This document shows positions 1-64,000 of a DNA stretch of 64,000 bases, one piece after another. Source of the stretch: an uncultured Pseudomonadota bacterium (GTDB lineage Bacteria > Myxococcota_A > Bradymonadia > Bradymonadales > Bradymonadaceae). The translations under genes and the position numbers were made by a program. Below the pieces are notes generated by a model. The model had not been told where the DNA came from, did no database searches, and saw nothing but the letters and a program-made list of their open reading frames with translations. The stretch spans positions 248,001 to 312,000 of the forward strand of contig CAJXPB010000002.1 in assembly GCA_913057905.1 (NCBI GenBank), given 5' to 3'. Each line of letters starts with the position of its first letter. Positions within the stretch are counted from its first letter, which is position 1.

Positions 1-2
1 CC

Positions 3-416
3 GACCGCCAGATTCAGGGCGTCGAAGTCAGCACCGGCGGCGACCTCTTCGTCAGTCACAACGAGTCGTACTACGTGACTCGCAACGGGAACGCCTCGTC
101 GACCAAGGACGGGACGTACCTGACGATCCTCGACGGGCAGTCCAAGCTGAACAAACTCAGCGAGGTTCGGCTCGCCGACTGGGCCACCTTGCAGGCGGCC
201 ACCCCGAACGACCGTGCGCTCTTCTCGGTACCCGGCGGGCTACTGGTCGTCGATGCCACCCAGCCGGCCTCTCCGAGTCCGCAGGCGTTCTTCCCGACGC
301 GCACCTGGCCGAGGGATGTCTACGTCGACGGCAACCGGGCCTTCATGGCCGCCGGCTCGTACGGCATCTATGACTTCGATCTGACCGCCAACAACCTGCT
401 GTTCTTCGGCAACTGA
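3..416 (+). CDS. C-terminal part of a beta-propeller-like protein (5' end outside window)
   Basis: The frame is open from the first bases of the window to a TGA at 414-416, so this is the last 137 or so residues of a longer protein. The visible part has short repeated beta-strand units (LLVVDATQP, PRDVYVDGNRAFMAAGSYGI, YDFDL), the pattern seen in LVIVD-type or YVTN-type beta-propellers where each blade ends in a value-reporting strand. No catalytic motif, membrane segment or anchor is seen in this part. It ends 28 bases before a strong hairpin terminator. The fold call is inferred from the repeat rhythm and the function is unknown. Confidence 0.6.
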   Translation, partial: DRQIQGVEVSTGGDLFVSHNESYYVTRNGNASSTKDGTYLTILDGQSKLNKLSEVRLADWATLQAATPNDRALFSVPGGLLVVDATQPASPSPQAFFPTRTWPRDVYVDGNRAFMAAGSYGIYDFDLTANNLLFFGN

Positions 417-444
417 CCGAATCGACGGTCACCGCGGACACACA

Positions 445-480
445 AAAACGCCCGGCCAACACGAGTTGGCCGGGCGTTTT
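445..480. terminator. Bidirectional Rho-independent terminator
   Basis: A perfect 16-bp inverted repeat (445-460 and 465-480) with a 4-base loop. The stem starts with AAAA and ends with TTTT, so it can stop transcription from both strands. It lies between the convergent propeller gene and the di-iron protein gene. Confidence 0.85.
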
Positions 481-511
481 GTGTTGCGTCTGGCAGAGCC
501 GTCAGGAGCCG

Positions 512-1069
512 TCAGACGAAATTGTCGAGGCTGTTGTAGACAAGCTCAGCGCCCTTCTGAAAGCCGCGCTCGAAGGCCTCGGTGTCGGCCCAAGTCTGGC
601 GCACCTTCTTGCCGAACAGGATGTGGTCTTCCTCTTCTTCGGCGTGCTCGTCGAAGAAGCCCAGGTGCTCGGCGTCGACGCCGTAGTGGTTCAGCAGCCC
701 ATCTTTCTTGGTCTCGGCGACCTCGGGCTGTTGGACCTCGTAGGCGTGCAAAGCGCCGGCGAGTTCCGAGGCGTTCATCGAGTCGAGCCCTTCGAACAGC
801 GCGGTCATCTGTGGGGCGTCGTCGGCCTGGGGCATCTGGCGGCGCCACTGGGCCCACAGTTCGACGTGCTCGGTCTCTTCAGCGACGATCTCGTCGCCGG
901 TCTCGTCGTCGATGTCGAGGCCCTCGAGGACGCGATCCCACAGTTCGGGGACCTTCTCCATAAAGACCTGATACGAGGCAGCGTATTCGGCCAATTGCTC
1001 ACGGGTGATCTCCCCGCGGTTCCAGGCCTGATAAAACGGGTGGTCGAGAAGGCGACACGACAGTTCCAT
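512..1069 (-). CDS. TenA/PqqC/CADD-like iron-containing redox protein (heme-oxygenase-like fold)
   Basis: This 185-aa all-helical protein resembles the heme-oxygenase-like di-iron family (TenA, PqqC, chlamydial CADD). It opens with LLDHPFYQAW, the usual first-helix signature. Candidate metal ligands are E64/E65 and H68 (EETEH), E111, and H142-x3-E146-x2-H149. The last triad has the same spacing as the H-x3-D-x2-H ligands of CADD, and E111 to H142 (31 residues) also fits. Members oxidise small substrates or amino-acid side chains, and which one applies here cannot be told from sequence. The start is supported by GAGGAGA 5 nt upstream. It is monocistronic between two terminators. No thiamin or PQQ genes are nearby, so it is not called TenA or PqqC. 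Confidence 0.75.
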   Translation of the reverse strand: MELSCRLLDHPFYQAWNRGEITREQLAEYAASYQVFMEKVPELWDRVLEGLDIDDETGDEIVAEETEHVELWAQWRRQMPQADDAPQMTALFEGLDSMNASELAGALHAYEVQQPEVAETKKDGLLNHYGVDAEHLGFFDEHAEEEEDHILFGKKVRQTWADTEAFERGFQKGAELVYNSLDNFV

Positions 1070-1242
1070 GGTTTCTCCTCAGACTTGCGCGTTGAAGCAG
1101 TCGGAACAATCCCGACCGCGTGATCGTTGTCCACATGCGTTCAGTGCGGGCAAACGCTGACAACGTTTTACCGATCTGTCAACCGGATCGCTCCCGCCTG
1201 ATGTCGTCTGGTGAGCTGGCGCTGGTGACATGGCTAAAGACA

Positions 1243-1270
1243 GAAAGGGCGGCCTTGCGGCCGCCCTTTC
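1243..1270 (-). terminator. Terminator of the ATP synthase operon
   Basis: A 12-bp perfect stem (1243-1254 with 1259-1270) around a 4-base loop. On the minus strand it is followed by a T-rich stretch. It lies 30 bases beyond the atpC stop codon. Confidence 0.75.
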
Positions 1271-1299
1271 CAAACCATCACCACTTACACAACAGCCAT

Positions 1300-1734
1300 T
1301 TATTCGTCATCATCCAGCTCACCAGACAACATCAAACGCATTCTCGCCTTTCGAAGCGATTCCCGATATTTCTCCAGAAGTTCCTGTTCCGGCTCCTCCT
1401 GCTGACGCAGCCGTTTCATCTCTCGTTCGGCATCCTTGAACTCCGCGCGAGCCTTCTGAATGTCGATATTGTCGACACCTTCGCACTCTTCGGCAAGGAT
1501 ACGAACGCGGTCGGACAACACCTCGGCAAATCCGCGCACGAGGAAGTAATTGGCCTCGTCGCCTTGATTTTTGACGATCATCTCGCCGATGCCAAGGGAT
1601 GTCAGCAGAGGCATGTGACCGGGCAGTACGCCGATCTGGCCCTCTTCGCCCGGCAGGACGACTTCGTCGACGTCCATGGCGAGGACCGCCTCCTCCGGGG
1701 TAACCACTTCGAGATGGATTCTTCCAGCTTCCAT
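1300..1734 (-). CDS. atpC: F1Fo ATP synthase subunit epsilon
   Basis: This 144-aa protein is the epsilon subunit of the F1 central stalk, which couples gamma to the c-ring and inhibits ATP hydrolysis. The N-terminal beta-sandwich is typical (IHLEVVTPEEAVLAMDVDEV, then GEEGQIGVLPGHMPLLTSLG). The C-terminal half is the expected two-helix hairpin, rich in Glu, Lys and Arg. Length fits the family. Start ATG at 1734 has AGGAA 7 nt upstream. It is the last gene of the minus-strand atp operon, 79 bp after atpD, and is followed by a hairpin terminator. Confidence 0.95.
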   Translation of the reverse strand: MEAGRIHLEVVTPEEAVLAMDVDEVVLPGEEGQIGVLPGHMPLLTSLGIGEMIVKNQGDEANYFLVRGFAEVLSDRVRILAEECEGVDNIDIQKARAEFKDAEREMKRLRQQEEPEQELLEKYRESLRKARMRLMLSGELDDDE

Positions 1735-1813
1735 AGTGTGTTCCTAGCATGCTCGTCGGCGCGGCGAAAGAATTGATCGCCGCGCCGACAGCGATTCGAT
1801 CGAACGGGCTGGC

Positions 1814-3502
<1,689 letters not shown>

Positions 3503-3536
3503 TCAGTCAAACTCGTGGCAGCGGTCACCCGGCGGA

Positions 3537-4430
3537 TTACTCCATCGCCTCGGCGCCGCTGACAATTTCCATGATCTCGTTGGTGATCGCGGCCTGACGG
3601 GCCCGGTTAAACTCGAGCGTCAGGTCTTCGATCATCTCCTCGGCGTTCTCGGTGGCGTTGTCCATGGCCGTCATCCGCGCGGCCTGCTCGGCGGCGGCCG
3701 ACTCCAACAATGCCTGCAGCACCTGGACCTCCAGGTGGCGCGGCAGCGCGTAGTCGAGCAGCGAGAGCTCGTCGGGCTCGTAGATGTAGTCGGTGTCGAC
3801 GCCGCCCGGCTGGTCGCCTTCTTCGTCCTCGTCGACGAGTGCGTCGATCGAGATGGGAAGAAACGGCTCGATGATCTGTTCGTACTGAATCGCCGAGACG
3901 AATTCGTTGTAGGCCAGGTAGATGTTGTCGTAGTCGCCGCTCAGGAAGGCCTGGATGCCGTCCTGCGCAATCGCTCGGGCGCCGTCGTAATCGACGTCGC
4001 CGATGACGCCTTCGTAGTCGCGGACAACCTCGACGTCTTCGTGGCGTCGGAAGTTCCGAAGCCCCTTCTCGCCGATGTTCGCGATATCGATCTGCTCGTC
4101 AGCGACCTCGTGGGTCTTGATGAAGTCGTCGAGCCGTCGAAACAGGTTGGCGTTGAAGCTGCCGCACAGGCCCCGGTCGGTCGACACGACGATGATCAGC
4201 GCCGTCTCGGGCAGCTCGCGCTGCTCGAGCAGGGGATGGGCCTCTTCGTCGACCCGATCCGCCAGGCTGGCGATCACGCGACGAATCTCGTTGGCGTACG
4301 GCCGGGAGGACTTCATCGCCTCCTCGGCCCGCCGAAGCTTCGCCGTCGCCACCATCTTCATGGCGCGGGTGATCTTCTTGGTGTTCTCGACGGAGTCGAT
4401 CCGCTTGCGAATGTCTTTTAGGTTCGCCAT
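3537..4430 (-). CDS. atpG: F1Fo ATP synthase subunit gamma
   Basis: This 297-aa protein is the rotating central shaft of F1. Both diagnostic ends are present: the N-terminal coiled coil MANLKDIRKRI...TKKITRAMKMVATAKL and the C-terminal helix with ARMTAMDNATENAEEMI and FNRARQAAITNEI. The middle holds the Rossmann-like segment with VVSTDRGLCGSFN. A short acidic loop (VDEDEEGDQPGGVDTD) before the C-terminal helix is more negative than in most homologues, in line with the acidic proteome here. It lies between atpA and atpD. Confidence 0.96.
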   Translation of the reverse strand: MANLKDIRKRIDSVENTKKITRAMKMVATAKLRRAEEAMKSSRPYANEIRRVIASLADRVDEEAHPLLEQRELPETALIIVVSTDRGLCGSFNANLFRRLDDFIKTHEVADEQIDIANIGEKGLRNFRRHEDVEVVRDYEGVIGDVDYDGARAIAQDGIQAFLSGDYDNIYLAYNEFVSAIQYEQIIEPFLPISIDALVDEDEEGDQPGGVDTDYIYEPDELSLLDYALPRHLEVQVLQALLESAAAEQAARMTAMDNATENAEEMIEDLTLEFNRARQAAITNEIMEIVSGAEAME

Positions 4431-4455
4431 CTATCCGTCCGTCAGGTGAATGAAA

Positions 4456-6027
4456 TCACTCTGCCGCAGCCTCTTCCTGCTGGGCGTGGTAGTTGTCGCT
4501 GTACTCTTCGATAATCGACAGCGCGTGCTCGGTGACCTCGCTGGGGTCGCTGTCCCAGTCGTCGCCGAAGTCCTCGTCGTTTTTGATCTTCTCGTACAGT
4601 TCCGGGTCCTTCGACTCGGCGAATTCGTAGAGGCCGGCTTCGAAGTCGGTGACCTCCTCGACCTCCAGTTTGCGGAGGAATCCGGCGTTCGCGGCGAGGA
4701 TGGCCAGGCATTGCGCGCCGACGTGAAGCGGGCTGTACTGATCCTGCTTGAGCAGCTCGACCAGCCGTTCGCCTTTCTCGAGCTGGCGGCGCGTGGCTTC
4801 GTCGAGCTCGGAGGCGAACTGACTGAAGGCCTCCAGCTCACGGTACTGTGCCAGGTCGAGCTTCAGGCTACCCGCCACGTTCTTCATGGCGCTGATCTGA
4901 GCGTCACCACCGACGCGCGAGACGGAGTTTCCGACGTCGATCGCCGGGCGAACCCCGCTGTAGAAGAGGTCGGTCTCCAGATAAATCTGGCCGTCGGTAA
5001 TCGAGATGACATTCGTCGGAATGTAGGCCGAGACGTCGCCGGCCTTGGTCTCGATGATCGGCAGCGCGGTGAGGCTTCCGCCGCCCTCTTCGTCGGACAT
5101 CTTGGCGGCGCGCTCGAGCAGCCGACTGTGAATGTAGAAGACGTCGCCGGGGTAGGCTTCGCGTCCGGGCGGCCGTCGCAGAAGCAGCGACATCTCGCGG
5201 TAGGAGACGGCCTGCTTGGAGAGGTCGTCGTAGATGATCAGCGAGTGCATGCCGTTGTCACGGAAGTACTCGCCCATCGAGCAGCCGGCGTACGGCGCCA
5301 TGAACTGAAGCGGCGCCGGTTCGGCGGCGGCGGCCTGCACGACCGTCGTGTACTCCATCGCCCCGTGGCGCTCGAGCCGCTCGACGACCTGGCGGACCGT
5401 CGACTCTTTCTGGCCGACGGCCACGTAGATGCAATGGACCGGTTTGTCGGTGTCGTGGGTCTTTTTCTGGTTGATGATGGCATCGACACCGATGGCGGTC
5501 TTTCCGGTCTGGCGGTCGCCGATGATGAGCTCACGCTGGCCTCGACCGATGGGAATCATCGAGTCGATCGCCTTCAGCCCGGTCTGCAGCGGCTCGTGGA
5601 CCGATTTGCGCGGAATGATGCCCGGAGCCTTGACCTCGATTCGGCGGCGGTCGCCCTCGGTCTCGATCGGGCCCTTGCCGTCGATCGGCTGGCCGAGCGG
5701 GTTGACCACACGGCCCAGCAGCTCTTCGCCGACGGGCACGTCGACGACGCGGCCGGTTCGTTTGACCTCGTCTCCTTCGGTGATCCCGCTGTCGTCGCCG
5801 AGAATCGCGGCGCCGACATTGTCCTCTTCGAGGTTTAGGACCATGCCGTAGATCTCGTCGGGGAACTCGATCAGCTCGCCGGCCATCGCCGACTCGAGCC
5901 CGTAGATACGGGCGATCCCGTCTCCGACGGAGATGACGCTTCCGGTCTCACTGACCTCAACGCGCTGCTCGTAATCCTCGATCTGTGATTTAATGATCGA
6001 GCTAATTTCTTCGATGTTGATATCCAT
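4456..6027 (-). CDS. atpA: F1Fo ATP synthase subunit alpha
   Basis: This 523-aa protein is the non-catalytic nucleotide-binding F1 subunit. It has the N-terminal delta-binding helix ([15 protein letters not shown]), the beta-barrel segment [14 protein letters not shown], the P-loop GDRQTGKT, and the alpha-specific stretch [22 protein letters not shown]. The C-terminal tail is rich in Asp and Glu. Length is normal, so only the beta subunit of the pair carries a large insertion. It lies between atpH (18 bp upstream) and atpG (25 bp downstream) in the minus-strand operon. GAGGA lies 9 nt before the ATG. Confidence 0.97.
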
Positions 6028-6045
6028 CGTTGCGTCGTCCTCGGC

Positions 6046-6600
6046 TCAAGTTCCTTTGGTGGCCGTCAGAATATTGTCTTTGAGTTGTTCGAGCTGGGTG
6101 CGGACCGACCCGTCGTAGACGGTGCCGCCGATCCGGGTCACAGCCCCGCCGATCAGCGACTCGTCGACGTCGGTCGTCATCTCCACATCCTTGCCGGTCA
6201 TCTCGGCGATGGCCTTGCGCAGCGCCTCTTTTTCGCTCCCCTCGAGCGCGACCGCACTGGTAATCTCGGCGCGGACCCGATTTTGCTGGTCATCGAGCCG
6301 GTCGTGAAAGGCCGCCAGGATCTCCGGGACGTGTCGCACCCGGTCGTTGTCCAGAAGAATGAACAGAAAGTTGACCATCATCTGGTCGAGGTCGATGTCC
6401 TCGCCGAGCGAGCGGATCGCCGCGCGGCGTTCCCCGGATTCGATCCCGGGGTTCAGCAGAAGGTGGCGAAACTCGGCGCTCTCGTCCAGCAGGCGCACCA
6501 CGCCCTGAAGCTGGGTCGCAAAGACCTCCAGCTTGTCGTGCTCCTCGCCGAGTTCGACGAGGGCTTCTGCGTATCGTCTGGCTACTGCGTCTTCGGCCAT
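6046..6600 (-). CDS. atpH: F1Fo ATP synthase subunit delta
   Basis: This 184-aa protein is the peripheral-stalk delta subunit (OSCP-type). It starts with the family signature AVARRYAEALVELGEE, followed by a helical bundle. It ends with the conserved GGAVTRIGGTVYDGSVRTQLEQLKD segment, which corresponds to the usual GG-x-x-I-R-I-G-D-x-x-x-D-x-S-x-x-x-x-L motif. Position between atpF and atpA is the standard order. Confidence 0.95.
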   Translation of the reverse strand: MAEDAVARRYAEALVELGEEHDKLEVFATQLQGVVRLLDESAEFRHLLLNPGIESGERRAAIRSLGEDIDLDQMMVNFLFILLDNDRVRHVPEILAAFHDRLDDQQNRVRAEITSAVALEGSEKEALRKAIAEMTGKDVEMTTDVDESLIGGAVTRIGGTVYDGSVRTQLEQLKDNILTATKGT

Positions 6601-6663
6601 GGTTTCTACCTTCGAGATCTCGGGACGTATCGAACCGCGCGGCGGGTGGTCGTCGGGTATCGG

Positions 6664-7284
6664 TCAGCCGGCCGCCCGGGTGTCGCCATCCTCGAGGTCA
6701 TTGACGTATTCGTCGATCAATCGATGTTGTTGGTCGGTGTCGAGCCGCTCGCGAGCGATGTCGCGGGCCATCTCGACAGCCATCTCGACAGCCTGTTCCT
6801 CCAGATCGGCGACGGCCTTGCGGACCTCCAGGTCGATGGTCGTCTCGGCGTCGTCGCGCATCTTCTCGATCTGCTCTTTCGCGTCTTCGATGAGCCGCTC
6901 TTTTTCGCGCTCACCTTGCTGGCGATACTCCTCGAGCAGCGCTTCGCGTTCCTGCTCGAGGGCGTCGAGCTTCTCCTCGTACTCGGCGACCTTCGCCTCG
7001 GCCTCTTCGCGCATGCGCTCGGCCTCTCTGAGGTCGGAGCGCAGGTCCTCGCGTTTAGCCTCGAAGTAGTCGCGCATCGCCGGAGCGGCGTAGTAGATGA
7101 TGATCCCGGCGAAGATGGCGAAGTTGATGAGCTGGAACGCCCACTTTCCCCAGTCGAACCCGGCTTCGCCGCCCTTGCCACCCCCGGCGGCCAGAGCGAC
7201 CGTCGGGTACTGGACCAGGGCGACCGCCGCGGCCGCGGTGAGCGTGGCCGCCAGTCGGGCGAGGATGTCTCGTGTGTGAGTCAT
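6664..7284 (-). CDS. atpF: F1Fo ATP synthase subunit b, with an N-terminal signal-like segment
   Basis: This is the peripheral-stalk b subunit, 206 aa from the ATG at 7284. That start is chosen because GGAAGA lies 6 nt upstream; a GTG at 7302 has no such site. The protein has two hydrophobic stretches. The first, at residues 5-33, looks like a signal peptide ending ALA-A. The second (about 48-68, FQLINFAIFAGIIIYYAAP) is the usual membrane anchor. A long charged coiled coil follows and dimerises with b'. A cleavable or second hydrophobic N-terminus is known in some delta-proteobacterial b subunits. It is the second gene of the operon, after b'. Confidence 0.92.
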   Translation of the reverse strand: MTHTRDILARLAATLTAAAAVALVQYPTVALAAGGGKGGEAGFDWGKWAFQLINFAIFAGIIIYYAAPAMRDYFEAKREDLRSDLREAERMREEAEAKVAEYEEKLDALEQEREALLEEYRQQGEREKERLIEDAKEQIEKMRDDAETTIDLEVRKAVADLEEQAVEMAVEMARDIARERLDTDQQHRLIDEYVNDLEDGDTRAAG

Positions 7285-7337
7285 GGATTCTTCCAGGTTC
7301 ACGGCTTGAGTATGAGCGGCGTCCGACTCGTCGGCGA

Positions 7338-7802
7338 CTACCCCTGCGGGATGATCTTGTCGACCATGTCGCCGGCGAGCTCTTCGGCGCGCTCCTTCAT
7401 CTGGGAGCGAGCCTCGTCGACGCGCTGCTGAATCGACTCGCGCTTTTCGGCGATGTCGTCGCGCAGCTCGGTTCGGACGTCCTCGACCATTTCATTCTGG
7501 GTCTCGACGCCCTGCTCGCGCAGCTCCTTTTGGACCTGCTGGGCGTCGCGACGTGCCTCCTGGCGTCGGTCCTCGTAGGTGTCCTTGAGGTCGTCGGCCT
7601 CGGCTTCCATTTCGGCGGCCTCTTCCCGGGAGCCGCCGATGCCTTCGTCGCGGGCCTCGACGACCTTCATGTAGGGTTTGACCAGCACGAAATGGACGAA
7701 TCCGACGACGAACCAGAAGATGACCAACTGGATGACGATCGTGCCGTCGATATCGAGGTACAGCCCGAGGAGCGGGGCGAACGCGGCGGGCGTGTATGGC
7801 AT
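7338..7802 (-). CDS. atpF': F1Fo ATP synthase subunit b' (second b-type subunit)
   Basis: This 154-aa protein is a b-type peripheral-stalk subunit. The ATG at 7802 is chosen because AGGA lies about 8 nt upstream and the open frame further upstream has no membrane-protein character. The N-terminus gives one transmembrane helix (about 20-42, TIVIQLVIFWFVVGFVHFVLVKP), and the rest is a long Glu/Arg-rich coiled coil. It starts the b'-b-delta-alpha-gamma-beta-epsilon operon. The paired b'/b arrangement is known from delta-proteobacteria, cyanobacteria and others. The a, c and I genes expected for a full synthase are not in this window. Confidence 0.88.
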   Translation of the reverse strand: MPYTPAAFAPLLGLYLDIDGTIVIQLVIFWFVVGFVHFVLVKPYMKVVEARDEGIGGSREEAAEMEAEADDLKDTYEDRRQEARRDAQQVQKELREQGVETQNEMVEDVRTELRDDIAEKRESIQQRVDEARSQMKERAEELAGDMVDKIIPQG

Positions 7803-8134
7803 CTTGAGTCCTGAGCCGTCGGGGAACTTCGTGCGTGCGCGGCTATATAACTGGTCGAGCGGGCCGCACAGGTCGGTCGGCGGGTGGACTAACACGGGGT
7901 TTTGAACGGTGTCAAGCGGTCGAATCGGGGTCTCGAAGCCCCGACTTTCAGGGGGCTTTTTCCCGCCCAGAGACGGCGTCTTCGGCCGTAAACGGCCACC
8001 TTTTGTTTCTATGAAGAAACGCTCCTTCGACATCAGCCCTCTTATCATCCGTCGAGAAACACCTACATTGGGGACTGTCGCGGGAGATTTCCCCTTCGCA
8101 TCAACAATTGACCCGAACCAACCCCCCGAGCGAT
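7803..8134. other. Divergent intergenic region between atp operon and nitroreductase gene
   Basis: This 332-bp non-coding gap holds the possible atp promoter and a small hairpin (7936-7942 with 7952-7958), followed on the plus strand by TTTTT. The hairpin looks like a terminator pointing at the nitroreductase gene although no gene precedes it. Its role is unclear: it could insulate the plus strand from transcription reading back from the atp promoter, or be chance. Nothing else was recognised. Confidence 0.4.
7887..7915 (-). promoter_or_regulatory. Possible sigma-70-type promoter of the atp operon
   Basis: On the minus strand a perfect TTGACA (7910-7915) is followed after 17 bases by TTAGTC (7887-7892), a poor -10 match. 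It would give a leader of about 80 nt before atpF'. Only the -35 box is convincing. Confidence 0.35.
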
Positions 8135-8770
8135 ATGACCACCTCATACGACCCCCAAGATTCGACGGACCATCCCGGCGCCAAACCCGCCCCCACCCGA
8201 CATCCCGTCCGACCGGTCATTCGCGACCGGTGGAGCCCGCGCGCCTTCGCAGATGAGCCTGTCGATTCGGCTGATCTCGACTCGATCCTCGAGGCGGGCC
8301 GTTGGGCGGCCTCGTCGTTCAACGAACAGCCCTGGCGATTCATCGTCGCGACCAAGGATGAGCCGGAGGCGTACGAGCGCGCACTGGCCGGGCTCAACGA
8401 GTTCAACCGAAAATGGGCGAGCACGGCGCCGGTCTTGATTCTGGCGTTCGCCCGCACGACGTTTTCGAAGACCGGCGAGGCCAACGCACACGCCCGATAC
8501 GACCTCGGGCAGGCGGTCGCTCACATGGCGCTGGAGGCGACCCCTCGAGATCTGTTTATCCACCAGATGGCCGGCATCCGGCCCGACCACATCCGTGAGA
8601 CCTACGATGTCCCCGACGAATTCGAGCCCGTGACGGGGATCGCCCTGGGTCACTGGGGCAGACCGGAGCGGATTCCGGAGGATATGCGCGAGGGTGAACG
8701 CGCCGGCCGCTCCCGAAAGCCCCACGACGAACTATTCTTCGATGGAGGATGGGGCGAGCCGCGCAGTTGA
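8135..8770 (+). CDS. Nitroreductase family protein (FMN-dependent)
   Basis: This 211-aa protein has the nitroreductase fold signatures: an N-terminal RDRWSPRAFADEPV (the RRS-x-R-x-F-type FMN-phosphate motif), the segment ILEAGRWAASSFNEQPWRFIV (the A-P-S-x-x-N-x-Q-P-W motif) and a C-terminal GIALGHWGRPE strand. The family reduces nitro-aromatics, quinones or enones using NAD(P)H, and the substrate here cannot be assigned. ATG at 8135 is preferred to the TTG at 8108, since the extra residues have no family match; neither has a strong ribosome site. It is a single gene facing the metalloprotease genes. Confidence 0.88.
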   Translation: MTTSYDPQDSTDHPGAKPAPTRHPVRPVIRDRWSPRAFADEPVDSADLDSILEAGRWAASSFNEQPWRFIVATKDEPEAYERALAGLNEFNRKWASTAPVLILAFARTTFSKTGEANAHARYDLGQAVAHMALEATPRDLFIHQMAGIRPDHIRETYDVPDEFEPVTGIALGHWGRPERIPEDMREGERAGRSRKPHDELFFDGGWGEPRS

Positions 8771-8795
8771 GGGCGTTGTCTCCACTGTACAAAAA

Positions 8796-8846
8796 CCCCG
8801 CCGGCCAGAGCCATGCCAGGGGTCGCAACATGGGTGGCCGGCGGGG
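8796..8846 (-). terminator. Terminator between nitroreductase and metalloprotease genes
   Basis: A 12-bp perfect stem (8796-8807 with 8835-8846) with a 27-base loop. On the minus strand the stem is followed by TTTTT, so it mainly serves the metalloprotease gene, 30 bases past its stop. Confidence 0.7.
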
Positions 8847-8875
8847 TCGACCCGGACTCGGTGTCGGTCGCGCCG

Positions 8876-11800
8876 TCAGCCCTCGGGGCTGTACTGGGCG
8901 CGGATCTTTCGGATGAGGTTCATCTTGGCGACCACATACTCCATATCCTCTTTGACCTCGGCAGCCGCCTCGGTCTCGCCGTTGTCGCGCAGCGTCTGAA
9001 GCTGGGTCTTCAGGTCGTTGGCCCACTCGACCAGCTCGTAGGTGATGGACCGGCCGTCGGCCGCGCGGATGGCGACGAATTTGCGTTGCGAGTTCGGATG
9101 CACGAACACCGCCTTGTCGTCGGCCGGCAGGTCATCGGGCAAAAGCTGACGCTCGTGCTGGGAGGCGGCGATGATCGTGTACTCGTCGAAGTCGGTGTTG
9201 GCGTCCTGCCAAGATGAGAACTGGGAGATCGCCCCGAGGATGATGCTCAGCCGCACATCGAAACTACTCGGGTCCTTGATGCGCCGGCCGTTCGAGATAG
9301 GCGGCATCGCATCACCCTCACCGGTGGCGGGATCGACCAGCTTGTAGGGGATGAATTCACCGTCGGCGGTCATCGCGCCGCCGAAGTTGCTGTAGTCACC
9401 CAAGAATATCGATCGCAGCATGCCGTACAACGGCTCTTTGAACTCCGTCCAGTACGATAGATGCGTCGCCCGCAGGTCGGTACTCCAGTCGGCGAAGGCG
9501 AAATCGGAACTGAGCTGGAAGAGCCGCGAGGCCGCGGTCGTCTTGTCCACGTAGGTCCCCGCGCGGTCGATTCGGTAGTTGTATTCGTCGGAGAGCTCGA
9601 ATCCGAAGAACTGTGCCGGCCCCTCGTCCATCGACATCGTGGTGCTATCCTCGCAGTTGTCGGCGAGGGTGCCCGAATCGTCGAACGCATCGTCGGTCAC
9701 GTACGCCCCTTGCACATTCATCGCTTTGCCGCCGTAGACCCCGCGAGGTGAGCCCGGCGTCGACAGGTCGCCCTGCTCATTGGTGCAGTACTCTCCAGGC
9801 TTGGGACGCGTCAGAACCTCGGCGTAGAAGTTCAAACCGATACGCGCGGCGACATCCAGATCGTCGGACCTCGCCCCGGCGTCGTAGTCCAACGCGCGAT
9901 ACAACGAGGAGTATCGGAAGGGGGTATCGGCGCGACTCAAGGCGCGCAGAAGCCGACTTCGGGTGTCGCTGACCGTGCCATTGAAGCCCCCGATGGACGA
10001 TCCACGGTACCGTGCGAACGGCTGCATCGTCCGGTACTTCTCGAAGGCGTAGGTCAACACTTCGGTTTGATTTGTACCCCAGTCGAAGGTCGCGCAATTG
10101 CGGGCCCGCCCCGCTTTGTCGTCGGTACAGTAGTCGTAGTCGACCAATCGCTCGGTCATGACACCGTCGGCGTCGCCGTCGCCGGTCGCCAGGTTGGTGT
10201 TGTTTTGAAGCACCGTCTTCTTGTGCTGCTTGGCCTCTTCGATGCTGACCCACTCACGGCCGTTGAGGATGATGTCGATGCCTTCTTTGACGCACTCGGG
10301 ATCCGGCTCCCGGTCGAACTGCGAATCCTTGCACGCCATGTTCGCCTGCGTGTGGTTCTCATCGGCCAGAAGTGCCGGGATCTGTTCGTAGTGGGCGCGG
10401 TCTTTGGTGAACGTGTAGATCGGCGAGATCTCGATGTCGTCCTTCCACTTCTGGACGTGCTTGGCGTAGGCGAAATTGATCGCCGACTGGTCGTACTTGC
10501 TCAGTCCGGCGATATTGCCGCCGGTCGGCGCGTAATCCATGACGCTGCCGGTCTTGAATTCCGACCTGTTGACAAAATCGGCGTAGGGATTGTCGTCGAC
10601 CAGCTCGGCCAACTCGGGGCCGCCGGCGCGCGCTTCCTCCTTGGTCAGGGTGCCGTCAGCGCATCCTTTGACATCGGTATCGTCGGGACACTCCGTCTGC
10701 AGCTTCTGAATCTGCCAGAACCCGTCGTGGTAGTTCATCGGGTCCATGCTCGACTCGAAGTTGTGCCGAAGCCCCATGGTGTGTCCGACCTCGTGGAGCA
10801 TGGTTCCGTACAGAATTCGCCTCTGGAAGAAGTCGCGAATCTTCTGACGACTGTCTCCCTTCAGGTAGTCGGCCGCGCCCGTATAAAGGGCGATGCCCCG
10901 TCCAAGTTGCCTTCCGGCTTTTTTCGAGTAGATGTTGTTCCGGGACAACAGCCGCTGGGTGCGCTCCTTTTGCATCTCCTGGACCATCGGCTGATACAGG
11001 TCCATGTAGGCCTGATGGAGCGCCTGGTCGCGCTTTTCGCCGGTTGTGCCGCTGGAGTTTCGGCTGTCGGCGCCGCCGTTTTGCAGGATCGACGTGCCGT
11101 AGCGCTCGAAGGCCAGCGCGTTGACCGTGTCGGAGGCCATGGGCCCGGAGAGCAGAATCTCCTTGACCGACGGCTTCTCATAGAACTCCATCGTTTCGGT
11201 GTCCGTCGCATTCGCGGCGGCGGCCGAGGCGACCGCGCGGTCGGCCCTCCGCTCCATGACGTCGTGGGGGATCGACCGATGGACCTGGTCGAGGCCCCCG
11301 GTGGCGCCGTCTTTGATGGCCTGGTTGAGTCGATCGAGTTTCTCGTCGACGTCCAGGCGTTTGACCGGTCCGGTCACATCGTTGCGAGCGAAGCGTGATG
11401 CATTGCTCGCCTCCGGCGGGGTCAGACCCTGCCGGGTTTGTCCATCGGCGGGATCTCCGTCGCCATCCAGTTGCCGTCGCACGTGCAGCCCCTGTTCGAT
11501 CTCGCGCCGAGTGAGATCACCGTTGAGGTACTGCAGGATATCGGTCATCTCGGTGGCGATCGGCCTGAGGAGTTGACCGGCGAAGTTGGCCGTCGCGCTG
11601 ATAATCTGCCCGGTCTTCGGGTCGGCGGCCATCGGGCCGTATCCCAACCAAGAGACCTCATCGTGGACGTACGCGAAGAAGTTGTAGCGAAGATCGCCGC
11701 GGCGCTGCCAGGTGAAGGGATGGTCGGCGTCGTCGCGCTTGTTCGTCGCCCACTCCAGCTCCGAGCAGAGTTGTTTGCGCTGGGTGACGGCCATCTCGTT

Positions 11801-13273
11801 GAGACGACTCCGCAGGTCCGAGGTCCCACCGGCGTACTCTTCGAAGAGCTTCTCGACCGAGTTTCGATCCGACGGCTGTGAGGACTGCAGGTCGTACCAA
11901 TCAGCGATTTTATCGGGATGGCAGCCATTTTTGACGACCCTGAACATGCGGCCCGCCTCGTGGCCCGAATCGATCAAATCCTGCTCGACCTGGTCGTTCG
12001 ATTCGTAGCCCTTGGCGAGTCGCACCGCCTCCATGAAGGCCTGGTTCCAACTGTCGGCGACCATCTGGGCCTCTTCGACGAACTCCTCCGGGTAGCCGGC
12101 GTTCATGTGGTAGACGATCGGCTCGGGGGTGCGCTGTTCGGCCGGAAGCACATTGCCCTGCTCGTCATACATCGTCTCCCAGATATTCCAGCGGTTGGCC
12201 CACTGCTTTCTGCCCTTGTCATAGGTACCGTAGTTTTCGTTCCAGGTGGCCATCTCGGTGCGGAAGAAGCCGAAGCGGTCGAAGTAACCGAACGACGCTT
12301 CCGAACAGATCTCGGATGGCTCCGCGCCGAACGCCTCCCGATTCTGGTCGTTAACAGTCTCGTTGTTGCAGCGTGCAATCGAATAACCGTTGCCGACGGC
12401 CGCCCTCGACTGAAGCATCGGCACATGGTCGGCATTCGGCTTCATCAACGGCTCGTCGCCACGATATTGCATCGGCTTGTAGGTCTTCTCGTCGGGCACC
12501 TTCATAAACGAGCTTCGGACCTTGGCCGTCGCGCCCTCGCAGCGGAAGGTGCTGTCGACGCCGAAGTTGCTGCGACATGCCATGACATCGGGGTCGAAGA
12601 CGTACTCGGTGGTCGTCTCGACGTAATCTTCGGTGATCCGGGTGCGCGAAGGGTTCGAATAGGCCTTGTCCTGCGGAATCTCGCGCTTCTTTTTGGCGGT
12701 GTCTTTTGGGGATAGCTGCCCGAGACCGTCGCCGATCGAATAGAACGACGTGACGAGATTGGTCGACCAGTCGACCCGCATATACTCGCGCTCGTCCCAT
12801 TCCCTGTCGGTCGTGTTCTCGACGATGACATTGGATGGCTCGCCGGTCTTGGGGTTGTAGCGGCGCTGAACGTCGAAGTGCTTCTCGATCGGATAGGCCG
12901 CCACAATGCCCAGCTGGTTGTGATCCTCTCCGTCGACCTGCTCGGTCAACCCGCGCACCGGCTCGACGGTCGCCTTGGCGTACAGGACATTCTCTTTGAT
13001 CTCCCACTGAATTCGCTTGAGCCGACGGTTCTTGAGCCCGGCAAAGATCGGCCGGGAGTCCTGCCCGCCGAAGACCGTGCGACTGGACTGACCTTCGACG
13101 GATGTATCGACGACCGTCTGCTCGAAGTACCACTCACTGTCGCCCTGGAAGATCGACTTTTCGACCTTGTTGGGCTGGGTCCGGTCGATGTCGCCGACAT
13201 CCTGAGCACACCCTGCGGCTCCGAATGCCATTAGAATGATCACTATGATTTCTGACTTCCATCGTCGTCTCAT
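8876..13273 (-). CDS. Giant zinc metalloprotease lipoprotein of the metzincin type (paralogue 1)
   Basis: This 1465-aa protein is a predicted lipoprotein: a hydrophobic N-terminal segment ends in the lipobox GAAGC and is followed by AQDVGDIDRTQP. The catalytic core has the metzincin motif HEVGHTMGLRH (H827, H831, H837; E828 the general base), and 75 residues later the Met-turn SVMDYAP (M912). This layout resembles the bacterial met-zincin proteins carrying DUF5117/DUF4953-type regions; that name is from memory and not searched. Many Cys residues lie outside the active site. ATG at 13273 gives a clean signal sequence; the open frame continues upstream without one. It is very similar over its full length to the next gene. 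A terminator follows. The substrate is unknown. Confidence 0.85.
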   Translation of the reverse strand: MRRRWKSEIIVIILMAFGAAGCAQDVGDIDRTQPNKVEKSIFQGDSEWYFEQTVVDTSVEGQSSRTVFGGQDSRPIFAGLKNRRLKRIQWEIKENVLYAKATVEPVRGLTEQVDGEDHNQLGIVAAYPIEKHFDVQRRYNPKTGEPSNVIVENTTDREWDEREYMRVDWSTNLVTSFYSIGDGLGQLSPKDTAKKKREIPQDKAYSNPSRTRITEDYVETTTEYVFDPDVMACRSNFGVDSTFRCEGATAKVRSSFMKVPDEKTYKPMQYRGDEPLMKPNADHVPMLQSRAAVGNGYSIARCNNETVNDQNREAFGAEPSEICSEASFGYFDRFGFFRTEMATWNENYGTYDKGRKQWANRWNIWETMYDEQGNVLPAEQRTPEPIVYHMNAGYPEEFVEEAQMVADSWNQAFMEAVRLAKGYESNDQVEQDLIDSGHEAGRMFRVVKNGCHPDKIADWYDLQSSQPSDRNSVEKLFEEYAGGTSDLRSRLNEMAVTQRKQLCSELEWATNKRDDADHPFTWQRRGDLRYNFFAYVHDEVSWLGYGPMAADPKTGQIISATANFAGQLLRPIATEMTDILQYLNGDLTRREIEQGLHVRRQLDGDGDPADGQTRQGLTPPEASNASRFARNDVTGPVKRLDVDEKLDRLNQAIKDGATGGLDQVHRSIPHDVMERRADRAVASAAAANATDTETMEFYEKPSVKEILLSGPMASDTVNALAFERYGTSILQNGGADSRNSSGTTGEKRDQALHQAYMDLYQPMVQEMQKERTQRLLSRNNIYSKKAGRQLGRGIALYTGAADYLKGDSRQKIRDFFQRRILYGTMLHEVGHTMGLRHNFESSMDPMNYHDGFWQIQKLQTECPDDTDVKGCADGTLTKEEARAGGPELAELVDDNPYADFVNRSEFKTGSVMDYAPTGGNIAGLSKYDQSAINFAYAKHVQKWKDDIEISPIYTFTKDRAHYEQIPALLADENHTQANMACKDSQFDREPDPECVKEGIDIILNGREWVSIEEAKQHKKTVLQNNTNLATGDGDADGVMTERLVDYDYCTDDKAGRARNCATFDWGTNQTEVLTYAFEKYRTMQPFARYRGSSIGGFNGTVSDTRSRLLRALSRADTPFRYSSLYRALDYDAGARSDDLDVAARIGLNFYAEVLTRPKPGEYCTNEQGDLSTPGSPRGVYGGKAMNVQGAYVTDDAFDDSGTLADNCEDSTTMSMDEGPAQFFGFELSDEYNYRIDRAGTYVDKTTAASRLFQLSSDFAFADWSTDLRATHLSYWTEFKEPLYGMLRSIFLGDYSNFGGAMTADGEFIPYKLVDPATGEGDAMPPISNGRRIKDPSSFDVRLSIILGAISQFSSWQDANTDFDEYTIIAASQHERQLLPDDLPADDKAVFVHPNSQRKFVAIRAADGRSITYELVEWANDLKTQLQTLRDNGETEAAAEVKEDMEYVVAKMNLIRKIRAQYSPEG

Positions 13274-13330
13274 GGCGGGACCTATGTGCGTTGGGTCGCG
13301 AAATCGCGCATGGGCTCGAAATTCACTTAT

Positions 13331-13358
13331 TTGTACTATCAAATTTCATTCCGAAACG
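13331..13358 (-). promoter_or_regulatory. Conserved upstream motif shared by both metalloprotease genes
   Basis: An AT-rich 28-bp block 58 bp before the first metalloprotease start matches a block at 18044-18071 before the second one at 22 of 28 positions, in the same orientation to the gene. The common core is TTCATTCCGAAAC. It may be a shared regulatory site or a remnant of the duplication. Confidence 0.4.
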
Positions 13359-13425
13359 TCGCTAACGCGCTAAATAAGGGGGGAACGGCCCGTTTTCTCC
13401 GGTCATAATGTCACAAAAAAAAGAC

Positions 13426-13462
13426 GACCCCGCCGGCCGTCGCAGTGACGGCCGGCGGGGTC
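13426..13462 (-). terminator. Terminator of metalloprotease paralogue 2
   Basis: A 16-bp perfect stem (13426-13441 with 13447-13462) and a 5-base loop, followed on the minus strand by a run of eight T. It lies 32 bp after the stop codon. Its stem core is related to that of the terminator at 8796. Confidence 0.85.
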
Positions 13463-13493
13463 CGGGGTCGGAACGGTCTGTCCGTGACAGCGG

Positions 13494-16400
13494 TTAGCCC
13501 TCCGGGCTGAAGACCGCACGGATTTCACGGATGAGGTTCATCTTGGCGACCACATTCTCGAGATCCTCTTTGATCTCGTCGGCCGCTTCCTCGTTGCCGT
13601 TCTGGCGAAGGTTGACCAATTCGGTTTTGATGTCATTCGCCCATTGGACCAGATCGTGGCTGATCGACCGACCGTCAGGGGCGCGGATGGCCACGTATTT
13701 ACGGTTGGTATCGGGGTGGACGAACGTCGCCTTGTCGGCGGCCGGCAGGTTGTCGGGCAGCAGTTGACGCTCTTTCTCCGAGGCCGCGATGACGGTGTAC
13801 TCGTCGAAGTCGCTCTTGTTGTCCTGCCAGGTCGAGTACTCGGCGAGGGCGCCGATCATCAGGTTCAGCCGCACGTCGAAGCTGGTCGGGTCGTAGATGC
13901 GTTGCGCATTTTGCAGCGACGCATTCGGATTGGGTTCCCCGGAGATCGGGTCGACCAACTTGTAGGGGATGAATTCGCCCTGGTCGTTCATGGCGCTACC
14001 GAAGTTCTCGTAGTCGCCCAGAAACAGCGACCGGAGCATTCGGTACAGCGGGTCTTCGAACTCCGTCCAGTACGAGATGTTCGTCGCCCGCAGGTCGGTG
14101 GTGAAGTTCGAGAAGGTGAAGTTCGACCGAAGCTGGAAGATGCGCGAGGACGCGGTCACCTTGTCGATGAACGTCCCGGCGCGATTCAGCCGGTAGTAGT
14201 ACTCGTCGGACCATTTGTACCCGAAGAACTGGGCCGGCCCTTCCTCCATCGACATCGTCGTACTTTGCTCGCAATTGTCTTGGAGCGTATCGGCGCGGTA
14301 GTAGGCGTCGTCGACGATGTAGGCACCTTCGACGTTCAGAGCGGTTCCGCCGTAGGTCCCGCCCGGCGAGCCAGCCGTCGAAAGATCGCCCGGCTCGTAG
14401 GTGCAGTGTTGTCCCGGCTTCGGCTTGGTCAGCACTTCGCCGTAGAAGTTCAGGCCCAGTCGCGCGGCCTTCTCGAGATCGTCGGTCAGCGCACCGATGT
14501 CGTAGTCGAGTGCGCGGTAAAACGAGAAGTAGCGGAACGGTGTGTCGGCGAGACTCAGTGCATTCAGCAACGCACCCTGTGTGCTTCGCACGACGTCGTT
14601 GCCGGCCCCGATTTCGGCGCCTCGATAGCGCTCGAAGGGCTGCATCGTCCGGAACTCCTCGAAGGCGTACGTCAGGACTTCGACCTGGTTGGCACCCCAG
14701 TCGAAGACCTCGCAGTTCAAGGATCCACCCCGACGCTCGTCGGAGCAGAAGGCATAGTCGGTGAGGCGCTCGTTCATCACGCCGTCGGGATTACCCTGGC
14801 CGGTCGCCAGGTTGGTGTTGTTTTGCAGCACGTCGAGCTTGTGCTGTTTGGCCTCGTCGATACTCACCCATTCACGACCATTCAGGATGATATCGATCCC
14901 CTCTTTGACGCATCCGGGATCGGGCTCCTGGTCGAACTGTGAGTCCTTGCAGGCCAGGCTCGCCTCCTGGTGGGTTTCATCGGCCAGCAACGCCGGGAGC
15001 TGCTCGTACTGAGCTCGGCCCTTCGTGATTTCGTACAGCGGCGAGAGCTGGACGTCCTCATCCCATTGCTGGACGTGCTTGGCGTACGCGAAGTTGATGG
15101 CCGCCTGGTCGTACTTGCCCAGACCGGCGATGTTTCCGCCCGTGGGGGCGTAGTCCATGACACTGCCGGTCTTGAACTCCGACTTGTTTACGAAGTCGGC
15201 ATACGGATTGTTGTTGACCAGCTCGGCCAGCTCCGGTCCACCGGAGCGCGCCTCTTCGAGGGTCAGTGTGCCGTCGTCACATCCTTCGACGTCGGCGTCA
15301 CACTCGACTTGCTGGGCCTGAATCTGCCAGAACCCGTCGTGGTAGTTCATCGGGTCCATGCTCGACTCGAAGTTGTGGCGCAGCCCGACGGTGTGTCCGA
15401 TCTCGTGGAGCATCGTGCCGAAGAAGATCCGCTTGATAAAGAAGTCACGTATCTCGGGTCGGCTGGCTCCTTTCAAATAGTCGGCGGCGCCGGTGTACAG
15501 CGCGATGCCTCGACCCAGTCGCTCGCCGGCTCGCACCGTGTAGATGTTGTTTTTGGCGAGCATCTTCTGGGTCCGCTCACGCTGCCTCTGTCGGACAAGC
15601 GGCTGGTACATATCCAGATAGGCCTGGTGCAACGCACTCTCGCCTTGCTGGCTGGAGCCGCTGCTTCCGGGCGTCTGGCTGCCGGTTCCGCCATTGTTGA
15701 GTACGGTCTCGCCGTGGCGTTCGACGGCCAAGGCGTTGACCGTGTCGGCGGTCATCGGGTTCGACAGCAGCAGGTTCTTGATCTCCGGCTTCTCGTAGAA
15801 CTCCATCATCTTGGTGTCGGTGACATTGGCCGCCCTCGCCGTTTGAACGGCACGGTCGGCGTGCGGCTCCAGAAACTCCATCGGATACTGCGACTTGGCC
15901 TCTTCGAGGCCGCCGTCGGCGTTCTTCTTGAGCGACTTGTTCAGTCGGTCGAGTTGCTCGCGGACATCCAGCCGTTTGACCGGACCCGTGCGATCGTTTC
16001 GGGCCAACTGTGACGCCTTCGACGCCTCCGGCGGGGTCAGCGGTTGCTGGGCCTCTTGACCCGTCGGGTTGCCGTCCTCATCGAGGTTGCGGCGCACGTG
16101 CAGTCCCTCCTGGATCTCCTCACGGGTGAGGTCCCCATTGATGTACTGGAGGGTGTCGGTCTGCTGGGTCGCGATGCGCCCCAGAAGCCGACCGGCGAAG
16201 TTGGCCGTCGCACTGATGATCTCGCCGGTCTTCGGATCCGCCGAGAGCGGTCCGTATCCCAGGTAGCCGACCTCGTCGTGGATGTAGGTAAAGAAGCTGT
16301 GGCGCAGGTCGCCGCGACGCTGCCAGGTAAACGGATGCTTGTCCTCTGCCCGCTGGTTGGTCACCCATTCGAGCTCGGAGCACAACTGCTTGCGCTGATC

Positions 16401-17891
16401 TCTGGGCAGATCCCGGAGGTTCGATTCCAGATCCGACGTCGAACTGACGTACTCTTCGAAGACGGCCTGAACCGAGCCGCGGTCGGAGTCCTGTGCGGAC
16501 TGGTCCTCATTCCACTCGGCGATCTTGGAGGGGTGACAGCCGTTTTTGACGACCTTGAACATCTTGCCGGACTCGTAGCCGGCATCTTTCAGATCCTGCA
16601 CGACCTGATCATTTGACTCGTAGCCCTTGGCCAGGCGAACCGACTCTATGAACGTCTTGTTCCATTCGTCGGCGACCATCTGCGCCTCTTCGAAGAGACT
16701 GCTCGGAAAGCCGGCGTTCATGTAATAGACAATCGGTTCGGGCGTGCGGTCTTCGGGCCGGATCAGATTGCCATTGTCGTCGTACATCGTCTCCCAGATA
16801 TTCCAACGGTTGGCCCACTGCTTTCGACCCTTGTCGTAGGTGCCGTAGTTTTCGTTCCAGGTCGCCGTTTCGGTGCGGAAATACCCGAATCGGTCGAAGA
16901 ACTCGAACGAAGCAGTGTCACAGAACTCGGCGGGCTCTTGGCCGTAGAACTCGCGGTTCTGGTCGTTGATCGTCTCGTTGTTGCAGCGGGCCGGCGCGAA
17001 GCCCTGGTTGTTGATGACGGTCGTCGAACTCTTGATCGGCTCGTTCGGGGAGTTCGGGTCCATCAGCGGTTCGTCGCCCCGGTACTGCATCGGCTTGTAG
17101 GTCTTTTTGTCGGGCACCTTCATGAACGAACTGCGGACCATGGCGGTGGCGCCTTCACAGTGGAACACACTGTCGGGCCCGAAGTTCGACTGACAGGCGA
17201 TGATGTCGGGGTCGTAGACGTATTCGGTGGTCGTCTCGACGTAGTCTTCCGAAATCCGAGTCCGCGCCGGATTCGAGTATTCTTTGTCCTGCGGGATCTC
17301 GCGTTTCTTTTCGGAGGTTTCCTTCGGAGACAGTCGACCGAGGCCGTCGCCGACCGAGTAAAAGGAGGTCACCAGGTTGGTCGACCAGTCGACGCGCATG
17401 TACTCGCGCTCGTCCCATTCTCTATCCGACCGGTTCTCGACGATCACGTTGGTCGGCTCGCCAGTCTGCGGGTTGTACTGGCGTTGTACGTCGAAGTGAC
17501 TTTCGATCGGGAAGGCCGCGACGATACCGAGCTGGTCGTGGTCCTCACCGTCGGTCTGCTCGGTCAGGCCGCGTACCGGCTCGACGGTCGCCTTTGCGTA
17601 GAGCACATCCTCGTAGATCTCCCACTGGATGCGCTTCATGCGGCGGTTCTTCATGCCCGAGAAGATCGGCCGGGCCACCTGTTCACCATACAGGTTTCGA
17701 CCAGACTGCCCCTCGACGGTCGTGTCGATGACGGTCTGCTCGAAGAACCATTCACTGTCATCCTGAAAAATCGACTTCTTGATCTTGTCGGGCTGGGTGC
17801 GATCGATGTCACCCACGTCCTGGGCGCACGCACTCGCCCCGATGGCCAAGAGAGTCACTGCCAAAATGCTGAGTCGCCACCGTTGTGGCAT
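13494..17891 (-). CDS. Giant zinc metalloprotease lipoprotein of the metzincin type (paralogue 2)
   Basis: This is the tandem paralogue of the previous gene with exactly the same length, 1465 aa. It has a lipobox (IGASAC), the zinc motif HEIGHTVGLRH (H829, H833, H839) and the Met-turn SVMDYAP (M912). The start ATG at 17891 is chosen because AGGGG lies 5 nt upstream. Long stretches are identical to paralogue 1, for example VKEGIDIILNGREWVSI. The most diverged part is a Ser/Gly/Gln-rich stretch about 90 residues before the zinc motif. Both copies keep all catalytic residues, so neither looks degenerate. It is probably anchored to the outer membrane or periplasm. The gap between the two genes has a terminator, so each may have its own promoter. 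Confidence 0.85.
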   Translation of the reverse strand: MPQRWRLSILAVTLLAIGASACAQDVGDIDRTQPDKIKKSIFQDDSEWFFEQTVIDTTVEGQSGRNLYGEQVARPIFSGMKNRRMKRIQWEIYEDVLYAKATVEPVRGLTEQTDGEDHDQLGIVAAFPIESHFDVQRQYNPQTGEPTNVIVENRSDREWDEREYMRVDWSTNLVTSFYSVGDGLGRLSPKETSEKKREIPQDKEYSNPARTRISEDYVETTTEYVYDPDIIACQSNFGPDSVFHCEGATAMVRSSFMKVPDKKTYKPMQYRGDEPLMDPNSPNEPIKSSTTVINNQGFAPARCNNETINDQNREFYGQEPAEFCDTASFEFFDRFGYFRTETATWNENYGTYDKGRKQWANRWNIWETMYDDNGNLIRPEDRTPEPIVYYMNAGFPSSLFEEAQMVADEWNKTFIESVRLAKGYESNDQVVQDLKDAGYESGKMFKVVKNGCHPSKIAEWNEDQSAQDSDRGSVQAVFEEYVSSTSDLESNLRDLPRDQRKQLCSELEWVTNQRAEDKHPFTWQRRGDLRHSFFTYIHDEVGYLGYGPLSADPKTGEIISATANFAGRLLGRIATQQTDTLQYINGDLTREEIQEGLHVRRNLDEDGNPTGQEAQQPLTPPEASKASQLARNDRTGPVKRLDVREQLDRLNKSLKKNADGGLEEAKSQYPMEFLEPHADRAVQTARAANVTDTKMMEFYEKPEIKNLLLSNPMTADTVNALAVERHGETVLNNGGTGSQTPGSSGSSQQGESALHQAYLDMYQPLVRQRQRERTQKMLAKNNIYTVRAGERLGRGIALYTGAADYLKGASRPEIRDFFIKRIFFGTMLHEIGHTVGLRHNFESSMDPMNYHDGFWQIQAQQVECDADVEGCDDGTLTLEEARSGGPELAELVNNNPYADFVNKSEFKTGSVMDYAPTGGNIAGLGKYDQAAINFAYAKHVQQWDEDVQLSPLYEITKGRAQYEQLPALLADETHQEASLACKDSQFDQEPDPGCVKEGIDIILNGREWVSIDEAKQHKLDVLQNNTNLATGQGNPDGVMNERLTDYAFCSDERRGGSLNCEVFDWGANQVEVLTYAFEEFRTMQPFERYRGAEIGAGNDVVRSTQGALLNALSLADTPFRYFSFYRALDYDIGALTDDLEKAARLGLNFYGEVLTKPKPGQHCTYEPGDLSTAGSPGGTYGGTALNVEGAYIVDDAYYRADTLQDNCEQSTTMSMEEGPAQFFGYKWSDEYYYRLNRAGTFIDKVTASSRIFQLRSNFTFSNFTTDLRATNISYWTEFEDPLYRMLRSLFLGDYENFGSAMNDQGEFIPYKLVDPISGEPNPNASLQNAQRIYDPTSFDVRLNLMIGALAEYSTWQDNKSDFDEYTVIAASEKERQLLPDNLPAADKATFVHPDTNRKYVAIRAPDGRSISHDLVQWANDIKTELVNLRQNGNEEAADEIKEDLENVVAKMNLIREIRAVFSPEG

Positions 17892-18250
17892 ATCGACCCC
17901 TGTGTGCTTCAAGTCACTAAAATTAAGTCCGGCCGCTGCATCGCGGCGGCGTCCGGAGCGGACTGCGGATAGGACACAAGCCGTCCCGTCTGCAACCCGC
18001 GGGCCCCGTCTCCGTTGCCGGTCGGGGCGCGGAATTCATCACAATGTACATTCAAGATTCATTCCGAAACCGAACTTACGTGCCATCGATCCCGCCGATC
18101 AGCGCCGATCCAGCGAGATCGCCCCCCGGGATCGGTCGACGTCTCGCCCCTTGCACCGCGCCGGACCGTCCTTATGATGTCACGTCCGCTGAAGCGCCCT
18201 CATCCGGGCGCCCCGATTCATTTTGGCCCATCCAGACCGACGGCACTGAC
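17892..18250. other. Divergent intergenic region before sucA
   Basis: A 359-bp gap between the divergent metalloprotease 2 and sucA genes. It includes the motif at 18044-18071 shared with the other metalloprotease upstream region. The sucA frame stays open back to 18044, but those extra 69 residues are Pro/Ser/Arg-rich and do not resemble any E1 N-terminus, so I treat them as non-coding. No clear sigma-70 promoter was identified. Confidence 0.5.
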
Positions 18251-21151
18251 GTGAGCGACCAACCATCCCGCGACTCGAAGACGGAGTTCATCGCCGACAA
18301 CCTGGGATACTTCGAGGAACTGTACGAGCAGTACCGACGAGATCCCGACTCCGTAGACCCGAGCTGGCGCCCCTTCTTCGAGGAGTACCTCGACGGCGAA
18401 GACGCCAACGGACGACACCCGCACTTTCGACGCCGAAGCATCTTCGAAGGCCCGGCGGGAGCCCCGGCCGAGCCGGCCGCAGGTGGGTCGGTCCCCACCG
18501 GCGAGATCACCGGCAGCACCATCGTCCCGGTGGACCGACCCGAAGGCTTCGCCGCGCGCGTCGAGGCACTGGTCCGATCGTACCGCCTGCACGGACACCT
18601 GGTCGCCAACATCGATCCGCTGGGACGTCGCCGCCCGAAGAGCCCGTCGGAGTGGGACCCGGAGCGCTACGGTGAACGCGAGCCGGAGCTCGACCCCTCC
18701 GAATACGGTCTCTCCGACGACGATCTCGAAGCCGAGGTACGCGCCGAAGGGCTCTTTCCGTCGGATCGAAAGGTGACGGTTCGCGAGGTCATCGACCGAC
18801 TCGAATCGCTGTACTGCCAGCACATCGGCATCGAATACCAGAGTATTCCCGTCAGCCGGCCGCGCAACTGGCTGCGTGAGCAGATCGAGACCAATGACTA
18901 CGCGCCCATCGACGGCGCAGACGAGAAGAAGCGCATCCTCGAAGGTCTGATCGAAGCCGAAAGTTTTGAATCATTCATTCACCAAAAATACATCGGCGCC
19001 AAACGCTTCGGGCTGACCGGGGGCAATGCTCTGATTCCGATGCTCGACGCCGTCCTCGACGAACTCGGCTCCCGCGGCGTCGACGAAGCCGTCTTTGCGA
19101 TGGCTCACCGCGGCCGGCTCAACGTCCTGCACAATATCATGGGCAAGCCCGCCGACCTGATGCTCTCGGAGTTCGAGGAGGACCCGGAGCCAGAGGACAC
19201 CCTCGGGTCCAGTGACGTCAAATATCACATGGGCTATTCCGCCGATTACACCAGCGTCGGCGGCCACGACGTCCACCTGTCGTTGTGCTTCAACCCGAGC
19301 CACCTCGAATTCGTCAATCCGGTGGCCCTCGGTCGTACGCGTGCGAAACAAGAAAGGCGCGGCCAGGACGCCAAATCGCGCATCGCCCCCATCCTCATGC
19401 ACGGAGACGCCGCCTTCGCCGGGCAGGGAGTCGTCGCTGAATCGCTGAATTTGGCGCGGCTCTCCGGGTTCGATGTCGGCGGCTCGATTCACATCGTCAT
19501 CAACAACCAGATCGGGTTTACGACCGAGCCCGAGGCCGGGCGATCGACGACTTACGCGACCGACATCGCCCAGATGCTCGAGGTGCCGATCTTCCACGTC
19601 AACGGCAACGATCCCGAGGCGTGCGTGCGGGTCGCCAAGCTTGCGGCGCGCTACCGGCAACTCTTCGGCGAGGACGTCATCATCGACCTGGTCTGCTACC
19701 GGGAGTACGGCCACAACGAAGGCGACGAGCCGCGGTTTACCCAGCCCCGGATGTACGACGCCATCGATTCGCTCCCCGATGTCTACGAGATCTACGGCGA
19801 ACAGCTTCAAGAGGCGGGTATCATCGACGAGGACTTCGTGGACCAACACTGGGACCGTCGGATGGACGAGTACTCCGAGGTCTTCGAGGATATCCACGAG
19901 ACGCCCAAACCCTCGGACATCGATTCGGGCCGGGGGCTCTGGTCGGACTACACCGGCGGGTCGGTCGAGGAACACACGGACGTCGACACCTCCGTCGACC
20001 GCGACCGCCTGGTCGAGCTCGCGCACGGGCTCGCCGAGGTCCCGGACGACTTCACGCCCCACCGCACCCTTCGTCGGTTCATGAAAAACCGCAAGGCGAT
20101 GGCCGAGGGCGAAGAGGAGCTCAACTGGCCGATGGGCGAAGCGCTGGCGACCGCCTCGCTTCTCGAGGAGGGAACCTCGGTCCGCATCTCCGGCCAGGAC
20201 GCCATCCGGGGCACCTTCAGCCACCGCCACGCCGCACTCTTCGACACCGAAACCGGCGAGGAGTATTGGCCGGCACGCTCGCTGGCCGACGAAGATGCCA
20301 CCTACGATGTCTACAACAGCATGCTCTCGGAGGCCGGAGTCCTGGGCTTCGAGCATGGGTTCAGCCTGGACAGTCCCGACAAACTCGTCGCCTGGGAGGC
20401 CCAGTTCGGCGACTTCTCGAACGGCGCCCAGGTCATCATCGACCAGTTCGTCTCGGCGAGCGAAGACAAGTGGGATCGCCTCAGCGGCATGGTCATGCTG
20501 TTGCCCCACGCCTACGAGGGCCAGGGCCCCGAACACTCGAGTGCGCGGCTGGAGCGGTACCTGCAGCTCTGCGCCGAAGACAACATGTTCGTGACCTACC
20601 TGACCAACCCGGCGCAGTACTTTCATGCGCTTCGCCGCCAGGTGCTGACCGACGTACGAAAGCCGCTGATCATCATGACCCCCAAGAGCCTGCTTCGGCA
20701 CAAGGACGCCAAGTCGAGTCTGGACGACCTCGCCGACGGCGAGTTCAAACCCGTCATCGACGAGGCCCGCGAGTCGGTCGATCCCGAGGCCGTCGAACGG
20801 GTGTTGCTGTGTACGGGAAAGGTCTACTACGACCTGCTGGAGTACGCCCGGGACAACGACCGCGACGACGTCGCCATCCTGCGGCTCGAACAACTCTACC
20901 CGCTGCGGCGCCAGGCCCTGACCTCGGCCGTCGAACGCTACGGTGACGCCGAACTCACCTGGGTTCAGGAGGAACCGCGCAACATGGGCGCTTGGACGTA
21001 CCTGCTGGAGCCGTTCATCGAGATGTTCGGCGCCGAGGACCGCCCCGACTTCGTCGGACGAGTCCCCAGCGCCAGCCCCGCGACCGGCTCGAAGGCGAGC
21101 CACAAACTCGAGCAGAAGCGCCTGGTCGAAGCGGCCTTTGACCTCGGGTGA
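18251..21151 (+). CDS. sucA: 2-oxoglutarate dehydrogenase E1 component
   Basis: This thiamine-diphosphate enzyme decarboxylates 2-oxoglutarate in the TCA cycle. It is 966 aa from the GTG at 18251, which places the N-terminal E2-binding segment (ADNLGYFEELYEQYRRDPDSVDPSWRPFF compacted near the start) as in other E1o proteins. It has AMAHRGRLNVLHNIMGKPADL, the ThDP/Mg region ILMHGDAAFAGQGVVAESLNL, and the histidine-rich FNPSHLEFVNPVALGRTRAKQ. The C-terminal transketolase-like domain ends with VQEEPRNMGAWTYL. No strong ribosome site is visible, so the exact start is uncertain. It heads sucA-sucB-lpd, making a complete dedicated complex. Confidence 0.95.
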   Translation: MSDQPSRDSKTEFIADNLGYFEELYEQYRRDPDSVDPSWRPFFEEYLDGEDANGRHPHFRRRSIFEGPAGAPAEPAAGGSVPTGEITGSTIVPVDRPEGFAARVEALVRSYRLHGHLVANIDPLGRRRPKSPSEWDPERYGEREPELDPSEYGLSDDDLEAEVRAEGLFPSDRKVTVREVIDRLESLYCQHIGIEYQSIPVSRPRNWLREQIETNDYAPIDGADEKKRILEGLIEAESFESFIHQKYIGAKRFGLTGGNALIPMLDAVLDELGSRGVDEAVFAMAHRGRLNVLHNIMGKPADLMLSEFEEDPEPEDTLGSSDVKYHMGYSADYTSVGGHDVHLSLCFNPSHLEFVNPVALGRTRAKQERRGQDAKSRIAPILMHGDAAFAGQGVVAESLNLARLSGFDVGGSIHIVINNQIGFTTEPEAGRSTTYATDIAQMLEVPIFHVNGNDPEACVRVAKLAARYRQLFGEDVIIDLVCYREYGHNEGDEPRFTQPRMYDAIDSLPDVYEIYGEQLQEAGIIDEDFVDQHWDRRMDEYSEVFEDIHETPKPSDIDSGRGLWSDYTGGSVEEHTDVDTSVDRDRLVELAHGLAEVPDDFTPHRTLRRFMKNRKAMAEGEEELNWPMGEALATASLLEEGTSVRISGQDAIRGTFSHRHAALFDTETGEEYWPARSLADEDATYDVYNSMLSEAGVLGFEHGFSLDSPDKLVAWEAQFGDFSNGAQVIIDQFVSASEDKWDRLSGMVMLLPHAYEGQGPEHSSARLERYLQLCAEDNMFVTYLTNPAQYFHALRRQVLTDVRKPLIIMTPKSLLRHKDAKSSLDDLADGEFKPVIDEARESVDPEAVERVLLCTGKVYYDLLEYARDNDRDDVAILRLEQLYPLRRQALTSAVERYGDAELTWVQEEPRNMGAWTYLLEPFIEMFGAEDRPDFVGRVPSASPATGSKASHKLEQKRLVEAAFDLG

Positions 21152-21244
21152 TCTCTTGCATATCGACTTGATGTATCTAGACTGCCGCACGAGCCTGGCA
21201 CCGATTTATTTGCTGGATGCACCCCACCGCTCAGAAGGAATCCC

Positions 21245-22525
21245 ATGACCGTTTCCGTCGAGGTCCCGACGCTCGGAGAATCCGTTACCGAAGCGATTAT
21301 CGCCCGTTGGCTGGTCGACGAAGGTGACTACATCTCCGCCGACGACATCATTGCCGAGCTCGACACCGACAAGATCAGTGTCGACGTCCCGGCCCCGGCC
21401 TCCGGAGTCGTCACCAGTCTGAAATACGACATCGACGACGATGTCGCCGTCGGCGAGGTGATCGCCGAGATCGACACCGACGCCGAGAAGCCCGAAGATC
21501 ACGGCGACGACAGCGACGACGACAGTGACGACGCGGACGAAGCCGCTGACGAGCAACCGGCCGCGGCCGCGGAAGCCGACGAGCCCGAGCCCGCCGAGGC
21601 GACCGAGGAGACAACCGAAGCGAAAGGCCCCGGCGTCGACGCCGACGAGTGGGAGCTGAGCCCGGCGGTCAAACGCCTGATCGACCAGCACGGCCTGGAC
21701 CCGGCCGCCATCGAGGGCACCGGCCCCGACGGCCGCATCACCAAGGGCGACGTCCTCGATCACGTCAATCGCGGCGGCTCGACGCCGACCCAGCGCGAGT
21801 CGGTCGAACCCGAGGTCTCGACCGAGCAGCGCGAGGAGCGGGTCAAAATGAGCTCGCTTCGCAAGACGGTGGCCGACCGGCTGTCGAACGTTCAGAACGA
21901 CACCGCCATGTTGACCACCTTCAACGAGGCGGACATGTCGGCGGTCATGGAGCTGCGCAAGAAGTATCAAGACCAGTTCGTCGACGAGTACGACACGAAG
22001 CTCGGCTTCATGTCGTTCTTCATCAAAGCGTCGATCGACGCGCTGAAGCGCTATCCGGCGGTCAACGCCGAGATCGACGACGACACGATCGTCTACAAAA
22101 ACTACTACAACGTCGGCGTCGCCGTCGGTGGGCCCAACGGCCTGGTCGTGCCGGTCATCGACAACGCCGATCAACTCAGCTTCGCCGACACCGAAGTCGC
22201 CATCCAGGACAAGGTCGACAAGGTCTTCGACAAGTCGCTGTCCCTGGACGACCTGCAGGGCGGGACCTTCACGATCTCGAACGGCGGCGTCTACGGCTCG
22301 ATGATGTCGACGCCGATCCTGAACCCGCCGCAGTCGGCGATTCTGGGCATGCACAACATCGTCGAGCGCCCCGTCGCCGTCGACGGCGAAGTCGAGATCC
22401 GGCCGATCATGTATCTGGCCCTGAGCTACGACCACCGTATCATCGACGGCAAAGAGGCCGTCTCCTTCTTGAAGCGCATCAAAGAGTGCATCGAAAACCC
22501 GGAGCGGATGCTCCTGGAAGTCTGA
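21245..22525 (+). CDS. sucB: Dihydrolipoyllysine-residue succinyltransferase (E2 of 2-oxoglutarate dehydrogenase)
   Basis: This 426-aa protein is the core of the complex. Residues 1-77 form one lipoyl domain, with lipoylated K43 in [11 protein letters not shown] long Asp/Glu/Ala linker follows (78-134), then the E1/E3-binding domain (about 137-175, [20 protein letters not shown]). The catalytic acyltransferase domain has the active-site SYDHRIIDG (H397, D401). The [12 protein letters not shown] start is diagnostic for the succinyl type rather than acetyl type. AGAAGGAA sits just before the ATG. It lies 93 bp after sucA and 25 bp before lpd. Confidence 0.96.
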
Positions 22526-22550
22526 GCACTCGAACACACCGAGGAACCCT

Positions 22551-23951
22551 ATGTATGACCTGGTAGTGATTGGATCCGGGCCGGGCGGCTATGTCGCCGC
22601 CATCAAGGCCGCCCAGATGGGTATGGATGTCGCCTGCGTCGAAAAGTACGACGACTTCGGTGGCACCTGCCTGAACGTCGGCTGTATCCCCAGCAAGGCC
22701 TTGCTGGAGGCCAGCCACAAATACGAAGAAGCCCGGGAAGATCTGGGAGATCTCGGCATCGAGATCGACGGGGTCTCCCTGGATCTCGACAAGATGCAGG
22801 CTCACCGTGAAAAGTCGGTCAAATCCGGCACGAACGGCGTCAAATTCCTCTTCGACAAATACGGCGTAGACGGGCTCCACGGCCACGCCACCATCCAGGA
22901 CGCCAACACCGTCGACATCGAGGGCGGCGACACCCTGGAGACCGACAAGATCCTGATCGCCACCGGCTCTAAACCCGCCTCGCTCCCGGGCATCGACTTC
23001 GACGACGAGCACATCGTCGACTCGACCTGGGCGCTGGAGTTCGACGAGGTACCCGACGACTTCATTGTCATCGGCGGCGGCTACATCGGCCTGGAGATGG
23101 GCTCGGTCTGGAGCCGACTCGGATCGAACGTCACGGTCCTCGAATTCCTGCCGCGTATCCTCGCCGGCTTCACCGACGAGGATGTCGCCGACGAGGCCCA
23201 GAAACTCTTCGGCAAACAGGGGCTCAACTTCGAGCTTGAAGTCGAGGTCACCGACGCCGAGGTCATCGACGGCGACGACGGCAAACGCGTCCGCGTCACC
23301 TACACCGACCGCGACTCCGGCGACGAGGAGACCGTCGAGGCCGACAAGGTCCTCGTCAGCGTCGGCCGCGTGCCCTACACCGAAGGGCTCGGGCTGGAAA
23401 ACATCGACCTGGATACCGACGACAATGGCTTCCTGGATGTCGACCACAACTTCGAGACCGACGTCGACGGCGTCTACGCCATCGGCGATGTAACCGGCGA
23501 CCCGATGCTCGCTCACAAGGCCGAAGACGAGGGTGTCGTCGCCGTCGAACGGATGAACGGCGTCACCTCGCACATCAACTACGATGCGATTCCCGGCGTG
23601 GTCTACACCCACCCCGAGATCGCGGCGGTCGGCGCCAGCGAGGCCGACCTTCAGGACGAGGGCGTCGACTACGAGCGCGGCGAGTTCAGTTTCCGCGCCA
23701 ACGGTCGCGCCCGAGCCATGAACGACCTGGACGGCTTCGCCAAAATTCTGACCGATGCCGAGAGCGACAAGATCCTCGGCGCCCAGATCATCGGCCCCCG
23801 CGCCGGCGACCTGATCAGCGAACTCGTCGTCGCCATGGAGTTCCACGGCAGCTCCGAGGACGTCGCCCGCTCCTCGCATGCACACCCGTCGCTGTCGGAG
23901 GTCGTCAAAGAAGCCGCCCTCGACGCCCACGGCGATCCCTTGAATTCCTGA
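22551..23951 (+). CDS. lpd: Dihydrolipoyl dehydrogenase (E3)
   Basis: This 466-aa flavoprotein re-oxidises dihydrolipoamide with NAD+. It shows the FAD-binding GSGPGGYVAA, the redox-active disulfide in GGTCLNVGCIPSK (C40, C45), the NAD-binding IGGGYIGLEMGSVW, the second FAD motif (VDGVYAIGDV) and the C-terminal active-site H-x-H-P-S-LSE segment (HAHPSLSE). GAGGAA precedes the ATG. As third gene of the operon it supplies the E3 of the 2-oxoglutarate complex, and may also serve other lipoamide complexes encoded elsewhere. Confidence 0.97.
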   Translation: MYDLVVIGSGPGGYVAAIKAAQMGMDVACVEKYDDFGGTCLNVGCIPSKALLEASHKYEEAREDLGDLGIEIDGVSLDLDKMQAHREKSVKSGTNGVKFLFDKYGVDGLHGHATIQDANTVDIEGGDTLETDKILIATGSKPASLPGIDFDDEHIVDSTWALEFDEVPDDFIVIGGGYIGLEMGSVWSRLGSNVTVLEFLPRILAGFTDEDVADEAQKLFGKQGLNFELEVEVTDAEVIDGDDGKRVRVTYTDRDSGDEETVEADKVLVSVGRVPYTEGLGLENIDLDTDDNGFLDVDHNFETDVDGVYAIGDVTGDPMLAHKAEDEGVVAVERMNGVTSHINYDAIPGVVYTHPEIAAVGASEADLQDEGVDYERGEFSFRANGRARAMNDLDGFAKILTDAESDKILGAQIIGPRAGDLISELVVAMEFHGSSEDVARSSHAHPSLSEVVKEAALDAHGDPLNS

Positions 23952-23996
23952 GGGGACGCCTGCCGGACGCTCCCGGCAGCCGCACCTCAATGATCG

Positions 23997-24953
23997 ATGC
24001 GAAACGACTCGTCGGCTACAATCCGAAGATGGCTGTTTGCTGCCGCCGTCGCCCTCTGCTTTGTCCTCCCGGGCACCTCTACGGCCACGCCTCCCGCCTC
24101 TTCGACCTTTGGCCCTCACCTCGAGGTCACGAGCGTCCTCCGAGACCGCCTGCGCACGAGCTCCCCCGACGACATCGCCAGCACCCCCGATGCCCTGCTT
24201 CGAGACCTGGGCACCCGACTTGTGCCGCCGTCGATTCTGGCGGCCTTTCAGAATACGAATACGCCGGGCCCCTTCGACTGGGACGGCGCCCGGCATCTCG
24301 ACGACGGCGAGACCTACAACGTCCTGGTCATCGGCGACTCCCTGGCCACCGGCCTCCATGCCGGTCTCGTCGGACTGCTGGGCCAGCGCGACGACATCAA
24401 TCTCATCCGCCAATCCAAACGCTCCACCGGCCTGGTCAACGACGGCTATTACGACTGGCCCAAACACGCTCGTCGACTCGCCAACCGTTATCGAATCGAT
24501 GCCGCCGTCATCGCGCTGGGGGCCAATGACCGGATGAACATGGTCACCGACGACGGCGTCCATCGGCTCTTCAACGACGCCTGGACCGAGCACTACACCG
24601 ACCGCATCGACCGGGTGATCGCCGCCCTCAAGGACGACGGCGCCGCCATCTACTGGATGGGCATGCCGATCGTCGAAGGCGAGGAGTTCGCCAGAAAGAT
24701 GAAGAACCTCAACGCCCTGTATCGCAAGCAGGCCTCCAAACGGAACATCCGCTACATCTCCGCCTGGGATCGCACCTCGACCGACGCCGGCGAGGTCAAA
24801 GAAACCTACCTCACCCCCGACGGCACCCGCCGTCGCCTGCGGCTACACGACGGCGTCCACTTTACCTGGAACGGCTACAACTACCTCGCCCGCCCGCTAG
24901 CGAGTTGGTTGCTTCACGATTTTGGACTGCGGCCAATGGGAGAGGGTCGGTAG
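23997..24953 (+). CDS. Secreted SGNH/GDSL-family protein (DUF459-like)
   Basis: This 318-aa protein has an N-terminal signal peptide (RRWLFAAAVALCFVLPGTSTA). It also has the blocks of an SGNH hydrolase: block I GDSLATGL with the nucleophile Ser, block III GANDRMN, and block V DGVHFTWNGY, where Asp and His complete the triad. This pattern, with MGMPIV before block V, resembles the DUF459 branch often found near acetylation or polysaccharide modules. It starts 45 bp after lpd on the same strand, so it may be co-transcribed, but has no evident link to the TCA genes. The substrate is unknown; an acyl or acetyl group on an envelope glycan is likely. Confidence 0.75.
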   Translation: MRNDSSATIRRWLFAAAVALCFVLPGTSTATPPASSTFGPHLEVTSVLRDRLRTSSPDDIASTPDALLRDLGTRLVPPSILAAFQNTNTPGPFDWDGARHLDDGETYNVLVIGDSLATGLHAGLVGLLGQRDDINLIRQSKRSTGLVNDGYYDWPKHARRLANRYRIDAAVIALGANDRMNMVTDDGVHRLFNDAWTEHYTDRIDRVIAALKDDGAAIYWMGMPIVEGEEFARKMKNLNALYRKQASKRNIRYISAWDRTSTDAGEVKETYLTPDGTRRRLRLHDGVHFTWNGYNYLARPLASWLLHDFGLRPMGEGR

Positions 24954-24976
24954 CTGAAGGTTTCGGCGCGCGGGAG

Positions 24977-25093
24977 CCGCGTCTCGCGTAGGACGTACGA
25001 GGTACGACGATCTCCGCGTATCACGTTCCCGCGTCTCGCGTACGACGTACGAGGTACGACGATCTCCGCTTATCACGTTCCCGCGTCTCGCGA
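24977..25093. repeat. 52-bp tandem repeat, 2.25 copies
   Basis: Units begin at 24977, 25029 and 25081, each with CCGCGTCTCGCG. The first two full copies are almost identical and contain a near-palindrome GACGTACGAGGTACGACG. The third copy is truncated. Confidence 0.85.
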
Positions 25094-25209
25094 CGGGCCT
25101 TAGAATCTGCGACGTTTGACGACTCCCCCGGAGTTCACCTCCGCGGGTGACAACGATCGCCAGCCGGCCGGCTGGCGCCTCCTCTTGATATTCGACTTCT
25201 CGAGGACGG

Positions 25210-25300
25210 GGAATCGCGGTGATTCAAGATTACGGCACGGGCCAGGTGTGGCGATAGCCCGATGGACACCCCGGCCTCGCGCCGCGGAATAACCCGTGGT
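25210..25300 (+). repeat. Dispersed intergenic palindromic element, copy A
   Basis: It shares with copies B and D the order GGAATCG, GATTnCGGCACGGG, AGGTGT, CCCGGCCTCGCG and CCGCGGAATA, but lacks the central hairpins, so it looks like a short form. Confidence 0.55.
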
Positions 25301-25514
25301 CCTCGCTCTTGGACTCTTCAACGTCCTTCAAACGGTCGAGGCCACAAGCACGTAGATCATGGGCCGATGCAGCCCGCTAGCACGCAGTTTCAGCCGGCTG
25401 CCCCGGTCGCTGGCACGTAATTCGGTAGCCAGCCGACCCCGTGCTCGCAGATATCCCGCCAACGCGAACTCGATTGCTCCGCTGAAATTGACAGCAGCTC
25501 CGACGCCGTCAGTC

Positions 25515-25610
25515 GGGGCGCGCCGAAGGCGCGTATCGATCACCCCGATGCGATGGACGCGCCCTCTGGGCGCGCTCCGAGCCCGGGGGTGTCCAGCCCG
25601 CGAAGACCTA
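25515..25610 (-). repeat. Dispersed intergenic palindromic element, diverged copy A'
   Basis: Read on the minus strand it has the same order as copy B: GGACACCCCCGGGCTCG, a hairpin (25559-25564 with 25568-25573), ATCGCATCGGGGTGATCG, then a second hairpin (25519-25524 with 25528-25533). Stem sequences differ from copy B but pairing is kept. Confidence 0.45.
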
Positions 25611-25636
25611 CCCTAGCCCGAACTCCCCAACCACCG

Positions 25637-25665
25637 TTGACAACCCACGGGCCGATCCTTAATCT
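25637..25665 (+). promoter_or_regulatory. Sigma-70-type promoter of the iron-uptake operon
   Basis: Perfect TTGACA (25637-25642), a 17-bp spacer and TAATCT (25660-25665, 3 of 6 matches). The predicted start falls at the Fur-box-like palindrome. Confidence 0.55.
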
Positions 25666-25677
25666 CCGCTGCCGCAG

Positions 25678-25704
25678 TGAAATTGAAACCTATTTTCATT
25701 TTCA
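25678..25704 (+). promoter_or_regulatory. Fur-box-like operator
   Basis: A 27-bp AT-rich palindrome centred at 25691, in a GC-rich context. The left half reads TGAAATTGAAA and the right half TTTTCATTTTCA; 10 or 11 of 13 positions pair between halves. This is the usual Fur pattern of interleaved TGAAAAT half-sites. It lies just downstream of the promoter and 22 bp before the receptor start, so iron-loaded Fur would block transcription. Confidence 0.75.
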
Positions 25705-25725
25705 AAGCGGACGACAACTCGACTC

Positions 25726-28224
25726 ATGCTCGCCGGCCTGACACAACTCGACCCGGGGATGATTCCCACGGCCCTGACCGTGGGTCTTCTCCTGGCGGTG
25801 ATCCCGGCCGGTGTGCAGAGTCAACCCGAGGGGAAATCGACGCCCAAAGCCAAGTTGCAGCGCCCTGAACTCACTGATTTCGTCCAGGCCGACTATCCGG
25901 ACGAAGCCCGCAAGGAGGGCGTTGCCGGTGACGTCGTCCTGATCCTGACCATCGATGCCGAGGGCCGGGTCCAGAAGGCGACGATTCAAAAAGGCCTGGG
26001 GCACGGACTCGATGAGGCCGCCAAGAAGGCCGCCCTTCAGTTTAAGTTCGAACCGGCCAAACGCGGTCAGAGGCCCGTTCGGTCGAGGATTCGGTATCGA
26101 TACACCTTCGAGCTGCCGGAGAAGCCAAAGCCAGAACCCGAGTCGGCCAACAAGGACCCCGAACCCGAACAATCGAAGCCTCCGGAGGCCATCGAGGTCA
26201 CGGTCCGCGGTCAGTCGCGGGCCGACGAGTTGCGCAACTCCGCCCGCTCCGTCGAAGTCCTGGATACGGAAGCCGCCAAGAAGGAGTCGGGCGACATGGG
26301 CGAAGTCGTCTCTCAGTCCGAGGGCGTCAACGTGCGTCGGACGGGCGGCCTCGGGTCGGGAAGCCGGCTGTCGATCCACGGCCTCAACGACAATCAGATC
26401 CGCTTCTTTCTGGATGGCGTGCCCCTGCGCTACGCTGGCTATCCCTTTGGCCTGGTCAATGTACCGGTCAACCTCATCGATCGGATCGACATCTACAAGG
26501 GCGTCGTCCCGGCGGATTTGGGCGCCGACGCCCTGGGCGGAGCCATCGACCTGATCCCGCCTCGATCGCCCGAGCGCACCGGCATGTACGCAAGCTACCA
26601 GGTCGGCTCCTTTGATACTCACCGGGTGACTCTGACCGGCACACTCAAGCGTCCCAGCGGCTTCTACGCCCGGGCCAACACCTTCTTCGACTACTCGAAG
26701 AACAACTACGAGGTCGATGTCGAGGTCGCCGATGACTCCGGGCAGTCTTACCAGGTCGAAGTTCCGCGGTTTCACGACGCGTACCGCGCGCTGGGCGGCG
26801 GACTCGAGTTCGGTGCGACGGGGCTCGACTGGGCCGACAACATCTCGGCGCGGGTCTTTATGGCGGACATGGACCGGGAGCTTCAGCACAACACGATCAT
26901 GACCGTGCCCTACGGCGGGGTCGAAGCCGGCCAGACCGCCGCCGGTGCCGTCCTGCGCTACGACCATGCGCCGACCGACCGGCTGACCCTGGATCTGAAC
27001 GCCGGCTACAACTTCACGCGCCGCAGCTTCGAGGACACCAGCACCTGCATCTACGACTGGTTCGGCCGCTGCGTCCGCGACGACAGCAGCCCCGGTGAAA
27101 TTGGCGAGTTTCCCACCGATCAGGTCGTCGACGAACACGCCGGTTACGCCCGGCTGAACGCCGACTGGGACATCGCCGACCATCACACCCTCAGCTTCTC
27201 GATGTCGCCGACGGTCGTGACCCGCACCGGAGAGCAACGCGCCGAAGCGGCCCGCACCGACCGGCGCGACCCACTTTCAGCCCAGCGCGACCTCTACAAT
27301 CTGGTGACGGGCGTCGAATACAGACTCACCCTCTTTGACGAACGCCTCGAGAACATCGCCTTCGTCAAAGACTACGTGCAGGCTGCCTTTACCGAGGAGC
27401 CGCTCCCGACGGGCGCATGGGTCGAAAACGACCGCATCACCCACCGAGTCGGCTTCGGCGATTCGCTGCGATTTCGCATCAACGACTGGCTGTCAACCAA
27501 GGCCTCCTACGAGTGGGCGACGCGCCTGCCGACCGCCGAAGAGATCTTTGGCAACGCCCGGCTCATTCAGCCGAACCTCGACTTGGAGCCGGAGCTCAGT
27601 CACAACGCCAACCTCAGCCTCAAAGCCGACAGCGAGACGAAGAACGCGGGGCGTTGGCAGGGTGAGGTAACGGGATTCGTGCGGGACACCAACGGCCTGA
27701 TCGTCCTGTTGGGCAACCGTGAATCCTACACCTATCAAAACGTTCTTCAGGCCCGCTCGGTCGGTGTGGAAGCGGCTGCCGGGTGGACCTCCAACGACGG
27801 CATTGTCGATGTCGACGGGAACGTCACCTACGTCGACCTTCGCAACACCTCCGACTCAGGAACCTACGCCGACTTCAAGGGCGATCGCATCCCCAATCGG
27901 CCGTACCTGTACGCCAACGGAAAGCTGCGGCTGAAAGCCGACGACGTCTTCAACGACGGCGATTCTCTGTCGGGCCGGTGGCGCACGCGGTTCGTCGGCT
28001 CGTACTACCGCGGCTGGGAGAGCCTGGGCGCCTCGGAGTTCAAGACCGAGATCCCGGCCCAACTCTCCCACTCGGTGGCGGTGACCTATCAGACCGGCTC
28101 CTCGTCGCCGTCGCTGTCGACCACCCTCGAAATTCAAAACCTCACAGACGCGAAGTTGTACGACTTCTTCGGGGTCCAGCGCCCGGGAAGATCGTTTTAC
28201 TTGAAAATGACGCTGGCCATCTAG
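25726..28224 (+). CDS. TonB-dependent siderophore-type receptor with an N-terminal TonB C-terminal domain
   Basis: This 832-aa outer-membrane receptor starts with a signal peptide (about 1-32, ending GVQS). Residues 45-130 are a TonB C-terminal domain (YPDEARKEGVAGDVVLILTIDAEGRV...KFEPAKRGQRPVRSRIRYRYTFEL). A Pro/Glu linker follows, then the Ton-box-like EAIEVTVRG, the plug (about 165-290, with GSRLSIHGLNDNQIRFFLDGVPL) and a 22-strand-type barrel ending in GRSFYLKMTLAI with an aromatic near the end. A TonB-domain/receptor fusion is known in myxobacterial iron genes of the MxcH type. A Fur-box-like site and promoter lie just upstream, and ExbB, ExbD and TonB genes follow in the operon, so iron-chelate uptake is the likely job. 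Confidence 0.9.
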   Translation: MLAGLTQLDPGMIPTALTVGLLLAVIPAGVQSQPEGKSTPKAKLQRPELTDFVQADYPDEARKEGVAGDVVLILTIDAEGRVQKATIQKGLGHGLDEAAKKAALQFKFEPAKRGQRPVRSRIRYRYTFELPEKPKPEPESANKDPEPEQSKPPEAIEVTVRGQSRADELRNSARSVEVLDTEAAKKESGDMGEVVSQSEGVNVRRTGGLGSGSRLSIHGLNDNQIRFFLDGVPLRYAGYPFGLVNVPVNLIDRIDIYKGVVPADLGADALGGAIDLIPPRSPERTGMYASYQVGSFDTHRVTLTGTLKRPSGFYARANTFFDYSKNNYEVDVEVADDSGQSYQVEVPRFHDAYRALGGGLEFGATGLDWADNISARVFMADMDRELQHNTIMTVPYGGVEAGQTAAGAVLRYDHAPTDRLTLDLNAGYNFTRRSFEDTSTCIYDWFGRCVRDDSSPGEIGEFPTDQVVDEHAGYARLNADWDIADHHTLSFSMSPTVVTRTGEQRAEAARTDRRDPLSAQRDLYNLVTGVEYRLTLFDERLENIAFVKDYVQAAFTEEPLPTGAWVENDRITHRVGFGDSLRFRINDWLSTKASYEWATRLPTAEEIFGNARLIQPNLDLEPELSHNANLSLKADSETKNAGRWQGEVTGFVRDTNGLIVLLGNRESYTYQNVLQARSVGVEAAAGWTSNDGIVDVDGNVTYVDLRNTSDSGTYADFKGDRIPNRPYLYANGKLRLKADDVFNDGDSLSGRWRTRFVGSYYRGWESLGASEFKTEIPAQLSHSVAVTYQTGSSSPSLSTTLEIQNLTDAKLYDFFGVQRPGRSFYLKMTLAI

Positions 28225-28238
28225 AACGGAGGAATCTC

Positions 28239-29474
28239 ATGAACTTGCGACGCACAGCTCTTGCCATCTTTCTCGGATTTGCCGTCGGATTCGCGGGCCT
28301 CGCAGGCTGCGGATCGACCGATGATCCCGTCGATGACGGAAACAACAATCAGGGCACAAGCTTCTCGAACGACTTCGCCCTGGCCACCACCGTCCTCGGC
28401 GAGTCGAACACGACCTACGTCTCGACCTTCAGCGATCTGAACGCACCGAACATCGACCTGGAGAGCGCCCGGGAGTACCCCGGCTACGCCACGATCGGCC
28501 GAACCGGCGACATGTTCTTCGTCGCCAGCGGAGATACGCCGAAGATCACGCGCTTCACGCCCGACCCCGAGACCGGTGAACTGTCGGAAGACGGCACACT
28601 CAACTTCAGCAACTACGTCACCGAGGCGCCGCTGTACGCCAACGTCTTCGCCAACTCGACGACGGCGTACCTGGACCAGGAAGACAAGGGCCACGTCATC
28701 TGGAATCCCGAAGAAATGACCATCGAGGGCGACTCTCGCACCTCGCAGGTCGACGCCGAGGTCGACGGGCTCTCCTCGTTCCGTGCCTTCCGACGCGGAA
28801 GCGTCGTGCGCGGCAACCTCGTCTTTCAGCCATTCCACTGGCGCGGGCCGGACTTCTACGAGTTCGCCGACACCTCCAAGATCGTCGTCTACAATGCCGA
28901 CGACAACAGCGTTCAGAATGTCATCGAAGCGCCCTGCCCCGGTCTGGACGTCGGGACCAAGGACGAAGACGGCAACATCTACTTCACGACCTGGGTCAAC
29001 GCCGTCTCGGCTCCGGTTCTCGAAGGCGAAGAAAACACCCACTCGCGGTGCGCCGTGAAGATCAACGCCGGCGAGACGACGCTCAACGAAAGCTGGACCA
29101 AGAATCTCTCGCAGTGGGCCGATGGCAGCCCGGTGGCCGCCCTTCGCATCATCGACGGCTCGACCGCCGTCGCCGCCGTCCTGGATGAGAGCCGCGTCGA
29201 GACCGGTGCCGACGCCGACCCCTCTCAGATCACCTACGCCGCCAACTGGAAACTCCACCGCATCGACCTCGAAGAGGGCACGACCGAAGAGATCCCGGGC
29301 ATCGGCTACATCGCCGGTGGCTACTACGCCTTCGAACTCGACGGTCGACTCTTCGCGACCCTGCCGTCCTCCGACTACTCCTCGACGACGGTCTACGAGC
29401 TGTCAGCGAGCGGGCCCGCCGAGGAGAAATTCTCCACGCAGGGTTGGGTCTACCAGATGGTCAACCTGAAGTGA
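28239..29474 (+). CDS. MxcI/DUF4374-like lipoprotein of the iron operon
   Basis: This 411-aa lipoprotein has a lipobox GLAGC after a hydrophobic leader, then an acidic Asn-rich linker. The body has repeated beta-rich units (TFSDLNA, IGRTGDMFFVASGDTPKITRF, VVYNADDN, GYIAGGYYAFELDGRLFATLPSSDYSSTT) like a beta-propeller. It resembles the MxcI-type or DUF4374 proteins that accompany siderophore receptors; this is from memory. The ATG at 28239 is fixed by GGAGGAA 7 nt upstream; the open frame extends far back into the receptor gene in another frame and that part is not coding. It may bind the ferri-siderophore or a released product in the periplasm. Confidence 0.75.
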   Translation: MNLRRTALAIFLGFAVGFAGLAGCGSTDDPVDDGNNNQGTSFSNDFALATTVLGESNTTYVSTFSDLNAPNIDLESAREYPGYATIGRTGDMFFVASGDTPKITRFTPDPETGELSEDGTLNFSNYVTEAPLYANVFANSTTAYLDQEDKGHVIWNPEEMTIEGDSRTSQVDAEVDGLSSFRAFRRGSVVRGNLVFQPFHWRGPDFYEFADTSKIVVYNADDNSVQNVIEAPCPGLDVGTKDEDGNIYFTTWVNAVSAPVLEGEENTHSRCAVKINAGETTLNESWTKNLSQWADGSPVAALRIIDGSTAVAAVLDESRVETGADADPSQITYAANWKLHRIDLEEGTTEEIPGIGYIAGGYYAFELDGRLFATLPSSDYSSTTVYELSASGPAEEKFSTQGWVYQMVNLK

Positions 29475-29489
29475 CGCTCTGAGGCGTTC

Positions 29490-31031
29490 ATGAAACTCTC
29501 ACCGCACAGCCACAAGACGTACTGGGACTTTCACGCCTGGGGGGGCGTGATCCTGGGTCTGATCGGCTTCGTGATGTTCACGGTCGGCAGCGTCATCGTC
29601 TTTCGTGACGCCATCGCCACGTGGCAGGATCCGATGGCCCAGAAAGCGAGCCCCGATGCGTCGCTGGAGCACCAGGTCGACCTGGCCGGCGCCGAGATGG
29701 CCGACCGCAAGGTCACCGATTTTGCCCTGATCTTTCCCCATGACGGGGAAGGGTTGTTGAGGACGGGTTACTTCGACCCGGCCAGCTCCAGCTACACCGA
29801 ATCCTGGGTCGACGCCGACAAAGACCGCCTGGTCCCCAAGCGCGACAAGTCGGCGACCCTGCTGTACCACATCCATACCCTCTACTCGCCGTCGGCCGGA
29901 TGGGCCTACTACATCTACCTGGCGGCGGGGTTCATCTCCGCGATTCTGGTCATGATCCTGGTGACCGGGGTCCTGATCCATCTACGCAATATCGTCCAGC
30001 AATTCCACCAGTACCGGCCCGAGGCCAGGCCGCTGGTAAAGTGGAATGACATGCACAAGGTGCTGGGCGTGATGAGCGTGCCATTCCAGCTTCTGTTCGC
30101 CTACAGCGCCGTGATCATCGTGCTGGGACCGATGTTTGTGGGCGGCATCGCCGGGCCGATCTTCGATGGAGAACAAGGCGAGACGCGTCAGGAACTCACC
30201 GGCGCCATCGCGCGACCCGGCCACGAGGCAGGCGAAGCCGCCGAGATGATCCCGGCCGATGAAATCGTCGCAACGGCCCGACAGAAGCGTCCGGGCCTGA
30301 AGCTCGACCAACTCAGATTTCGCCACTACGGCCACGAAGGCGCCTACGTCGACGTCCGCGGCACGCTTCCAGACGAGCATTTCTCTCGTACGATCGTCCG
30401 CGTCGATCCCGAAAGCGGCTCGGTCATGGCGGTCTCGGGCCCCGACACTCGAAGCAGCTCTGCGACCCTGCGCCGGGCCCTGATCGACCTGCACATCGTC
30501 GGCCTGGGCGGCATGGGCCTGCACATAGTCGCCGTGCTTTTGGGTCTGGCCTCGGCCGCCTCGATGCTGACGGGCATCGGCATCTGGCTGGCCCGCCGTC
30601 GACGCCGCCGGGACTCACTGGCGGATCGACTGCTCGAGAAGGCCACCGCCGGCGTCGGCACGGCCACCATCATCGGCATCGCCTGGATCTTTCTGGGAAG
30701 CCGGCTGATCCCCTGGACGATGGAGGGGCGCTGGTGGGCGCAGGAATGGACCTTCTACGTCGTCTGGCTCGGGGGCGTTCTGTCGGCCTTTCTGGCGACC
30801 GAACTCCGCGCGCTGTGGCGCCGTCGGCTGATCATCTCCGGCGTGCTGTTCGCGGCCGCCCCGTTTGCCGCCCTCCGCCACTCGAGTGCCGGACTCTTCG
30901 GGTGGCTCACCGACGCTCAAGCTGAGTTGCATCCGCATGTGGTGGGCGTCGACATCGGGCTGATTCTCGCGGCCATCGCGTGCGTCGCCTCGGCCCTGCT
31001 CTTGCCGTCTGCCGACACGGAGGCTGAATAG
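29490..31031 (+). CDS. PepSY-associated transmembrane protein (probable siderophore-iron reductase)
   Basis: This 513-aa integral membrane protein has the PepSY_TM layout: a first helix after HKTYWDFHAWGGVILGLIGFVMF, a periplasmic PepSY region (about 55-130), the HIHTLYSP segment, then further helices (about 145-170, 200-225, 345-370, 390-500). Conserved His in the helices (H14, HIH near 131-133, H191 and HIVG near 335) could bind haem. PepSY_TM proteins beside TonB receptors (PiuB, FsrB-like) are thought to reduce ferric siderophores at the inner membrane. It sits 15 bp after the MxcI-like gene and 2 bp before the next gene. Confidence 0.85.
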   Translation: MKLSPHSHKTYWDFHAWGGVILGLIGFVMFTVGSVIVFRDAIATWQDPMAQKASPDASLEHQVDLAGAEMADRKVTDFALIFPHDGEGLLRTGYFDPASSSYTESWVDADKDRLVPKRDKSATLLYHIHTLYSPSAGWAYYIYLAAGFISAILVMILVTGVLIHLRNIVQQFHQYRPEARPLVKWNDMHKVLGVMSVPFQLLFAYSAVIIVLGPMFVGGIAGPIFDGEQGETRQELTGAIARPGHEAGEAAEMIPADEIVATARQKRPGLKLDQLRFRHYGHEGAYVDVRGTLPDEHFSRTIVRVDPESGSVMAVSGPDTRSSSATLRRALIDLHIVGLGGMGLHIVAVLLGLASAASMLTGIGIWLARRRRRRDSLADRLLEKATAGVGTATIIGIAWIFLGSRLIPWTMEGRWWAQEWTFYVVWLGGVLSAFLATELRALWRRRLIISGVLFAAAPFAALRHSSAGLFGWLTDAQAELHPHVVGVDIGLILAAIACVASALLLPSADTEAE

Positions 31032-31033
31032 TC

Positions 31034-31405
31034 ATGTTTGAATTTGGTGCCATTGCGTTGACCTACCTCGCCTTTTCGGCCTGGCACGCCGCCCGGCCGG
31101 AGCGACTCCCCGACGATCTACGGCGACTGCCGCACCGTTGGAATATCACGCCGTCCCAGTGGCGCAGACTCGCCCATCTGGTCGGCTGGGCTCTGGTCGT
31201 AGTGGCCGGCCTGCTGGCGGTGACCGGCTCGGATCCACTGGTCGGGCTGATCACGGTCGCGACGGGTGTGATGACCTCGGGCGTGATCATCGTCCTTGGC
31301 TCTCCAGTTGCCCCGCAGTGGGTCTGGGTCGGGACCGCCACCTGCGCCGCGATCACACCCATCCTGATCCTCGGTTCGCTGACGACAGGAGGCGCCCTTG
31401 GTTGA
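31034..31405 (+). CDS. Small membrane protein, DUF3325-like
   Basis: This 123-aa protein has three or four predicted helices (about 3-18, 45-65, 68-88, 95-118). The pattern FEFGAIALTYLAFSAWHAARPERLP, with helix-flanking charges, resembles DUF3325 proteins, which recur beside PepSY proteins in iron-uptake operons. No function is known. It starts 2 bp after the PepSY gene, with GGAGG about 10 nt before the ATG, and overlaps the next gene by 8 nt, so translational coupling is likely. Confidence 0.65.
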   Translation: MFEFGAIALTYLAFSAWHAARPERLPDDLRRLPHRWNITPSQWRRLAHLVGWALVVVAGLLAVTGSDPLVGLITVATGVMTSGVIIVLGSPVAPQWVWVGTATCAAITPILILGSLTTGGALG

Positions 31406-31688
31406 CCACCTCGAAGACTCGCCATCGACGTTCGACCTGGGCGGATCACTGAAGCGATGGGTCGGCGGCACCATCTGGCTCGTCGCATGCCTGTTTGGGC
31501 CGATCCCATGGCTAGTCCTGGCGACCGTGGCATTTGAAAACCTCGCCGGCTCGCCGGGCATCGCCGTCGGATTCATCGGGGCGCCCGCTCTGTGGTGTGC
31601 CCTGACGCTGGGCGCGGTCTGGCTGACGCGACGTTGGATTCCACCGTTGGCCGCCGCCCTGGGGCTGCTGCTGCTCATGACTCTGTAA
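31398..31688 (+). CDS. Small membrane protein of the iron operon (96 aa)
   Basis: The start is a TTG at 31398, chosen because AGGAGG (31387-31392) lies 5-6 nt upstream and the gene overlaps the end of the previous one by 8 nt. The protein has three predicted helices (about 22-42, 52-72, 78-95). Small proteins at this spot in PepSY operons are often DUF3649 members, but I cannot confirm that here. It is likely part of the same membrane complex as the PepSY and DUF3325-like proteins. Confidence 0.65.
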   Translation: MVDHLEDSPSTFDLGGSLKRWVGGTIWLVACLFGPIPWLVLATVAFENLAGSPGIAVGFIGAPALWCALTLGAVWLTRRWIPPLAAALGLLLLMTL

Positions 31689-31706
31689 ACGAGCGAATAT
31701 CACGCC

Positions 31707-32381
31707 ATGCATACCGTAGAGACGATTCAATCTATCATGCTCAGTTGGGGTGCCGGCTGGGTTCTCTGGTTGCTCATTCTGCTGTCGATCGCCAGTGCCG
31801 GTGTGGCCATCGAGCGGTGGCTCTGCTTTCGGCGTCGAAGCTCCGACGTCAAAGCCCTGGCCGCCGAGATCGACGCTCACCTGGCGGACGGGGACATCGA
31901 CGGCGCGCTCGAGTCCCTGCAGACCGTCGAATCCGTGGGCGCGGCGGTGGTGCGCTCCGGTCTGAAGCTGGCGGACCGTGGGCCGGAGGCCGCCGAACGC
32001 GCCATGCGCAGCGCGATGGCCGTCGAGCGCAAGGACCTGGAAGACCGACTGTCGTTTCTGGGTACCCTGGGCAACAATGCGCCGTTTATCGGACTGTTTG
32101 GCACGGTCATCGGCGTGTTGCTTGCCTTTGAATCGCTGGCCGACAAGGGCGGCATGGCATCGGGCGCGGCCCAGACGGCCGTCATGAGCGCGATCTCCGA
32201 GGCGCTGGTCGCCACGGCCGTCGGCATCGCCGTCGCTCTGCCCGCTGTAGCCGCTTACAACTACTTTCAGCGGCGCATCGCCGTGATGCTCGACGAGGCC
32301 GAGACGCTGTCGAATCTGACCCTGGCCTACCTGAGCGACACGAGTGGCCAGGTGGACCGCAACATGGACGGGGAGGTCTAA
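31707..32381 (+). CDS. exbB: ExbB-type proton channel subunit (MotA/TolQ/ExbB family)
   Basis: This 224-aa inner-membrane protein has one N-terminal helix (about 13-35), a large cytoplasmic loop and two C-terminal helices. The family core LSFLGTLGNNAPFIGLFGTVIGVLLAF and the second-helix segment ISEALVATAVGIAVALPAVAAYNYF are present, including the TAVG threonine expected to line the proton path. It lies with exbD and tonB at the end of the iron operon and should energise the fused receptor upstream. Confidence 0.93.
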   Translation: MHTVETIQSIMLSWGAGWVLWLLILLSIASAGVAIERWLCFRRRSSDVKALAAEIDAHLADGDIDGALESLQTVESVGAAVVRSGLKLADRGPEAAERAMRSAMAVERKDLEDRLSFLGTLGNNAPFIGLFGTVIGVLLAFESLADKGGMASGAAQTAVMSAISEALVATAVGIAVALPAVAAYNYFQRRIAVMLDEAETLSNLTLAYLSDTSGQVDRNMDGEV

Positions 32382-32382
32382 G

Positions 32383-32820
32383 ATGGCCGGCTCACCGAAC
32401 CTCAATACCAGGGGCCCGCGCGGCGGCATCATCCAGGGCATCAACGTCACGCCCCTGGTTGACATTTTGCTGGTTCTGCTCGTGATCTTCATGGTCACCG
32501 CCCAGTTCACTTCGCCGCAGGCGATCCCTCTGAACCTGCCGCAATCGAGCGAGTCCGACACCATGCAGATGGTCTTTTCGGTGACGGTGCCCGAGGACGG
32601 GCCGCTGCAAGTCGACGGTGAAACGGTCACGGGGGAACAACTCCCCGAGCTGGCCAAAAAGGCGCTCGAGGATGACCCGAAGCTCCGCGCCGTCATCCAG
32701 GCCGACGGCGATGTGCCGCATCGCCGCGTGATCTCGGTGATGGACGCCCTGCGCGAAGGGGGACTGTCCCGCGTCGCCTTCGCGACGACGCCGTCGACGG
32801 AATCGCCGGAGGAGGGATGA
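32383..32820 (+). CDS. exbD: ExbD-type biopolymer transport protein
   Basis: This 145-aa protein has a short cytoplasmic N-terminus, one helix starting at NVTPLVDILLVLLVIFMV with the proton-carrying Asp (the D of PLVDILL), and a periplasmic domain ending in VISVMDALREGGLSRVAFAT. The ATG at 32383 is preceded by GGGGAGG and lies 1 nt after the exbB stop; an ATG at 32344 in the same frame lies inside exbB and is not used. It pairs with ExbB to form the proton-driven motor. Confidence 0.93.
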   Translation: MAGSPNLNTRGPRGGIIQGINVTPLVDILLVLLVIFMVTAQFTSPQAIPLNLPQSSESDTMQMVFSVTVPEDGPLQVDGETVTGEQLPELAKKALEDDPKLRAVIQADGDVPHRRVISVMDALREGGLSRVAFATTPSTESPEEG

Positions 32821-32821
32821 G

Positions 32822-33859
32822 ATGACCGAGGGTTCCGACAGACAGGAGAGCATCGCCTCGACGATCTTCGGGGCACGCGAGGAGCCGCGCCGAATCGCAC
32901 AGGAGGCCGAACGTAAGCGACGGGCCCGCCGTGCCGAACACACCCCGGCCGACGACTCGCCCGTGGCCATCGTCTTCGGTCTGCGGAACGACGAACCATC
33001 GTCTTCCGGAGGCCGCTGGCGCCGCCCCGCCGTCTCGATCGCCCTCGCCGTGGCAGCCCATCTTCTCTTGACCGGACTCGCCTGGTCGGGCGGCATGGGC
33101 ACCTACGAGCCCCCCGAGGTTCCGGAACCCGACGAGCCGATGACCGTGAGCACCATGACCGTGCCGACGGCGACCGAACCGCCACCAAAGCCAGAGCCGG
33201 AGCCGACACCCGAGCCCGCCGAACCGGAACCCGAACCGACTCCGAAACCGGAGCCTACGCAACCCGAACCTGCTGAATCCGAGCCGTCGCCCCCGGAACC
33301 TCAACCATCTGAAAAGCCCTCGCCAAAACCGGAGAACGCGCCGGCGGAGGATTCATCCAGCAAGGAGGCCGCTCCCGCGCCTGCCCAGGCCGGCGAGGTC
33401 GTCAGCCAGGACTCTCCCGACTCGCAGGTCGCCGACTTCACCGATTTCGAGATGACCGAGGGCAGCGGCGACGACTACGCCGGCGGCGTCACGGCTTCCG
33501 ACGGCACCTCCACCGAATCCGTCGGCAAAGACGAGGTCCACGAAGACGGCGTCGCCGATGGAACGGGCGAAGGCCCGGCCACTGGCTCACCGGCCCGCCC
33601 CGCCGGCACCGACTGGGACTGCACCTGGCCTAAACAGGCCCGCTCCCTGTCGACCGACGAAGAGACCGTCACCCTGCGCGTGAACGTCAAGGCCGACGGC
33701 ACGCCGACCAAAGCGACCGTCCTGTCGGACCCCGGTCACGGCTTCGGCCGCGCCGCGCGCCGCTGCGCCCTCTCGCGCTCCTATCAGCCGGCGACCAACC
33801 GCTCCGGCCAGACCATCTCCGCCCAGACGCCCCCGATCCGCGTGCGGTTTACGCGGTAG
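32822..33859 (+). CDS. tonB: TonB-type energy transducer
   Basis: This 345-aa protein has an unusually long charged cytoplasmic N-terminus (1-67), one membrane helix (about 68-88, AVSIALAVAAHLLLTGLAW), a Pro/Glu/Lys-rich linker (about 95-190), an acidic region, and a TonB C-terminal domain (about 255-345). The last contains VTLRVNVKADGTPTKATVLSDPGHGFGRAARRCALSRSYQPA. GGAGG precedes the ATG, 1 nt after exbD. It is the last gene of the operon and is followed by inverted repeats. The receptor has its own TonB-like domain, so two such domains are encoded in one operon. Confidence 0.9.
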   Translation: MTEGSDRQESIASTIFGAREEPRRIAQEAERKRRARRAEHTPADDSPVAIVFGLRNDEPSSSGGRWRRPAVSIALAVAAHLLLTGLAWSGGMGTYEPPEVPEPDEPMTVSTMTVPTATEPPPKPEPEPTPEPAEPEPEPTPKPEPTQPEPAESEPSPPEPQPSEKPSPKPENAPAEDSSSKEAAPAPAQAGEVVSQDSPDSQVADFTDFEMTEGSGDDYAGGVTASDGTSTESVGKDEVHEDGVADGTGEGPATGSPARPAGTDWDCTWPKQARSLSTDEETVTLRVNVKADGTPTKATVLSDPGHGFGRAARRCALSRSYQPATNRSGQTISAQTPPIRVRFTR

Positions 33860-33867
33860 CGGCGGCC

Positions 33868-33940
33868 ATTTTCCTATTTCGGGCATTTTCTCGCGTAGGA
33901 AAATTCAGCATTTGGGAAAACGCATGTTTGGGCATGCGTT
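33868..33940 (+). terminator. Two inverted repeats after tonB, possible terminator
   Basis: A 9-bp perfect stem (33868-33876 with 33896-33904, 19-base loop) is followed by an 8-bp perfect stem (33919-33926 with 33933-33940, 6-base loop). Neither is followed by a clear T-run, so the terminator call is weak. The first also matches the operator-like module found upstream of the next gene. Confidence 0.4.
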
Positions 33941-34083
33941 GTTTCGGAATCGAGATATCACGCTGATCCACGATTCCGGCACGGGCGAGGTGTAGTTTTC
34001 GAACGATGGTCATCCCGGCCTCGCGAGGCGCACAGCGCCTCGCATCGGGCCGGGCGATCACGCGGCGTGTCGCCGCGGAATAG
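33941..34083 (+). repeat. Dispersed intergenic palindromic element, copy B
   Basis: It starts GTTTCGGAATCGAGATATCA and contains GGCACGGGCGAGGTGTAG, then ATCCCGGCCTCGCG. A hairpin follows (GCGAGGCGC with GCGCCTCGC, 34023-34043), then ATCGGGCCGGGCGATCACG, a second hairpin (GCGGCG with CGCCGC) and CGGAATA. It is nearly identical to copy D over its first two thirds. Confidence 0.75.
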
Positions 34084-34170
34084 CCAGGCCAAGATCGACG
34101 AATCAGGGTAAATCGGTCGTGTTCGTGAACGTCTTCCGTCCGCTTCACACAACTACAGGGCAGGAACACC

Positions 34171-34207
34171 TATTTTCGTATATAGAGTGTTTTCTCCAAT
34201 GAGAAAA
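34171..34207 (+). promoter_or_regulatory. Operator-like module, upstream copy
   Basis: TATTTTCGTA, ten bases, then the inverted repeat TTTTCTC-CAAT-GAGAAAA (34190-34207). The same layout recurs exactly 82 bp downstream. Confidence 0.55.
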
Positions 34208-34230
34208 TCAGCTTTTTAGGAAATTACCAC

Positions 34231-34290
34231 TTGACCCGAACCACCAGTGAGATATTTTCGTACTTGATGCCATTTCTCATAGGAGAAAAC
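34231..34290 (+). promoter_or_regulatory. Promoter with second operator-like module
   Basis: TTGACC (34231-34236), a 16-bp spacer and TATTTT (34253-34258) form a fair sigma-70 promoter. The second module copy (TATTTTCGTA at 34253, inverted repeat TTTCTC-ATAG-GAGAAA at 34273-34288) overlaps the -10 box and the start point, a good place for a repressor site. Confidence 0.5.
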
Positions 34291-34305
34291 GACAAAGTTA
34301 CGAAA

Positions 34306-35388
34306 ATGGACGATAGAGAAGCCCGGCAGACATTCGAAAGGACGCTTGAGACGGATCCCGAGTTCTTCTGGCCGCTAAAGGTCGAACTTATCGAGCGTGC
34401 GTTATCGGGCGACAACGGAAACCAGAGGGCGGATCTACGCCTCCAACTGTCGCTCGATGGCACGAGACAGCCGTGTGTGGTTGAGATCGATTCAACATCC
34501 ACGCCGAAATCCGTCGAACGAAAGACAGCGCAAATCCGAGAGTATCTGAACAGGAGGAACGCAGCCGATTGCCCGGCTCTCTTGATCCGTTATCTTTCGG
34601 GTGGAATCGCCGAAGTACTCAAAAAGCGGGGGATGAGTGCACTGGACCTGAACGGAAACTATCTGGTTCAGACATCGAAGTTTGCAGCCGTCCGGCTGGA
34701 CCAGAAGAACCGCTTCCCGCGGTCTCGCCAGATTAAGAATGTCTACCGAGGGACCTCATCGCTCGTCGGCCGGTTCCTCCTGCGAAAGCCAGACGTCTTT
34801 GAACGGGTGCAAGACATTCATGACGGCATCCTGGAACTCGGCGGAGACATCAGCCTTTCCACGGTGTCAAAGGCCCTCTCCGGACTGGACGATGACCTTC
34901 TCATCCACAAGGAGCGGGGCGAAATCCGTCTGACTCAACCGGCGGAGTTGCTCTCCCGCCTGCAATCAGAGTACCGCCAACCGAAGATCCAGAATGAATG
35001 GCGTCTCAAGTTGCCTGAGGACCGCGCGGAACAAGAGCGGTGGCTTACCGGCATGTTCGGCGAAGAGTCTACCTGGCTGTGGGGTGGAGTCACCTCGGCC
35101 GAAACTCGCACATCGTCGCCCTCCGACTCGGTGAGATACGCGTACACTCGCCCATTCGAGACAATTCCGGATAGCCTCCGGGAACGCGAGAATCGACGAT
35201 TTTACAACTGCATCGTCCAGGAAACAGACACGGACTTCGTCTTCTTCGGCCGACAAGATCACCAGGCTGACGACGTGCAATGCTACCTGGAGCTAGCGAA
35301 CCTCCAGGGAGATTCGAGAGTCGCAGAAATCGCTGAAACATACCGTGAGAACATCCTGACACGCTTCCGGGGGACCTCTCCCACATAG
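34306..35388 (+). CDS. AbiEi-like regulator with degenerate nuclease-like N-terminus and winged helix
   Basis: This protein is 360 aa from the ATG at 34306. ATG 34267 and TTG 34231 are also in frame, but both fall in the promoter/operator modules. The N-terminal region resembles a PD-(D/E)XK fold: RADLRLQLSLDG, then CVVEIDSTSTPKSV, where the usual E-x-K lysine is Asp, so it is probably inactive. Next comes LKKRGMSALDLNGNYLV, the RG-x-x-x-x-DL-x-GN motif that I associate with AbiEi-like type IV antitoxins. A winged-helix region follows (ILELGGDISLSTVSKALSGLDDDLLI). No AbiEii-type toxin is nearby. Base composition is lower in GC than the neighbours, suggesting transfer. It likely represses its own promoter through the repeated palindromes. 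Confidence 0.6.
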   Translation: MDDREARQTFERTLETDPEFFWPLKVELIERALSGDNGNQRADLRLQLSLDGTRQPCVVEIDSTSTPKSVERKTAQIREYLNRRNAADCPALLIRYLSGGIAEVLKKRGMSALDLNGNYLVQTSKFAAVRLDQKNRFPRSRQIKNVYRGTSSLVGRFLLRKPDVFERVQDIHDGILELGGDISLSTVSKALSGLDDDLLIHKERGEIRLTQPAELLSRLQSEYRQPKIQNEWRLKLPEDRAEQERWLTGMFGEESTWLWGGVTSAETRTSSPSDSVRYAYTRPFETIPDSLRERENRRFYNCIVQETDTDFVFFGRQDHQADDVQCYLELANLQGDSRVAEIAETYRENILTRFRGTSPT

Positions 35389-35415
35389 TGCATCTTCTCA
35401 GACGGGCAACGCCCC

Positions 35416-36336
35416 TCAATCAACAGAAAACGGAACGGCCTCGGAATCGATGTTCGTCCAGAAGGAAAGTGTGCGGGATCCTGAAACCTGGAGGCGAGCG
35501 GCGATATTTACGAGTTTGATGCCCGGAGTATCGGCTCCCGAGACCCAGCCACTGACGTTCTCGACACGAAGTGTCGACGAGGTCGCTTCCCCGTTTGTCG
35601 ACGTGCATGTCGACTCGACGGAGCCAGCCCTGACGACCGCAGGGCGAAACGATTCTAGCCACACGCGAAATTGCCTTGCTGCCGGCATAGTAACGGTTCG
35701 ATCGTCTTTGAGCACGACCGTACACTCATATTCGGCGCGCTCGGACGTCTCAGCACCGAATGACACCGTCAGGGACGGGGAAGGCAACGAACCATCACCA
35801 CGGTCCAAGCTCAATCCTCCATCCGCTACATCTCCATCGATGTAGTAGCACTCGTCGGACGCCCTGGGAGCGACTTTGAACTTGAGGGCTTCCGCCGTGT
35901 GACACGGCTGAAGTACCGGGTTTTGAAGTTCGATGCGTCGATCACTTTCTCGGACCATTCCGCGAACAACGCCGACCCGCGGACTAGACTGTCGACGAAG
36001 TTCCACGTCCGCAACCTCGTCGTATTCTTCCATGAGCTCCAACCCTTGGACTTGTCCCAGTCCGGAAACGGGCTTCCAGCGATCCGCGGAGGGCCGTTGG
36101 AACTGGCCGTCGGTCACCTCGATGTCCGTATCGTCATCGAGAACAACTCCTTCAGTTCCGTCCTCCGTGGAGCGGATGAGAACCTGCCGTTGCTCTGGAG
36201 GTGTATCAGTCGCGTCTGCCGACCCGTGCTCAAACCATGGCGACTGGCCGTCGCGTACGTCGGTATTACAGCTCGCCGCGGAGATGACGGCGCAGGAGAG
36301 CGCGACTGCCGCAATGGTTGTAATGGGCTTTCGCAT
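35416..36336 (-). CDS. Lipoprotein of unknown function, paralogue of the gene at 36562
   Basis: This 306-aa lipoprotein is not recognised as any family. ATG at 36336 is chosen because GGGAGG lies about 6 nt upstream and the following leader (MRKPITTIAAVALSCAVISAASC) ends in a lipobox. The mature part starts NTDVRDGQSPWFEHGSADATD, with an acidic linker, then two beta-rich halves. Cys pairs (PCHTAEALKF, DECYYIDG, YECTVV, ESTCT) suggest disulfides in an exported protein. It is near-identical over long stretches to the upstream gene, including the last 25 residues and the 3' flank. It could be exposed on the cell surface. Confidence 0.8.
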   Translation of the reverse strand: MRKPITTIAAVALSCAVISAASCNTDVRDGQSPWFEHGSADATDTPPEQRQVLIRSTEDGTEGVVLDDDTDIEVTDGQFQRPSADRWKPVSGLGQVQGLELMEEYDEVADVELRRQSSPRVGVVRGMVRESDRRIELQNPVLQPCHTAEALKFKVAPRASDECYYIDGDVADGGLSLDRGDGSLPSPSLTVSFGAETSERAEYECTVVLKDDRTVTMPAARQFRVWLESFRPAVVRAGSVESTCTSTNGEATSSTLRVENVSGWVSGADTPGIKLVNIAARLQVSGSRTLSFWTNIDSEAVPFSVD

Positions 36337-36398
36337 TGATGACCTCCCTACTTTGGGCGTGCATTGAGAATTCTGGAGATTCGAGGTCCGGGGATCAA

Positions 36399-36478
36399 GT
36401 TGACCCACGATTCGGGGCCAGGCGATCACGCGGCGTGTCGCGCCTTTGGCGCGCCGCCGCGGAATGAGCAAAGGCGGT
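36399..36478 (+). repeat. Dispersed intergenic palindromic element, copy C (short form)
   Basis: It has TGACCCACGATTCGGG, then GGCGATCACGCGGCGTGTCGC. A longer hairpin follows (GCGCC with GGCGC around TTT, nested in GCGGCG...CGCCGC), then GCGGAATGAGCAAAGGCGG. The last part equals the end of copy D. It separates the two paralogous lipoprotein genes. Confidence 0.65.
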
Positions 36479-36561
36479 TCCCGTACCCGTGCGTTCATCC
36501 CGTTCCAAAATAGCGAGGAACTTCTCTCGATTAGGGCATTTTCTCGGACGGGCAACGCCCC

Positions 36562-37572
36562 TCAATCAACAGAGAATGGAACGGCTTCCGAATCGATGTT
36601 CGTCCAGAAGGAAAGTGTCCGGGGTAGTTCGTCGTCGCCATTCTCACCGGTCGGCCCTGAAACCTGGAGGCGAACGGCGATATTTACGAGTTTGATCCCC
36701 GGACTATTGATGCTTCCCGAGACCCATCCAGTGATATCCTGGACTCGAAGTGTCGACGAGGTCGCTTCCCCGTTTGTCACTGTGCATGTGGACTCGACGG
36801 AGCCTTTGCTGACGACCGCAGGGCGAAACGAGTTTAACCGCACACGGAACTGAAATACTGCCGGCCTAATTGCGGTTCGTTCGTCTTCGAGCTCAACAGT
36901 GCACTCATATTTGGCACGCTCGGGCGCCTCACCACCGAATGACACCGTCAAGGCTAGAGATCTCACCCAATCATCCCTTCGGTTTTCCCCGTCCATCCGC
37001 CCGACCACTGCATCTCCATCAATGTAAAAACACTCGTCGGACGCCCGGGGAACGACGTTGAAATCGAAGGCCTCCGCCGTGAGACAGGTCTGGAGTGCAG
37101 AGTTTCGAAGTTCGATGCGTCGATCGCCCTCTCGAACCATTCCGCGAACAACGCCGACCCGAGGGCTAGACAGTCGACGAAGGTCCACGTCCGCAACCTC
37201 GCCGTATTCTTCCATGAGCTCTAAACCTTGGACTTGTCCCAGTCCGGACACGGGCTTCCATCGATCCGCGGAGGGTCGTTGAAACTGGCCGTCGGTCACC
37301 TCGATGTCGGTATCGTCATCGAGAACAACTCCTTCAGTTTCGTCGTCGGTGGAGCGGATGAGAACCTGCCGTTGCTCCGGAGGTGCATCAGTCGCGTCTG
37401 CCGACCCGCGCTCAAACCATGGGGACTGGCCGTCGCGTACGTCGGTATTACAGCCCGCCGCGGAGATGACGGCGCAGGAGAGCGCGATCACGGCCAAGCT
37501 TGTCACGGTGACGGAGTTGATTCCTTCGTCCCCCGAACGGCCATAGATCAGACTTGAATGTGAGTGTCCCAT
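36562..37572 (-). CDS. Lipoprotein of unknown function, paralogue of the gene at 35416
   Basis: This 336-aa lipoprotein has start ATG 37572 with GGAGGAG about 5 nt upstream. It has a longer N-terminal leader than its paralogue (MGHSHSSLIYGRSGDEGINS before the hydrophobic stretch) and a lipobox ISAAGC followed by the same NTDVRDGQSPWFE. The body keeps the same Cys pattern. It differs from the paralogue mainly by an insert near the C-terminus (SGPTGENGDDELPRT) and by scattered changes. It lies 12 bp after the 195-aa lipoprotein gene and is surely co-transcribed with it. No known family was recognised. Confidence 0.8.
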   Translation of the reverse strand: MGHSHSSLIYGRSGDEGINSVTVTSLAVIALSCAVISAAGCNTDVRDGQSPWFERGSADATDAPPEQRQVLIRSTDDETEGVVLDDDTDIEVTDGQFQRPSADRWKPVSGLGQVQGLELMEEYGEVADVDLRRLSSPRVGVVRGMVREGDRRIELRNSALQTCLTAEAFDFNVVPRASDECFYIDGDAVVGRMDGENRRDDWVRSLALTVSFGGEAPERAKYECTVELEDERTAIRPAVFQFRVRLNSFRPAVVSKGSVESTCTVTNGEATSSTLRVQDITGWVSGSINSPGIKLVNIAVRLQVSGPTGENGDDELPRTLSFWTNIDSEAVPFSVD

Positions 37573-37584
37573 CGTACTCCTCCA

Positions 37585-38172
37585 CTAGAGTTCAGGCTGC
37601 AGCCTGCAGTCGAAACCGGTCTCCGGTGCCTCATTTGCTGCCGGTTCGACTTCGGACCCAACCCTGAAATCCTTCTGGTCGCCGCAGGCCTCTTGAACAG
37701 ATATTTCGTTGAGCACGAGAACGTCACCAAGTTCAAAGGAACGGTCGGAAAAATCGACGACCACGCGGCCCCCGTCCGGCTCACCTTCGACGGTAATGGA
37801 CTCCGTTTGATTGGATTCCCTTCGGATCGTCGCCTCGACCGTCAACGCGGCAATCTCAGTGTCTTCTCGATTGTACTCGATGATCCACTCGTCGGACGAC
37901 GGAGTGAATGTAGAAGGAGGGTCCTCGCCATCGCTACCTTCGGAAAAATTGAAGGTATCGCAGGTGAGGACCGCCTCTGAGCAACAGCGCACATTTCCCT
38001 GCGAATTCGTCCATTCGTCGTCGCAATTGCGCATGACATCTTCGGTGTCCGTCTGCCCGGTGTCCGACGGGTTGCTGGTTCCATCCGGAACACCCATGGA
38101 GTCCGAGCCGTCACATCCAAGGCTGACCAAAACGAGCGCTAAGGCCGCGACGATTACGATGAGCTTCCGCAT
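37585..38172 (-). CDS. Small lipoprotein of unknown function (195 aa)
   Basis: The leader MRKLIVIVAALALVLVSLGC ends in a lipobox. The mature protein has an acidic Ser/Thr/Asp-rich linker, a Cys-rich stretch (NCDDEW, VRCCSEAVLTCDTF) and a beta-rich C-terminal half. GGGAGG lies 6 nt before the ATG. It is the first gene of the lipoprotein operon and lies directly behind the promoter with a nine-G spacer tract. Its layout resembles the two larger lipoproteins, but it is not clearly homologous by eye. Function unknown. Confidence 0.8.
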   Translation of the reverse strand: MRKLIVIVAALALVLVSLGCDGSDSMGVPDGTSNPSDTGQTDTEDVMRNCDDEWTNSQGNVRCCSEAVLTCDTFNFSEGSDGEDPPSTFTPSSDEWIIEYNREDTEIAALTVEATIRRESNQTESITVEGEPDGGRVVVDFSDRSFELGDVLVLNEISVQEACGDQKDFRVGSEVEPAANEAPETGFDCRLQPEL

Positions 38173-38228
38173 CGAGCACCTCCCGTTGCGTGTCTAGACA
38201 CACACCTCGAATGCTGGCGTACGTTTAT

Positions 38229-38257
38229 GACTGTAAAAGTACCCCCCCCCTTGTCAA
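38229..38257 (-). promoter_or_regulatory. Candidate phase-variable promoter with a G9 tract in the spacer
   Basis: On the minus strand: TTGACA (38252-38257), then A, nine consecutive G (38242-38250) and TACTTT, then TACAGT (-10, 4 of 6 matches). The spacer is 16 bp. A change in the number of G would shift the spacing between the boxes. The predicted start lies about 50 nt before the lipoprotein ATG at 38172. Confidence 0.55.
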
Positions 38258-38267
38258 ATCAGCGCGC

Positions 38268-38450
38268 GTTTCGGAATCGAGATATCAAGGTGTTCCACGA
38301 ATCGTGGATGTGAGAGATGTAGTTTTCGAAGGATGGTCATCCCGGCCTCGCGAGGCGCACAGCGCCTCGCGTCGGGCCGGGCGATCACGCGGCGTGTCGC
38401 GCCGATTGTTTGGAAGCGATGGCGCGCCGCCGCGGAATGGGCAAAGGCGG
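38268..38450 (+). repeat. Dispersed intergenic palindromic element, copy D (long form)
   Basis: It starts with the same 20 bases as copy B and shares GTAGTTTTCGAA, GATGGTCATCCCGGCCTCGC and the GCGAGGCGC/GCGCCTCGC hairpin, then GCGATCACGCGGCGTGTCGC. The second hairpin is enlarged: GCGGCG...GCGCC pairs with GGCGC...CGCCGC across a 17-base loop. It ends GCGGAATGGGCAAAGGCGG, as in copy C. Confidence 0.75.
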
Positions 38451-38667
38451 CTCACGATCACTCCACCGGGAGAGGCCAGTTCCCCCGGGGTCCTCCACGT
38501 CCAACCTCAACGTAAACGTCCACGTGCCACCTGCACGCCCGTCGTAAACGTCCAACCTAAACCTTCTCGTGGTCGCGTGTCGTGCATCCTGTGACATCTG
38601 ATCAGGTAGATGGTACATCCCGCCGCGGAGGAGTCATTCCCTAGCCGTGCCGAATCAGGAGTCGAAC
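38451..38667. other. Leader region before the topoisomerase gene
   Basis: About 215 bp with no gene. It has two imperfect copies of CGTAAACGTCCA(A/C) (near 38510 and 38540). No convincing promoter was found. Two possible ribosome sites (GGAGGAG at 38627, AGGAG at 38657) precede the two candidate start codons. Confidence 0.4.
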
Positions 38668-41181
38668 GTGGCGTCGAAACCGCGCATCGAGAAAGTCAAT
38701 CTGCACGAGACCGCGGAGGAGCGGTACCTCAACTACGCGATGAGCGTCATCACCAGTCGGGCCCTGCCCGACGTGCGCGATGGCCTCAAGCCGGTCCAGC
38801 GGCGGATCCTGTATTCGATGTGGTCGAATCTGAAGCTCGACCACGAGTCAAAGCCTCGAAAGAGCGCGGCGATTATCGGTGACGTCATGGGGAAATATCA
38901 CCCCCATGGCGACCAGTCGATCTACGACGCGATGGTGCGCATGGCCCAGCCCTTTTCGATGCGCAACCGGCTCGTGGACGGCCACGGCAACTTCGGGTCG
39001 CTCGACGGCGACAGCGCGGCCGCCATGCGATACACCGAGGCGCGGCTGACGGCTCTGGCCGGCGAGCTCCTCGATGAGATCAACAAGGACACCGTCGACT
39101 TCCGCGACAACTACGACGGGACGGAGCGCGAGCCGACGGTCCTGCCGGCCCAGGTGCCGAATCTTTTGGCCAACGGCGCCACGGGCATCGCGGTGGGGAT
39201 GGCCACCAACATCCCGCCGCACAACCTGGGCGAATGCCTCGATGCGTTGATCGCGCTTATCGAGAACCGCGACCTGAGCGTCGACGAGATCGTCGGCAAC
39301 TACATTCTGGGCCCGGACTTCCCGACCGGCGGCGTCATCCTGAACACCCAGGAGGAGCTGCGCGAGATCTACCGCACCGGCAGCGGCACCGTGCGGCTGC
39401 GCTCCGAGTGGGAGAGCCCGTCGAAGACGAGCATTTTGATCCGGTCGGTCCCCTACACGACCAACAAGGCGAAGATCGTCGAGACGATCGCCAACCACAT
39501 CGTCAAGGGCGACCTGCCGCAGGTCAAAGACGTGCGCGACGAGTCGACCGACGAGGTGCGCATCAAGCTAGACCTGAAGAGGAGCACCGACCACGAGACG
39601 GTCATGGCCTACCTCTTCAAGCACACCAATCTGGAGTATCGGTTCCACGTCAACATGACGACGCTGGTGCCGCCCGACGACCAGCAGACGCTGGTGCAGG
39701 AGCACGACGAGCTGCGCGAGATGCTCCAGTCGCTGGCCATCGATCCCGACGACGAGACCGACACGTCGGTGCCGGTCATCGAACTTCTGGACTACCTGAA
39801 CGACCTTGAGGTCGAGGCCGACCCACCGCCGGTCCTGCAGCCCGCTTCCATCGATCTGAAGGAGGCGCTGACGCACTTTCTGGACTTCCGCATGGAAGTC
39901 TACGTGCGCAGCCTCATCCACGACCTTCAAAATGTGCTCGGCCGCATCCACATCCTGGAGGCCTTCGAGACGATCTTCGACGACCTGGATCGCGCCATCG
40001 AGCTGATCCGCTCGTCGGCCAGCAAGAAGGAAGCCGGTCAGAAGCTGCGCGACCACTTCCACATCGACGAGGATCAGTCCGAGGCGATCCTCCAGACGCG
40101 GCTCTACCGTCTGGCGCGCCTGGAGATCGAGAAGATCCGCCAGGAGCTACAGGAAAAACGCGAGGAGGCCGCGCGATTCCAGCAGTTGCTCAACGACGAG
40201 GAGCTTCGCTGGGAGGCGCTCAAGCGAGATTTTCAGGAGCTACGACGCGGCTACGGCGGCACCCAACGCGGCCATCGGCTGACCCAGGTCGACGCCGAGA
40301 CCCTGGATTTGAGCTACAGCGAAGAGGACTACATCGTCGACGAGGACGTCTGGGTGATGGTCTCGCGCGACGGCTGGATCAAACGCCAGGGCTCGTATTC
40401 GGACCTGTCGACGATCCGTGTGCGGGACAACGACGAAGTCGGATGGGTGCTGCCTGGACGCACGCCCGAGACAGTGGCGTTTTTCACCAACCTGGGCCGC
40501 GCCTACACGATGCGCATCAACGAGGTGCCGTCGACGACGGGTTATGGCGATCCGCTGCAGGCCTTCTTCGACTTCGACGACGGCGAGGTCGTCGTCGGCG
40601 CGGTCACCTACGACGATCGAGTTCTGGATCCGCCGCCGCCCGAGCAGGAATCATTGGAAATTGGCGAGGACGGCGAAGTCGAGACCGACGAGCCGCCGCA
40701 GGTCATCGCCATGACCGAGTCGGGACGCTCGGTGCGCGTGGGACTGGAAGACTACAAGGACACGTCCACCGTTCGCGGCCGGATGTTCATGCGGCTGGAG
40801 GACGGCGACCGGGTCGTCAATGTCGAACAGTTTACCGGCCGCCAGCTCGCCGTGGTCGCAAGCCGCGACGGGCGCGGGCTGATCTTCGATGCCCGCGAGG
40901 TCAACTTCTACAAGGGCAACGCAAAGGGAGTGCTGGCCATCAAGCTGGAGGAAGGCGACGACGTCCTGGACTTCACGCTGGTGCCCGCCGGACGCAAGCG
41001 CGCCGGCCTTGAGGTCGAGACGAACAACGGCCGCAAGGAAGTCATCCGTCAGACCAAATCGAAGTTCAAACCGACCAGCCGCGGCAACAAGGGACACCTG
41101 ATCATCAAGCGCGGCCACCTGATCCGCTCCCATCGCCCGCCCGTCGAAATCGAGAAGGACGACGAGGAAGACGACGAGTGA
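38668..41181 (+). CDS. Type IIA DNA topoisomerase A subunit (GyrA/ParC family)
   Basis: This 837-aa protein runs from the GTG at 38668 (AGGAG 6 nt upstream); a GTG at 38647 is also possible. It breaks and rejoins DNA. It has [45 protein letters not shown] and the active-site Tyr122 in [11 protein letters not shown]. With this start, residue numbers match E. coli GyrA exactly (H78, H80, D82, Y122, D87). Position 83 is Gln instead of Ser/Thr. The C-terminal beta-pinwheel lacks a canonical GyrA box (QRRGGKG); the nearest is [10 protein letters not shown], which favours a ParC-like enzyme. The tail is acidic. No gyrB or parE is in the window, so GyrA versus ParC is left open. Confidence 0.93.
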
Positions 41182-41190
41182 TCCACCCGC

Positions 41191-41868
41191 CTACTCAAGC
41201 CGGTCGAGGATCGACGCGTCGTCGTGTTTGGGCGAGTTGACCCGGGTGCTGACGGGATAGCCGGTCAGCATCTCCGACGGGAACACGGTAGTCGCCAGGT
41301 CGTGCAGCGCTTTTTTGTCTTCGACCTCCGGGTTCAACCAGAAGTCGTACTCGCCGGGTAGCAGCGTCACCGGCATGCGTTTGTGGACCTGCGAAACCGT
41401 GTCGTTCGGTTCGCCGGTGAGGATGGAGTACGACTCGATGACCTCACCGGTCTCGTCGTCCTCCCAGTGCTCCCAGATGCCGGCGAACCCCAGAAGCTCG
41501 TCGTCGGCGTGGTGAAAGTACCAGGGCTGCTTGCCGTCGCCGGTCTTTTGCCATTCGAAAAACCCCGAGGCGGGCACCAGACACCGCCTTCGGGAGAAGG
41601 CGACGCGGTAGGCGTTCTTTTCGTGGACCGTCTCCGAGCGGGCGTTGATCATGCGGTTGCCGATCGAGGGATCGTCGGCCCAGAATGGGATCAATCCCCA
41701 GCGCATCTCGGCGGCTTCGCGGGATGCCTTTTGGTCGGGTTTGCGAACGACGGGAAGCGTCTGCGTGGGCGCGACGTTGAAGCGGGGCTCGACGTCGGGG
41801 GCGACCTCGAGTTTGAAGTGCGAGGCGATGTCGCGGCCCGTGGTGTTTAAGGTGTAGCGTCCACACAT
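41191..41868 (-). CDS. SRAP family protein (SOS response-associated peptidase, YedK/HMCES-like)
   Basis: This 225-aa protein starts MCGRY; Cys2, exposed after Met removal, forms the stable thiazolidine crosslink with abasic sites in single-stranded DNA. Family blocks follow: FNVAPTQTLPVVR, MRWGLIPFWADD, NARSETVHEK, RCLVPASGFFEWQK and the His in HKRMPVTLLP. The expected Asn (NARSE), Glu (FFEW) and His are all present. It lies 22 bp after the sigma-54 activator gene on the same strand, so it may be the last gene of the sulfur operon by position only. It ends 9 bp from the topoisomerase stop, on the opposite strand. Confidence 0.93.
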   Translation of the reverse strand: MCGRYTLNTTGRDIASHFKLEVAPDVEPRFNVAPTQTLPVVRKPDQKASREAAEMRWGLIPFWADDPSIGNRMINARSETVHEKNAYRVAFSRRRCLVPASGFFEWQKTGDGKQPWYFHHADDELLGFAGIWEHWEDDETGEVIESYSILTGEPNDTVSQVHKRMPVTLLPGEYDFWLNPEVEDKKALHDLATTVFPSEMLTGYPVSTRVNSPKHDDASILDRLE

Positions 41869-41890
41869 GGCTGGTCCTCGGAAGCGCGGG

Positions 41891-42859
41891 TCACTCGGAG
41901 ATCTTGTGTTCCTTCATCTTGCGCCACAGCGTCGTGCGACTCATATCCAGCAGGTCGGCGGCCTCCCCCTTTTTGCCGTTGGCTTCATCCAGGGCCTTGA
42001 GGATCCGTTTTCGCTCCAGGTCCTTTTCGGTCATCGTCTCGGCGCTCTGGTTTGGCGGCGGCTCGCCGCGTAGCTCCGGCGTCAGGTCCGAAAGCTCAAG
42101 GACCGGGCCCTGCCCGACGATGAAGGCATGTTGGATGACGTTTCTGAGCTCCCGGACATTTCCCGGCCAGTCGTACTCGAGCATCGCCTCCATGACTCGG
42201 TCTTGTACGCCGGTAATGTCTCGCGGGTACGAGGGATTCATCTCATCGATGAAGTGCCACAACAGCGCCTCGACGTCGCCATCGCGGTCGGCCAGCCGCG
42301 GCAAAAACAGCGGCACAACCCGGATGCGATACATCAAGTCTTCGCGAAATTCGCCGCGGTCGACGGCATCTCTGAGTGACTGGTGGGTCGCCGAGATCAA
42401 ACGGACGTCGACCTCGATCGATTCGGTCTGACCGACCGGCGAGAAAGTGCCCTCCTGCAGGACCCGAAGGAGTCGGGCCTGCAGGTCGGTGGGCAACTCG
42501 GCGATCTCGTCCAGAAAGACGGTCCCGCCGTCGGCGAGTTTGAAGAGGCCGTCGCGGTCCTTGTGGGCACCGGTGAACGACCCCTTGCGGTGGCCGAAGA
42601 GTTCGCTGGCGAGCAGTTCGGGGGTCAGAGTGGCGCAGTTGAGGACCTGAAACGGACCTTCGGCCCGCGGGCTCATCTGGTGGATCGCCGAGGCGACGAG
42701 CTCCTTGCCGGTGCCCGTCTCGCCCCGAATCAAAGCCGGGGCGTCGGTACGGGCGACGCGTTCGACGAGTTCGAAGAACTCGCGCATCTCGTCGGAGACG
42801 GTGACCATGCCGAAAAACTCGGTCACCTCGATGTCAGGCCGCTCGAGCACCTCGCCCAT
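41891..42859 (-). CDS. Sigma-54-dependent transcriptional activator without an N-terminal sensor domain
   Basis: This 322-aa enhancer-binding protein has the AAA+ core: Walker A GETGTGKE (46-53), the sigma-54 contact loop GSFTGA (93-98, Ser in place of the usual Ala), Walker B GGTVFLDE (111-118) and [13 protein letters not shown]. It ends with a Fis-type HTH ([23 protein letters not shown]). Only about 17 residues precede the AAA+ domain, so there is no receiver, GAF or PAS domain, as in PspF. It lies 30 bp after the second YeeE gene in the same operon. Two sigma-54-type promoters and a palindrome in the 280-bp gap upstream of this operon are the obvious targets, which implies autoregulation. 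Confidence 0.93.
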
Positions 42860-42889
42860 GCTGCTTCCCAGTCGCTTTCCAGTCAGGAA

Positions 42890-43366
42890 CTACGCGTCAA
42901 TTTTCACTCGCTCCGGAGGCGCACCCTCCGAGCTGTTTCCGACCTCGCTGAAGACGAAGTCATCCACGAACCTATACAGATACATGCCTCCGGCCATCGA
43001 GGCCACGAAGATGAAGACTTCGGTTTTTCCGGAGCCGAGCGCCGTCAGCGCCGGGCCGGGACAGAATCCGGCGATCCCCCAGCCGGCGCCGAAGAAGACG
43101 CCACCGCTGATGAGCCGCCAGTCCAGGTCCGATCGGGTCGGAATGTGAAACGACTCTTCGACCAGCGGCTTCGGCCGCGATGGTACGATGAACTTGTACG
43201 CAAGGACGTTGACGAGCAAGGCCGATCCCATCACGAAGGCGAGGCTCGGGTCCCATTGTCCGAAGATATCGAGAAAGCCGACCACCTTGCTGGGCTGGGT
43301 CATTCCTCCGACCACAAGGCCTCCGGCGAAGATCGCTCCAGAAACGAAAGCAATAAGTACGCGCAT
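42890..43366 (-). CDS. YeeE/YedE-family membrane protein, second half (DUF6691-type)
   Basis: This 158-aa protein has four predicted helices. It carries the YeeE hallmark FFGAGWGIAGFCPGPALTALGSG with its conserved Cys, and the first-helix motif GGLVVGGMTQPSKVVGFLD. ATG at 43366 is chosen because GGAGGA lies 6 nt upstream; it starts 1 nt after the previous gene stops. YeeE/YedE proteins import thiosulfate or related sulfur compounds through conserved cysteines (shown for YeeE/TsuA). Here the usual single protein is split in two, a common arrangement for this branch. It works with the next gene. Confidence 0.88.
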   Translation of the reverse strand: MRVLIAFVSGAIFAGGLVVGGMTQPSKVVGFLDIFGQWDPSLAFVMGSALLVNVLAYKFIVPSRPKPLVEESFHIPTRSDLDWRLISGGVFFGAGWGIAGFCPGPALTALGSGKTEVFIFVASMAGGMYLYRFVDDFVFSEVGNSSEGAPPERVKIDA

Positions 43367-43367
43367 A

Positions 43368-43802
43368 TCAAAATCCTCCGATGACGTGTTCAAAGACGTA
43401 GACAGCTACGATGCCGGCGCCCATAAAACTGAGCGTGGCCACAAGAGACCGGACGCTGAAGCGGGAGAGCCCGCAGACGCCGTGTCCACTGGTACAACCG
43501 TTGCCCAGGCGTGTGCCGAAGCCGACAAGCAAGCCGGCGACCACAAACGCCCAGGTCGAGCGGGTGGGGATCATCTCCAGCGAAAACATGGATGGGTCGA
43601 CCAGAAACATGCCGACGCCGCCGGCGACAAGGCCGCCGACAAAGGCGAATCGCCAGGGACCGTCGGAGCTGCGATTTGTGATGGCACTGCCGAAGATGCC
43701 GCTGATGCCGGCAATCCGGCCGTTGAAGACGAGCATCATCGCGGCGGCGAGCCCGATCATGAGCCCGCCCAGAGTGGATAAGACAGGTGTAAATTCGGTC
43801 AT
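43368..43802 (-). CDS. YeeE/YedE-family membrane protein, first half
   Basis: This 144-aa protein has four predicted helices and the strong family signature GFGTRLGNGCTSGHGVCGLSR followed by FSVRSLVATLSFM. The Cys residues in GCTSGHGVCG are those expected to handle thiosulfate or persulfide sulfur. It lies 28 bp after the thioredoxin-like gene and is directly coupled to the second YeeE half. The two together should form one complete sulfur transporter. Confidence 0.9.
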   Translation of the reverse strand: MTEFTPVLSTLGGLMIGLAAAMMLVFNGRIAGISGIFGSAITNRSSDGPWRFAFVGGLVAGGVGMFLVDPSMFSLEMIPTRSTWAFVVAGLLVGFGTRLGNGCTSGHGVCGLSRFSVRSLVATLSFMGAGIVAVYVFEHVIGGF

Positions 43803-43830
43803 GATACGTGTGGGTCTAGAGAAGTGAGAC

Positions 43831-44190
43831 TTAGGATTCGGCGTCGACCAGCGACGTCTGTCGCTTGGCCAGCTCGATCAGGCGTTCAAACCCGTCGAGG
43901 CTGCACTCGTACTCCACTGCAAGAAGCTGGCCACCCTTGATGACGGCCATGCCAGAGGCGTCGGACAGCCCGAACCAGCGAGCCGTTTCGGTCGCCTCGT
44001 TGGGGTTCAGCCAGACGAAATCCCACCCGTCGGGAATCTCGACCGACGGCGCGAGCTGCTTTACCTTGTCTCGGATCTCCGAATTCTGGGTACAGCACAT
44101 CACCAGATGGAGTCCGGATCCCCCTCCGGGCATCAAGAATTGGGCTTCGCTGTCGTCGTGGATCTCACGAATTTCAACTGTATCGCTCAT
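43831..44190 (-). CDS. Small thioredoxin-fold-like protein of the sulfur operon
   Basis: This 119-aa protein is not firmly recognised. ATG at 44190 is supported by GAGG 6 nt upstream; the longer open frame runs back through the promoter region and is not coding. The order of strands and helices (LHLVMCCTQNSEIRDKVKQLA, WDFVWLNPNEATETARWFGL, ASGMAVIKGGQLLAVEY, SLDGFERLIELAKRQ) fits a thioredoxin fold. An adjacent Cys pair (MCC) replaces the CxxC active site. It could be a sulfur carrier or persulfide acceptor for the transporter. It is the first gene of the minus-strand operon, about 31 nt behind a sigma-54-type promoter. Confidence 0.65.
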   Translation of the reverse strand: MSDTVEIREIHDDSEAQFLMPGGGSGLHLVMCCTQNSEIRDKVKQLAPSVEIPDGWDFVWLNPNEATETARWFGLSDASGMAVIKGGQLLAVEYECSLDGFERLIELAKRQTSLVDAES

Positions 44191-44231
44191 GGCTACCTCG
44201 TTTGGATGGGGAGTCCCCGCATCAGGAAAGC

Positions 44232-44246
44232 TGCAAAAAGAATACC
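44232..44246 (-). promoter_or_regulatory. Candidate sigma-54 promoter for the minus-strand sulfur operon
   Basis: On the minus strand GG (44245-44246), exactly ten bases, then GC (44233-44234). It reads GGTATTCTTTTTGCA, with the strong TTTTTGCA -12 element but a weaker -24 element. Start predicted near 44221, about 31 nt before the ATG at 44190. Confidence 0.55.
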
Positions 44247-44299
44247 GGACTATCCCAGCCAGTGCATCCGGGGTCGAAGCGGCGGAACTTTCATCTCGT

Positions 44300-44313
44300 T
44301 TCAACACGTTGAA
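44300..44313. promoter_or_regulatory. Palindrome, candidate activator binding site
   Basis: TTCAAC-AC-GTTGAA, a perfect 6+2+6 palindrome. Its centre lies about 60 bp from the -24 element of the minus promoter and about 62 bp from that of the plus promoter, so it sits midway between them. Confidence 0.5.
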
Positions 44314-44368
44314 CCAAATGTGCGCACCATCGAAAGCCCGAAACCCAGACGCCCGTGCCATTTGTGAA

Positions 44369-44383
44369 GGCACGCACTTTGCA
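44369..44383 (+). promoter_or_regulatory. Strong sigma-54 promoter for the persulfide-dioxygenase gene
   Basis: GGCACG-CACT-TTGCA, an almost perfect match to the consensus TGGCACG-N4-TTGC(A/T), with GG (44369) and GC (44381) separated by exactly ten bases. Predicted start near 44394, about 78 nt before the ATG at 44472. Confidence 0.8.
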
Positions 44384-44471
44384 GGTCATGTGGGATGCGT
44401 TGGTTCGGACACATCAGTCCTTATGTTTGAGTCGGACCCGCTGACAGCTTTCCTCACACAGGAGCGACACC

Positions 44472-45884
44472 ATGTACTTCGAACGCATCTACGACGACGG
44501 ACTCGCCCAGGCATCCTACATCGTCGCCTGTCCCGGCTCGGGTGAAGCGGCGGTGGTCGATCCCCTGCGAGACCTCGATCAGTACCTCGACAAAATCGAC
44601 GAACTGGGATTCGACCTGGTCGGTGTCGTCGAAACCCACATCCATGCCGACTTTCTGTCGGGCGGCCGCGACCTGGCCCGAGCCACGGGTGCTACGCTGT
44701 ACATCAGCGGCGAGCAGTCTGAAGGCTGGGAGTACGCCGGGCTGGACGGGCTCGACGTCGTGGAGATGACCCACGGCGACCAGTTCAAACTCGGCAACGT
44801 CGTCATCGAGGCGGCCCACACACCCGGCCACACCCCGGAGCACCTGTCGTTTCTGGTCACCGATGGCGCCCAATCCGACGAGCCGATGATGGCGCTGACC
44901 GGCGACTTCGCCTTCGTGGGCGACCTGGGCCGACCGGACCTCCTGGAGAAGGCCGCCGGTGAACGTGGCACCGCCGAGACCGGGGCCAAGCAGTTGTTCG
45001 ACAGCGTCAAAAACGTCCTCTGTCAGTGGGACGACTCCGTCCAGATCTGGCCGGGCCATGGTGCGGGATCTGCCTGCGGCAAGGCCTTGGGTTCGATCCC
45101 GGCGTCGACCGTCGGGTACGAGCGGCGAAACGCCTGGTGGGGGCCCTACGTGGAGAACGACGACCCGGAGGGCTTCGCCGACGAGCTTCTGTCGGGCCAG
45201 CCCGAATCGCCGACCTACTTCCGTAACATGAAGGAGATGAACCGCGACGGGGTCGAGGGCCAGGACGCGGTCGTACCGAGCATCCCACGACTGACGCCGG
45301 AGGGCTTTCGCGAAGCCGCGGACTTCGACGTCAATCTGCTGGATCTGCGTGACTTTGAGGACTTTTCTCGGGAACACATCGCCGGATCGGTCAACCTGCC
45401 GAGCCTCGACAGCCTGTCGGATCAGGCCGGCTGGGTCGTCGACTACGACCGGCCCATCGTGCTGGTCGTCGAGCCGCAGAATCTCGACGAAGCGACCCGT
45501 GCGCTCTATCGCGTCGGCTTCACGGATTTCGAAGGCTACATCCCGCGCATCGGCGGCTACGCCACCGCAACGGACCACATCGAGCTGATCGACGCGGGAC
45601 GGGCCCACGTACTCAAGACCCACCAGGATGCGATGATCTTGGATGTGCGGTCTCAGTCGGAGTTCAACGAGGGGCACATTCCGGGCGCCAAACACGTCCA
45701 CTACGGACGCCTCGAGGATCACTTGGACGAGATGCCCGACGACCGACCCATCGTCGTGCACTGCGCCAGCGGGCGCCGGGCCATGGTCGGCGCCAGCATC
45801 CTCGAGTCCAACGGCTTCGAGAACATCTACAACTTCCCCGGCGGCGTCGACGAGTGGCGCGACGACGGATTCGACGTCGAATGA
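44472..45884 (+). CDS. Persulfide dioxygenase-like metallo-beta-lactamase protein with two rhodanese domains
   Basis: This 470-aa protein has an N-terminal metallo-beta-lactamase domain with THIHADFLSGG (H56, H58, D60), TPGHTPEHLSF and LTGDFAFVGDLGRPDL, the ETHE1-like persulfide dioxygenase pattern of the rhodanese-fused branch. The first rhodanese domain (about 275-360) lacks the catalytic Cys. The second (about 370-468) has it in VVHCASGRRAM (C431). The enzyme would oxidise glutathione persulfide to sulfite and exchange sulfur with thiosulfate. AGGAG lies 7 nt before the ATG. It is driven by the sigma-54-type promoter and diverges from the YeeE operon, so import and oxidation of reduced sulfur seem to be co-regulated. 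Confidence 0.9.
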   Translation: MYFERIYDDGLAQASYIVACPGSGEAAVVDPLRDLDQYLDKIDELGFDLVGVVETHIHADFLSGGRDLARATGATLYISGEQSEGWEYAGLDGLDVVEMTHGDQFKLGNVVIEAAHTPGHTPEHLSFLVTDGAQSDEPMMALTGDFAFVGDLGRPDLLEKAAGERGTAETGAKQLFDSVKNVLCQWDDSVQIWPGHGAGSACGKALGSIPASTVGYERRNAWWGPYVENDDPEGFADELLSGQPESPTYFRNMKEMNRDGVEGQDAVVPSIPRLTPEGFREAADFDVNLLDLRDFEDFSREHIAGSVNLPSLDSLSDQAGWVVDYDRPIVLVVEPQNLDEATRALYRVGFTDFEGYIPRIGGYATATDHIELIDAGRAHVLKTHQDAMILDVRSQSEFNEGHIPGAKHVHYGRLEDHLDEMPDDRPIVVHCASGRRAMVGASILESNGFENIYNFPGGVDEWRDDGFDVE

Positions 45885-45906
45885 CTAGAGGCCGACGACC
45901 GAAAGG

Positions 45907-47274
45907 TCACTCGACCCAGTAGGTCTTGGCGTTGACGAATTCCCGGATGCCGTGGCGGCTGAGTTCGCGACCGTAGCCCGAGTCCTTGATGCCGCCAAAC
46001 GGCAGCCGGGGGTCCGACTTCACAATGCCGTTGACCGCCACGTGCCCGGCCTGCAGGCGGGGGATCAACTCCCCCGCCGCTTCTTTTGGCCCCCAGACAC
46101 TGGCGCCGAGGCCGAAGTCCGACCCGTTAGCCAGACGCACGGCATGGTCGACATCCTGGGCGCGTACCACGGCCGCCACCGGGCCAAAGGTCTCCTCCGA
46201 CCAGCCCGGCATGCCCGGCTCCAGGTGGGTCAGAAGCGTCGGCGGGTAGAAGGCGCCCTCGGCGAGTTCACCTTCGTCGGGAATCTCACCGCCGAGCCGG
46301 CAGACCGCGCCCATATCGACCGATTTGGTCACCTGCTCGTGAAGCTCCTCGCGCAGGTCCTCCCTAGCCATCGGCCCGATGTCGGTGGCCTCGTCGATGG
46401 GATCGCCTACAGTCAGGTCGGCGAGCGCCGACTCCAATCGCTCGACAAACGCGTCGTGTTGGTCGCCGACGACGATGAACCGCTTGGCGGCGATGCACGA
46501 TTGGCCGCTGTTCTGAGTGCGTGCCAGCACCGCCTGGTCGACGACCTCATCCAGGTCGGCATCTTCCAAGACCACGAACGGGTCTGATCCGCCCAACTCC
46601 AAGACCGTCGGCTTGAGCTGCTCGGCGGCCTGACTGGCGACGGCCCGGCCGGCCCCGACCGAACCGGTAAGCGTGACACCCCGAACCCGGTCGTCGGCGA
46701 TGACCTTCGAGGTCAGATCCCGGCCGATCATCAGGGTCTGAAACGCCGGCTCGGGGAAGTTCGCCTCCACGAAGACCTCTTCGATCGCCTCGGCGCAACC
46801 CGGCACATTCGCCGCGTGCTTCAGAAGCCCCACGTTGCCGGCCATCAGATTCGGCGCGGCGAACCGAAAGACCTGCCAGAAGGGAAAGTTCCAGGGCATC
46901 ACCGCCAGAATCGGCCCCAGCGGTTCGTATCGCACACCGCTGGCCGACCCGTCGGTCTCGATCGGCTCCGTGGCGAGCTGGGATTCGGCGTGTTCGGCGT
47001 AGTAGTCGCAGACCCAGGCGCACTTCTGCACCTCACTTTTTGCCTGCTCGATCGGCTTGCCCATCTCGTGGGTCATCAGCCGAGCGTAGCGTTGCTCGTT
47101 GTCGCGCAATACCTCGGCGGCGTTGAACATCAGGCCGGCGCGGGTCGTGAAGTCGCGCTGCCGCCAGCTTTCATAGGTCTGCTGCGCTTCTTTGAGCTTG
47201 TCCTCGAGGGCTTCTTCGGTGTCGTTTTCGTAGTCGGCGATCAGCTCACCGGTCGCGGGATTGTGGGCTTTCAT
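45907..47274 (-). CDS. Aldehyde dehydrogenase, succinate-semialdehyde dehydrogenase-like
   Basis: This 455-aa NAD(P)-dependent enzyme has LGPILAVMPWNFPFWQVFRFAAPNLMAGN, the GSVGAGRAVASQAA cofactor loop, the catalytic Glu in VLELGGSDPF and the nucleophilic Cys in NSGQSCIAAKRFIV. It also has the C-terminal PFGGIKDSGYGRELSRHGIREFVNAKT typical of the GabD/Sad branch. It is slightly shorter than the usual 480 residues at the N-terminus, as in the Sad (YneI) group. It converts succinate semialdehyde or a similar aldehyde to the acid. It is monocistronic and convergent with the sulfur gene. Confidence 0.92.
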   Translation of the reverse strand: MKAHNPATGELIADYENDTEEALEDKLKEAQQTYESWRQRDFTTRAGLMFNAAEVLRDNEQRYARLMTHEMGKPIEQAKSEVQKCAWVCDYYAEHAESQLATEPIETDGSASGVRYEPLGPILAVMPWNFPFWQVFRFAAPNLMAGNVGLLKHAANVPGCAEAIEEVFVEANFPEPAFQTLMIGRDLTSKVIADDRVRGVTLTGSVGAGRAVASQAAEQLKPTVLELGGSDPFVVLEDADLDEVVDQAVLARTQNSGQSCIAAKRFIVVGDQHDAFVERLESALADLTVGDPIDEATDIGPMAREDLREELHEQVTKSVDMGAVCRLGGEIPDEGELAEGAFYPPTLLTHLEPGMPGWSEETFGPVAAVVRAQDVDHAVRLANGSDFGLGASVWGPKEAAGELIPRLQAGHVAVNGIVKSDPRLPFGGIKDSGYGRELSRHGIREFVNAKTYWVE

Positions 47275-47500
47275 GGTTGATTCGGGGCAGGAGTCGACGG
47301 CGGTCGTGATATTGAGTGTAAGCCCCGGCGTCGAGAATTAAATTGATTCGCGATGGCGCTCCGCCGCGACATAGGCAACGGAAGAGCACTCCGTGTCGAG
47401 ATTCGATCGTCGCACGGTCAGGAGTCTACGTTGGCAGATGGTTCCCAATATGGTAATTTCGCGTTCGATACGATTCTGGAGTTCGGGAAGAGGGCATCCC

Positions 47501-47893
47501 ATGACACAGATACTCCAACCGGTGGAGACCGAGGCTCAGTACGAGAGAGCCCTAAATGTTATCGAGAGACTGTTCGAACAAGGACCGCCTTCGTCGGAGT
47601 CTGAAGAGGGCCAGCAATTGGCGAGTCTCATTAAACTCGTTGAAGCCTACGAAGAAGACCATCACCCAATAGGGCCTTCCACTCCGAACGAAATCCTGAG
47701 ACATGAACTTGAGCGAACTGGGCTTTCTCAGAAACAGCTCAGCGAAAAGACTGGCATCGCGGAGAGTCGGATCTCTGATCTCGTAAATGGAAAGCGAGAT
47801 GCATCGGCACGGCAGGTCGCGATCCTCTCCGATTTTTTCGATATCTCGGCTGATCTTCTTCTTCCGAAGACGAGTTCGAAGCGGGCGAGTTGA
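47501..47893 (+). CDS. HigA-type HTH antitoxin, no partner toxin seen
   Basis: This 130-aa protein is very like the HigA antitoxins of the COG5499 type. The N-terminal part (EAQYERALNVIERLFEQ...LASLIKLVEAYEEDHHPIGPSTPNEILRHELE compacted) is the family's toxin-binding region, and the C-terminal XRE HTH is GLSQKQLSEKTGIAESRISDLVNGKR. ATG at 47501 is chosen with AGAGGG 6 nt before it. A HigB toxin gene normally precedes it with a small gap. I translated the 226 bp upstream in the plus frames and see no HigB-like segment. GC is lower than in neighbours, suggesting acquisition. It probably survives as a solitary antitoxin or regulator. Confidence 0.8.
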   Translation: MTQILQPVETEAQYERALNVIERLFEQGPPSSESEEGQQLASLIKLVEAYEEDHHPIGPSTPNEILRHELERTGLSQKQLSEKTGIAESRISDLVNGKRDASARQVAILSDFFDISADLLLPKTSSKRAS

Positions 47894-47935
47894 TCGAACC
47901 GAGACACGTACGCATCTCAAGGCAGACTGGACACC

Positions 47936-48931
47936 ATGGCGACCAAACGCGAACATCTCTTGAGCGTGGTCAAAGACCTTCGACGCTACCTGGAATGGCA
48001 GGGTGTCGAGGGCGACCCCGGTGTGATCCCCGCCTCCGACGAGGAGCGCGAGGAGGCGCGCAAGCGCTGGAAGGAGCGGCGGGAACAGAAGACGCGGGCG
48101 ATGGAGGCTGATCTCAAGGGCGAGCCGGACGAAGACGGGGCCGAGAGTCCTCCGCAGACGCCCGAGCAACAGGAGCCTGAGGAGCCGTCCGAGTCGGCCG
48201 ACGAGGAGTCGGACGGCCCGATGGCGAAGTCGGGCGACGACGCCCCGTGGAAGCGGTTTAAGTCAAAGCGAGACCAGAAACCCAAGTCGCAGGCATCCAG
48301 TGGCTCGGCGTCCGACTCGGCGGATACCGGCGAAAGCGAGGCCGCAAGCGCCTCCGACCCGGACGAGATGTCCAACGCCGACAAGCTCGAGTACCTGCGC
48401 AACTACATGGGGAACTGCCAGCGGTGCCCGCTGCACGAGGGGCGCACGAATCTGGTCTTCGGAGAGGGCAATCCCGAGGCCCGGCTCCTCTTCGTCGGCG
48501 AAGCGCCCGGCTACCATGAAGATCAGCAGGGACGTCCCTTCGTGGGTAAGGCCGGTACACTCCTGGACCAGATGATCCGGGCGATGGGGCTGGAGCGCGA
48601 AGACACCTACATCTGCAACGTCCTGAAGTCGCGGCCGCCGGACAACCGCGACCCGCGGCCCGACGAGGTCCGCGAGTGCTTTCCCTTCCTGAAGAAGCAG
48701 CTCCAGATCATCGAGCCCGAGGTCATCGTCACCCTGGGTCGGCCCGCCAGCCAGACGCTGCTGGATTCGAGCAAACCGCTGGGCGCCCTGCGCGGCAACT
48801 GGCACACCTGGGGCAATAGCGACGTGATGCCCACCTATCACCCGGCGTACCTGCTGCGGAACGAAAACCAGAAGAAAAAGACCTGGTCGGACCTGCAGCA
48901 GGTTATGGAGCGGCTCGGGCTGAGCCGCTGA
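47936..48931 (+). CDS. Family-4 uracil-DNA glycosylase with a disordered N-terminal region
   Basis: This 331-aa protein has a catalytic C-terminal domain of about 195 residues. It shows CQRCPLHEGR (two Fe-S Cys), VGEAPGYHEDQQGRPFVGKAG (motif A, uracil recognition), CNVLKSRPPDNRDP and ECFPFL (the other two Cys), VTLGRPAS and TYHPAYLL. It removes uracil from DNA and carries a 4Fe-4S cluster. The first 130 residues are a short helical segment followed by a Glu/Asp/Ser/Pro-rich, low-complexity linker with no known domain. It lies 42 bp after the HigA gene but is unlikely to be related. A bidirectional terminator follows. Confidence 0.93.
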   Translation: MATKREHLLSVVKDLRRYLEWQGVEGDPGVIPASDEEREEARKRWKERREQKTRAMEADLKGEPDEDGAESPPQTPEQQEPEEPSESADEESDGPMAKSGDDAPWKRFKSKRDQKPKSQASSGSASDSADTGESEAASASDPDEMSNADKLEYLRNYMGNCQRCPLHEGRTNLVFGEGNPEARLLFVGEAPGYHEDQQGRPFVGKAGTLLDQMIRAMGLEREDTYICNVLKSRPPDNRDPRPDEVRECFPFLKKQLQIIEPEVIVTLGRPASQTLLDSSKPLGALRGNWHTWGNSDVMPTYHPAYLLRNENQKKKTWSDLQQVMERLGLSR

Positions 48932-48957
48932 GGCCTGTGCGACGGAACCCCACGTAC

Positions 48958-48994
48958 AAAACCCCGCCTTCGGACTGGCCGAAGGCGGGGTTTT
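48958..48994. terminator. Bidirectional Rho-independent terminator
   Basis: A 16-bp perfect stem (48958-48973 with 48979-48994) and a 5-base loop, with an A-run before and a T-run after. It separates the convergent glycosylase and TPR lipoprotein genes. Confidence 0.88.
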
Positions 48995-49015
48995 TTGTGT
49001 CTGGCGAGTCGGTTG

Positions 49016-50041
49016 TTACTCGTCGCCGGGACGGGGGATGAACTCGCTGGCGTCCTCGTCGGGAAGCTCCAGCGTCTGCTGGGCGTCGAGCCGCATCTGG
49101 GCGGCCTTCAGCCGTTTGTCGTACATCTCCTCGTCACCGAGCTCGGCGGCCTTCTCGAAGTGCGAGACCGCGTCCTCGGTTCGACCCTGAATCTCGCGGA
49201 TGACGCCCATGTTGTAGTGGGCACCGGCGAGTTTGGGATTGGCTTCGAGGGCCTTCTCGAACGAGGCGTAGGCCTTCTTCCAGTCGCCGGCCTTCATCAT
49301 GTCGACGCCATCTTTGAGCGATGAATCACCCGTGGCCAACTCGACCTTGTAGGTCATCTCGTGTCGGCCGTACGGGAAGGCGAAGGCCTGAGCACTCACG
49401 GTCGCAGCGGCTTCGAAGAGTTGGGCCGAATCTTTCGGGGCCTTCATCAGCCGAGATCCCTTCGTGGCGCTCTTCCATCCGTCGGTCATCCAGGCTCCGC
49501 GCGGTGGAACCATCGTCGGCGCCTCTGCGAAGGTGTCGCCGGGGCGGACGGTCATCGGGACGCGTCGCGTGTCGACTTCTCGGCCGTCGCGCGTCCACAA
49601 GGTGTAGACGACGTCGGTCTTGACCATCGTTTTGTCGCCCTCGGTCGTCTGCGTCCATTCGACCACATGGGCGGACATCACCAGGGGAGCGTCGATCGAC
49701 GGCGGTAGGTTGGTCGGTCCGTCGGTCTCCCAGGGCGCCGGTTCTTCGGAGGCGTCGGAGACGCGGTTGAACGACATCTCAAAGGCCGTCGACGTCCTGT
49801 CGACCACCGAATACGGGCTCCTCTCGAACGCTCTCTGGAGTGCGCTCTTGACCGTCTCGGTAGCTGTCGCACCCTCCGGGGCCTCGGCAGTCGATTCCGG
49901 GGCCGTGGTGACGCTGATCAGCGCAACGCTGGTCCCATCGGGCGCCTGCATCATCGGCGACTGTTGGCGGGTCTGCGAAAGCTGTGTGGCACAGCCGGTC
50001 AGAAATAGAGCAATGGTGATGAGCGCAAGGGATCGACGCAT
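49016..50041 (-). CDS. Lipoprotein with a C-terminal tetratricopeptide region
   Basis: This 341-aa lipoprotein starts MRRSLALITIALFLTGC, with a clear lipobox; ATG 50041 is chosen since the longer frame adds Arg-rich residues before it. The middle is a beta-rich domain (VMSAHVVEWTQTTEGDKTMVKTDVVYTLWT, REVDTRRVPMTV) that resembles envelope-stress or GNA1162-like lipoproteins only vaguely. The C-terminal 110 residues form at least two TPR units (AGDWKKAYASFEKALEANPKLAGAHYNMGVI, GRTEDAVSHFEKAAELGDEEMYDKRL). It may act as an adaptor at the outer membrane. It lies 85 bp downstream of coaBC on the same strand. Confidence 0.8.
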   Translation of the reverse strand: MRRSLALITIALFLTGCATQLSQTRQQSPMMQAPDGTSVALISVTTAPESTAEAPEGATATETVKSALQRAFERSPYSVVDRTSTAFEMSFNRVSDASEEPAPWETDGPTNLPPSIDAPLVMSAHVVEWTQTTEGDKTMVKTDVVYTLWTRDGREVDTRRVPMTVRPGDTFAEAPTMVPPRGAWMTDGWKSATKGSRLMKAPKDSAQLFEAAATVSAQAFAFPYGRHEMTYKVELATGDSSLKDGVDMMKAGDWKKAYASFEKALEANPKLAGAHYNMGVIREIQGRTEDAVSHFEKAAELGDEEMYDKRLKAAQMRLDAQQTLELPDEDASEFIPRPGDE

Positions 50042-50126
50042 AGGCACTTGAATGTTTAAGGAGTCTCGTCGGACGAATCGCCGACAGGAGTATACGGATC
50101 TTAGGCCCGATCCCAAGCCAGACGGC

Positions 50127-51326
50127 TCAGCGTTCCAGACGCCGGGCCACGATCTCGAAGAGGTGCTCGGCGAGTGCTTCTTTGGAGATAGGCCCGTAGC
50201 GGGTCTCCGACGTCCCGGTCAGGATGTGGGCGACGATGTCGTCGGACCCGAAGGTGCTGTCGTCTCCACCGATCTTGTTGGCGACCAATATATCGGCGCC
50301 CTTGTCCCGTCGTTTTCGCTCGCCTCGCTCGGCGACGTCGCTGGACTCCGCGGCAAACCCCACCAGCAGGGGTCTCCCGTCGCCGGCCTCGGCACTGGCT
50401 CGCTGTCCGAGTTCGGCCAGAACGTCCGGGTTTCGCTCCAGCTCGAGTGTGCCGGTCATGGTCTCTTTTTTGAGCTTTGAAGGGCTCGAGGTCTTCGGCC
50501 GCCAGTCACAGACCGCTGCGCTTTTGACGACGACATCCATCGATTCGACCCGCTCGATGACGGCATCGTACATCTGTTGAGCCGTCTGAACCGAGACCAA
50601 TTCGACGCCCGCGGGCTGTTCGAGCTGCGTCGGGCCGCTGACCAGGGTCACCTCGGCGCCGAGCCGCCGGGCGATCTTGGCCAGGGCGTAACCCATCTTG
50701 CCCGACGACGGATTGGTCAGCATGCGCGCCGGATCGATCGGCTCGTGGGTGGGCCCGGCCGTGATCAGAACGCGGCGGTCTTTGAGCGTCGGCTCCGTGG
50801 CCTCGACGAGCACCTCTTCGACCAGATCCGGCGGATCCGGCATGCGTCCCGGGCCGATCTCGCGGCAGGCGAGCTCGCCGGAATCGGGCTGGATGACTCG
50901 CCAGCCGTACTCGCTCTCCAGGGTCTCGATATTGCGGGTGACCGACGGGTGATACCACATCTGAGTATTCATCGCGGGCGCGACGACCACAGGCGCCCGG
51001 GTCGCCAGGAGCACCGTCGTCAGAAGGTCGTCGGCCATCCCGGCGGCGGCCCGGGCAATGAAATCGGCGGTCGCCGGCGCCACCACCACGACGTCCGCCC
51101 ATCGCGCCAGGTCGATGTGCCCGATCTCGGACTCGTATCCGGCATCGAAGAGGTCGCTGCCGACGGGATTCTCGGACAGCGCCTGCAGAGTCATCGGCGT
51201 GATGAACTCCTCGGCCGACTCGGTCATGACCACGCGGACGTCGTCGTCTCGCTTGATGAACTCTCTTACCAGATGCGCCGACTTGTAGGCGGCGATGCCC
51301 CCTGTGACTCCGACCAGTACGTTCAT
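50127..51326 (-). CDS. coaBC: Bifunctional phosphopantothenoylcysteine decarboxylase/synthetase
   Basis: This 399-aa enzyme makes 4'-phosphopantetheine for coenzyme A. The N-terminal CoaC flavoprotein half has VTGGIAAYKSAHLVREF, VVVAPAMNTQMWYHP and the catalytic-Cys segment ELACREIGPGRMPDP. The C-terminal CoaB half has TAGPTHEPIDPARMLTNPSSGKMGYALA, KSAAVCDWRP and KLKKETMTGTLELERNPDVL. Length matches the usual 400. It is transcribed after the Nudix gene (48 bp gap), whose product may hydrolyse coenzyme A, so a CoA-linked grouping is plausible. Confidence 0.96.
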   Translation of the reverse strand: MNVLVGVTGGIAAYKSAHLVREFIKRDDDVRVVMTESAEEFITPMTLQALSENPVGSDLFDAGYESEIGHIDLARWADVVVVAPATADFIARAAAGMADDLLTTVLLATRAPVVVAPAMNTQMWYHPSVTRNIETLESEYGWRVIQPDSGELACREIGPGRMPDPPDLVEEVLVEATEPTLKDRRVLITAGPTHEPIDPARMLTNPSSGKMGYALAKIARRLGAEVTLVSGPTQLEQPAGVELVSVQTAQQMYDAVIERVESMDVVVKSAAVCDWRPKTSSPSKLKKETMTGTLELERNPDVLAELGQRASAEAGDGRPLLVGFAAESSDVAERGERKRRDKGADILVANKIGGDDSTFGSDDIVAHILTGTSETRYGPISKEALAEHLFEIVARRLER

Positions 51327-51374
51327 GGCTCGTCTCCCTAGCAGCGGTCTACCGACTCGACCATGGGACTGATG

Positions 51375-51980
51375 TCAGTCGCGCAGGCCCAGATAGTCAA
51401 GGAGTACCCATACCAGATATCCCGTGACACCCCAGATCGTATAGCCCTCGTATTCGTAGTAGTGGACGGGAAAGGTCTGGTCGCCCCAGGAGCGCATCTC
51501 GACCCTGTGGATAGCGGGATCGGCGAGCACATCCAGCGGCACGTCGAAGATGACCTCGATCTCGGCGAGCTCCGGGGTCAGCTCGTACGGGTGAGGGAAC
51601 TCTCCGGCCCACGCCTCCAGGCTGTAGCCGGTAATGGTGGGCATCTCGGCCAGCGCACCGTAGACGTCGACGTCGGCGGGGGCCAGGTCGATCTCCTCGT
51701 GAGTTTCACGAAGCGCGGTGTCGAGCTTCGACTCATCGACCGGCTCGACCCGGCCGCCGGGAAAGCTGACTTCACCGGAGTGTTTGGTGAGTCCGGCCGC
51801 CCGCCGGGTAAAGGTCACGTGGAGCCTGCCGTCCTTCTCGAAGATCGGGATCAGGACCGCCGCCGGACTCAAGTCGCCCTCGATCGCCGCCCTCCGGCCG
51901 GTCCAGTCCGACGCCGGTACCATGCCCAGTTTGGCCAGCCGACGGCGCACATCTTCGGGGGCGGCGGAGGCGTCACTCAT
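51375..51980 (-). CDS. Nudix hydrolase, CoA pyrophosphatase-like
   Basis: This 201-aa protein has a full Nudix box, GGRVEPVDESKLDTALRETHEEIDL (listed here by its key residues G-x5-E-x7-R-E-x2-E-E), preceded by LTKHSGEVSFPGG, the LL-x-x-x-GEV-x-FPGG pattern of the CoA pyrophosphatase (NudL/YeaB) branch. It would hydrolyse CoA or oxidised CoA to phosphopantetheine and 3',5'-ADP. Its ATG overlaps the stop of the upstream DUF296 gene by 4 nt, so they are translationally coupled. coaBC follows on the same strand. Confidence 0.9.
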   Translation of the reverse strand: MSDASAAPEDVRRRLAKLGMVPASDWTGRRAAIEGDLSPAAVLIPIFEKDGRLHVTFTRRAAGLTKHSGEVSFPGGRVEPVDESKLDTALRETHEEIDLAPADVDVYGALAEMPTITGYSLEAWAGEFPHPYELTPELAEIEVIFDVPLDVLADPAIHRVEMRSWGDQTFPVHYYEYEGYTIWGVTGYLVWVLLDYLGLRD

Positions 51981-52825
51981 TTTCCGACCTTCGCCTTGAA
52001 GACGTTGCGCCCGTTTTCTTCGCCTTCGAATTCGAAGCCGACCACATCGAGCGACAGCTTCCGGATCTTTCCGCGCCGCATTCGAATGTGGGCGTACTGA
52101 TCATCCTCGACGCGCATCACTCGGCAACGGCCGAGCTTGGGATGATCGAGAATATCACCCGCTTCGAGCATCGGGCTCTCCATATCCATATCGCCGTAGA
52201 TGTCATCGCCGTCATCGGCGTCGGGCTCCTTCTCGTCGGCCGTGGACTCCGGCTGCTGGGTCGCCGATTTGGCGTCGTCCCAGCTCATGCCCTTCCCCTT
52301 CATCGGTTCGGGCTCTTCGGATGACTCCGAGGGCTCCGTCTGCGAGGTCGTCTCATCGGCGGCAGGTTCGGGCGCCTGCGTGCGCTGGATCGCCGCGATC
52401 CGCGGCATGCCGCTCTCGGTGTTCATGCGCCGCTCGACCCTCAGGTCTTGGAACGCCTCGAGGACGAATTCGAGCTCCACGGCTCGACCGCTTCGAAGCT
52501 CACCGGTCATCACCTGAGCCCCGAGGGGGCCCTGCGCGCTGAGGACCGCCTGCAGCCGGACGATCACCTCGTCGCCTAGCGTCGCCACGTTTCCGACCAG
52601 GTTCAAGACGTCAAACTGGCCTTCGCCTTCGTAGACAGGCTCGTAATTGCCGGAATCGCCGTTGAAATGAACGACTTCGACGCGGTCGAATCGGCCGACG
52701 GCGCGCACCTCGCCGGCTTCGATGTCGTGCTCTCGACAGAAATCCGTCAGCTCATCGATGCACTCCTCTCCGGTCTCGAGGCGTCCGACGATGGTGCGCA
52801 CCTGATTCGACTCTTGAAAGATCAT
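51977..52825 (-). CDS. PPC/DUF296-domain protein with a C-terminal SH3-like domain
   Basis: This 282-aa protein has an N-terminal PPC (DUF296) domain (about 1-130: VRTIVGRLETGEECIDELTDFCREHDIEAGEVRAVGRF compacted; VEVVHFNGDSGNYEPVYEGEGQFDVLNLVGNVA; VELEF). This fold is found in plant AT-hook proteins and in bacterial proteins of unknown role. An acidic Pro/Glu/Thr-rich linker (about 150-220) follows, then a basic SH3- or CarD-like barrel at the C-terminus (DILDHPKLGRCRVMRVEDDQYAHIRMRRGKIRKLSLDVVGFEF compacted). No AT-hook is seen. The combination suggests nucleic-acid binding, but this is inference. It is coupled to the Nudix gene. Confidence 0.75.
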   Translation of the reverse strand: MIFQESNQVRTIVGRLETGEECIDELTDFCREHDIEAGEVRAVGRFDRVEVVHFNGDSGNYEPVYEGEGQFDVLNLVGNVATLGDEVIVRLQAVLSAQGPLGAQVMTGELRSGRAVELEFVLEAFQDLRVERRMNTESGMPRIAAIQRTQAPEPAADETTSQTEPSESSEEPEPMKGKGMSWDDAKSATQQPESTADEKEPDADDGDDIYGDMDMESPMLEAGDILDHPKLGRCRVMRVEDDQYAHIRMRRGKIRKLSLDVVGFEFEGEENGRNVFKAKVGK

Positions 52826-52904
52826 TCCGCTGGGTCCGGTCTCTTTGAGGTGGGTCGGTGGCGATAACTCTACAAGCGCCGTCTTATCGACTTCTGCCGA
52901 GTCT

Positions 52905-55115
52905 TCAACCTCCGGTGTCGTCGGACTCGGACGTGTCCTCGGCTTCGCGGCGCTTTTGTTCGAGCCGACGTCGCTCTTCCCTTAGACGGCGGCGTTCCGA
53001 TTCGTGTTCCGCGATCTCTTCTTTGAGGCGCTTGCGAACGTCTCGGACGTCCTGCTTTTCGTCCTGCAACTCCTCCTGCTGCTCCTCGAGGTGCTCGCGT
53101 TCTTCGGCCAGCTCCTCTTGCTGCTCGTCGAGTTTCTCGCGCTCTTCGGCCAGCTCTTCCTTTTGTTCCTCGAGGGTCTGTTGTTGTCGTTTGACGGCCG
53201 CCCTTTGCTTGCGAGCCTTGTCGAGTTGAGTCTGCAGGGCGGCGCGCTGCTCGGCCAACCTCTCCTGCTCGGCCTCGTGAGCGTCGAGCTCATCTTTGAG
53301 CTGCCGGCGCTCCTCGGTGATCGCCTCGCGACTCTCGTCGACCTTCTCGCGTTCCTGGGCGAGCCGCTGCCGGGCCTCGTCGATCTGCTCGTGGCGCTGT
53401 TCCTGCTCGGCAGGTTCGTATTCTTCGGGCTCGTTCCAACGCTCCAGTATATCCGAGACCGCCATGTGGGCGTTCATGTAGAATCGCTCTTCACCGATCT
53501 TGCCCATCAACCCGGATCGTTCCAGCACGTCTCGTAGCGGCCCCTTCGCGCCGGCCACGGACAACTCCACATCGCGTTCGGCCAATCCATCGACAATCTC
53601 TTGGAGTGCCTGAGTTGCCGTCGTATCGAGATCGTTAACGCCGGTCGTGTCGATAATCAGGGCCCGCACCCCCTCGTGGTCGGCATCCTCCAGGATCTCC
53701 TCTTTGAGCGTCTTGGCGTTTGCAAAACTAAACCGCGAGTCGATCCGGGTGATCCGAATGTCGGAGATGCTCTCGGCCTCGGGATGGCGACTGACGTCGC
53801 GAAACTCCTGGGTGCCGGGCACATGGCCGAGTTCGACCACATGGGGCTGACTCAGATCCCACAACACCACCACAACCGAGGCGCCCACGCCGATGAGAAT
53901 TCCCTGCTGGATGCCGATCCCCAGGGTTGCGCCGAAGGTAAGCAGCGCGATCGCCCCGTCGATTCGACGAGTCTCCAGCAGATACCTCAGCTCGGGCACG
54001 TCGATCATCCCCAGACACGCCACAATGATGATCGCCGCCAGCGCCGGGGTGGGCAAAAAGAAGAAGAGACCGGTTAAAAACAACAGCGTAATTCCGACCA
54101 GGCTCCCCGCCACCACATTCGACAGCGGCGTGTGGGCGCCGGCGCGGTGGTTGACCGCCGAGCGCGAAAAGCTCCCCGAAATCGGCACGGCCCGGAAAAA
54201 CGAGCCGAAGATATTGGCGGCCCCGATGGCGATCAATTCGCGGTTCGGCTCGACGTCGTATTCATGTTCGGTGGCAAACGCCTGCCCCAAAGACATCACG
54301 TACATGAATTCGACCAGCGCAAGGGTCAGGGCGGTGGGAGCCAATTGACGGATCCGCTCCAGGTCGAATTCGGCCAGGCTCTCGGGAATCTGGAAGGGCG
54401 GGAGTCCCGCGGGAATCGCGCCGACGATCTCCACACCATCGGCGGCCAGCTCGAGCCCCCAGGTCGCCAAGACCGCCACGGTCACCCAGATCAGCGCCGC
54501 CGGCCACCGGGGCTTCCACTGCTGGAGGACCGTCAGAAGCACCACGCCCACCACTCCGATCACACAGGTCTCCGGGTGAATGTCTGCAGCCTGCCGAATC
54601 GTCGACATGATGTGACGGTGAACGTACTGTGAATCCGGCGACTGGATGCCCAGGAGGTTACCGAGCTGGTTCGACGCGATGATCAGAGGGGCCGCGGTCA
54701 TGAACCCGGCGATCACCGGCCGAGACAGAAAATTGACCATGAACCCGAAGCGAAACAGACCCATCAGAACTTCGCAGATCCCCGTCATCACGGCCACGAG
54801 GACTGCCAGCTCGATCGCGGAGGTCTCCGGGCCCGCGTAGATGCCGATCCCGGCGGCGACGATGAGCATGTCGACGGTCACCGGCCCGACCGACAGGTGG
54901 CGAGAGGTGCCGAGAAGCGCGTACACGAACAACGGTACCAACGCGGCGTAGAGCCCATAGATCGGCTCGACCCCGGCGAGCATGGCGTAGGCCATCGCCT
55001 GGGGAATGAGCATCACCCCGACGGTCAGTCCGGCCGACAGATCCCCCCGAAGATCCGACCGATCGTAGTCGGTCAGCCAGTCGATTGCCGGAAATAGAGA
55101 CGACAGCTTGTTCAC
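52905..55115 (-). CDS. SulP-family anion transporter with STAS domain and long C-terminal coiled coil (1)
   Basis: This 736-aa protein starts at a GTG (55115) with GAGGA 7 nt upstream. Residues 1-410 are the SulP membrane domain with about 12-14 helices (GLTVGVMLIPQAMAYAMLAGVEPIYGLYA, PISGSFSRSAVNHRAGAHTPLSN). A STAS domain follows (about 445-545, ALIIDTTGVNDLDTTATQALQEI). The last 190 residues, about, are a Glu/Gln/Arg coiled coil with a repeated motif EEREKLDEQQEELAEER. SulP-STAS proteins take up sulfate, bicarbonate or other anions, but such a long coiled-coil tail is not part of the usual layout. It pairs with the gene immediately upstream, with 25 bp between them. Confidence 0.9.
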   Translation of the reverse strand: MNKLSSLFPAIDWLTDYDRSDLRGDLSAGLTVGVMLIPQAMAYAMLAGVEPIYGLYAALVPLFVYALLGTSRHLSVGPVTVDMLIVAAGIGIYAGPETSAIELAVLVAVMTGICEVLMGLFRFGFMVNFLSRPVIAGFMTAAPLIIASNQLGNLLGIQSPDSQYVHRHIMSTIRQAADIHPETCVIGVVGVVLLTVLQQWKPRWPAALIWVTVAVLATWGLELAADGVEIVGAIPAGLPPFQIPESLAEFDLERIRQLAPTALTLALVEFMYVMSLGQAFATEHEYDVEPNRELIAIGAANIFGSFFRAVPISGSFSRSAVNHRAGAHTPLSNVVAGSLVGITLLFLTGLFFFLPTPALAAIIIVACLGMIDVPELRYLLETRRIDGAIALLTFGATLGIGIQQGILIGVGASVVVVLWDLSQPHVVELGHVPGTQEFRDVSRHPEAESISDIRITRIDSRFSFANAKTLKEEILEDADHEGVRALIIDTTGVNDLDTTATQALQEIVDGLAERDVELSVAGAKGPLRDVLERSGLMGKIGEERFYMNAHMAVSDILERWNEPEEYEPAEQEQRHEQIDEARQRLAQEREKVDESREAITEERRQLKDELDAHEAEQERLAEQRAALQTQLDKARKQRAAVKRQQQTLEEQKEELAEEREKLDEQQEELAEEREHLEEQQEELQDEKQDVRDVRKRLKEEIAEHESERRRLREERRRLEQKRREAEDTSESDDTGG

Positions 55116-55140
55116 GGTCGGTCCTCGTCAGAGGCTCGTC

Positions 55141-57129
55141 TCATGAGTCGTCTTCCTCATCGTCTCGGCTCTGTTGCTCGGCCTCGAGCCGCTTGCGTTC
55201 TTCCTTCAGACGGCGCCGCTCTTCGGCGAGTTCCTCCTGTTTTTCTTCGAGTTTGTCGCGCTCATCCTTCATTTGCTGTCGTTGGTGTCGCATCTGCTGA
55301 AGCTGGTCGCCCAGCGCCTCCTGCTCGTCGGCGATGTCGTCGGCCTCGGCTTCGTGGCCGCGGATCTCATCGAGCAATGCATCGCGCTCGGCGAGGATCG
55401 CATCGCGCTCCTCTTCGAGCTCTCGACGCGGGTCGTCGTAGGCCTCTTCATCGCCCCACTCCTCCAGAATTGAACTCACCGCCAGGTGCGGATTCAAAAA
55501 GAAGCGACCCTCGCCGATACGGTCCCAGAGTCCGGATTTTCGCAGGACTTTGCGGATCGGACCCTTGGCGCCGGCGACGTACAGATCCACGCCGAATTCC
55601 TCGAGTTTATCGACTACATCCTCCAGCATCCCGCAGGCGGTCGTATCCAGGGAGTTGACCCCGCTGAGGTCCATGACAACGGCCCGTACCGACGTATTCT
55701 CGACCTCGTCGATGACCTCCTCTTGGAGCTGTTCGCTGTTGGCAAACGAAAACCGTGCATCGATGCGCATCAGATGGATGTCCGGGATCTCCTCGGCCTC
55801 GGGATTTCGCTTCATGGCCCGGAATTCGCGGGTGCCGGGCATGTGTCCGATCTCGATGATCTTGGCGCGCGTCAGATCCCACAATAAGACGACCACCGAC
55901 GCACTGACTCCGATCAACAGCCCCTCCTGGATGCCGATCCCGAGGGTGCCGCCGAAGGTCAGAAGCGCCAGCGCCCCGTCGACACGCCGGGTCTGGAGCA
56001 GAAAACGAATCTCCGCCAGATCGACCATCCCCACGCAGGCGACGATGATGATCGAGGCGAGGGCCGCGTCGGGCAAGACCTGAAATAGAGGGGTCAAAAA
56101 GAGGAGGGTCAGCCCGACCAACACAGCCGCAACGATATTGGCCAACGGCGTATTCGCTCCGGCTCGCTCGTTGACGGCTGAACGCGAAAAGCTGCCCGAC
56201 ACGGGGATCGCTCGGAAGATGCTGCCGAAGATGTTGGCCGTTCCGACTGCGATCAGTTCCCGGTTCGGCTCCACCTTGTAGTCGTGGTCGGCCTCGAAGG
56301 CCTTGCCCAGCGACATGACCGACATGAACTGGACCAATGCCAGGGTGAGGGCGGTCGGAAGCAGGTCGACGACGGCCCCGTAGCCGGCGTCGGGCACTTG
56401 CGGGGTGGGTGGGCCGGCGGGGATCGAGCCGACGACCTCCACTCCATACTGTTGAAGCCCGCCGAGCCAACTGGCCAGCAGCGCCGCGATGACCCATATC
56501 AGCGCCCCCGGCCATTTGGGCCGCCAGATCTGCAGGGCGAGCAAGACCGCGATGCCGACACCACCGACGGCCAGGGTGACCGGTTCGATGGCGCCGAGAT
56601 GTTCGTAGGCCTCGATCAGCATCCGATGGACAAACTGCGACCTGGGAAGGTCCACGCCGATGAGGTTTCCAATCTGGCTGGCGGCGATAATCAGCGGCGC
56701 CGCCGTCATGAACCCGGCGATCACCGGCCGGGACAGAAAGTTCACCAGAAAACCAAACCGCAGCAGTCCCATGACGAGTTCGATAACACCGGTCATGGCC
56801 GCCAGCAGGATCGCCAGTTCCACGTAGCTGAGGTCCGAGCCTGCGGCCACCAGGTGGCCGACGCCCGCGGAGACCACCAGCATGTCGATGGCCACGGTCC
56901 CGACCGCAAGGTGGCGAGAGGTGCCGAGCAACGCGTAGATGACCAGCGGGACAAGCGATGCGTAGAGCCCGTAGATCGGCTCGACCCCGGCGAGCATGGC
57001 GTAGGCCATACTCTGCGGGATCACCATCACTCCGACGGTCAACCCGGCCGCCGCGTCTCCCTTGAGCCATTCCGTGTTGTACTCAGACAGCCAATCCCAG
57101 GCTGGAATCAGCTTGGCCAAACCGTTCAC
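55141..57129 (-). CDS. SulP-family anion transporter with STAS domain and C-terminal coiled coil (2)
   Basis: This 662-aa paralogue of the next gene uses GTG 57129: the alignment VNGLAKLIPAWDWL with MNKLSSLFPAIDWL fixes it, and both genes begin GTGAAC. The SulP core (GLTVGVMVIPQSMAYAMLAGVEPIYGLYA, PVSGSFSRSAVNERAGANTPLAN) and STAS domain (AVVMDLSGVNSLDTTACGMLEDV) are conserved. The C-terminal 115 or so residues are a charged coiled coil (ELEEERDAILAERDALLDEIRGHEAEADDI; EEKQEELAEERRRLKEERKRLEAE), shorter than in its neighbour. The two could form a heteromer through these tails. The substrate is unknown; sulfate would suit a genome with a reduced-sulfur module, bicarbonate is also possible. Confidence 0.9.
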   Translation of the reverse strand: MNGLAKLIPAWDWLSEYNTEWLKGDAAAGLTVGVMVIPQSMAYAMLAGVEPIYGLYASLVPLVIYALLGTSRHLAVGTVAIDMLVVSAGVGHLVAAGSDLSYVELAILLAAMTGVIELVMGLLRFGFLVNFLSRPVIAGFMTAAPLIIAASQIGNLIGVDLPRSQFVHRMLIEAYEHLGAIEPVTLAVGGVGIAVLLALQIWRPKWPGALIWVIAALLASWLGGLQQYGVEVVGSIPAGPPTPQVPDAGYGAVVDLLPTALTLALVQFMSVMSLGKAFEADHDYKVEPNRELIAVGTANIFGSIFRAIPVSGSFSRSAVNERAGANTPLANIVAAVLVGLTLLFLTPLFQVLPDAALASIIIVACVGMVDLAEIRFLLQTRRVDGALALLTFGGTLGIGIQEGLLIGVSASVVVLLWDLTRAKIIEIGHMPGTREFRAMKRNPEAEEIPDIHLMRIDARFSFANSEQLQEEVIDEVENTSVRAVVMDLSGVNSLDTTACGMLEDVVDKLEEFGVDLYVAGAKGPIRKVLRKSGLWDRIGEGRFFLNPHLAVSSILEEWGDEEAYDDPRRELEEERDAILAERDALLDEIRGHEAEADDIADEQEALGDQLQQMRHQRQQMKDERDKLEEKQEELAEERRRLKEERKRLEAEQQSRDDEEDDS

Positions 57130-57275
57130 AATCGGCTCGTCGGTGTTTCGACAAAAAATAGCGCGCTCACACAGCGGTGAGTCGCTCAAGGGTCCCCTAG
57201 CGTATGTGCCCGTCAGGCGAAAGCAAATTGATGGTCTTGACAATCCGGGCGGGGCGAATCAGATTCCCGAGTGAG

Positions 57276-57728
57276 ATGAACGTCAGCCTACTGAACAGAC
57301 CACGCCTCCAGAGCGGCCTCGCTGCCGCCATGGTGTTTCTGTTCTTGCAGGGGTTCGTCGGAACCTTCGTGCACTTCGAGGTCGTCGACCACTACTGGTG
57401 CGCCGAGCACCAACACGCGACCCACGACGAAGACCATGCGGGCGCCGGTCAGACGGAGACCGCGTCGAACGCGGTGCAGCCGGCCGACAGCCACCAGTCG
57501 CCGGACCCTGCGCCCGACAAGGACGACGGCCCCGATTGCCACTGGCTGACGTGGGTCGAAAAGACCTCGATCTCGATGCCCACGGTGGCCGCGGGCCATC
57601 TCGATTTGCCACCGCCGGCGTCGCTCGACGCTCCCCGCATTCCCTCCAGCCAGACCTCTGAGCCCTCCCCCATCGCGCTCAGACACCTCTCTCCGATCAA
57701 CTCGCCGCCGCACAACCTGCGCGGCTGA
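57276..57728 (+). CDS. Small His-rich membrane-anchored protein of the zinc cluster
   Basis: This 150-aa protein has one N-terminal hydrophobic segment (LQSGLAAAMVFLFLQGFVGTFVHF) followed by a His/Cys-rich stretch (VDHYWCAEHQHATHDEDHAG) and CHW, then a Pro/Ser/Asp-rich tail. The arrangement resembles DUF2946-type metal-associated proteins, and the His/Cys residues suggest periplasmic metal binding. ATG 57276 has GAGTGAG just before it; the longer frame upstream is Arg-rich and not coding. It leads the group of genes that ends in znuABC, which supports zinc as the metal. Confidence 0.65.
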   Translation: MNVSLLNRPRLQSGLAAAMVFLFLQGFVGTFVHFEVVDHYWCAEHQHATHDEDHAGAGQTETASNAVQPADSHQSPDPAPDKDDGPDCHWLTWVEKTSISMPTVAAGHLDLPPPASLDAPRIPSSQTSEPSPIALRHLSPINSPPHNLRG

Positions 57729-57764
57729 GCCGATCGACCCTCGACAACTCGAGCGGGACCTCCC

Positions 57765-57785
57765 CGGACGCCTGTATGGCGTCCG
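57765..57785. other. Small hairpin after the His-rich protein gene
   Basis: An 8-bp perfect stem (57765-57772 with 57778-57785) with a 5-base loop and no T-run. It may be a weak terminator or an RNA stabiliser. Confidence 0.35.
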
Positions 57786-57812
57786 ACCGAGGATCGTGCT
57801 TCGGCCGCGTCT

Positions 57813-57845
57813 ACTCAGATGAACTCGTCACTCGTGTATCTGAGT
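57813..57845. promoter_or_regulatory. Inverted repeat upstream of the zinc-cluster barrel gene
   Basis: ACTCAGAT (57813-57820) and ATCTGAGT (57838-57845), a perfect 8-bp inverted repeat with a 17-base spacer, 18 bp before the ATG at 57863. It could be a regulator site. It does not resemble the known Zur consensus. Confidence 0.35.
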
Positions 57846-57862
57846 CACGACGGCTTTAACGC

Positions 57863-59206
57863 ATGAAAATCCATATTCTAGCTTTCACCGCAGCGGCCTG
57901 CGCCGCGCTCGTGTTCCAGTCACCTCCATTGTACGCCCAATCTTCGGACCCGCCTTCCGACGATCCCAAACAGACCGCGGGCTCCGAAGAGCCAGACGAC
58001 GCCGAGGGAGATCTCGATGCCGAACTCGACGCCCTCGAAGAGGAGGTGACCTCCTCGGAGACCTCCGACGACGGCGACGATTCCTCGGAGTCGATCGGCG
58101 GAGCCGTGTCATCGACGGTGCAGTCGATGAACCCGGAGATCTCGCTGATTCTCGATGCCACCGGCGCGTGGTTCTCCGACACCGCCGACCTGCGCGGCGG
58201 GCACGACCCCTCGTCGATGGGCTTTAACCTGCAGGGACTCGAGCTGGCCGTAGGCGCGAGCGTCGACCCGTTCTTTCGGTTCGACGGCTCGATCCTCTTC
58301 TCGCTGTTCGGCGTCGAGATCGAGGAAGCCTACGGCACCACCTTGAACCTGCCGCTTCAGTTGCAGGCGAGGTTCGGCCAGTTCAAAACGAATTTCGGCC
58401 GGCTCAACCCGACCCATCTGCACTCCTGGGCCTTTGCGACCCAGCCGCTGGTCAACGCCAAGTTCTTCGGCGGTGAATCGCTGCGGGGTCTCGGTGTGGA
58501 GCTCAGCCAGATCGTCTTGCCGATCCCCGGCACGTTTCGCTGGTATGTCAGCGTCCAGAATATCTCCGGCGAAGCAACCGGGCGGTCGTTTCTACCCAGC
58601 TCCAGCGACATCTCGTCGCTGACCGACCTGACGGCGACGGTTCGGCTCGAGGAGTACGTCGACCTGTCCGAGAACCTGAGCCTCCTCACCGGGCTCAACT
58701 ATGCGGTCGGACGCAACAAGTCCGGCCGGCGCAACGTCTCGGAGATCTACGGCCTCGATCTCTTCTTGAAGTGGAAAAACGCCACCGAGGGCGGTCGATC
58801 GAGCGTCGGCTGGCAGACCGAATTCATGATTCGACGGCGTCAGGTGCCGCGGGACGTCCTGGAGGACTACGGCGGCTACACCCAGGTGCGCTGGCGGCCG
58901 AACCGCTACTGGGGCACGGGCCTGCGCTACGAATACGTCAGCGGCATCGGCCCCGAGTCAAACCAGCCGTCGCTCTTTGGCGGCACGACCCAGGCGGTCG
59001 ATCCCCTAGACCCGAATTGGACGAAGGGTCGGCAGCGCGGCGCCGCCCAGGTCAGCTACTACCCCTCGCACTTCTCGAGACTGCGGCTTCAGTACAGCCT
59101 CGACCACATGCCGTACCGATCTGGCTCCGGCAACTCCGAGCTCGTTCATCAGGTGTTCCTGCAGGCCGAACTCGTCGCCGGCTCCCACGGTTCCCACGAA
59201 TTTTAG
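57863..59206 (+). CDS. Outer-membrane beta-barrel protein of the zinc cluster
   Basis: This 447-aa protein has a signal peptide (ILAFTAAACAALVFQSPPLYAQ), a strongly acidic linker (about 26-80, DDAEGDLDAELDALEEEVTSS) and then a beta-barrel. The barrel pattern includes FNLQGLELAVGASVDPFFRFDGSILF, EEAYGTTLNLPLQLQARFGQFKTNFGRLNPTHLHSW and WYVSVQNISG. That pattern is typical of the porin-like proteins often annotated as zinc-regulated outer-membrane proteins next to znuABC in delta-proteobacteria. It has no TonB box or plug. The last residue is Phe, as barrels require. It may let zinc or a zinc complex pass. Confidence 0.75.
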   Translation: MKIHILAFTAAACAALVFQSPPLYAQSSDPPSDDPKQTAGSEEPDDAEGDLDAELDALEEEVTSSETSDDGDDSSESIGGAVSSTVQSMNPEISLILDATGAWFSDTADLRGGHDPSSMGFNLQGLELAVGASVDPFFRFDGSILFSLFGVEIEEAYGTTLNLPLQLQARFGQFKTNFGRLNPTHLHSWAFATQPLVNAKFFGGESLRGLGVELSQIVLPIPGTFRWYVSVQNISGEATGRSFLPSSSDISSLTDLTATVRLEEYVDLSENLSLLTGLNYAVGRNKSGRRNVSEIYGLDLFLKWKNATEGGRSSVGWQTEFMIRRRQVPRDVLEDYGGYTQVRWRPNRYWGTGLRYEYVSGIGPESNQPSLFGGTTQAVDPLDPNWTKGRQRGAAQVSYYPSHFSRLRLQYSLDHMPYRSGSGNSELVHQVFLQAELVAGSHGSHEF

Positions 59207-59223
59207 CCTAAAGGAGGCAACCC

Positions 59224-60018
59224 ATGTTTACATACTTCAAACCTTGGTGGCAGGCCGGGCTGATCGCCGTCGCGCTGGCTCTCACAACCACCGGCTGCAG
59301 CTTCACCGACGGCGAACCCTGGGGGTCGTTGAACATTACCCTGACCAGCCAGACGTCGGCCTCCGACCTCGTCGGTGCATCCGACGTCACCCTCGACGCC
59401 TCGACCATCCCGCTGGAGGTGGAGGTCGTTCGCGTGACGACCACCAGCGGAGGGGGCGGCGGGGAGTTCGACCCGAGTGATCCTCCGGCCGGCTACACCC
59501 TGTGCCACAGCGGCCATTGCCACTCCGAGTCCGGCGATCTGGTCCCCTACGACGAGGTCCGCGCCGAGATGCAGAGCGGTGGCGGAACGAGCGAAGTCAC
59601 GCTGGCCCGCCGCACGACCGAGATCGACATCTCACAGCCCTTTTCGACGACGGCGGGCCCGATGGCCATCGGCAGCCGGGGCGACGTCTCTGAAGTGCAC
59701 GTCCAGTCGCCGAACGTCGTTGTAAATGGCGAGATTCGGCGAAACGGAGACAGGATTCCGTTGGTCGTCCGGCTCGGTCCAATTTCGCTGGGTCACCTGG
59801 ACTTGGAGGAGGTCACGGTCGGACCGGACTCACCGAAGACGCGCTCGGTCAGCCTCTGCGCCGACTGGCCAGACCCGCTGTTCGCCGGCGTCGACCTCGA
59901 CGGCCTCGAGACGCAAGAGGGTCAGATTCTGATCACCAAAATCGTCAATGCCGACGCCGCAGCGTCGATCATCGATGCATTCGAGAATGTAAACTGGAAG
60001 ACATCCTGCAATGCGTAA
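59224..60018 (+). CDS. Lipoprotein with a CHSGHCH metal-binding-like motif
   Basis: This 264-aa lipoprotein has a lipobox TTTGC (C25). Residues 94-100 read CHSGHCH (C94, H95, H98, C99, H100), followed by SESGDLVPYDEV, a motif that suggests zinc binding on a surface loop. The rest is beta-rich (SEVTLARRTTEIDISQPFSTTAG, IPLVVRLGPISLGHLDLEEV). A very strong ribosome site AAAGGAGG precedes the ATG. It follows the barrel gene by 17 bp and overlaps nothing downstream, since the next gene's true start is at 60041. I know of no characterised function; zinc scavenging or delivery to ZnuA is inferred from position. Confidence 0.75.
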   Translation: MFTYFKPWWQAGLIAVALALTTTGCSFTDGEPWGSLNITLTSQTSASDLVGASDVTLDASTIPLEVEVVRVTTTSGGGGGEFDPSDPPAGYTLCHSGHCHSESGDLVPYDEVRAEMQSGGGTSEVTLARRTTEIDISQPFSTTAGPMAIGSRGDVSEVHVQSPNVVVNGEIRRNGDRIPLVVRLGPISLGHLDLEEVTVGPDSPKTRSVSLCADWPDPLFAGVDLDGLETQEGQILITKIVNADAAASIIDAFENVNWKTSCNA

Positions 60019-60040
60019 CTGCCTGTCAGAGGAGAACCAC

Positions 60041-60640
60041 ATGTCGAACCGCTCACTCGCCTTTGGCGCCACGCCCATCATCACCGCTGCCCTGCTTTTT
60101 ATCGGAGGTGTCGGATGCGGAAGCTCCGACGGAGATCCCACGGGAGACGTGGGCACTGAAGACATGACGAGCGGCTGTGTGAAGAAACCGCCGACCGACC
60201 CCGCGGGCCACGCCTGCTGGCACGTCTGCGAGGAGACGCCCATCGAGGTGGCAGCAGCCACCACGTCGGACGACGCATCGACGGCACCGGAGGTCTCATT
60301 CGGATCCACCTATCGGATCTCGCTGAACGACAACGGCGACGACACCTATTCGGGCGTGATCCGTTTTGACGCCGGTGCCAACGCCATCGCCGACGGCTCC
60401 AGCAAAAACATCCACTTCTTTACCGTCCGCGACGTCCCGTTCGCCATCCGTCCAGCATCCGACAGCTCGGCCGACCCGACCGGCCCGGATTCGACCGGCT
60501 CGATCACCTGCGATCAGGGCCTGTCCCGAGAGAGCGTTTTTGAGATGCAGTCCGACGCATACGCCGTCGACATCGGACCGACCGACGACCAGGAGGCCAC
60601 CCTGGTGATCGTCCCCTTCGGCGGCCCGGACAACGCGTAG
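60041..60640 (+). CDS. Lipoprotein of the zinc cluster, Cys/His-containing
   Basis: This 199-aa lipoprotein uses ATG 60041, with GAGGAG 7 nt upstream; an ATG at 60011 inside the previous gene has no site. It has a lipobox IGGVGC, an acidic linker, and the segment TSGCVKKPPTDPAGHACWHVCEETP with three Cys and two His near the N-terminus. A beta-sandwich-like body follows (YRISLNDNGDDTYSGVIRFDAG, HFFTVRDVPFAI). It is 22 bp after the CHSGHCH lipoprotein and 36 bp before znuA. Function is unknown; a periplasmic metal-binding partner is likely. Confidence 0.72.
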   Translation: MSNRSLAFGATPIITAALLFIGGVGCGSSDGDPTGDVGTEDMTSGCVKKPPTDPAGHACWHVCEETPIEVAAATTSDDASTAPEVSFGSTYRISLNDNGDDTYSGVIRFDAGANAIADGSSKNIHFFTVRDVPFAIRPASDSSADPTGPDSTGSITCDQGLSRESVFEMQSDAYAVDIGPTDDQEATLVIVPFGGPDNA

Positions 60641-60676
60641 TCCTTTCTCATTGAAACGCAGACAAGGAGCACACCC

Positions 60677-61627
60677 ATGAGATACGCCAAACGAATGTTG
60701 GTGCCACTGGCCTTCCTGGTCAGCCTGGCCCTCCCACAGCTTATCTCGCCACAACCCGTCGCGGCGGCAGATGACCCACTCCGGGTCGTCGCCACCTTGG
60801 GAGATCTGGGGGCCATCGCCCAGGAGGTCGGCGGCTCTCATGTCACCGTCGAGACCCTGGCAAATCCGCACGAAGACCCGCACTTCGTCGACGCAAAGCC
60901 CTCGTATCTAAAGAGCCTGGCCCGCGCGGACCTCGTCGTACTGAATGGCATGTCCCTGGAGACCGGCTGGCTTCCCACCCTGATCGACAATTCAAGAAAC
61001 GGCGCCATCCAGAACGGCGAGTCGGGGTACTTCGATGCCTCGAACCATATCGAACGCAAGGGGATCCCCCAGGGGGAAGTCACCCGGGCGATGGGCGACG
61101 TCCATCCCGAAGGAAACCCACACTACACCATCGCGCCGCGCCAGATGGCCCGCGTGGCCCTGGCGCTCGGGGAACGACTCGGCGAGCTCGACCCGGCCCA
61201 CGCTGACACGTTCAAACGCCGGGCCCGGTCGGTCGCCAAGGAGTCTCTGAAGGTGGCCAAAAAGTGGGAGTCAAAGTTCGAGGCCCTTGGGGAGTCTTCC
61301 CGAAGAGTCGTCGTGTATCACGAAGCCTGGGTCTACCTGCTGGAATGGCTCGGTCTGGAGGCCGTCGCCGCCATCGAGCCCAAGCCCGGCGTCGACCCGA
61401 ACCCAAGACACGTCGCCTCGGTCGTCGAGACCATGGAGGCGCAGCGAGTCCGGGCGATCATTCAGATGGAGTACTACCCCTCATCGGTCGTCGATTCGAT
61501 CGCCCAGAAGACCGACTCGACTCCGGTACGAATCTCGGGGCAGGCCCGATCCGGGCAAGGCTACATCGAGCGGATCGATGCCCTGGCCTCGTCCATCTAC
61601 GACGCACTGAACGGAGAGGATAAATGA
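60677..61627 (+). CDS. znuA: Zinc/metal ABC transporter substrate-binding protein
   Basis: This 316-aa periplasmic protein has a signal peptide (about 1-31, ending VAA-A) and the cluster A-I metal-binding ligands: H65 and H69 (NPHEDPHFVDAKP), H143/H149 (DVHPEGNPHYTI), H215 (YHEAWVYLLEWLGL), and a late acidic ligand in the IIQMEYYPSSV region. A long His-rich loop, common in ZnuA, is absent, so zinc versus manganese cannot be decided from this gene alone. AAGGAG lies 8 nt before the ATG. Its stop overlaps the znuC start by 4 nt. Confidence 0.88.
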   Translation: MRYAKRMLVPLAFLVSLALPQLISPQPVAAADDPLRVVATLGDLGAIAQEVGGSHVTVETLANPHEDPHFVDAKPSYLKSLARADLVVLNGMSLETGWLPTLIDNSRNGAIQNGESGYFDASNHIERKGIPQGEVTRAMGDVHPEGNPHYTIAPRQMARVALALGERLGELDPAHADTFKRRARSVAKESLKVAKKWESKFEALGESSRRVVVYHEAWVYLLEWLGLEAVAAIEPKPGVDPNPRHVASVVETMEAQRVRAIIQMEYYPSSVVDSIAQKTDSTPVRISGQARSGQGYIERIDALASSIYDALNGEDK

Positions 61628-62307
61628 CGGATGAATCCAACACCCTCTGTGCCATCCGTTCGCTGGTGTGTGGATGGGACTCCCCTCTCCTCGACGCCTT
61701 CGATTTCGAATGGCGTCGGGGAGAACTCGTCGTCATCGAAGGTCCCAACGGGATCGGCAAGTCGACGCTCATCAAGACCCTGGCAGGTCTGATCGACCCG
61801 ATCGGCGGCCGCTACACATGGGGGATCGACCCGGCCGAGCGACGCTACGTCCCGCAGGTCCGCACCCTCGACCCGGTTCTGCCGGCCACCGTCGAAGACG
61901 TCCTCGCTACAGGTGTGCAGCGAGGCACAAGCCTGGCGGGTCTGCGGGCGACACCTCCCGAGGGCCAGATCGCGGCGCGACTGTCGGAGGTCGGCCTGCG
62001 GGATCGCCGAGGCGACCTCTTCCGCGATCTCTCCGAGGGTCAAAAGCAGTTGGTGCTTCTGGCCCGCGCGCTTCTGGGGTCACCAAAGGCGCTGCTTCTG
62101 GACGAACCGACGGCCTCGATGGATCCGCATCGAGAAAAACACGCTGTCGAACAATTGCGCGCCGCGGCCGACGACGGCATCGGCATCATGATGATCGCCC
62201 ACGGAAGCGAGGCGGCTCGCGAGGCCGCCGACGGTTTTCTGAGCATCGATCGAGACGGCCGCGTCCATCCGAATGACACCGCAGAGGAGTCCTTCCATGG
62301 TTCGTAG
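61624..62307 (+). CDS. znuC: Zinc/metal ABC transporter ATP-binding protein
   Basis: This 227-aa ATPase has Walker A GPNGIGKST (40-48), the signature LSEGQKQLVLLARALL (a variant of LSGGQ, with Glu in the third position), Walker B ALLLDEPTASMD and the switch His in MMIAHGSEAA. The N-terminus CAIRSLVCGWDSPLLDAFDFEW is as in metal-chelate ABC ATPases. It overlaps znuA by 4 nt and znuB by 11 nt, so the three are translationally coupled. Confidence 0.92.
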   Translation: MTDESNTLCAIRSLVCGWDSPLLDAFDFEWRRGELVVIEGPNGIGKSTLIKTLAGLIDPIGGRYTWGIDPAERRYVPQVRTLDPVLPATVEDVLATGVQRGTSLAGLRATPPEGQIAARLSEVGLRDRRGDLFRDLSEGQKQLVLLARALLGSPKALLLDEPTASMDPHREKHAVEQLRAAADDGIGIMMIAHGSEAAREAADGFLSIDRDGRVHPNDTAEESFHGS

Positions 62308-63382
62308 TCTCCGCTCACCGTCGATCATTCTGGTGCTCGTCACGATGGGACTGTGGGTGACCCCCGGTATCGTCGCAGCCGAGTCGCCCGGTGAGCCGGG
62401 CTCCGAGTCCATCGATTCGACCCTCAAGGAACTCGAACAGGAGCTCGACCACGAGGATCAAACCCAAGAGAAGTCCAGCGATCCACCGCCAGCCGCGGCG
62501 GATTCTGTGCCGCCGGAGCCATCGAGCGCCACCGACGATTCGCTGTCGCTACCACGGCTGTTGAGCATGTACTGGCAGCCGATCTGGACGGCCCTGGTCG
62601 CAGGTCTGGCCCTGGGGCTTCTGGGCGTCTACGTCGTCGCCCGACGGATCGTCTTCGTCAGCGCGGCGTTGAGCCAGGTCTCCGCCCTGGGGATCACCCT
62701 GGGCTTTCTGGGTGTCGCGCTTCTGGGCATCCAGGGCGTACTCGCCGACCTCATCCCCCCCGTGGCCGCCGCCGTCCTCGCCATCATCACCGTCTGGTGG
62801 CTCGTCCGCGTCGGCGAGTCGTCGAGTTTTCCGCGCGACTCCGTGTTGGGGGTCGCCTTCGTGATCCCGATGGCCCTGGTGCTGATCGTCGCGCCCCTGA
62901 TCACCGCCGAGATGCACGAGGTCGAACACGTGCTTCACGGGTCGGCCGTCGCCGTGAGCATGCCAAACGTCATCGCGGTCACCGTGGCAGCCGCACTTGT
63001 ACTGGCGGTACAGCTCCTCGGATTTCGCGGCTTTCTGTTTTCCAGCCTGGACCCCGATGTCGCCCGCACGCAGGGGGTTCCCGTCGGGCTACTCGACGCC
63101 TTGCTTTTCGGCTCCATCGCACTGATGACCGGGCTGGTGACCCGCGCGCTGGGCGCCCTGCCGACCTTTGCGCTGACCATCCTGCCAGGCCTGGGGGCGA
63201 TCGGACTCAGAATCGGCCTGGCGAAGGTCTTTGCCATCGCCGCCGTCGCCGGAGGGCTCTCGGGAGCCGGCGGCTTCCTGCTGTCAAGCTTTGTGACGGA
63301 TTGGTCCGTCGGAGCGTCGCAGGCGATGGTAGCCGGTGCTCTATGCCTGATCCTGAGAGCCGCCGGACGTCTGCTCGACTGA
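62297..63382 (+). CDS. znuB: Zinc/metal ABC transporter permease with an acidic N-terminal extension
   Basis: This 361-aa membrane protein uses ATG 62297 with GAGGAG 7 nt upstream. The last 270 residues are a normal ABC-3 permease with about eight helices and the motifs GLLGVYVVARRIVFVSAALSQVSALG, RDSVLGVAFVIPMAL, FSSLDPDVARTQGVPV and ILPGLGAIGLRIG. The first 85 or so are unusual: a signal-like hydrophobic segment (IILVLVTMGLWVTPGIVAAE) and a Glu/Asp/Ser/Pro-rich stretch with a short coiled-coil segment (TLKELEQELDHEDQ). This part could lie in the periplasm. It is coupled to znuC. Confidence 0.9.
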   Translation: MVRSLRSPSIILVLVTMGLWVTPGIVAAESPGEPGSESIDSTLKELEQELDHEDQTQEKSSDPPPAAADSVPPEPSSATDDSLSLPRLLSMYWQPIWTALVAGLALGLLGVYVVARRIVFVSAALSQVSALGITLGFLGVALLGIQGVLADLIPPVAAAVLAIITVWWLVRVGESSSFPRDSVLGVAFVIPMALVLIVAPLITAEMHEVEHVLHGSAVAVSMPNVIAVTVAAALVLAVQLLGFRGFLFSSLDPDVARTQGVPVGLLDALLFGSIALMTGLVTRALGALPTFALTILPGLGAIGLRIGLAKVFAIAAVAGGLSGAGGFLLSSFVTDWSVGASQAMVAGALCLILRAAGRLLD

Positions 63383-63465
63383 TCGAGGTCGTACGTGACA
63401 GATCGCAGGTGGCCTGACACTCTTGGGGCCGCGTCCCAGCAGCCCTTCACCCGTGAGACCCAACC

Positions 63466-64000
63466 ATGTTCTATCGCGCCGATTTCATCTTGCAGGGCCA
63501 CGACTGGATCGAGGATGGAGCCCTCGAGGTCCAGGACGACCAGATCCTACAGGTCGGGCCGGCCGAAGACCTGATCGACCCGAGCGACGCCCCCGACGTC
63601 ACCGATCTGGGTCACGTCGCACTGGTGCCCGGGCAGGTCAACGCCCACAGCCACGCCTTTCAGCGGGCGATTCGCGGACGCACTGAATACGTCAGCATCG
63701 ACCGTCAGGCCGACGATTTCTGGAGCTGGCGCGAGGCGATGTACGAGGCCGTCCTGTCGCTGGATGCCGACGCCTTCGAATCCGCCTGCCGGCGAGCCTT
63801 CGAGGAGATGGCCCTGACCGGCTACACCACCGTCGGGGAGTTCCACTACGTCCACCATCGGCCCGACGGAACGCCGTACGACGACCCAAACGAACTGGCG
63901 TACCGCGCCATCGACGCCGCCCGGGATGTCGGGCTGCGGATCTCGCTGTTGCGGGTCGCCTACAATCGTGCCGGCTACGACAAATCGCCAAACCCCCGCC
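63466..64000 (+). CDS. hutF: Amidohydrolase, formimidoylglutamate deiminase-like (HutF), truncated by the window edge
   Basis: The first 178 residues are seen; the frame is still open at the last base. The N-terminus (RADFILQGHDWIEDGALEVQDDQILQVG) and the metal-binding PGQVNAHSHAFQRAIRGRTE (H61, H63) followed by DDFWSWREAMYEAV are characteristic of the HutF branch. That enzyme hydrolyses N-formimidoyl-L-glutamate in histidine breakdown. GEFHYVHHRPDG continues the match. The other metal ligands lie outside the window. A related aminohydrolase such as 8-oxoguanine deaminase is less likely. It starts 83 bp after znuB. No other hut gene is in view. Confidence 0.8.
   Translation, partial: MFYRADFILQGHDWIEDGALEVQDDQILQVGPAEDLIDPSDAPDVTDLGHVALVPGQVNAHSHAFQRAIRGRTEYVSIDRQADDFWSWREAMYEAVLSLDADAFESACRRAFEEMALTGYTTVGEFHYVHHRPDGTPYDDPNELAYRAIDAARDVGLRISLLRVAYNRAGYDKSPNPR

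Follow-up and report, generated by a model that had tools for sequence, protein, structure and literature searches.

The window analysed here, a stretch of 64,000 nt, contains three lipoprotein-like ORFs on its minus strand, and the first of these is preceded by a promoter-like sequence with an unbroken run of nine G residues between its two boxes (Table 1). The 195-aa and 336-aa genes plausibly form a lipoprotein operon, as had been proposed in the original prediction: the N-termini of the operon ORFs resemble signal peptides ending in a Cys residue, which is in line with that proposal, but the first gene has an atypical lipobox (SLGC), and the 195-, 336- and 306-aa ORFs all stay below the cut-offs of the Pfam and NCBIfam families. 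For the 195-aa ORF a search of 38 relatives gave a single weak local match (E 2e-5, 36% over 75 aa), and the 336-aa and 306-aa proteins are without a match in these 38 relatives, being confined to their own genome out of the 39 searched, where a broken third relative of the two paralogues is located on contig C1. No counterpart of the leader DNA was found in 18 relatives, nor did the relatives searched, among them the sister species, show a clear counterpart of operon plus leader, and the operon appears to be species-specific. The divergent neighbour on the other side is, judging from its sequence and its relatives, a GyrA/ParC-type topoisomerase gene, and searches of named genomes via this gene gave distant matches only. 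In the sister species the topoisomerase gene likewise has a divergent lipoprotein-like ORF beside it, and inspection by eye revealed no G tract between them.

Table 1. Features of the lipoprotein-like locus, and long G runs at other sites in the same genome and class
Feature	Position or locus	Strand	Remarks
-35 hexamer TTGACA	38252..38257	-	sequence; region promoter scan
G9 tract within 16-nt spacer	38242..38250	-	flanked by A and T
-10 hexamer TACAGT	38230..38235	-	sequence; promoter scan
Perfect 12-bp palindrome GTGTCTAGACAC	38190..38201	no strand	in leader; possible operator
Ribosome binding site GGGAGG	38179..38184	-	by eye; rated good
Start codon ATG	38172-38170	-	first gene
195-aa lipoprotein-like ORF, first gene	37585..38172	-	ORF, N-terminus
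336-aa lipoprotein-like ORF	36562..37572	-	12 nt past first gene; probably same operon
306-aa paralogue of 336-aa ORF	35416..36336	-	78% identical; preceded by partial repeat copy
Full repeat copy	38268..38403	-	promoter just downstream
Second full repeat copy	33941-34073		nearest to the 38268-38403 copy
Partial repeat copy	36415-36483		upstream of 306-aa ORF
Second G run of at least 9 in own genome	L010, around 1501		G10, in frame, in FkbM-type methyltransferase gene
Third G run of at least 9 in own genome	contig C4		G10, ~50 nt downstream of large ORF
Spacer before ribosomal protein S16 gene	L181, 1501-1563		G9, 17-nt spacer; family checked
Ribosomal protein L35 gene	L148		G8, 17-nt spacer; looser pattern; family checked
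PhoU-like DUF47 gene	L138		G8, 16-nt spacer, -10 box TACACT; family checked
Lipoprotein gene, other family of the class	L142		G10, 17-nt spacer; looser pattern

Read on the minus strand, the promoter-like sequence is TTGACA-AGGGGGGGGGTACTTT-TACAGT, which confirms to the base the earlier description of a TTGACA and a TACAGT box placed 16 nt apart with nine G residues between them. This pair is the top sigma-70-like match of the region (scan score 10/12), in a scan of 1.5 kb that gave two promoters where 0.5 +/- 0.7 were expected, and at spacings of 12-21 nt from TTGACA there is no reasonable -10 box other than TACAGT. Between the -10 box and the ATG lies a leader of 57 nt, and its palindrome may be an operator. 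Boxes, spacing, leader, ribosome binding site and gene all support the promoter that had been predicted here, and the TTGACA/TACAGT pair is likely to be the promoter of the lipoprotein-like operon, its spacer containing a long G run.

Just upstream lies a dispersed repeat which the original prediction had missed. It forms two hairpins, and among its 33 stem pairs there are six in which both sides have changed with pairing kept; it occurs at about 34 places in its own genome and at none in 18 relatives, and no Rfam family matched anywhere in 33800-38800. The G tract is not part of this repeat, a possibility that was rejected since the other copies lack the tract and the homology between the two full copies stops 10 nt before the -35 box. 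With its many dispersed copies, two conserved hairpins and covarying stems, and with six short Y1_Tnp genes encoded in the same genome, the element is similar to REP-type repeats; one apparent difference is that, within loci of 3.3 kb, no copy was found beside any of the six Y1_Tnp genes. Downstream of some repeat copies (L127) a unit of ~30 nt, CCAGCCGGCTGCCGATTCCAAAGACACGAT, is present in tandem.

The frequency of such an arrangement was assessed in a 464-kb sample of the own genome (928 kb of strand) and with genome-wide pattern searches. TTGACA followed after 16-18 nt by a -10 box at least as good as TACAGT was found at three sites in the 928 kb of strand, and the chance overlap of such a box pair with any of the three G runs of at least 9 in the genome is ~9e-5 (~1e-4), a figure to be given only moderate weight because it is post hoc and because a run located 70 nt before a gene is necessarily near a promoter. 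The G run is not significant by itself, as a dinucleotide shuffle predicts 3.9 G8 matches whereas two were observed; from the run-length spectrum of the genome, a G/C run of at least 9 is expected ~0.1 times per 64 kb. Thus the rarity resides in the coincidence of the G run with the box pair, which is unlikely by chance, and not in the run itself. A genome rich in contingency tracts was considered and rejected, as long G/C runs are not in excess: there are three of at least 9 in 4.25 Mb, compared to 6-9 by geometric extrapolation of the run-length spectrum of the 464-kb sample. Similarly, there was no support for G-rich spacers as a general feature of this genome, with no such trend and no second promoter-like site with such a G-rich spacer in the 464-kb sample. 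The G10 run within the FkbM-type methyltransferase gene is a candidate translational slippage site. A relative from the same order (G021) has ~2,500 G9 matches compared to far fewer in most relatives, which may be artefact or biology.

We expanded the search to the class, where TTGACA with a G8 run and TANNNT at promoter distances was found six times among 57 genomes, compared to zero for the reversed pattern; this control was not matched for codon usage, so that the enrichments with both the strict and a looser pattern are only indicative, and several of the sites found with the looser pattern lack a -10 box. The genes behind these spacers include those for ribosomal proteins S16 and L35, and ribosomal genes are unlikely targets of phase variation; a poly-G spacer is therefore not by itself evidence for a switch. 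The S16 and L35 spacers are themselves in predicted promoters, with imperfect -10 boxes (TAGGGT and TATACA). For the lipoprotein gene from another family of the class, a comparison of tract length with congeners gave no clear orthologue, only matches to repetitive domains.

The original prediction had likened the locus to the Neisseria meningitidis porA promoter, and this comparison is correct with regard to layout: porA has a poly-G run between the -35 and -10 boxes and a spacing near 17 nt (PMC7864442, PMC3899988). The same position of the poly-G run is found in Treponema pallidum tp0126, encoding an OmpW homologue, for which the optimum spacing is 17 nt, as it is for porA (PMC7864442). The differences lie in what is known of each system: for porA it has been demonstrated that the tract varies in length and that transcription changes with it, and for tp0126 reporter assays have tested the promoter and how it depends on length, whereas the present promoter is known from its sequence, in an organism and before a product unrelated to those of porA. 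In tprL the tract varies from 7 to 11 G in vivo, with 9 G the most frequent length (PMC7864442), and work on the Neisseria phasome has used 9 as the length threshold for phase-variable poly-G tracts (PMC5953494). Since nine G residues give a spacing of 16 nt and ten give 17 nt, slippage would be expected to alter promoter strength.

We favour, with moderate confidence, a sigma-70-type promoter in which the G9 run is ordinary spacer sequence. The boxes would be recognised by the main RNA polymerase, driving expression of the species-specific lipoprotein operon, and the run would fill part of the 16-nt spacer, being most likely long by chance and not an evolved contingency switch; rare slippage would leave a spacer of 15 or 17 nt, with lower or higher expression as the result. 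This reading is supported by the ordered array from boxes to ORF with its rare box pair, by the absence of an excess of long G/C runs, by the presence of a MutS with its C-terminal ATPase domain, and by the class members with poly-G spacers before S16, L35 and DUF47 genes; elsewhere, loss of MutS or MutL leads to higher phase-variation rates (PMC5084427). Against it, the S16 and L35 examples are predictions, the G9 site is unique in the sample of its own genome, the run reaches the Neisseria threshold of 9 (PMC5953494), and a promoter that pairs a consensus -35 box with a weak -10 box should be spacing-sensitive.

The main alternative is an evolved phase-variable promoter of the porA/tp0126 kind, in which slippage in the G9 run would give spacings of 15, 16, 17 and 18 nt and hence set the expression of a surface lipoprotein operon to low, medium or high. 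The exact layout favours this, as one additional G gives the 17-nt optimum of tp0126 and porA (PMC7864442), as do the prevalence of 9 G in tprL (PMC7864442), the similar arrangement of a G10 run and 17-nt spacing ahead of the L142 lipoprotein gene, from a different family of the class, and the six to zero ratio in the class-wide search. Conversely, a genome with only three runs of at least 9, the presence of MutS, the similar spacers before ribosomal genes, and the missing G tract beside the topoisomerase gene of the sister species all speak against an evolved switch, which we consider tentative. Phase variation at the G9 promoter is thus possible, at the same tentative level, and it is doubtful whether this is a genuine porA-like contingency promoter on a species-specific lipoprotein operon with the lipoprotein gene of the other family as an independent example, which would imply a repeated origin outside host-adapted pathogens.

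A reading in which the box pair is fortuitous or at most a minor promoter, and in which the operon starts elsewhere or uses a different sigma factor and the G run does not matter, is improbable. The TACAGT box matches the consensus at 4/6 positions and lacks an extended -10, and consensus matches do arise by chance (0.5 expected in 1.5 kb), but the -35 box is perfect and lies at the right distance from a start codon that has a good ribosome binding site, and the box pair is rare in the genome. Although several sequencing methods are prone to homopolymer errors, a wrong tract length in the assembly, through such an error or a mixed population and with a true spacing other than 16 nt, is very improbable, as 16 nt is a workable spacing and the assembly itself gives no hint of an error at this place.

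The preferred reading, an ordinary promoter whose spacer holds a long G run, and the evolved switch differ in their consequences. If the tract proves invariant, the locus calls for caution, since poly-G runs also occur in promoter-like spacers before ribosomal genes of the class and the layout alone then cannot identify a switch. Our literature searches gave no report of phase variation by spacer slippage for this class; if the tract does vary, the class would join the host-adapted pathogens from which this form of transcriptional phase variation is mainly known.
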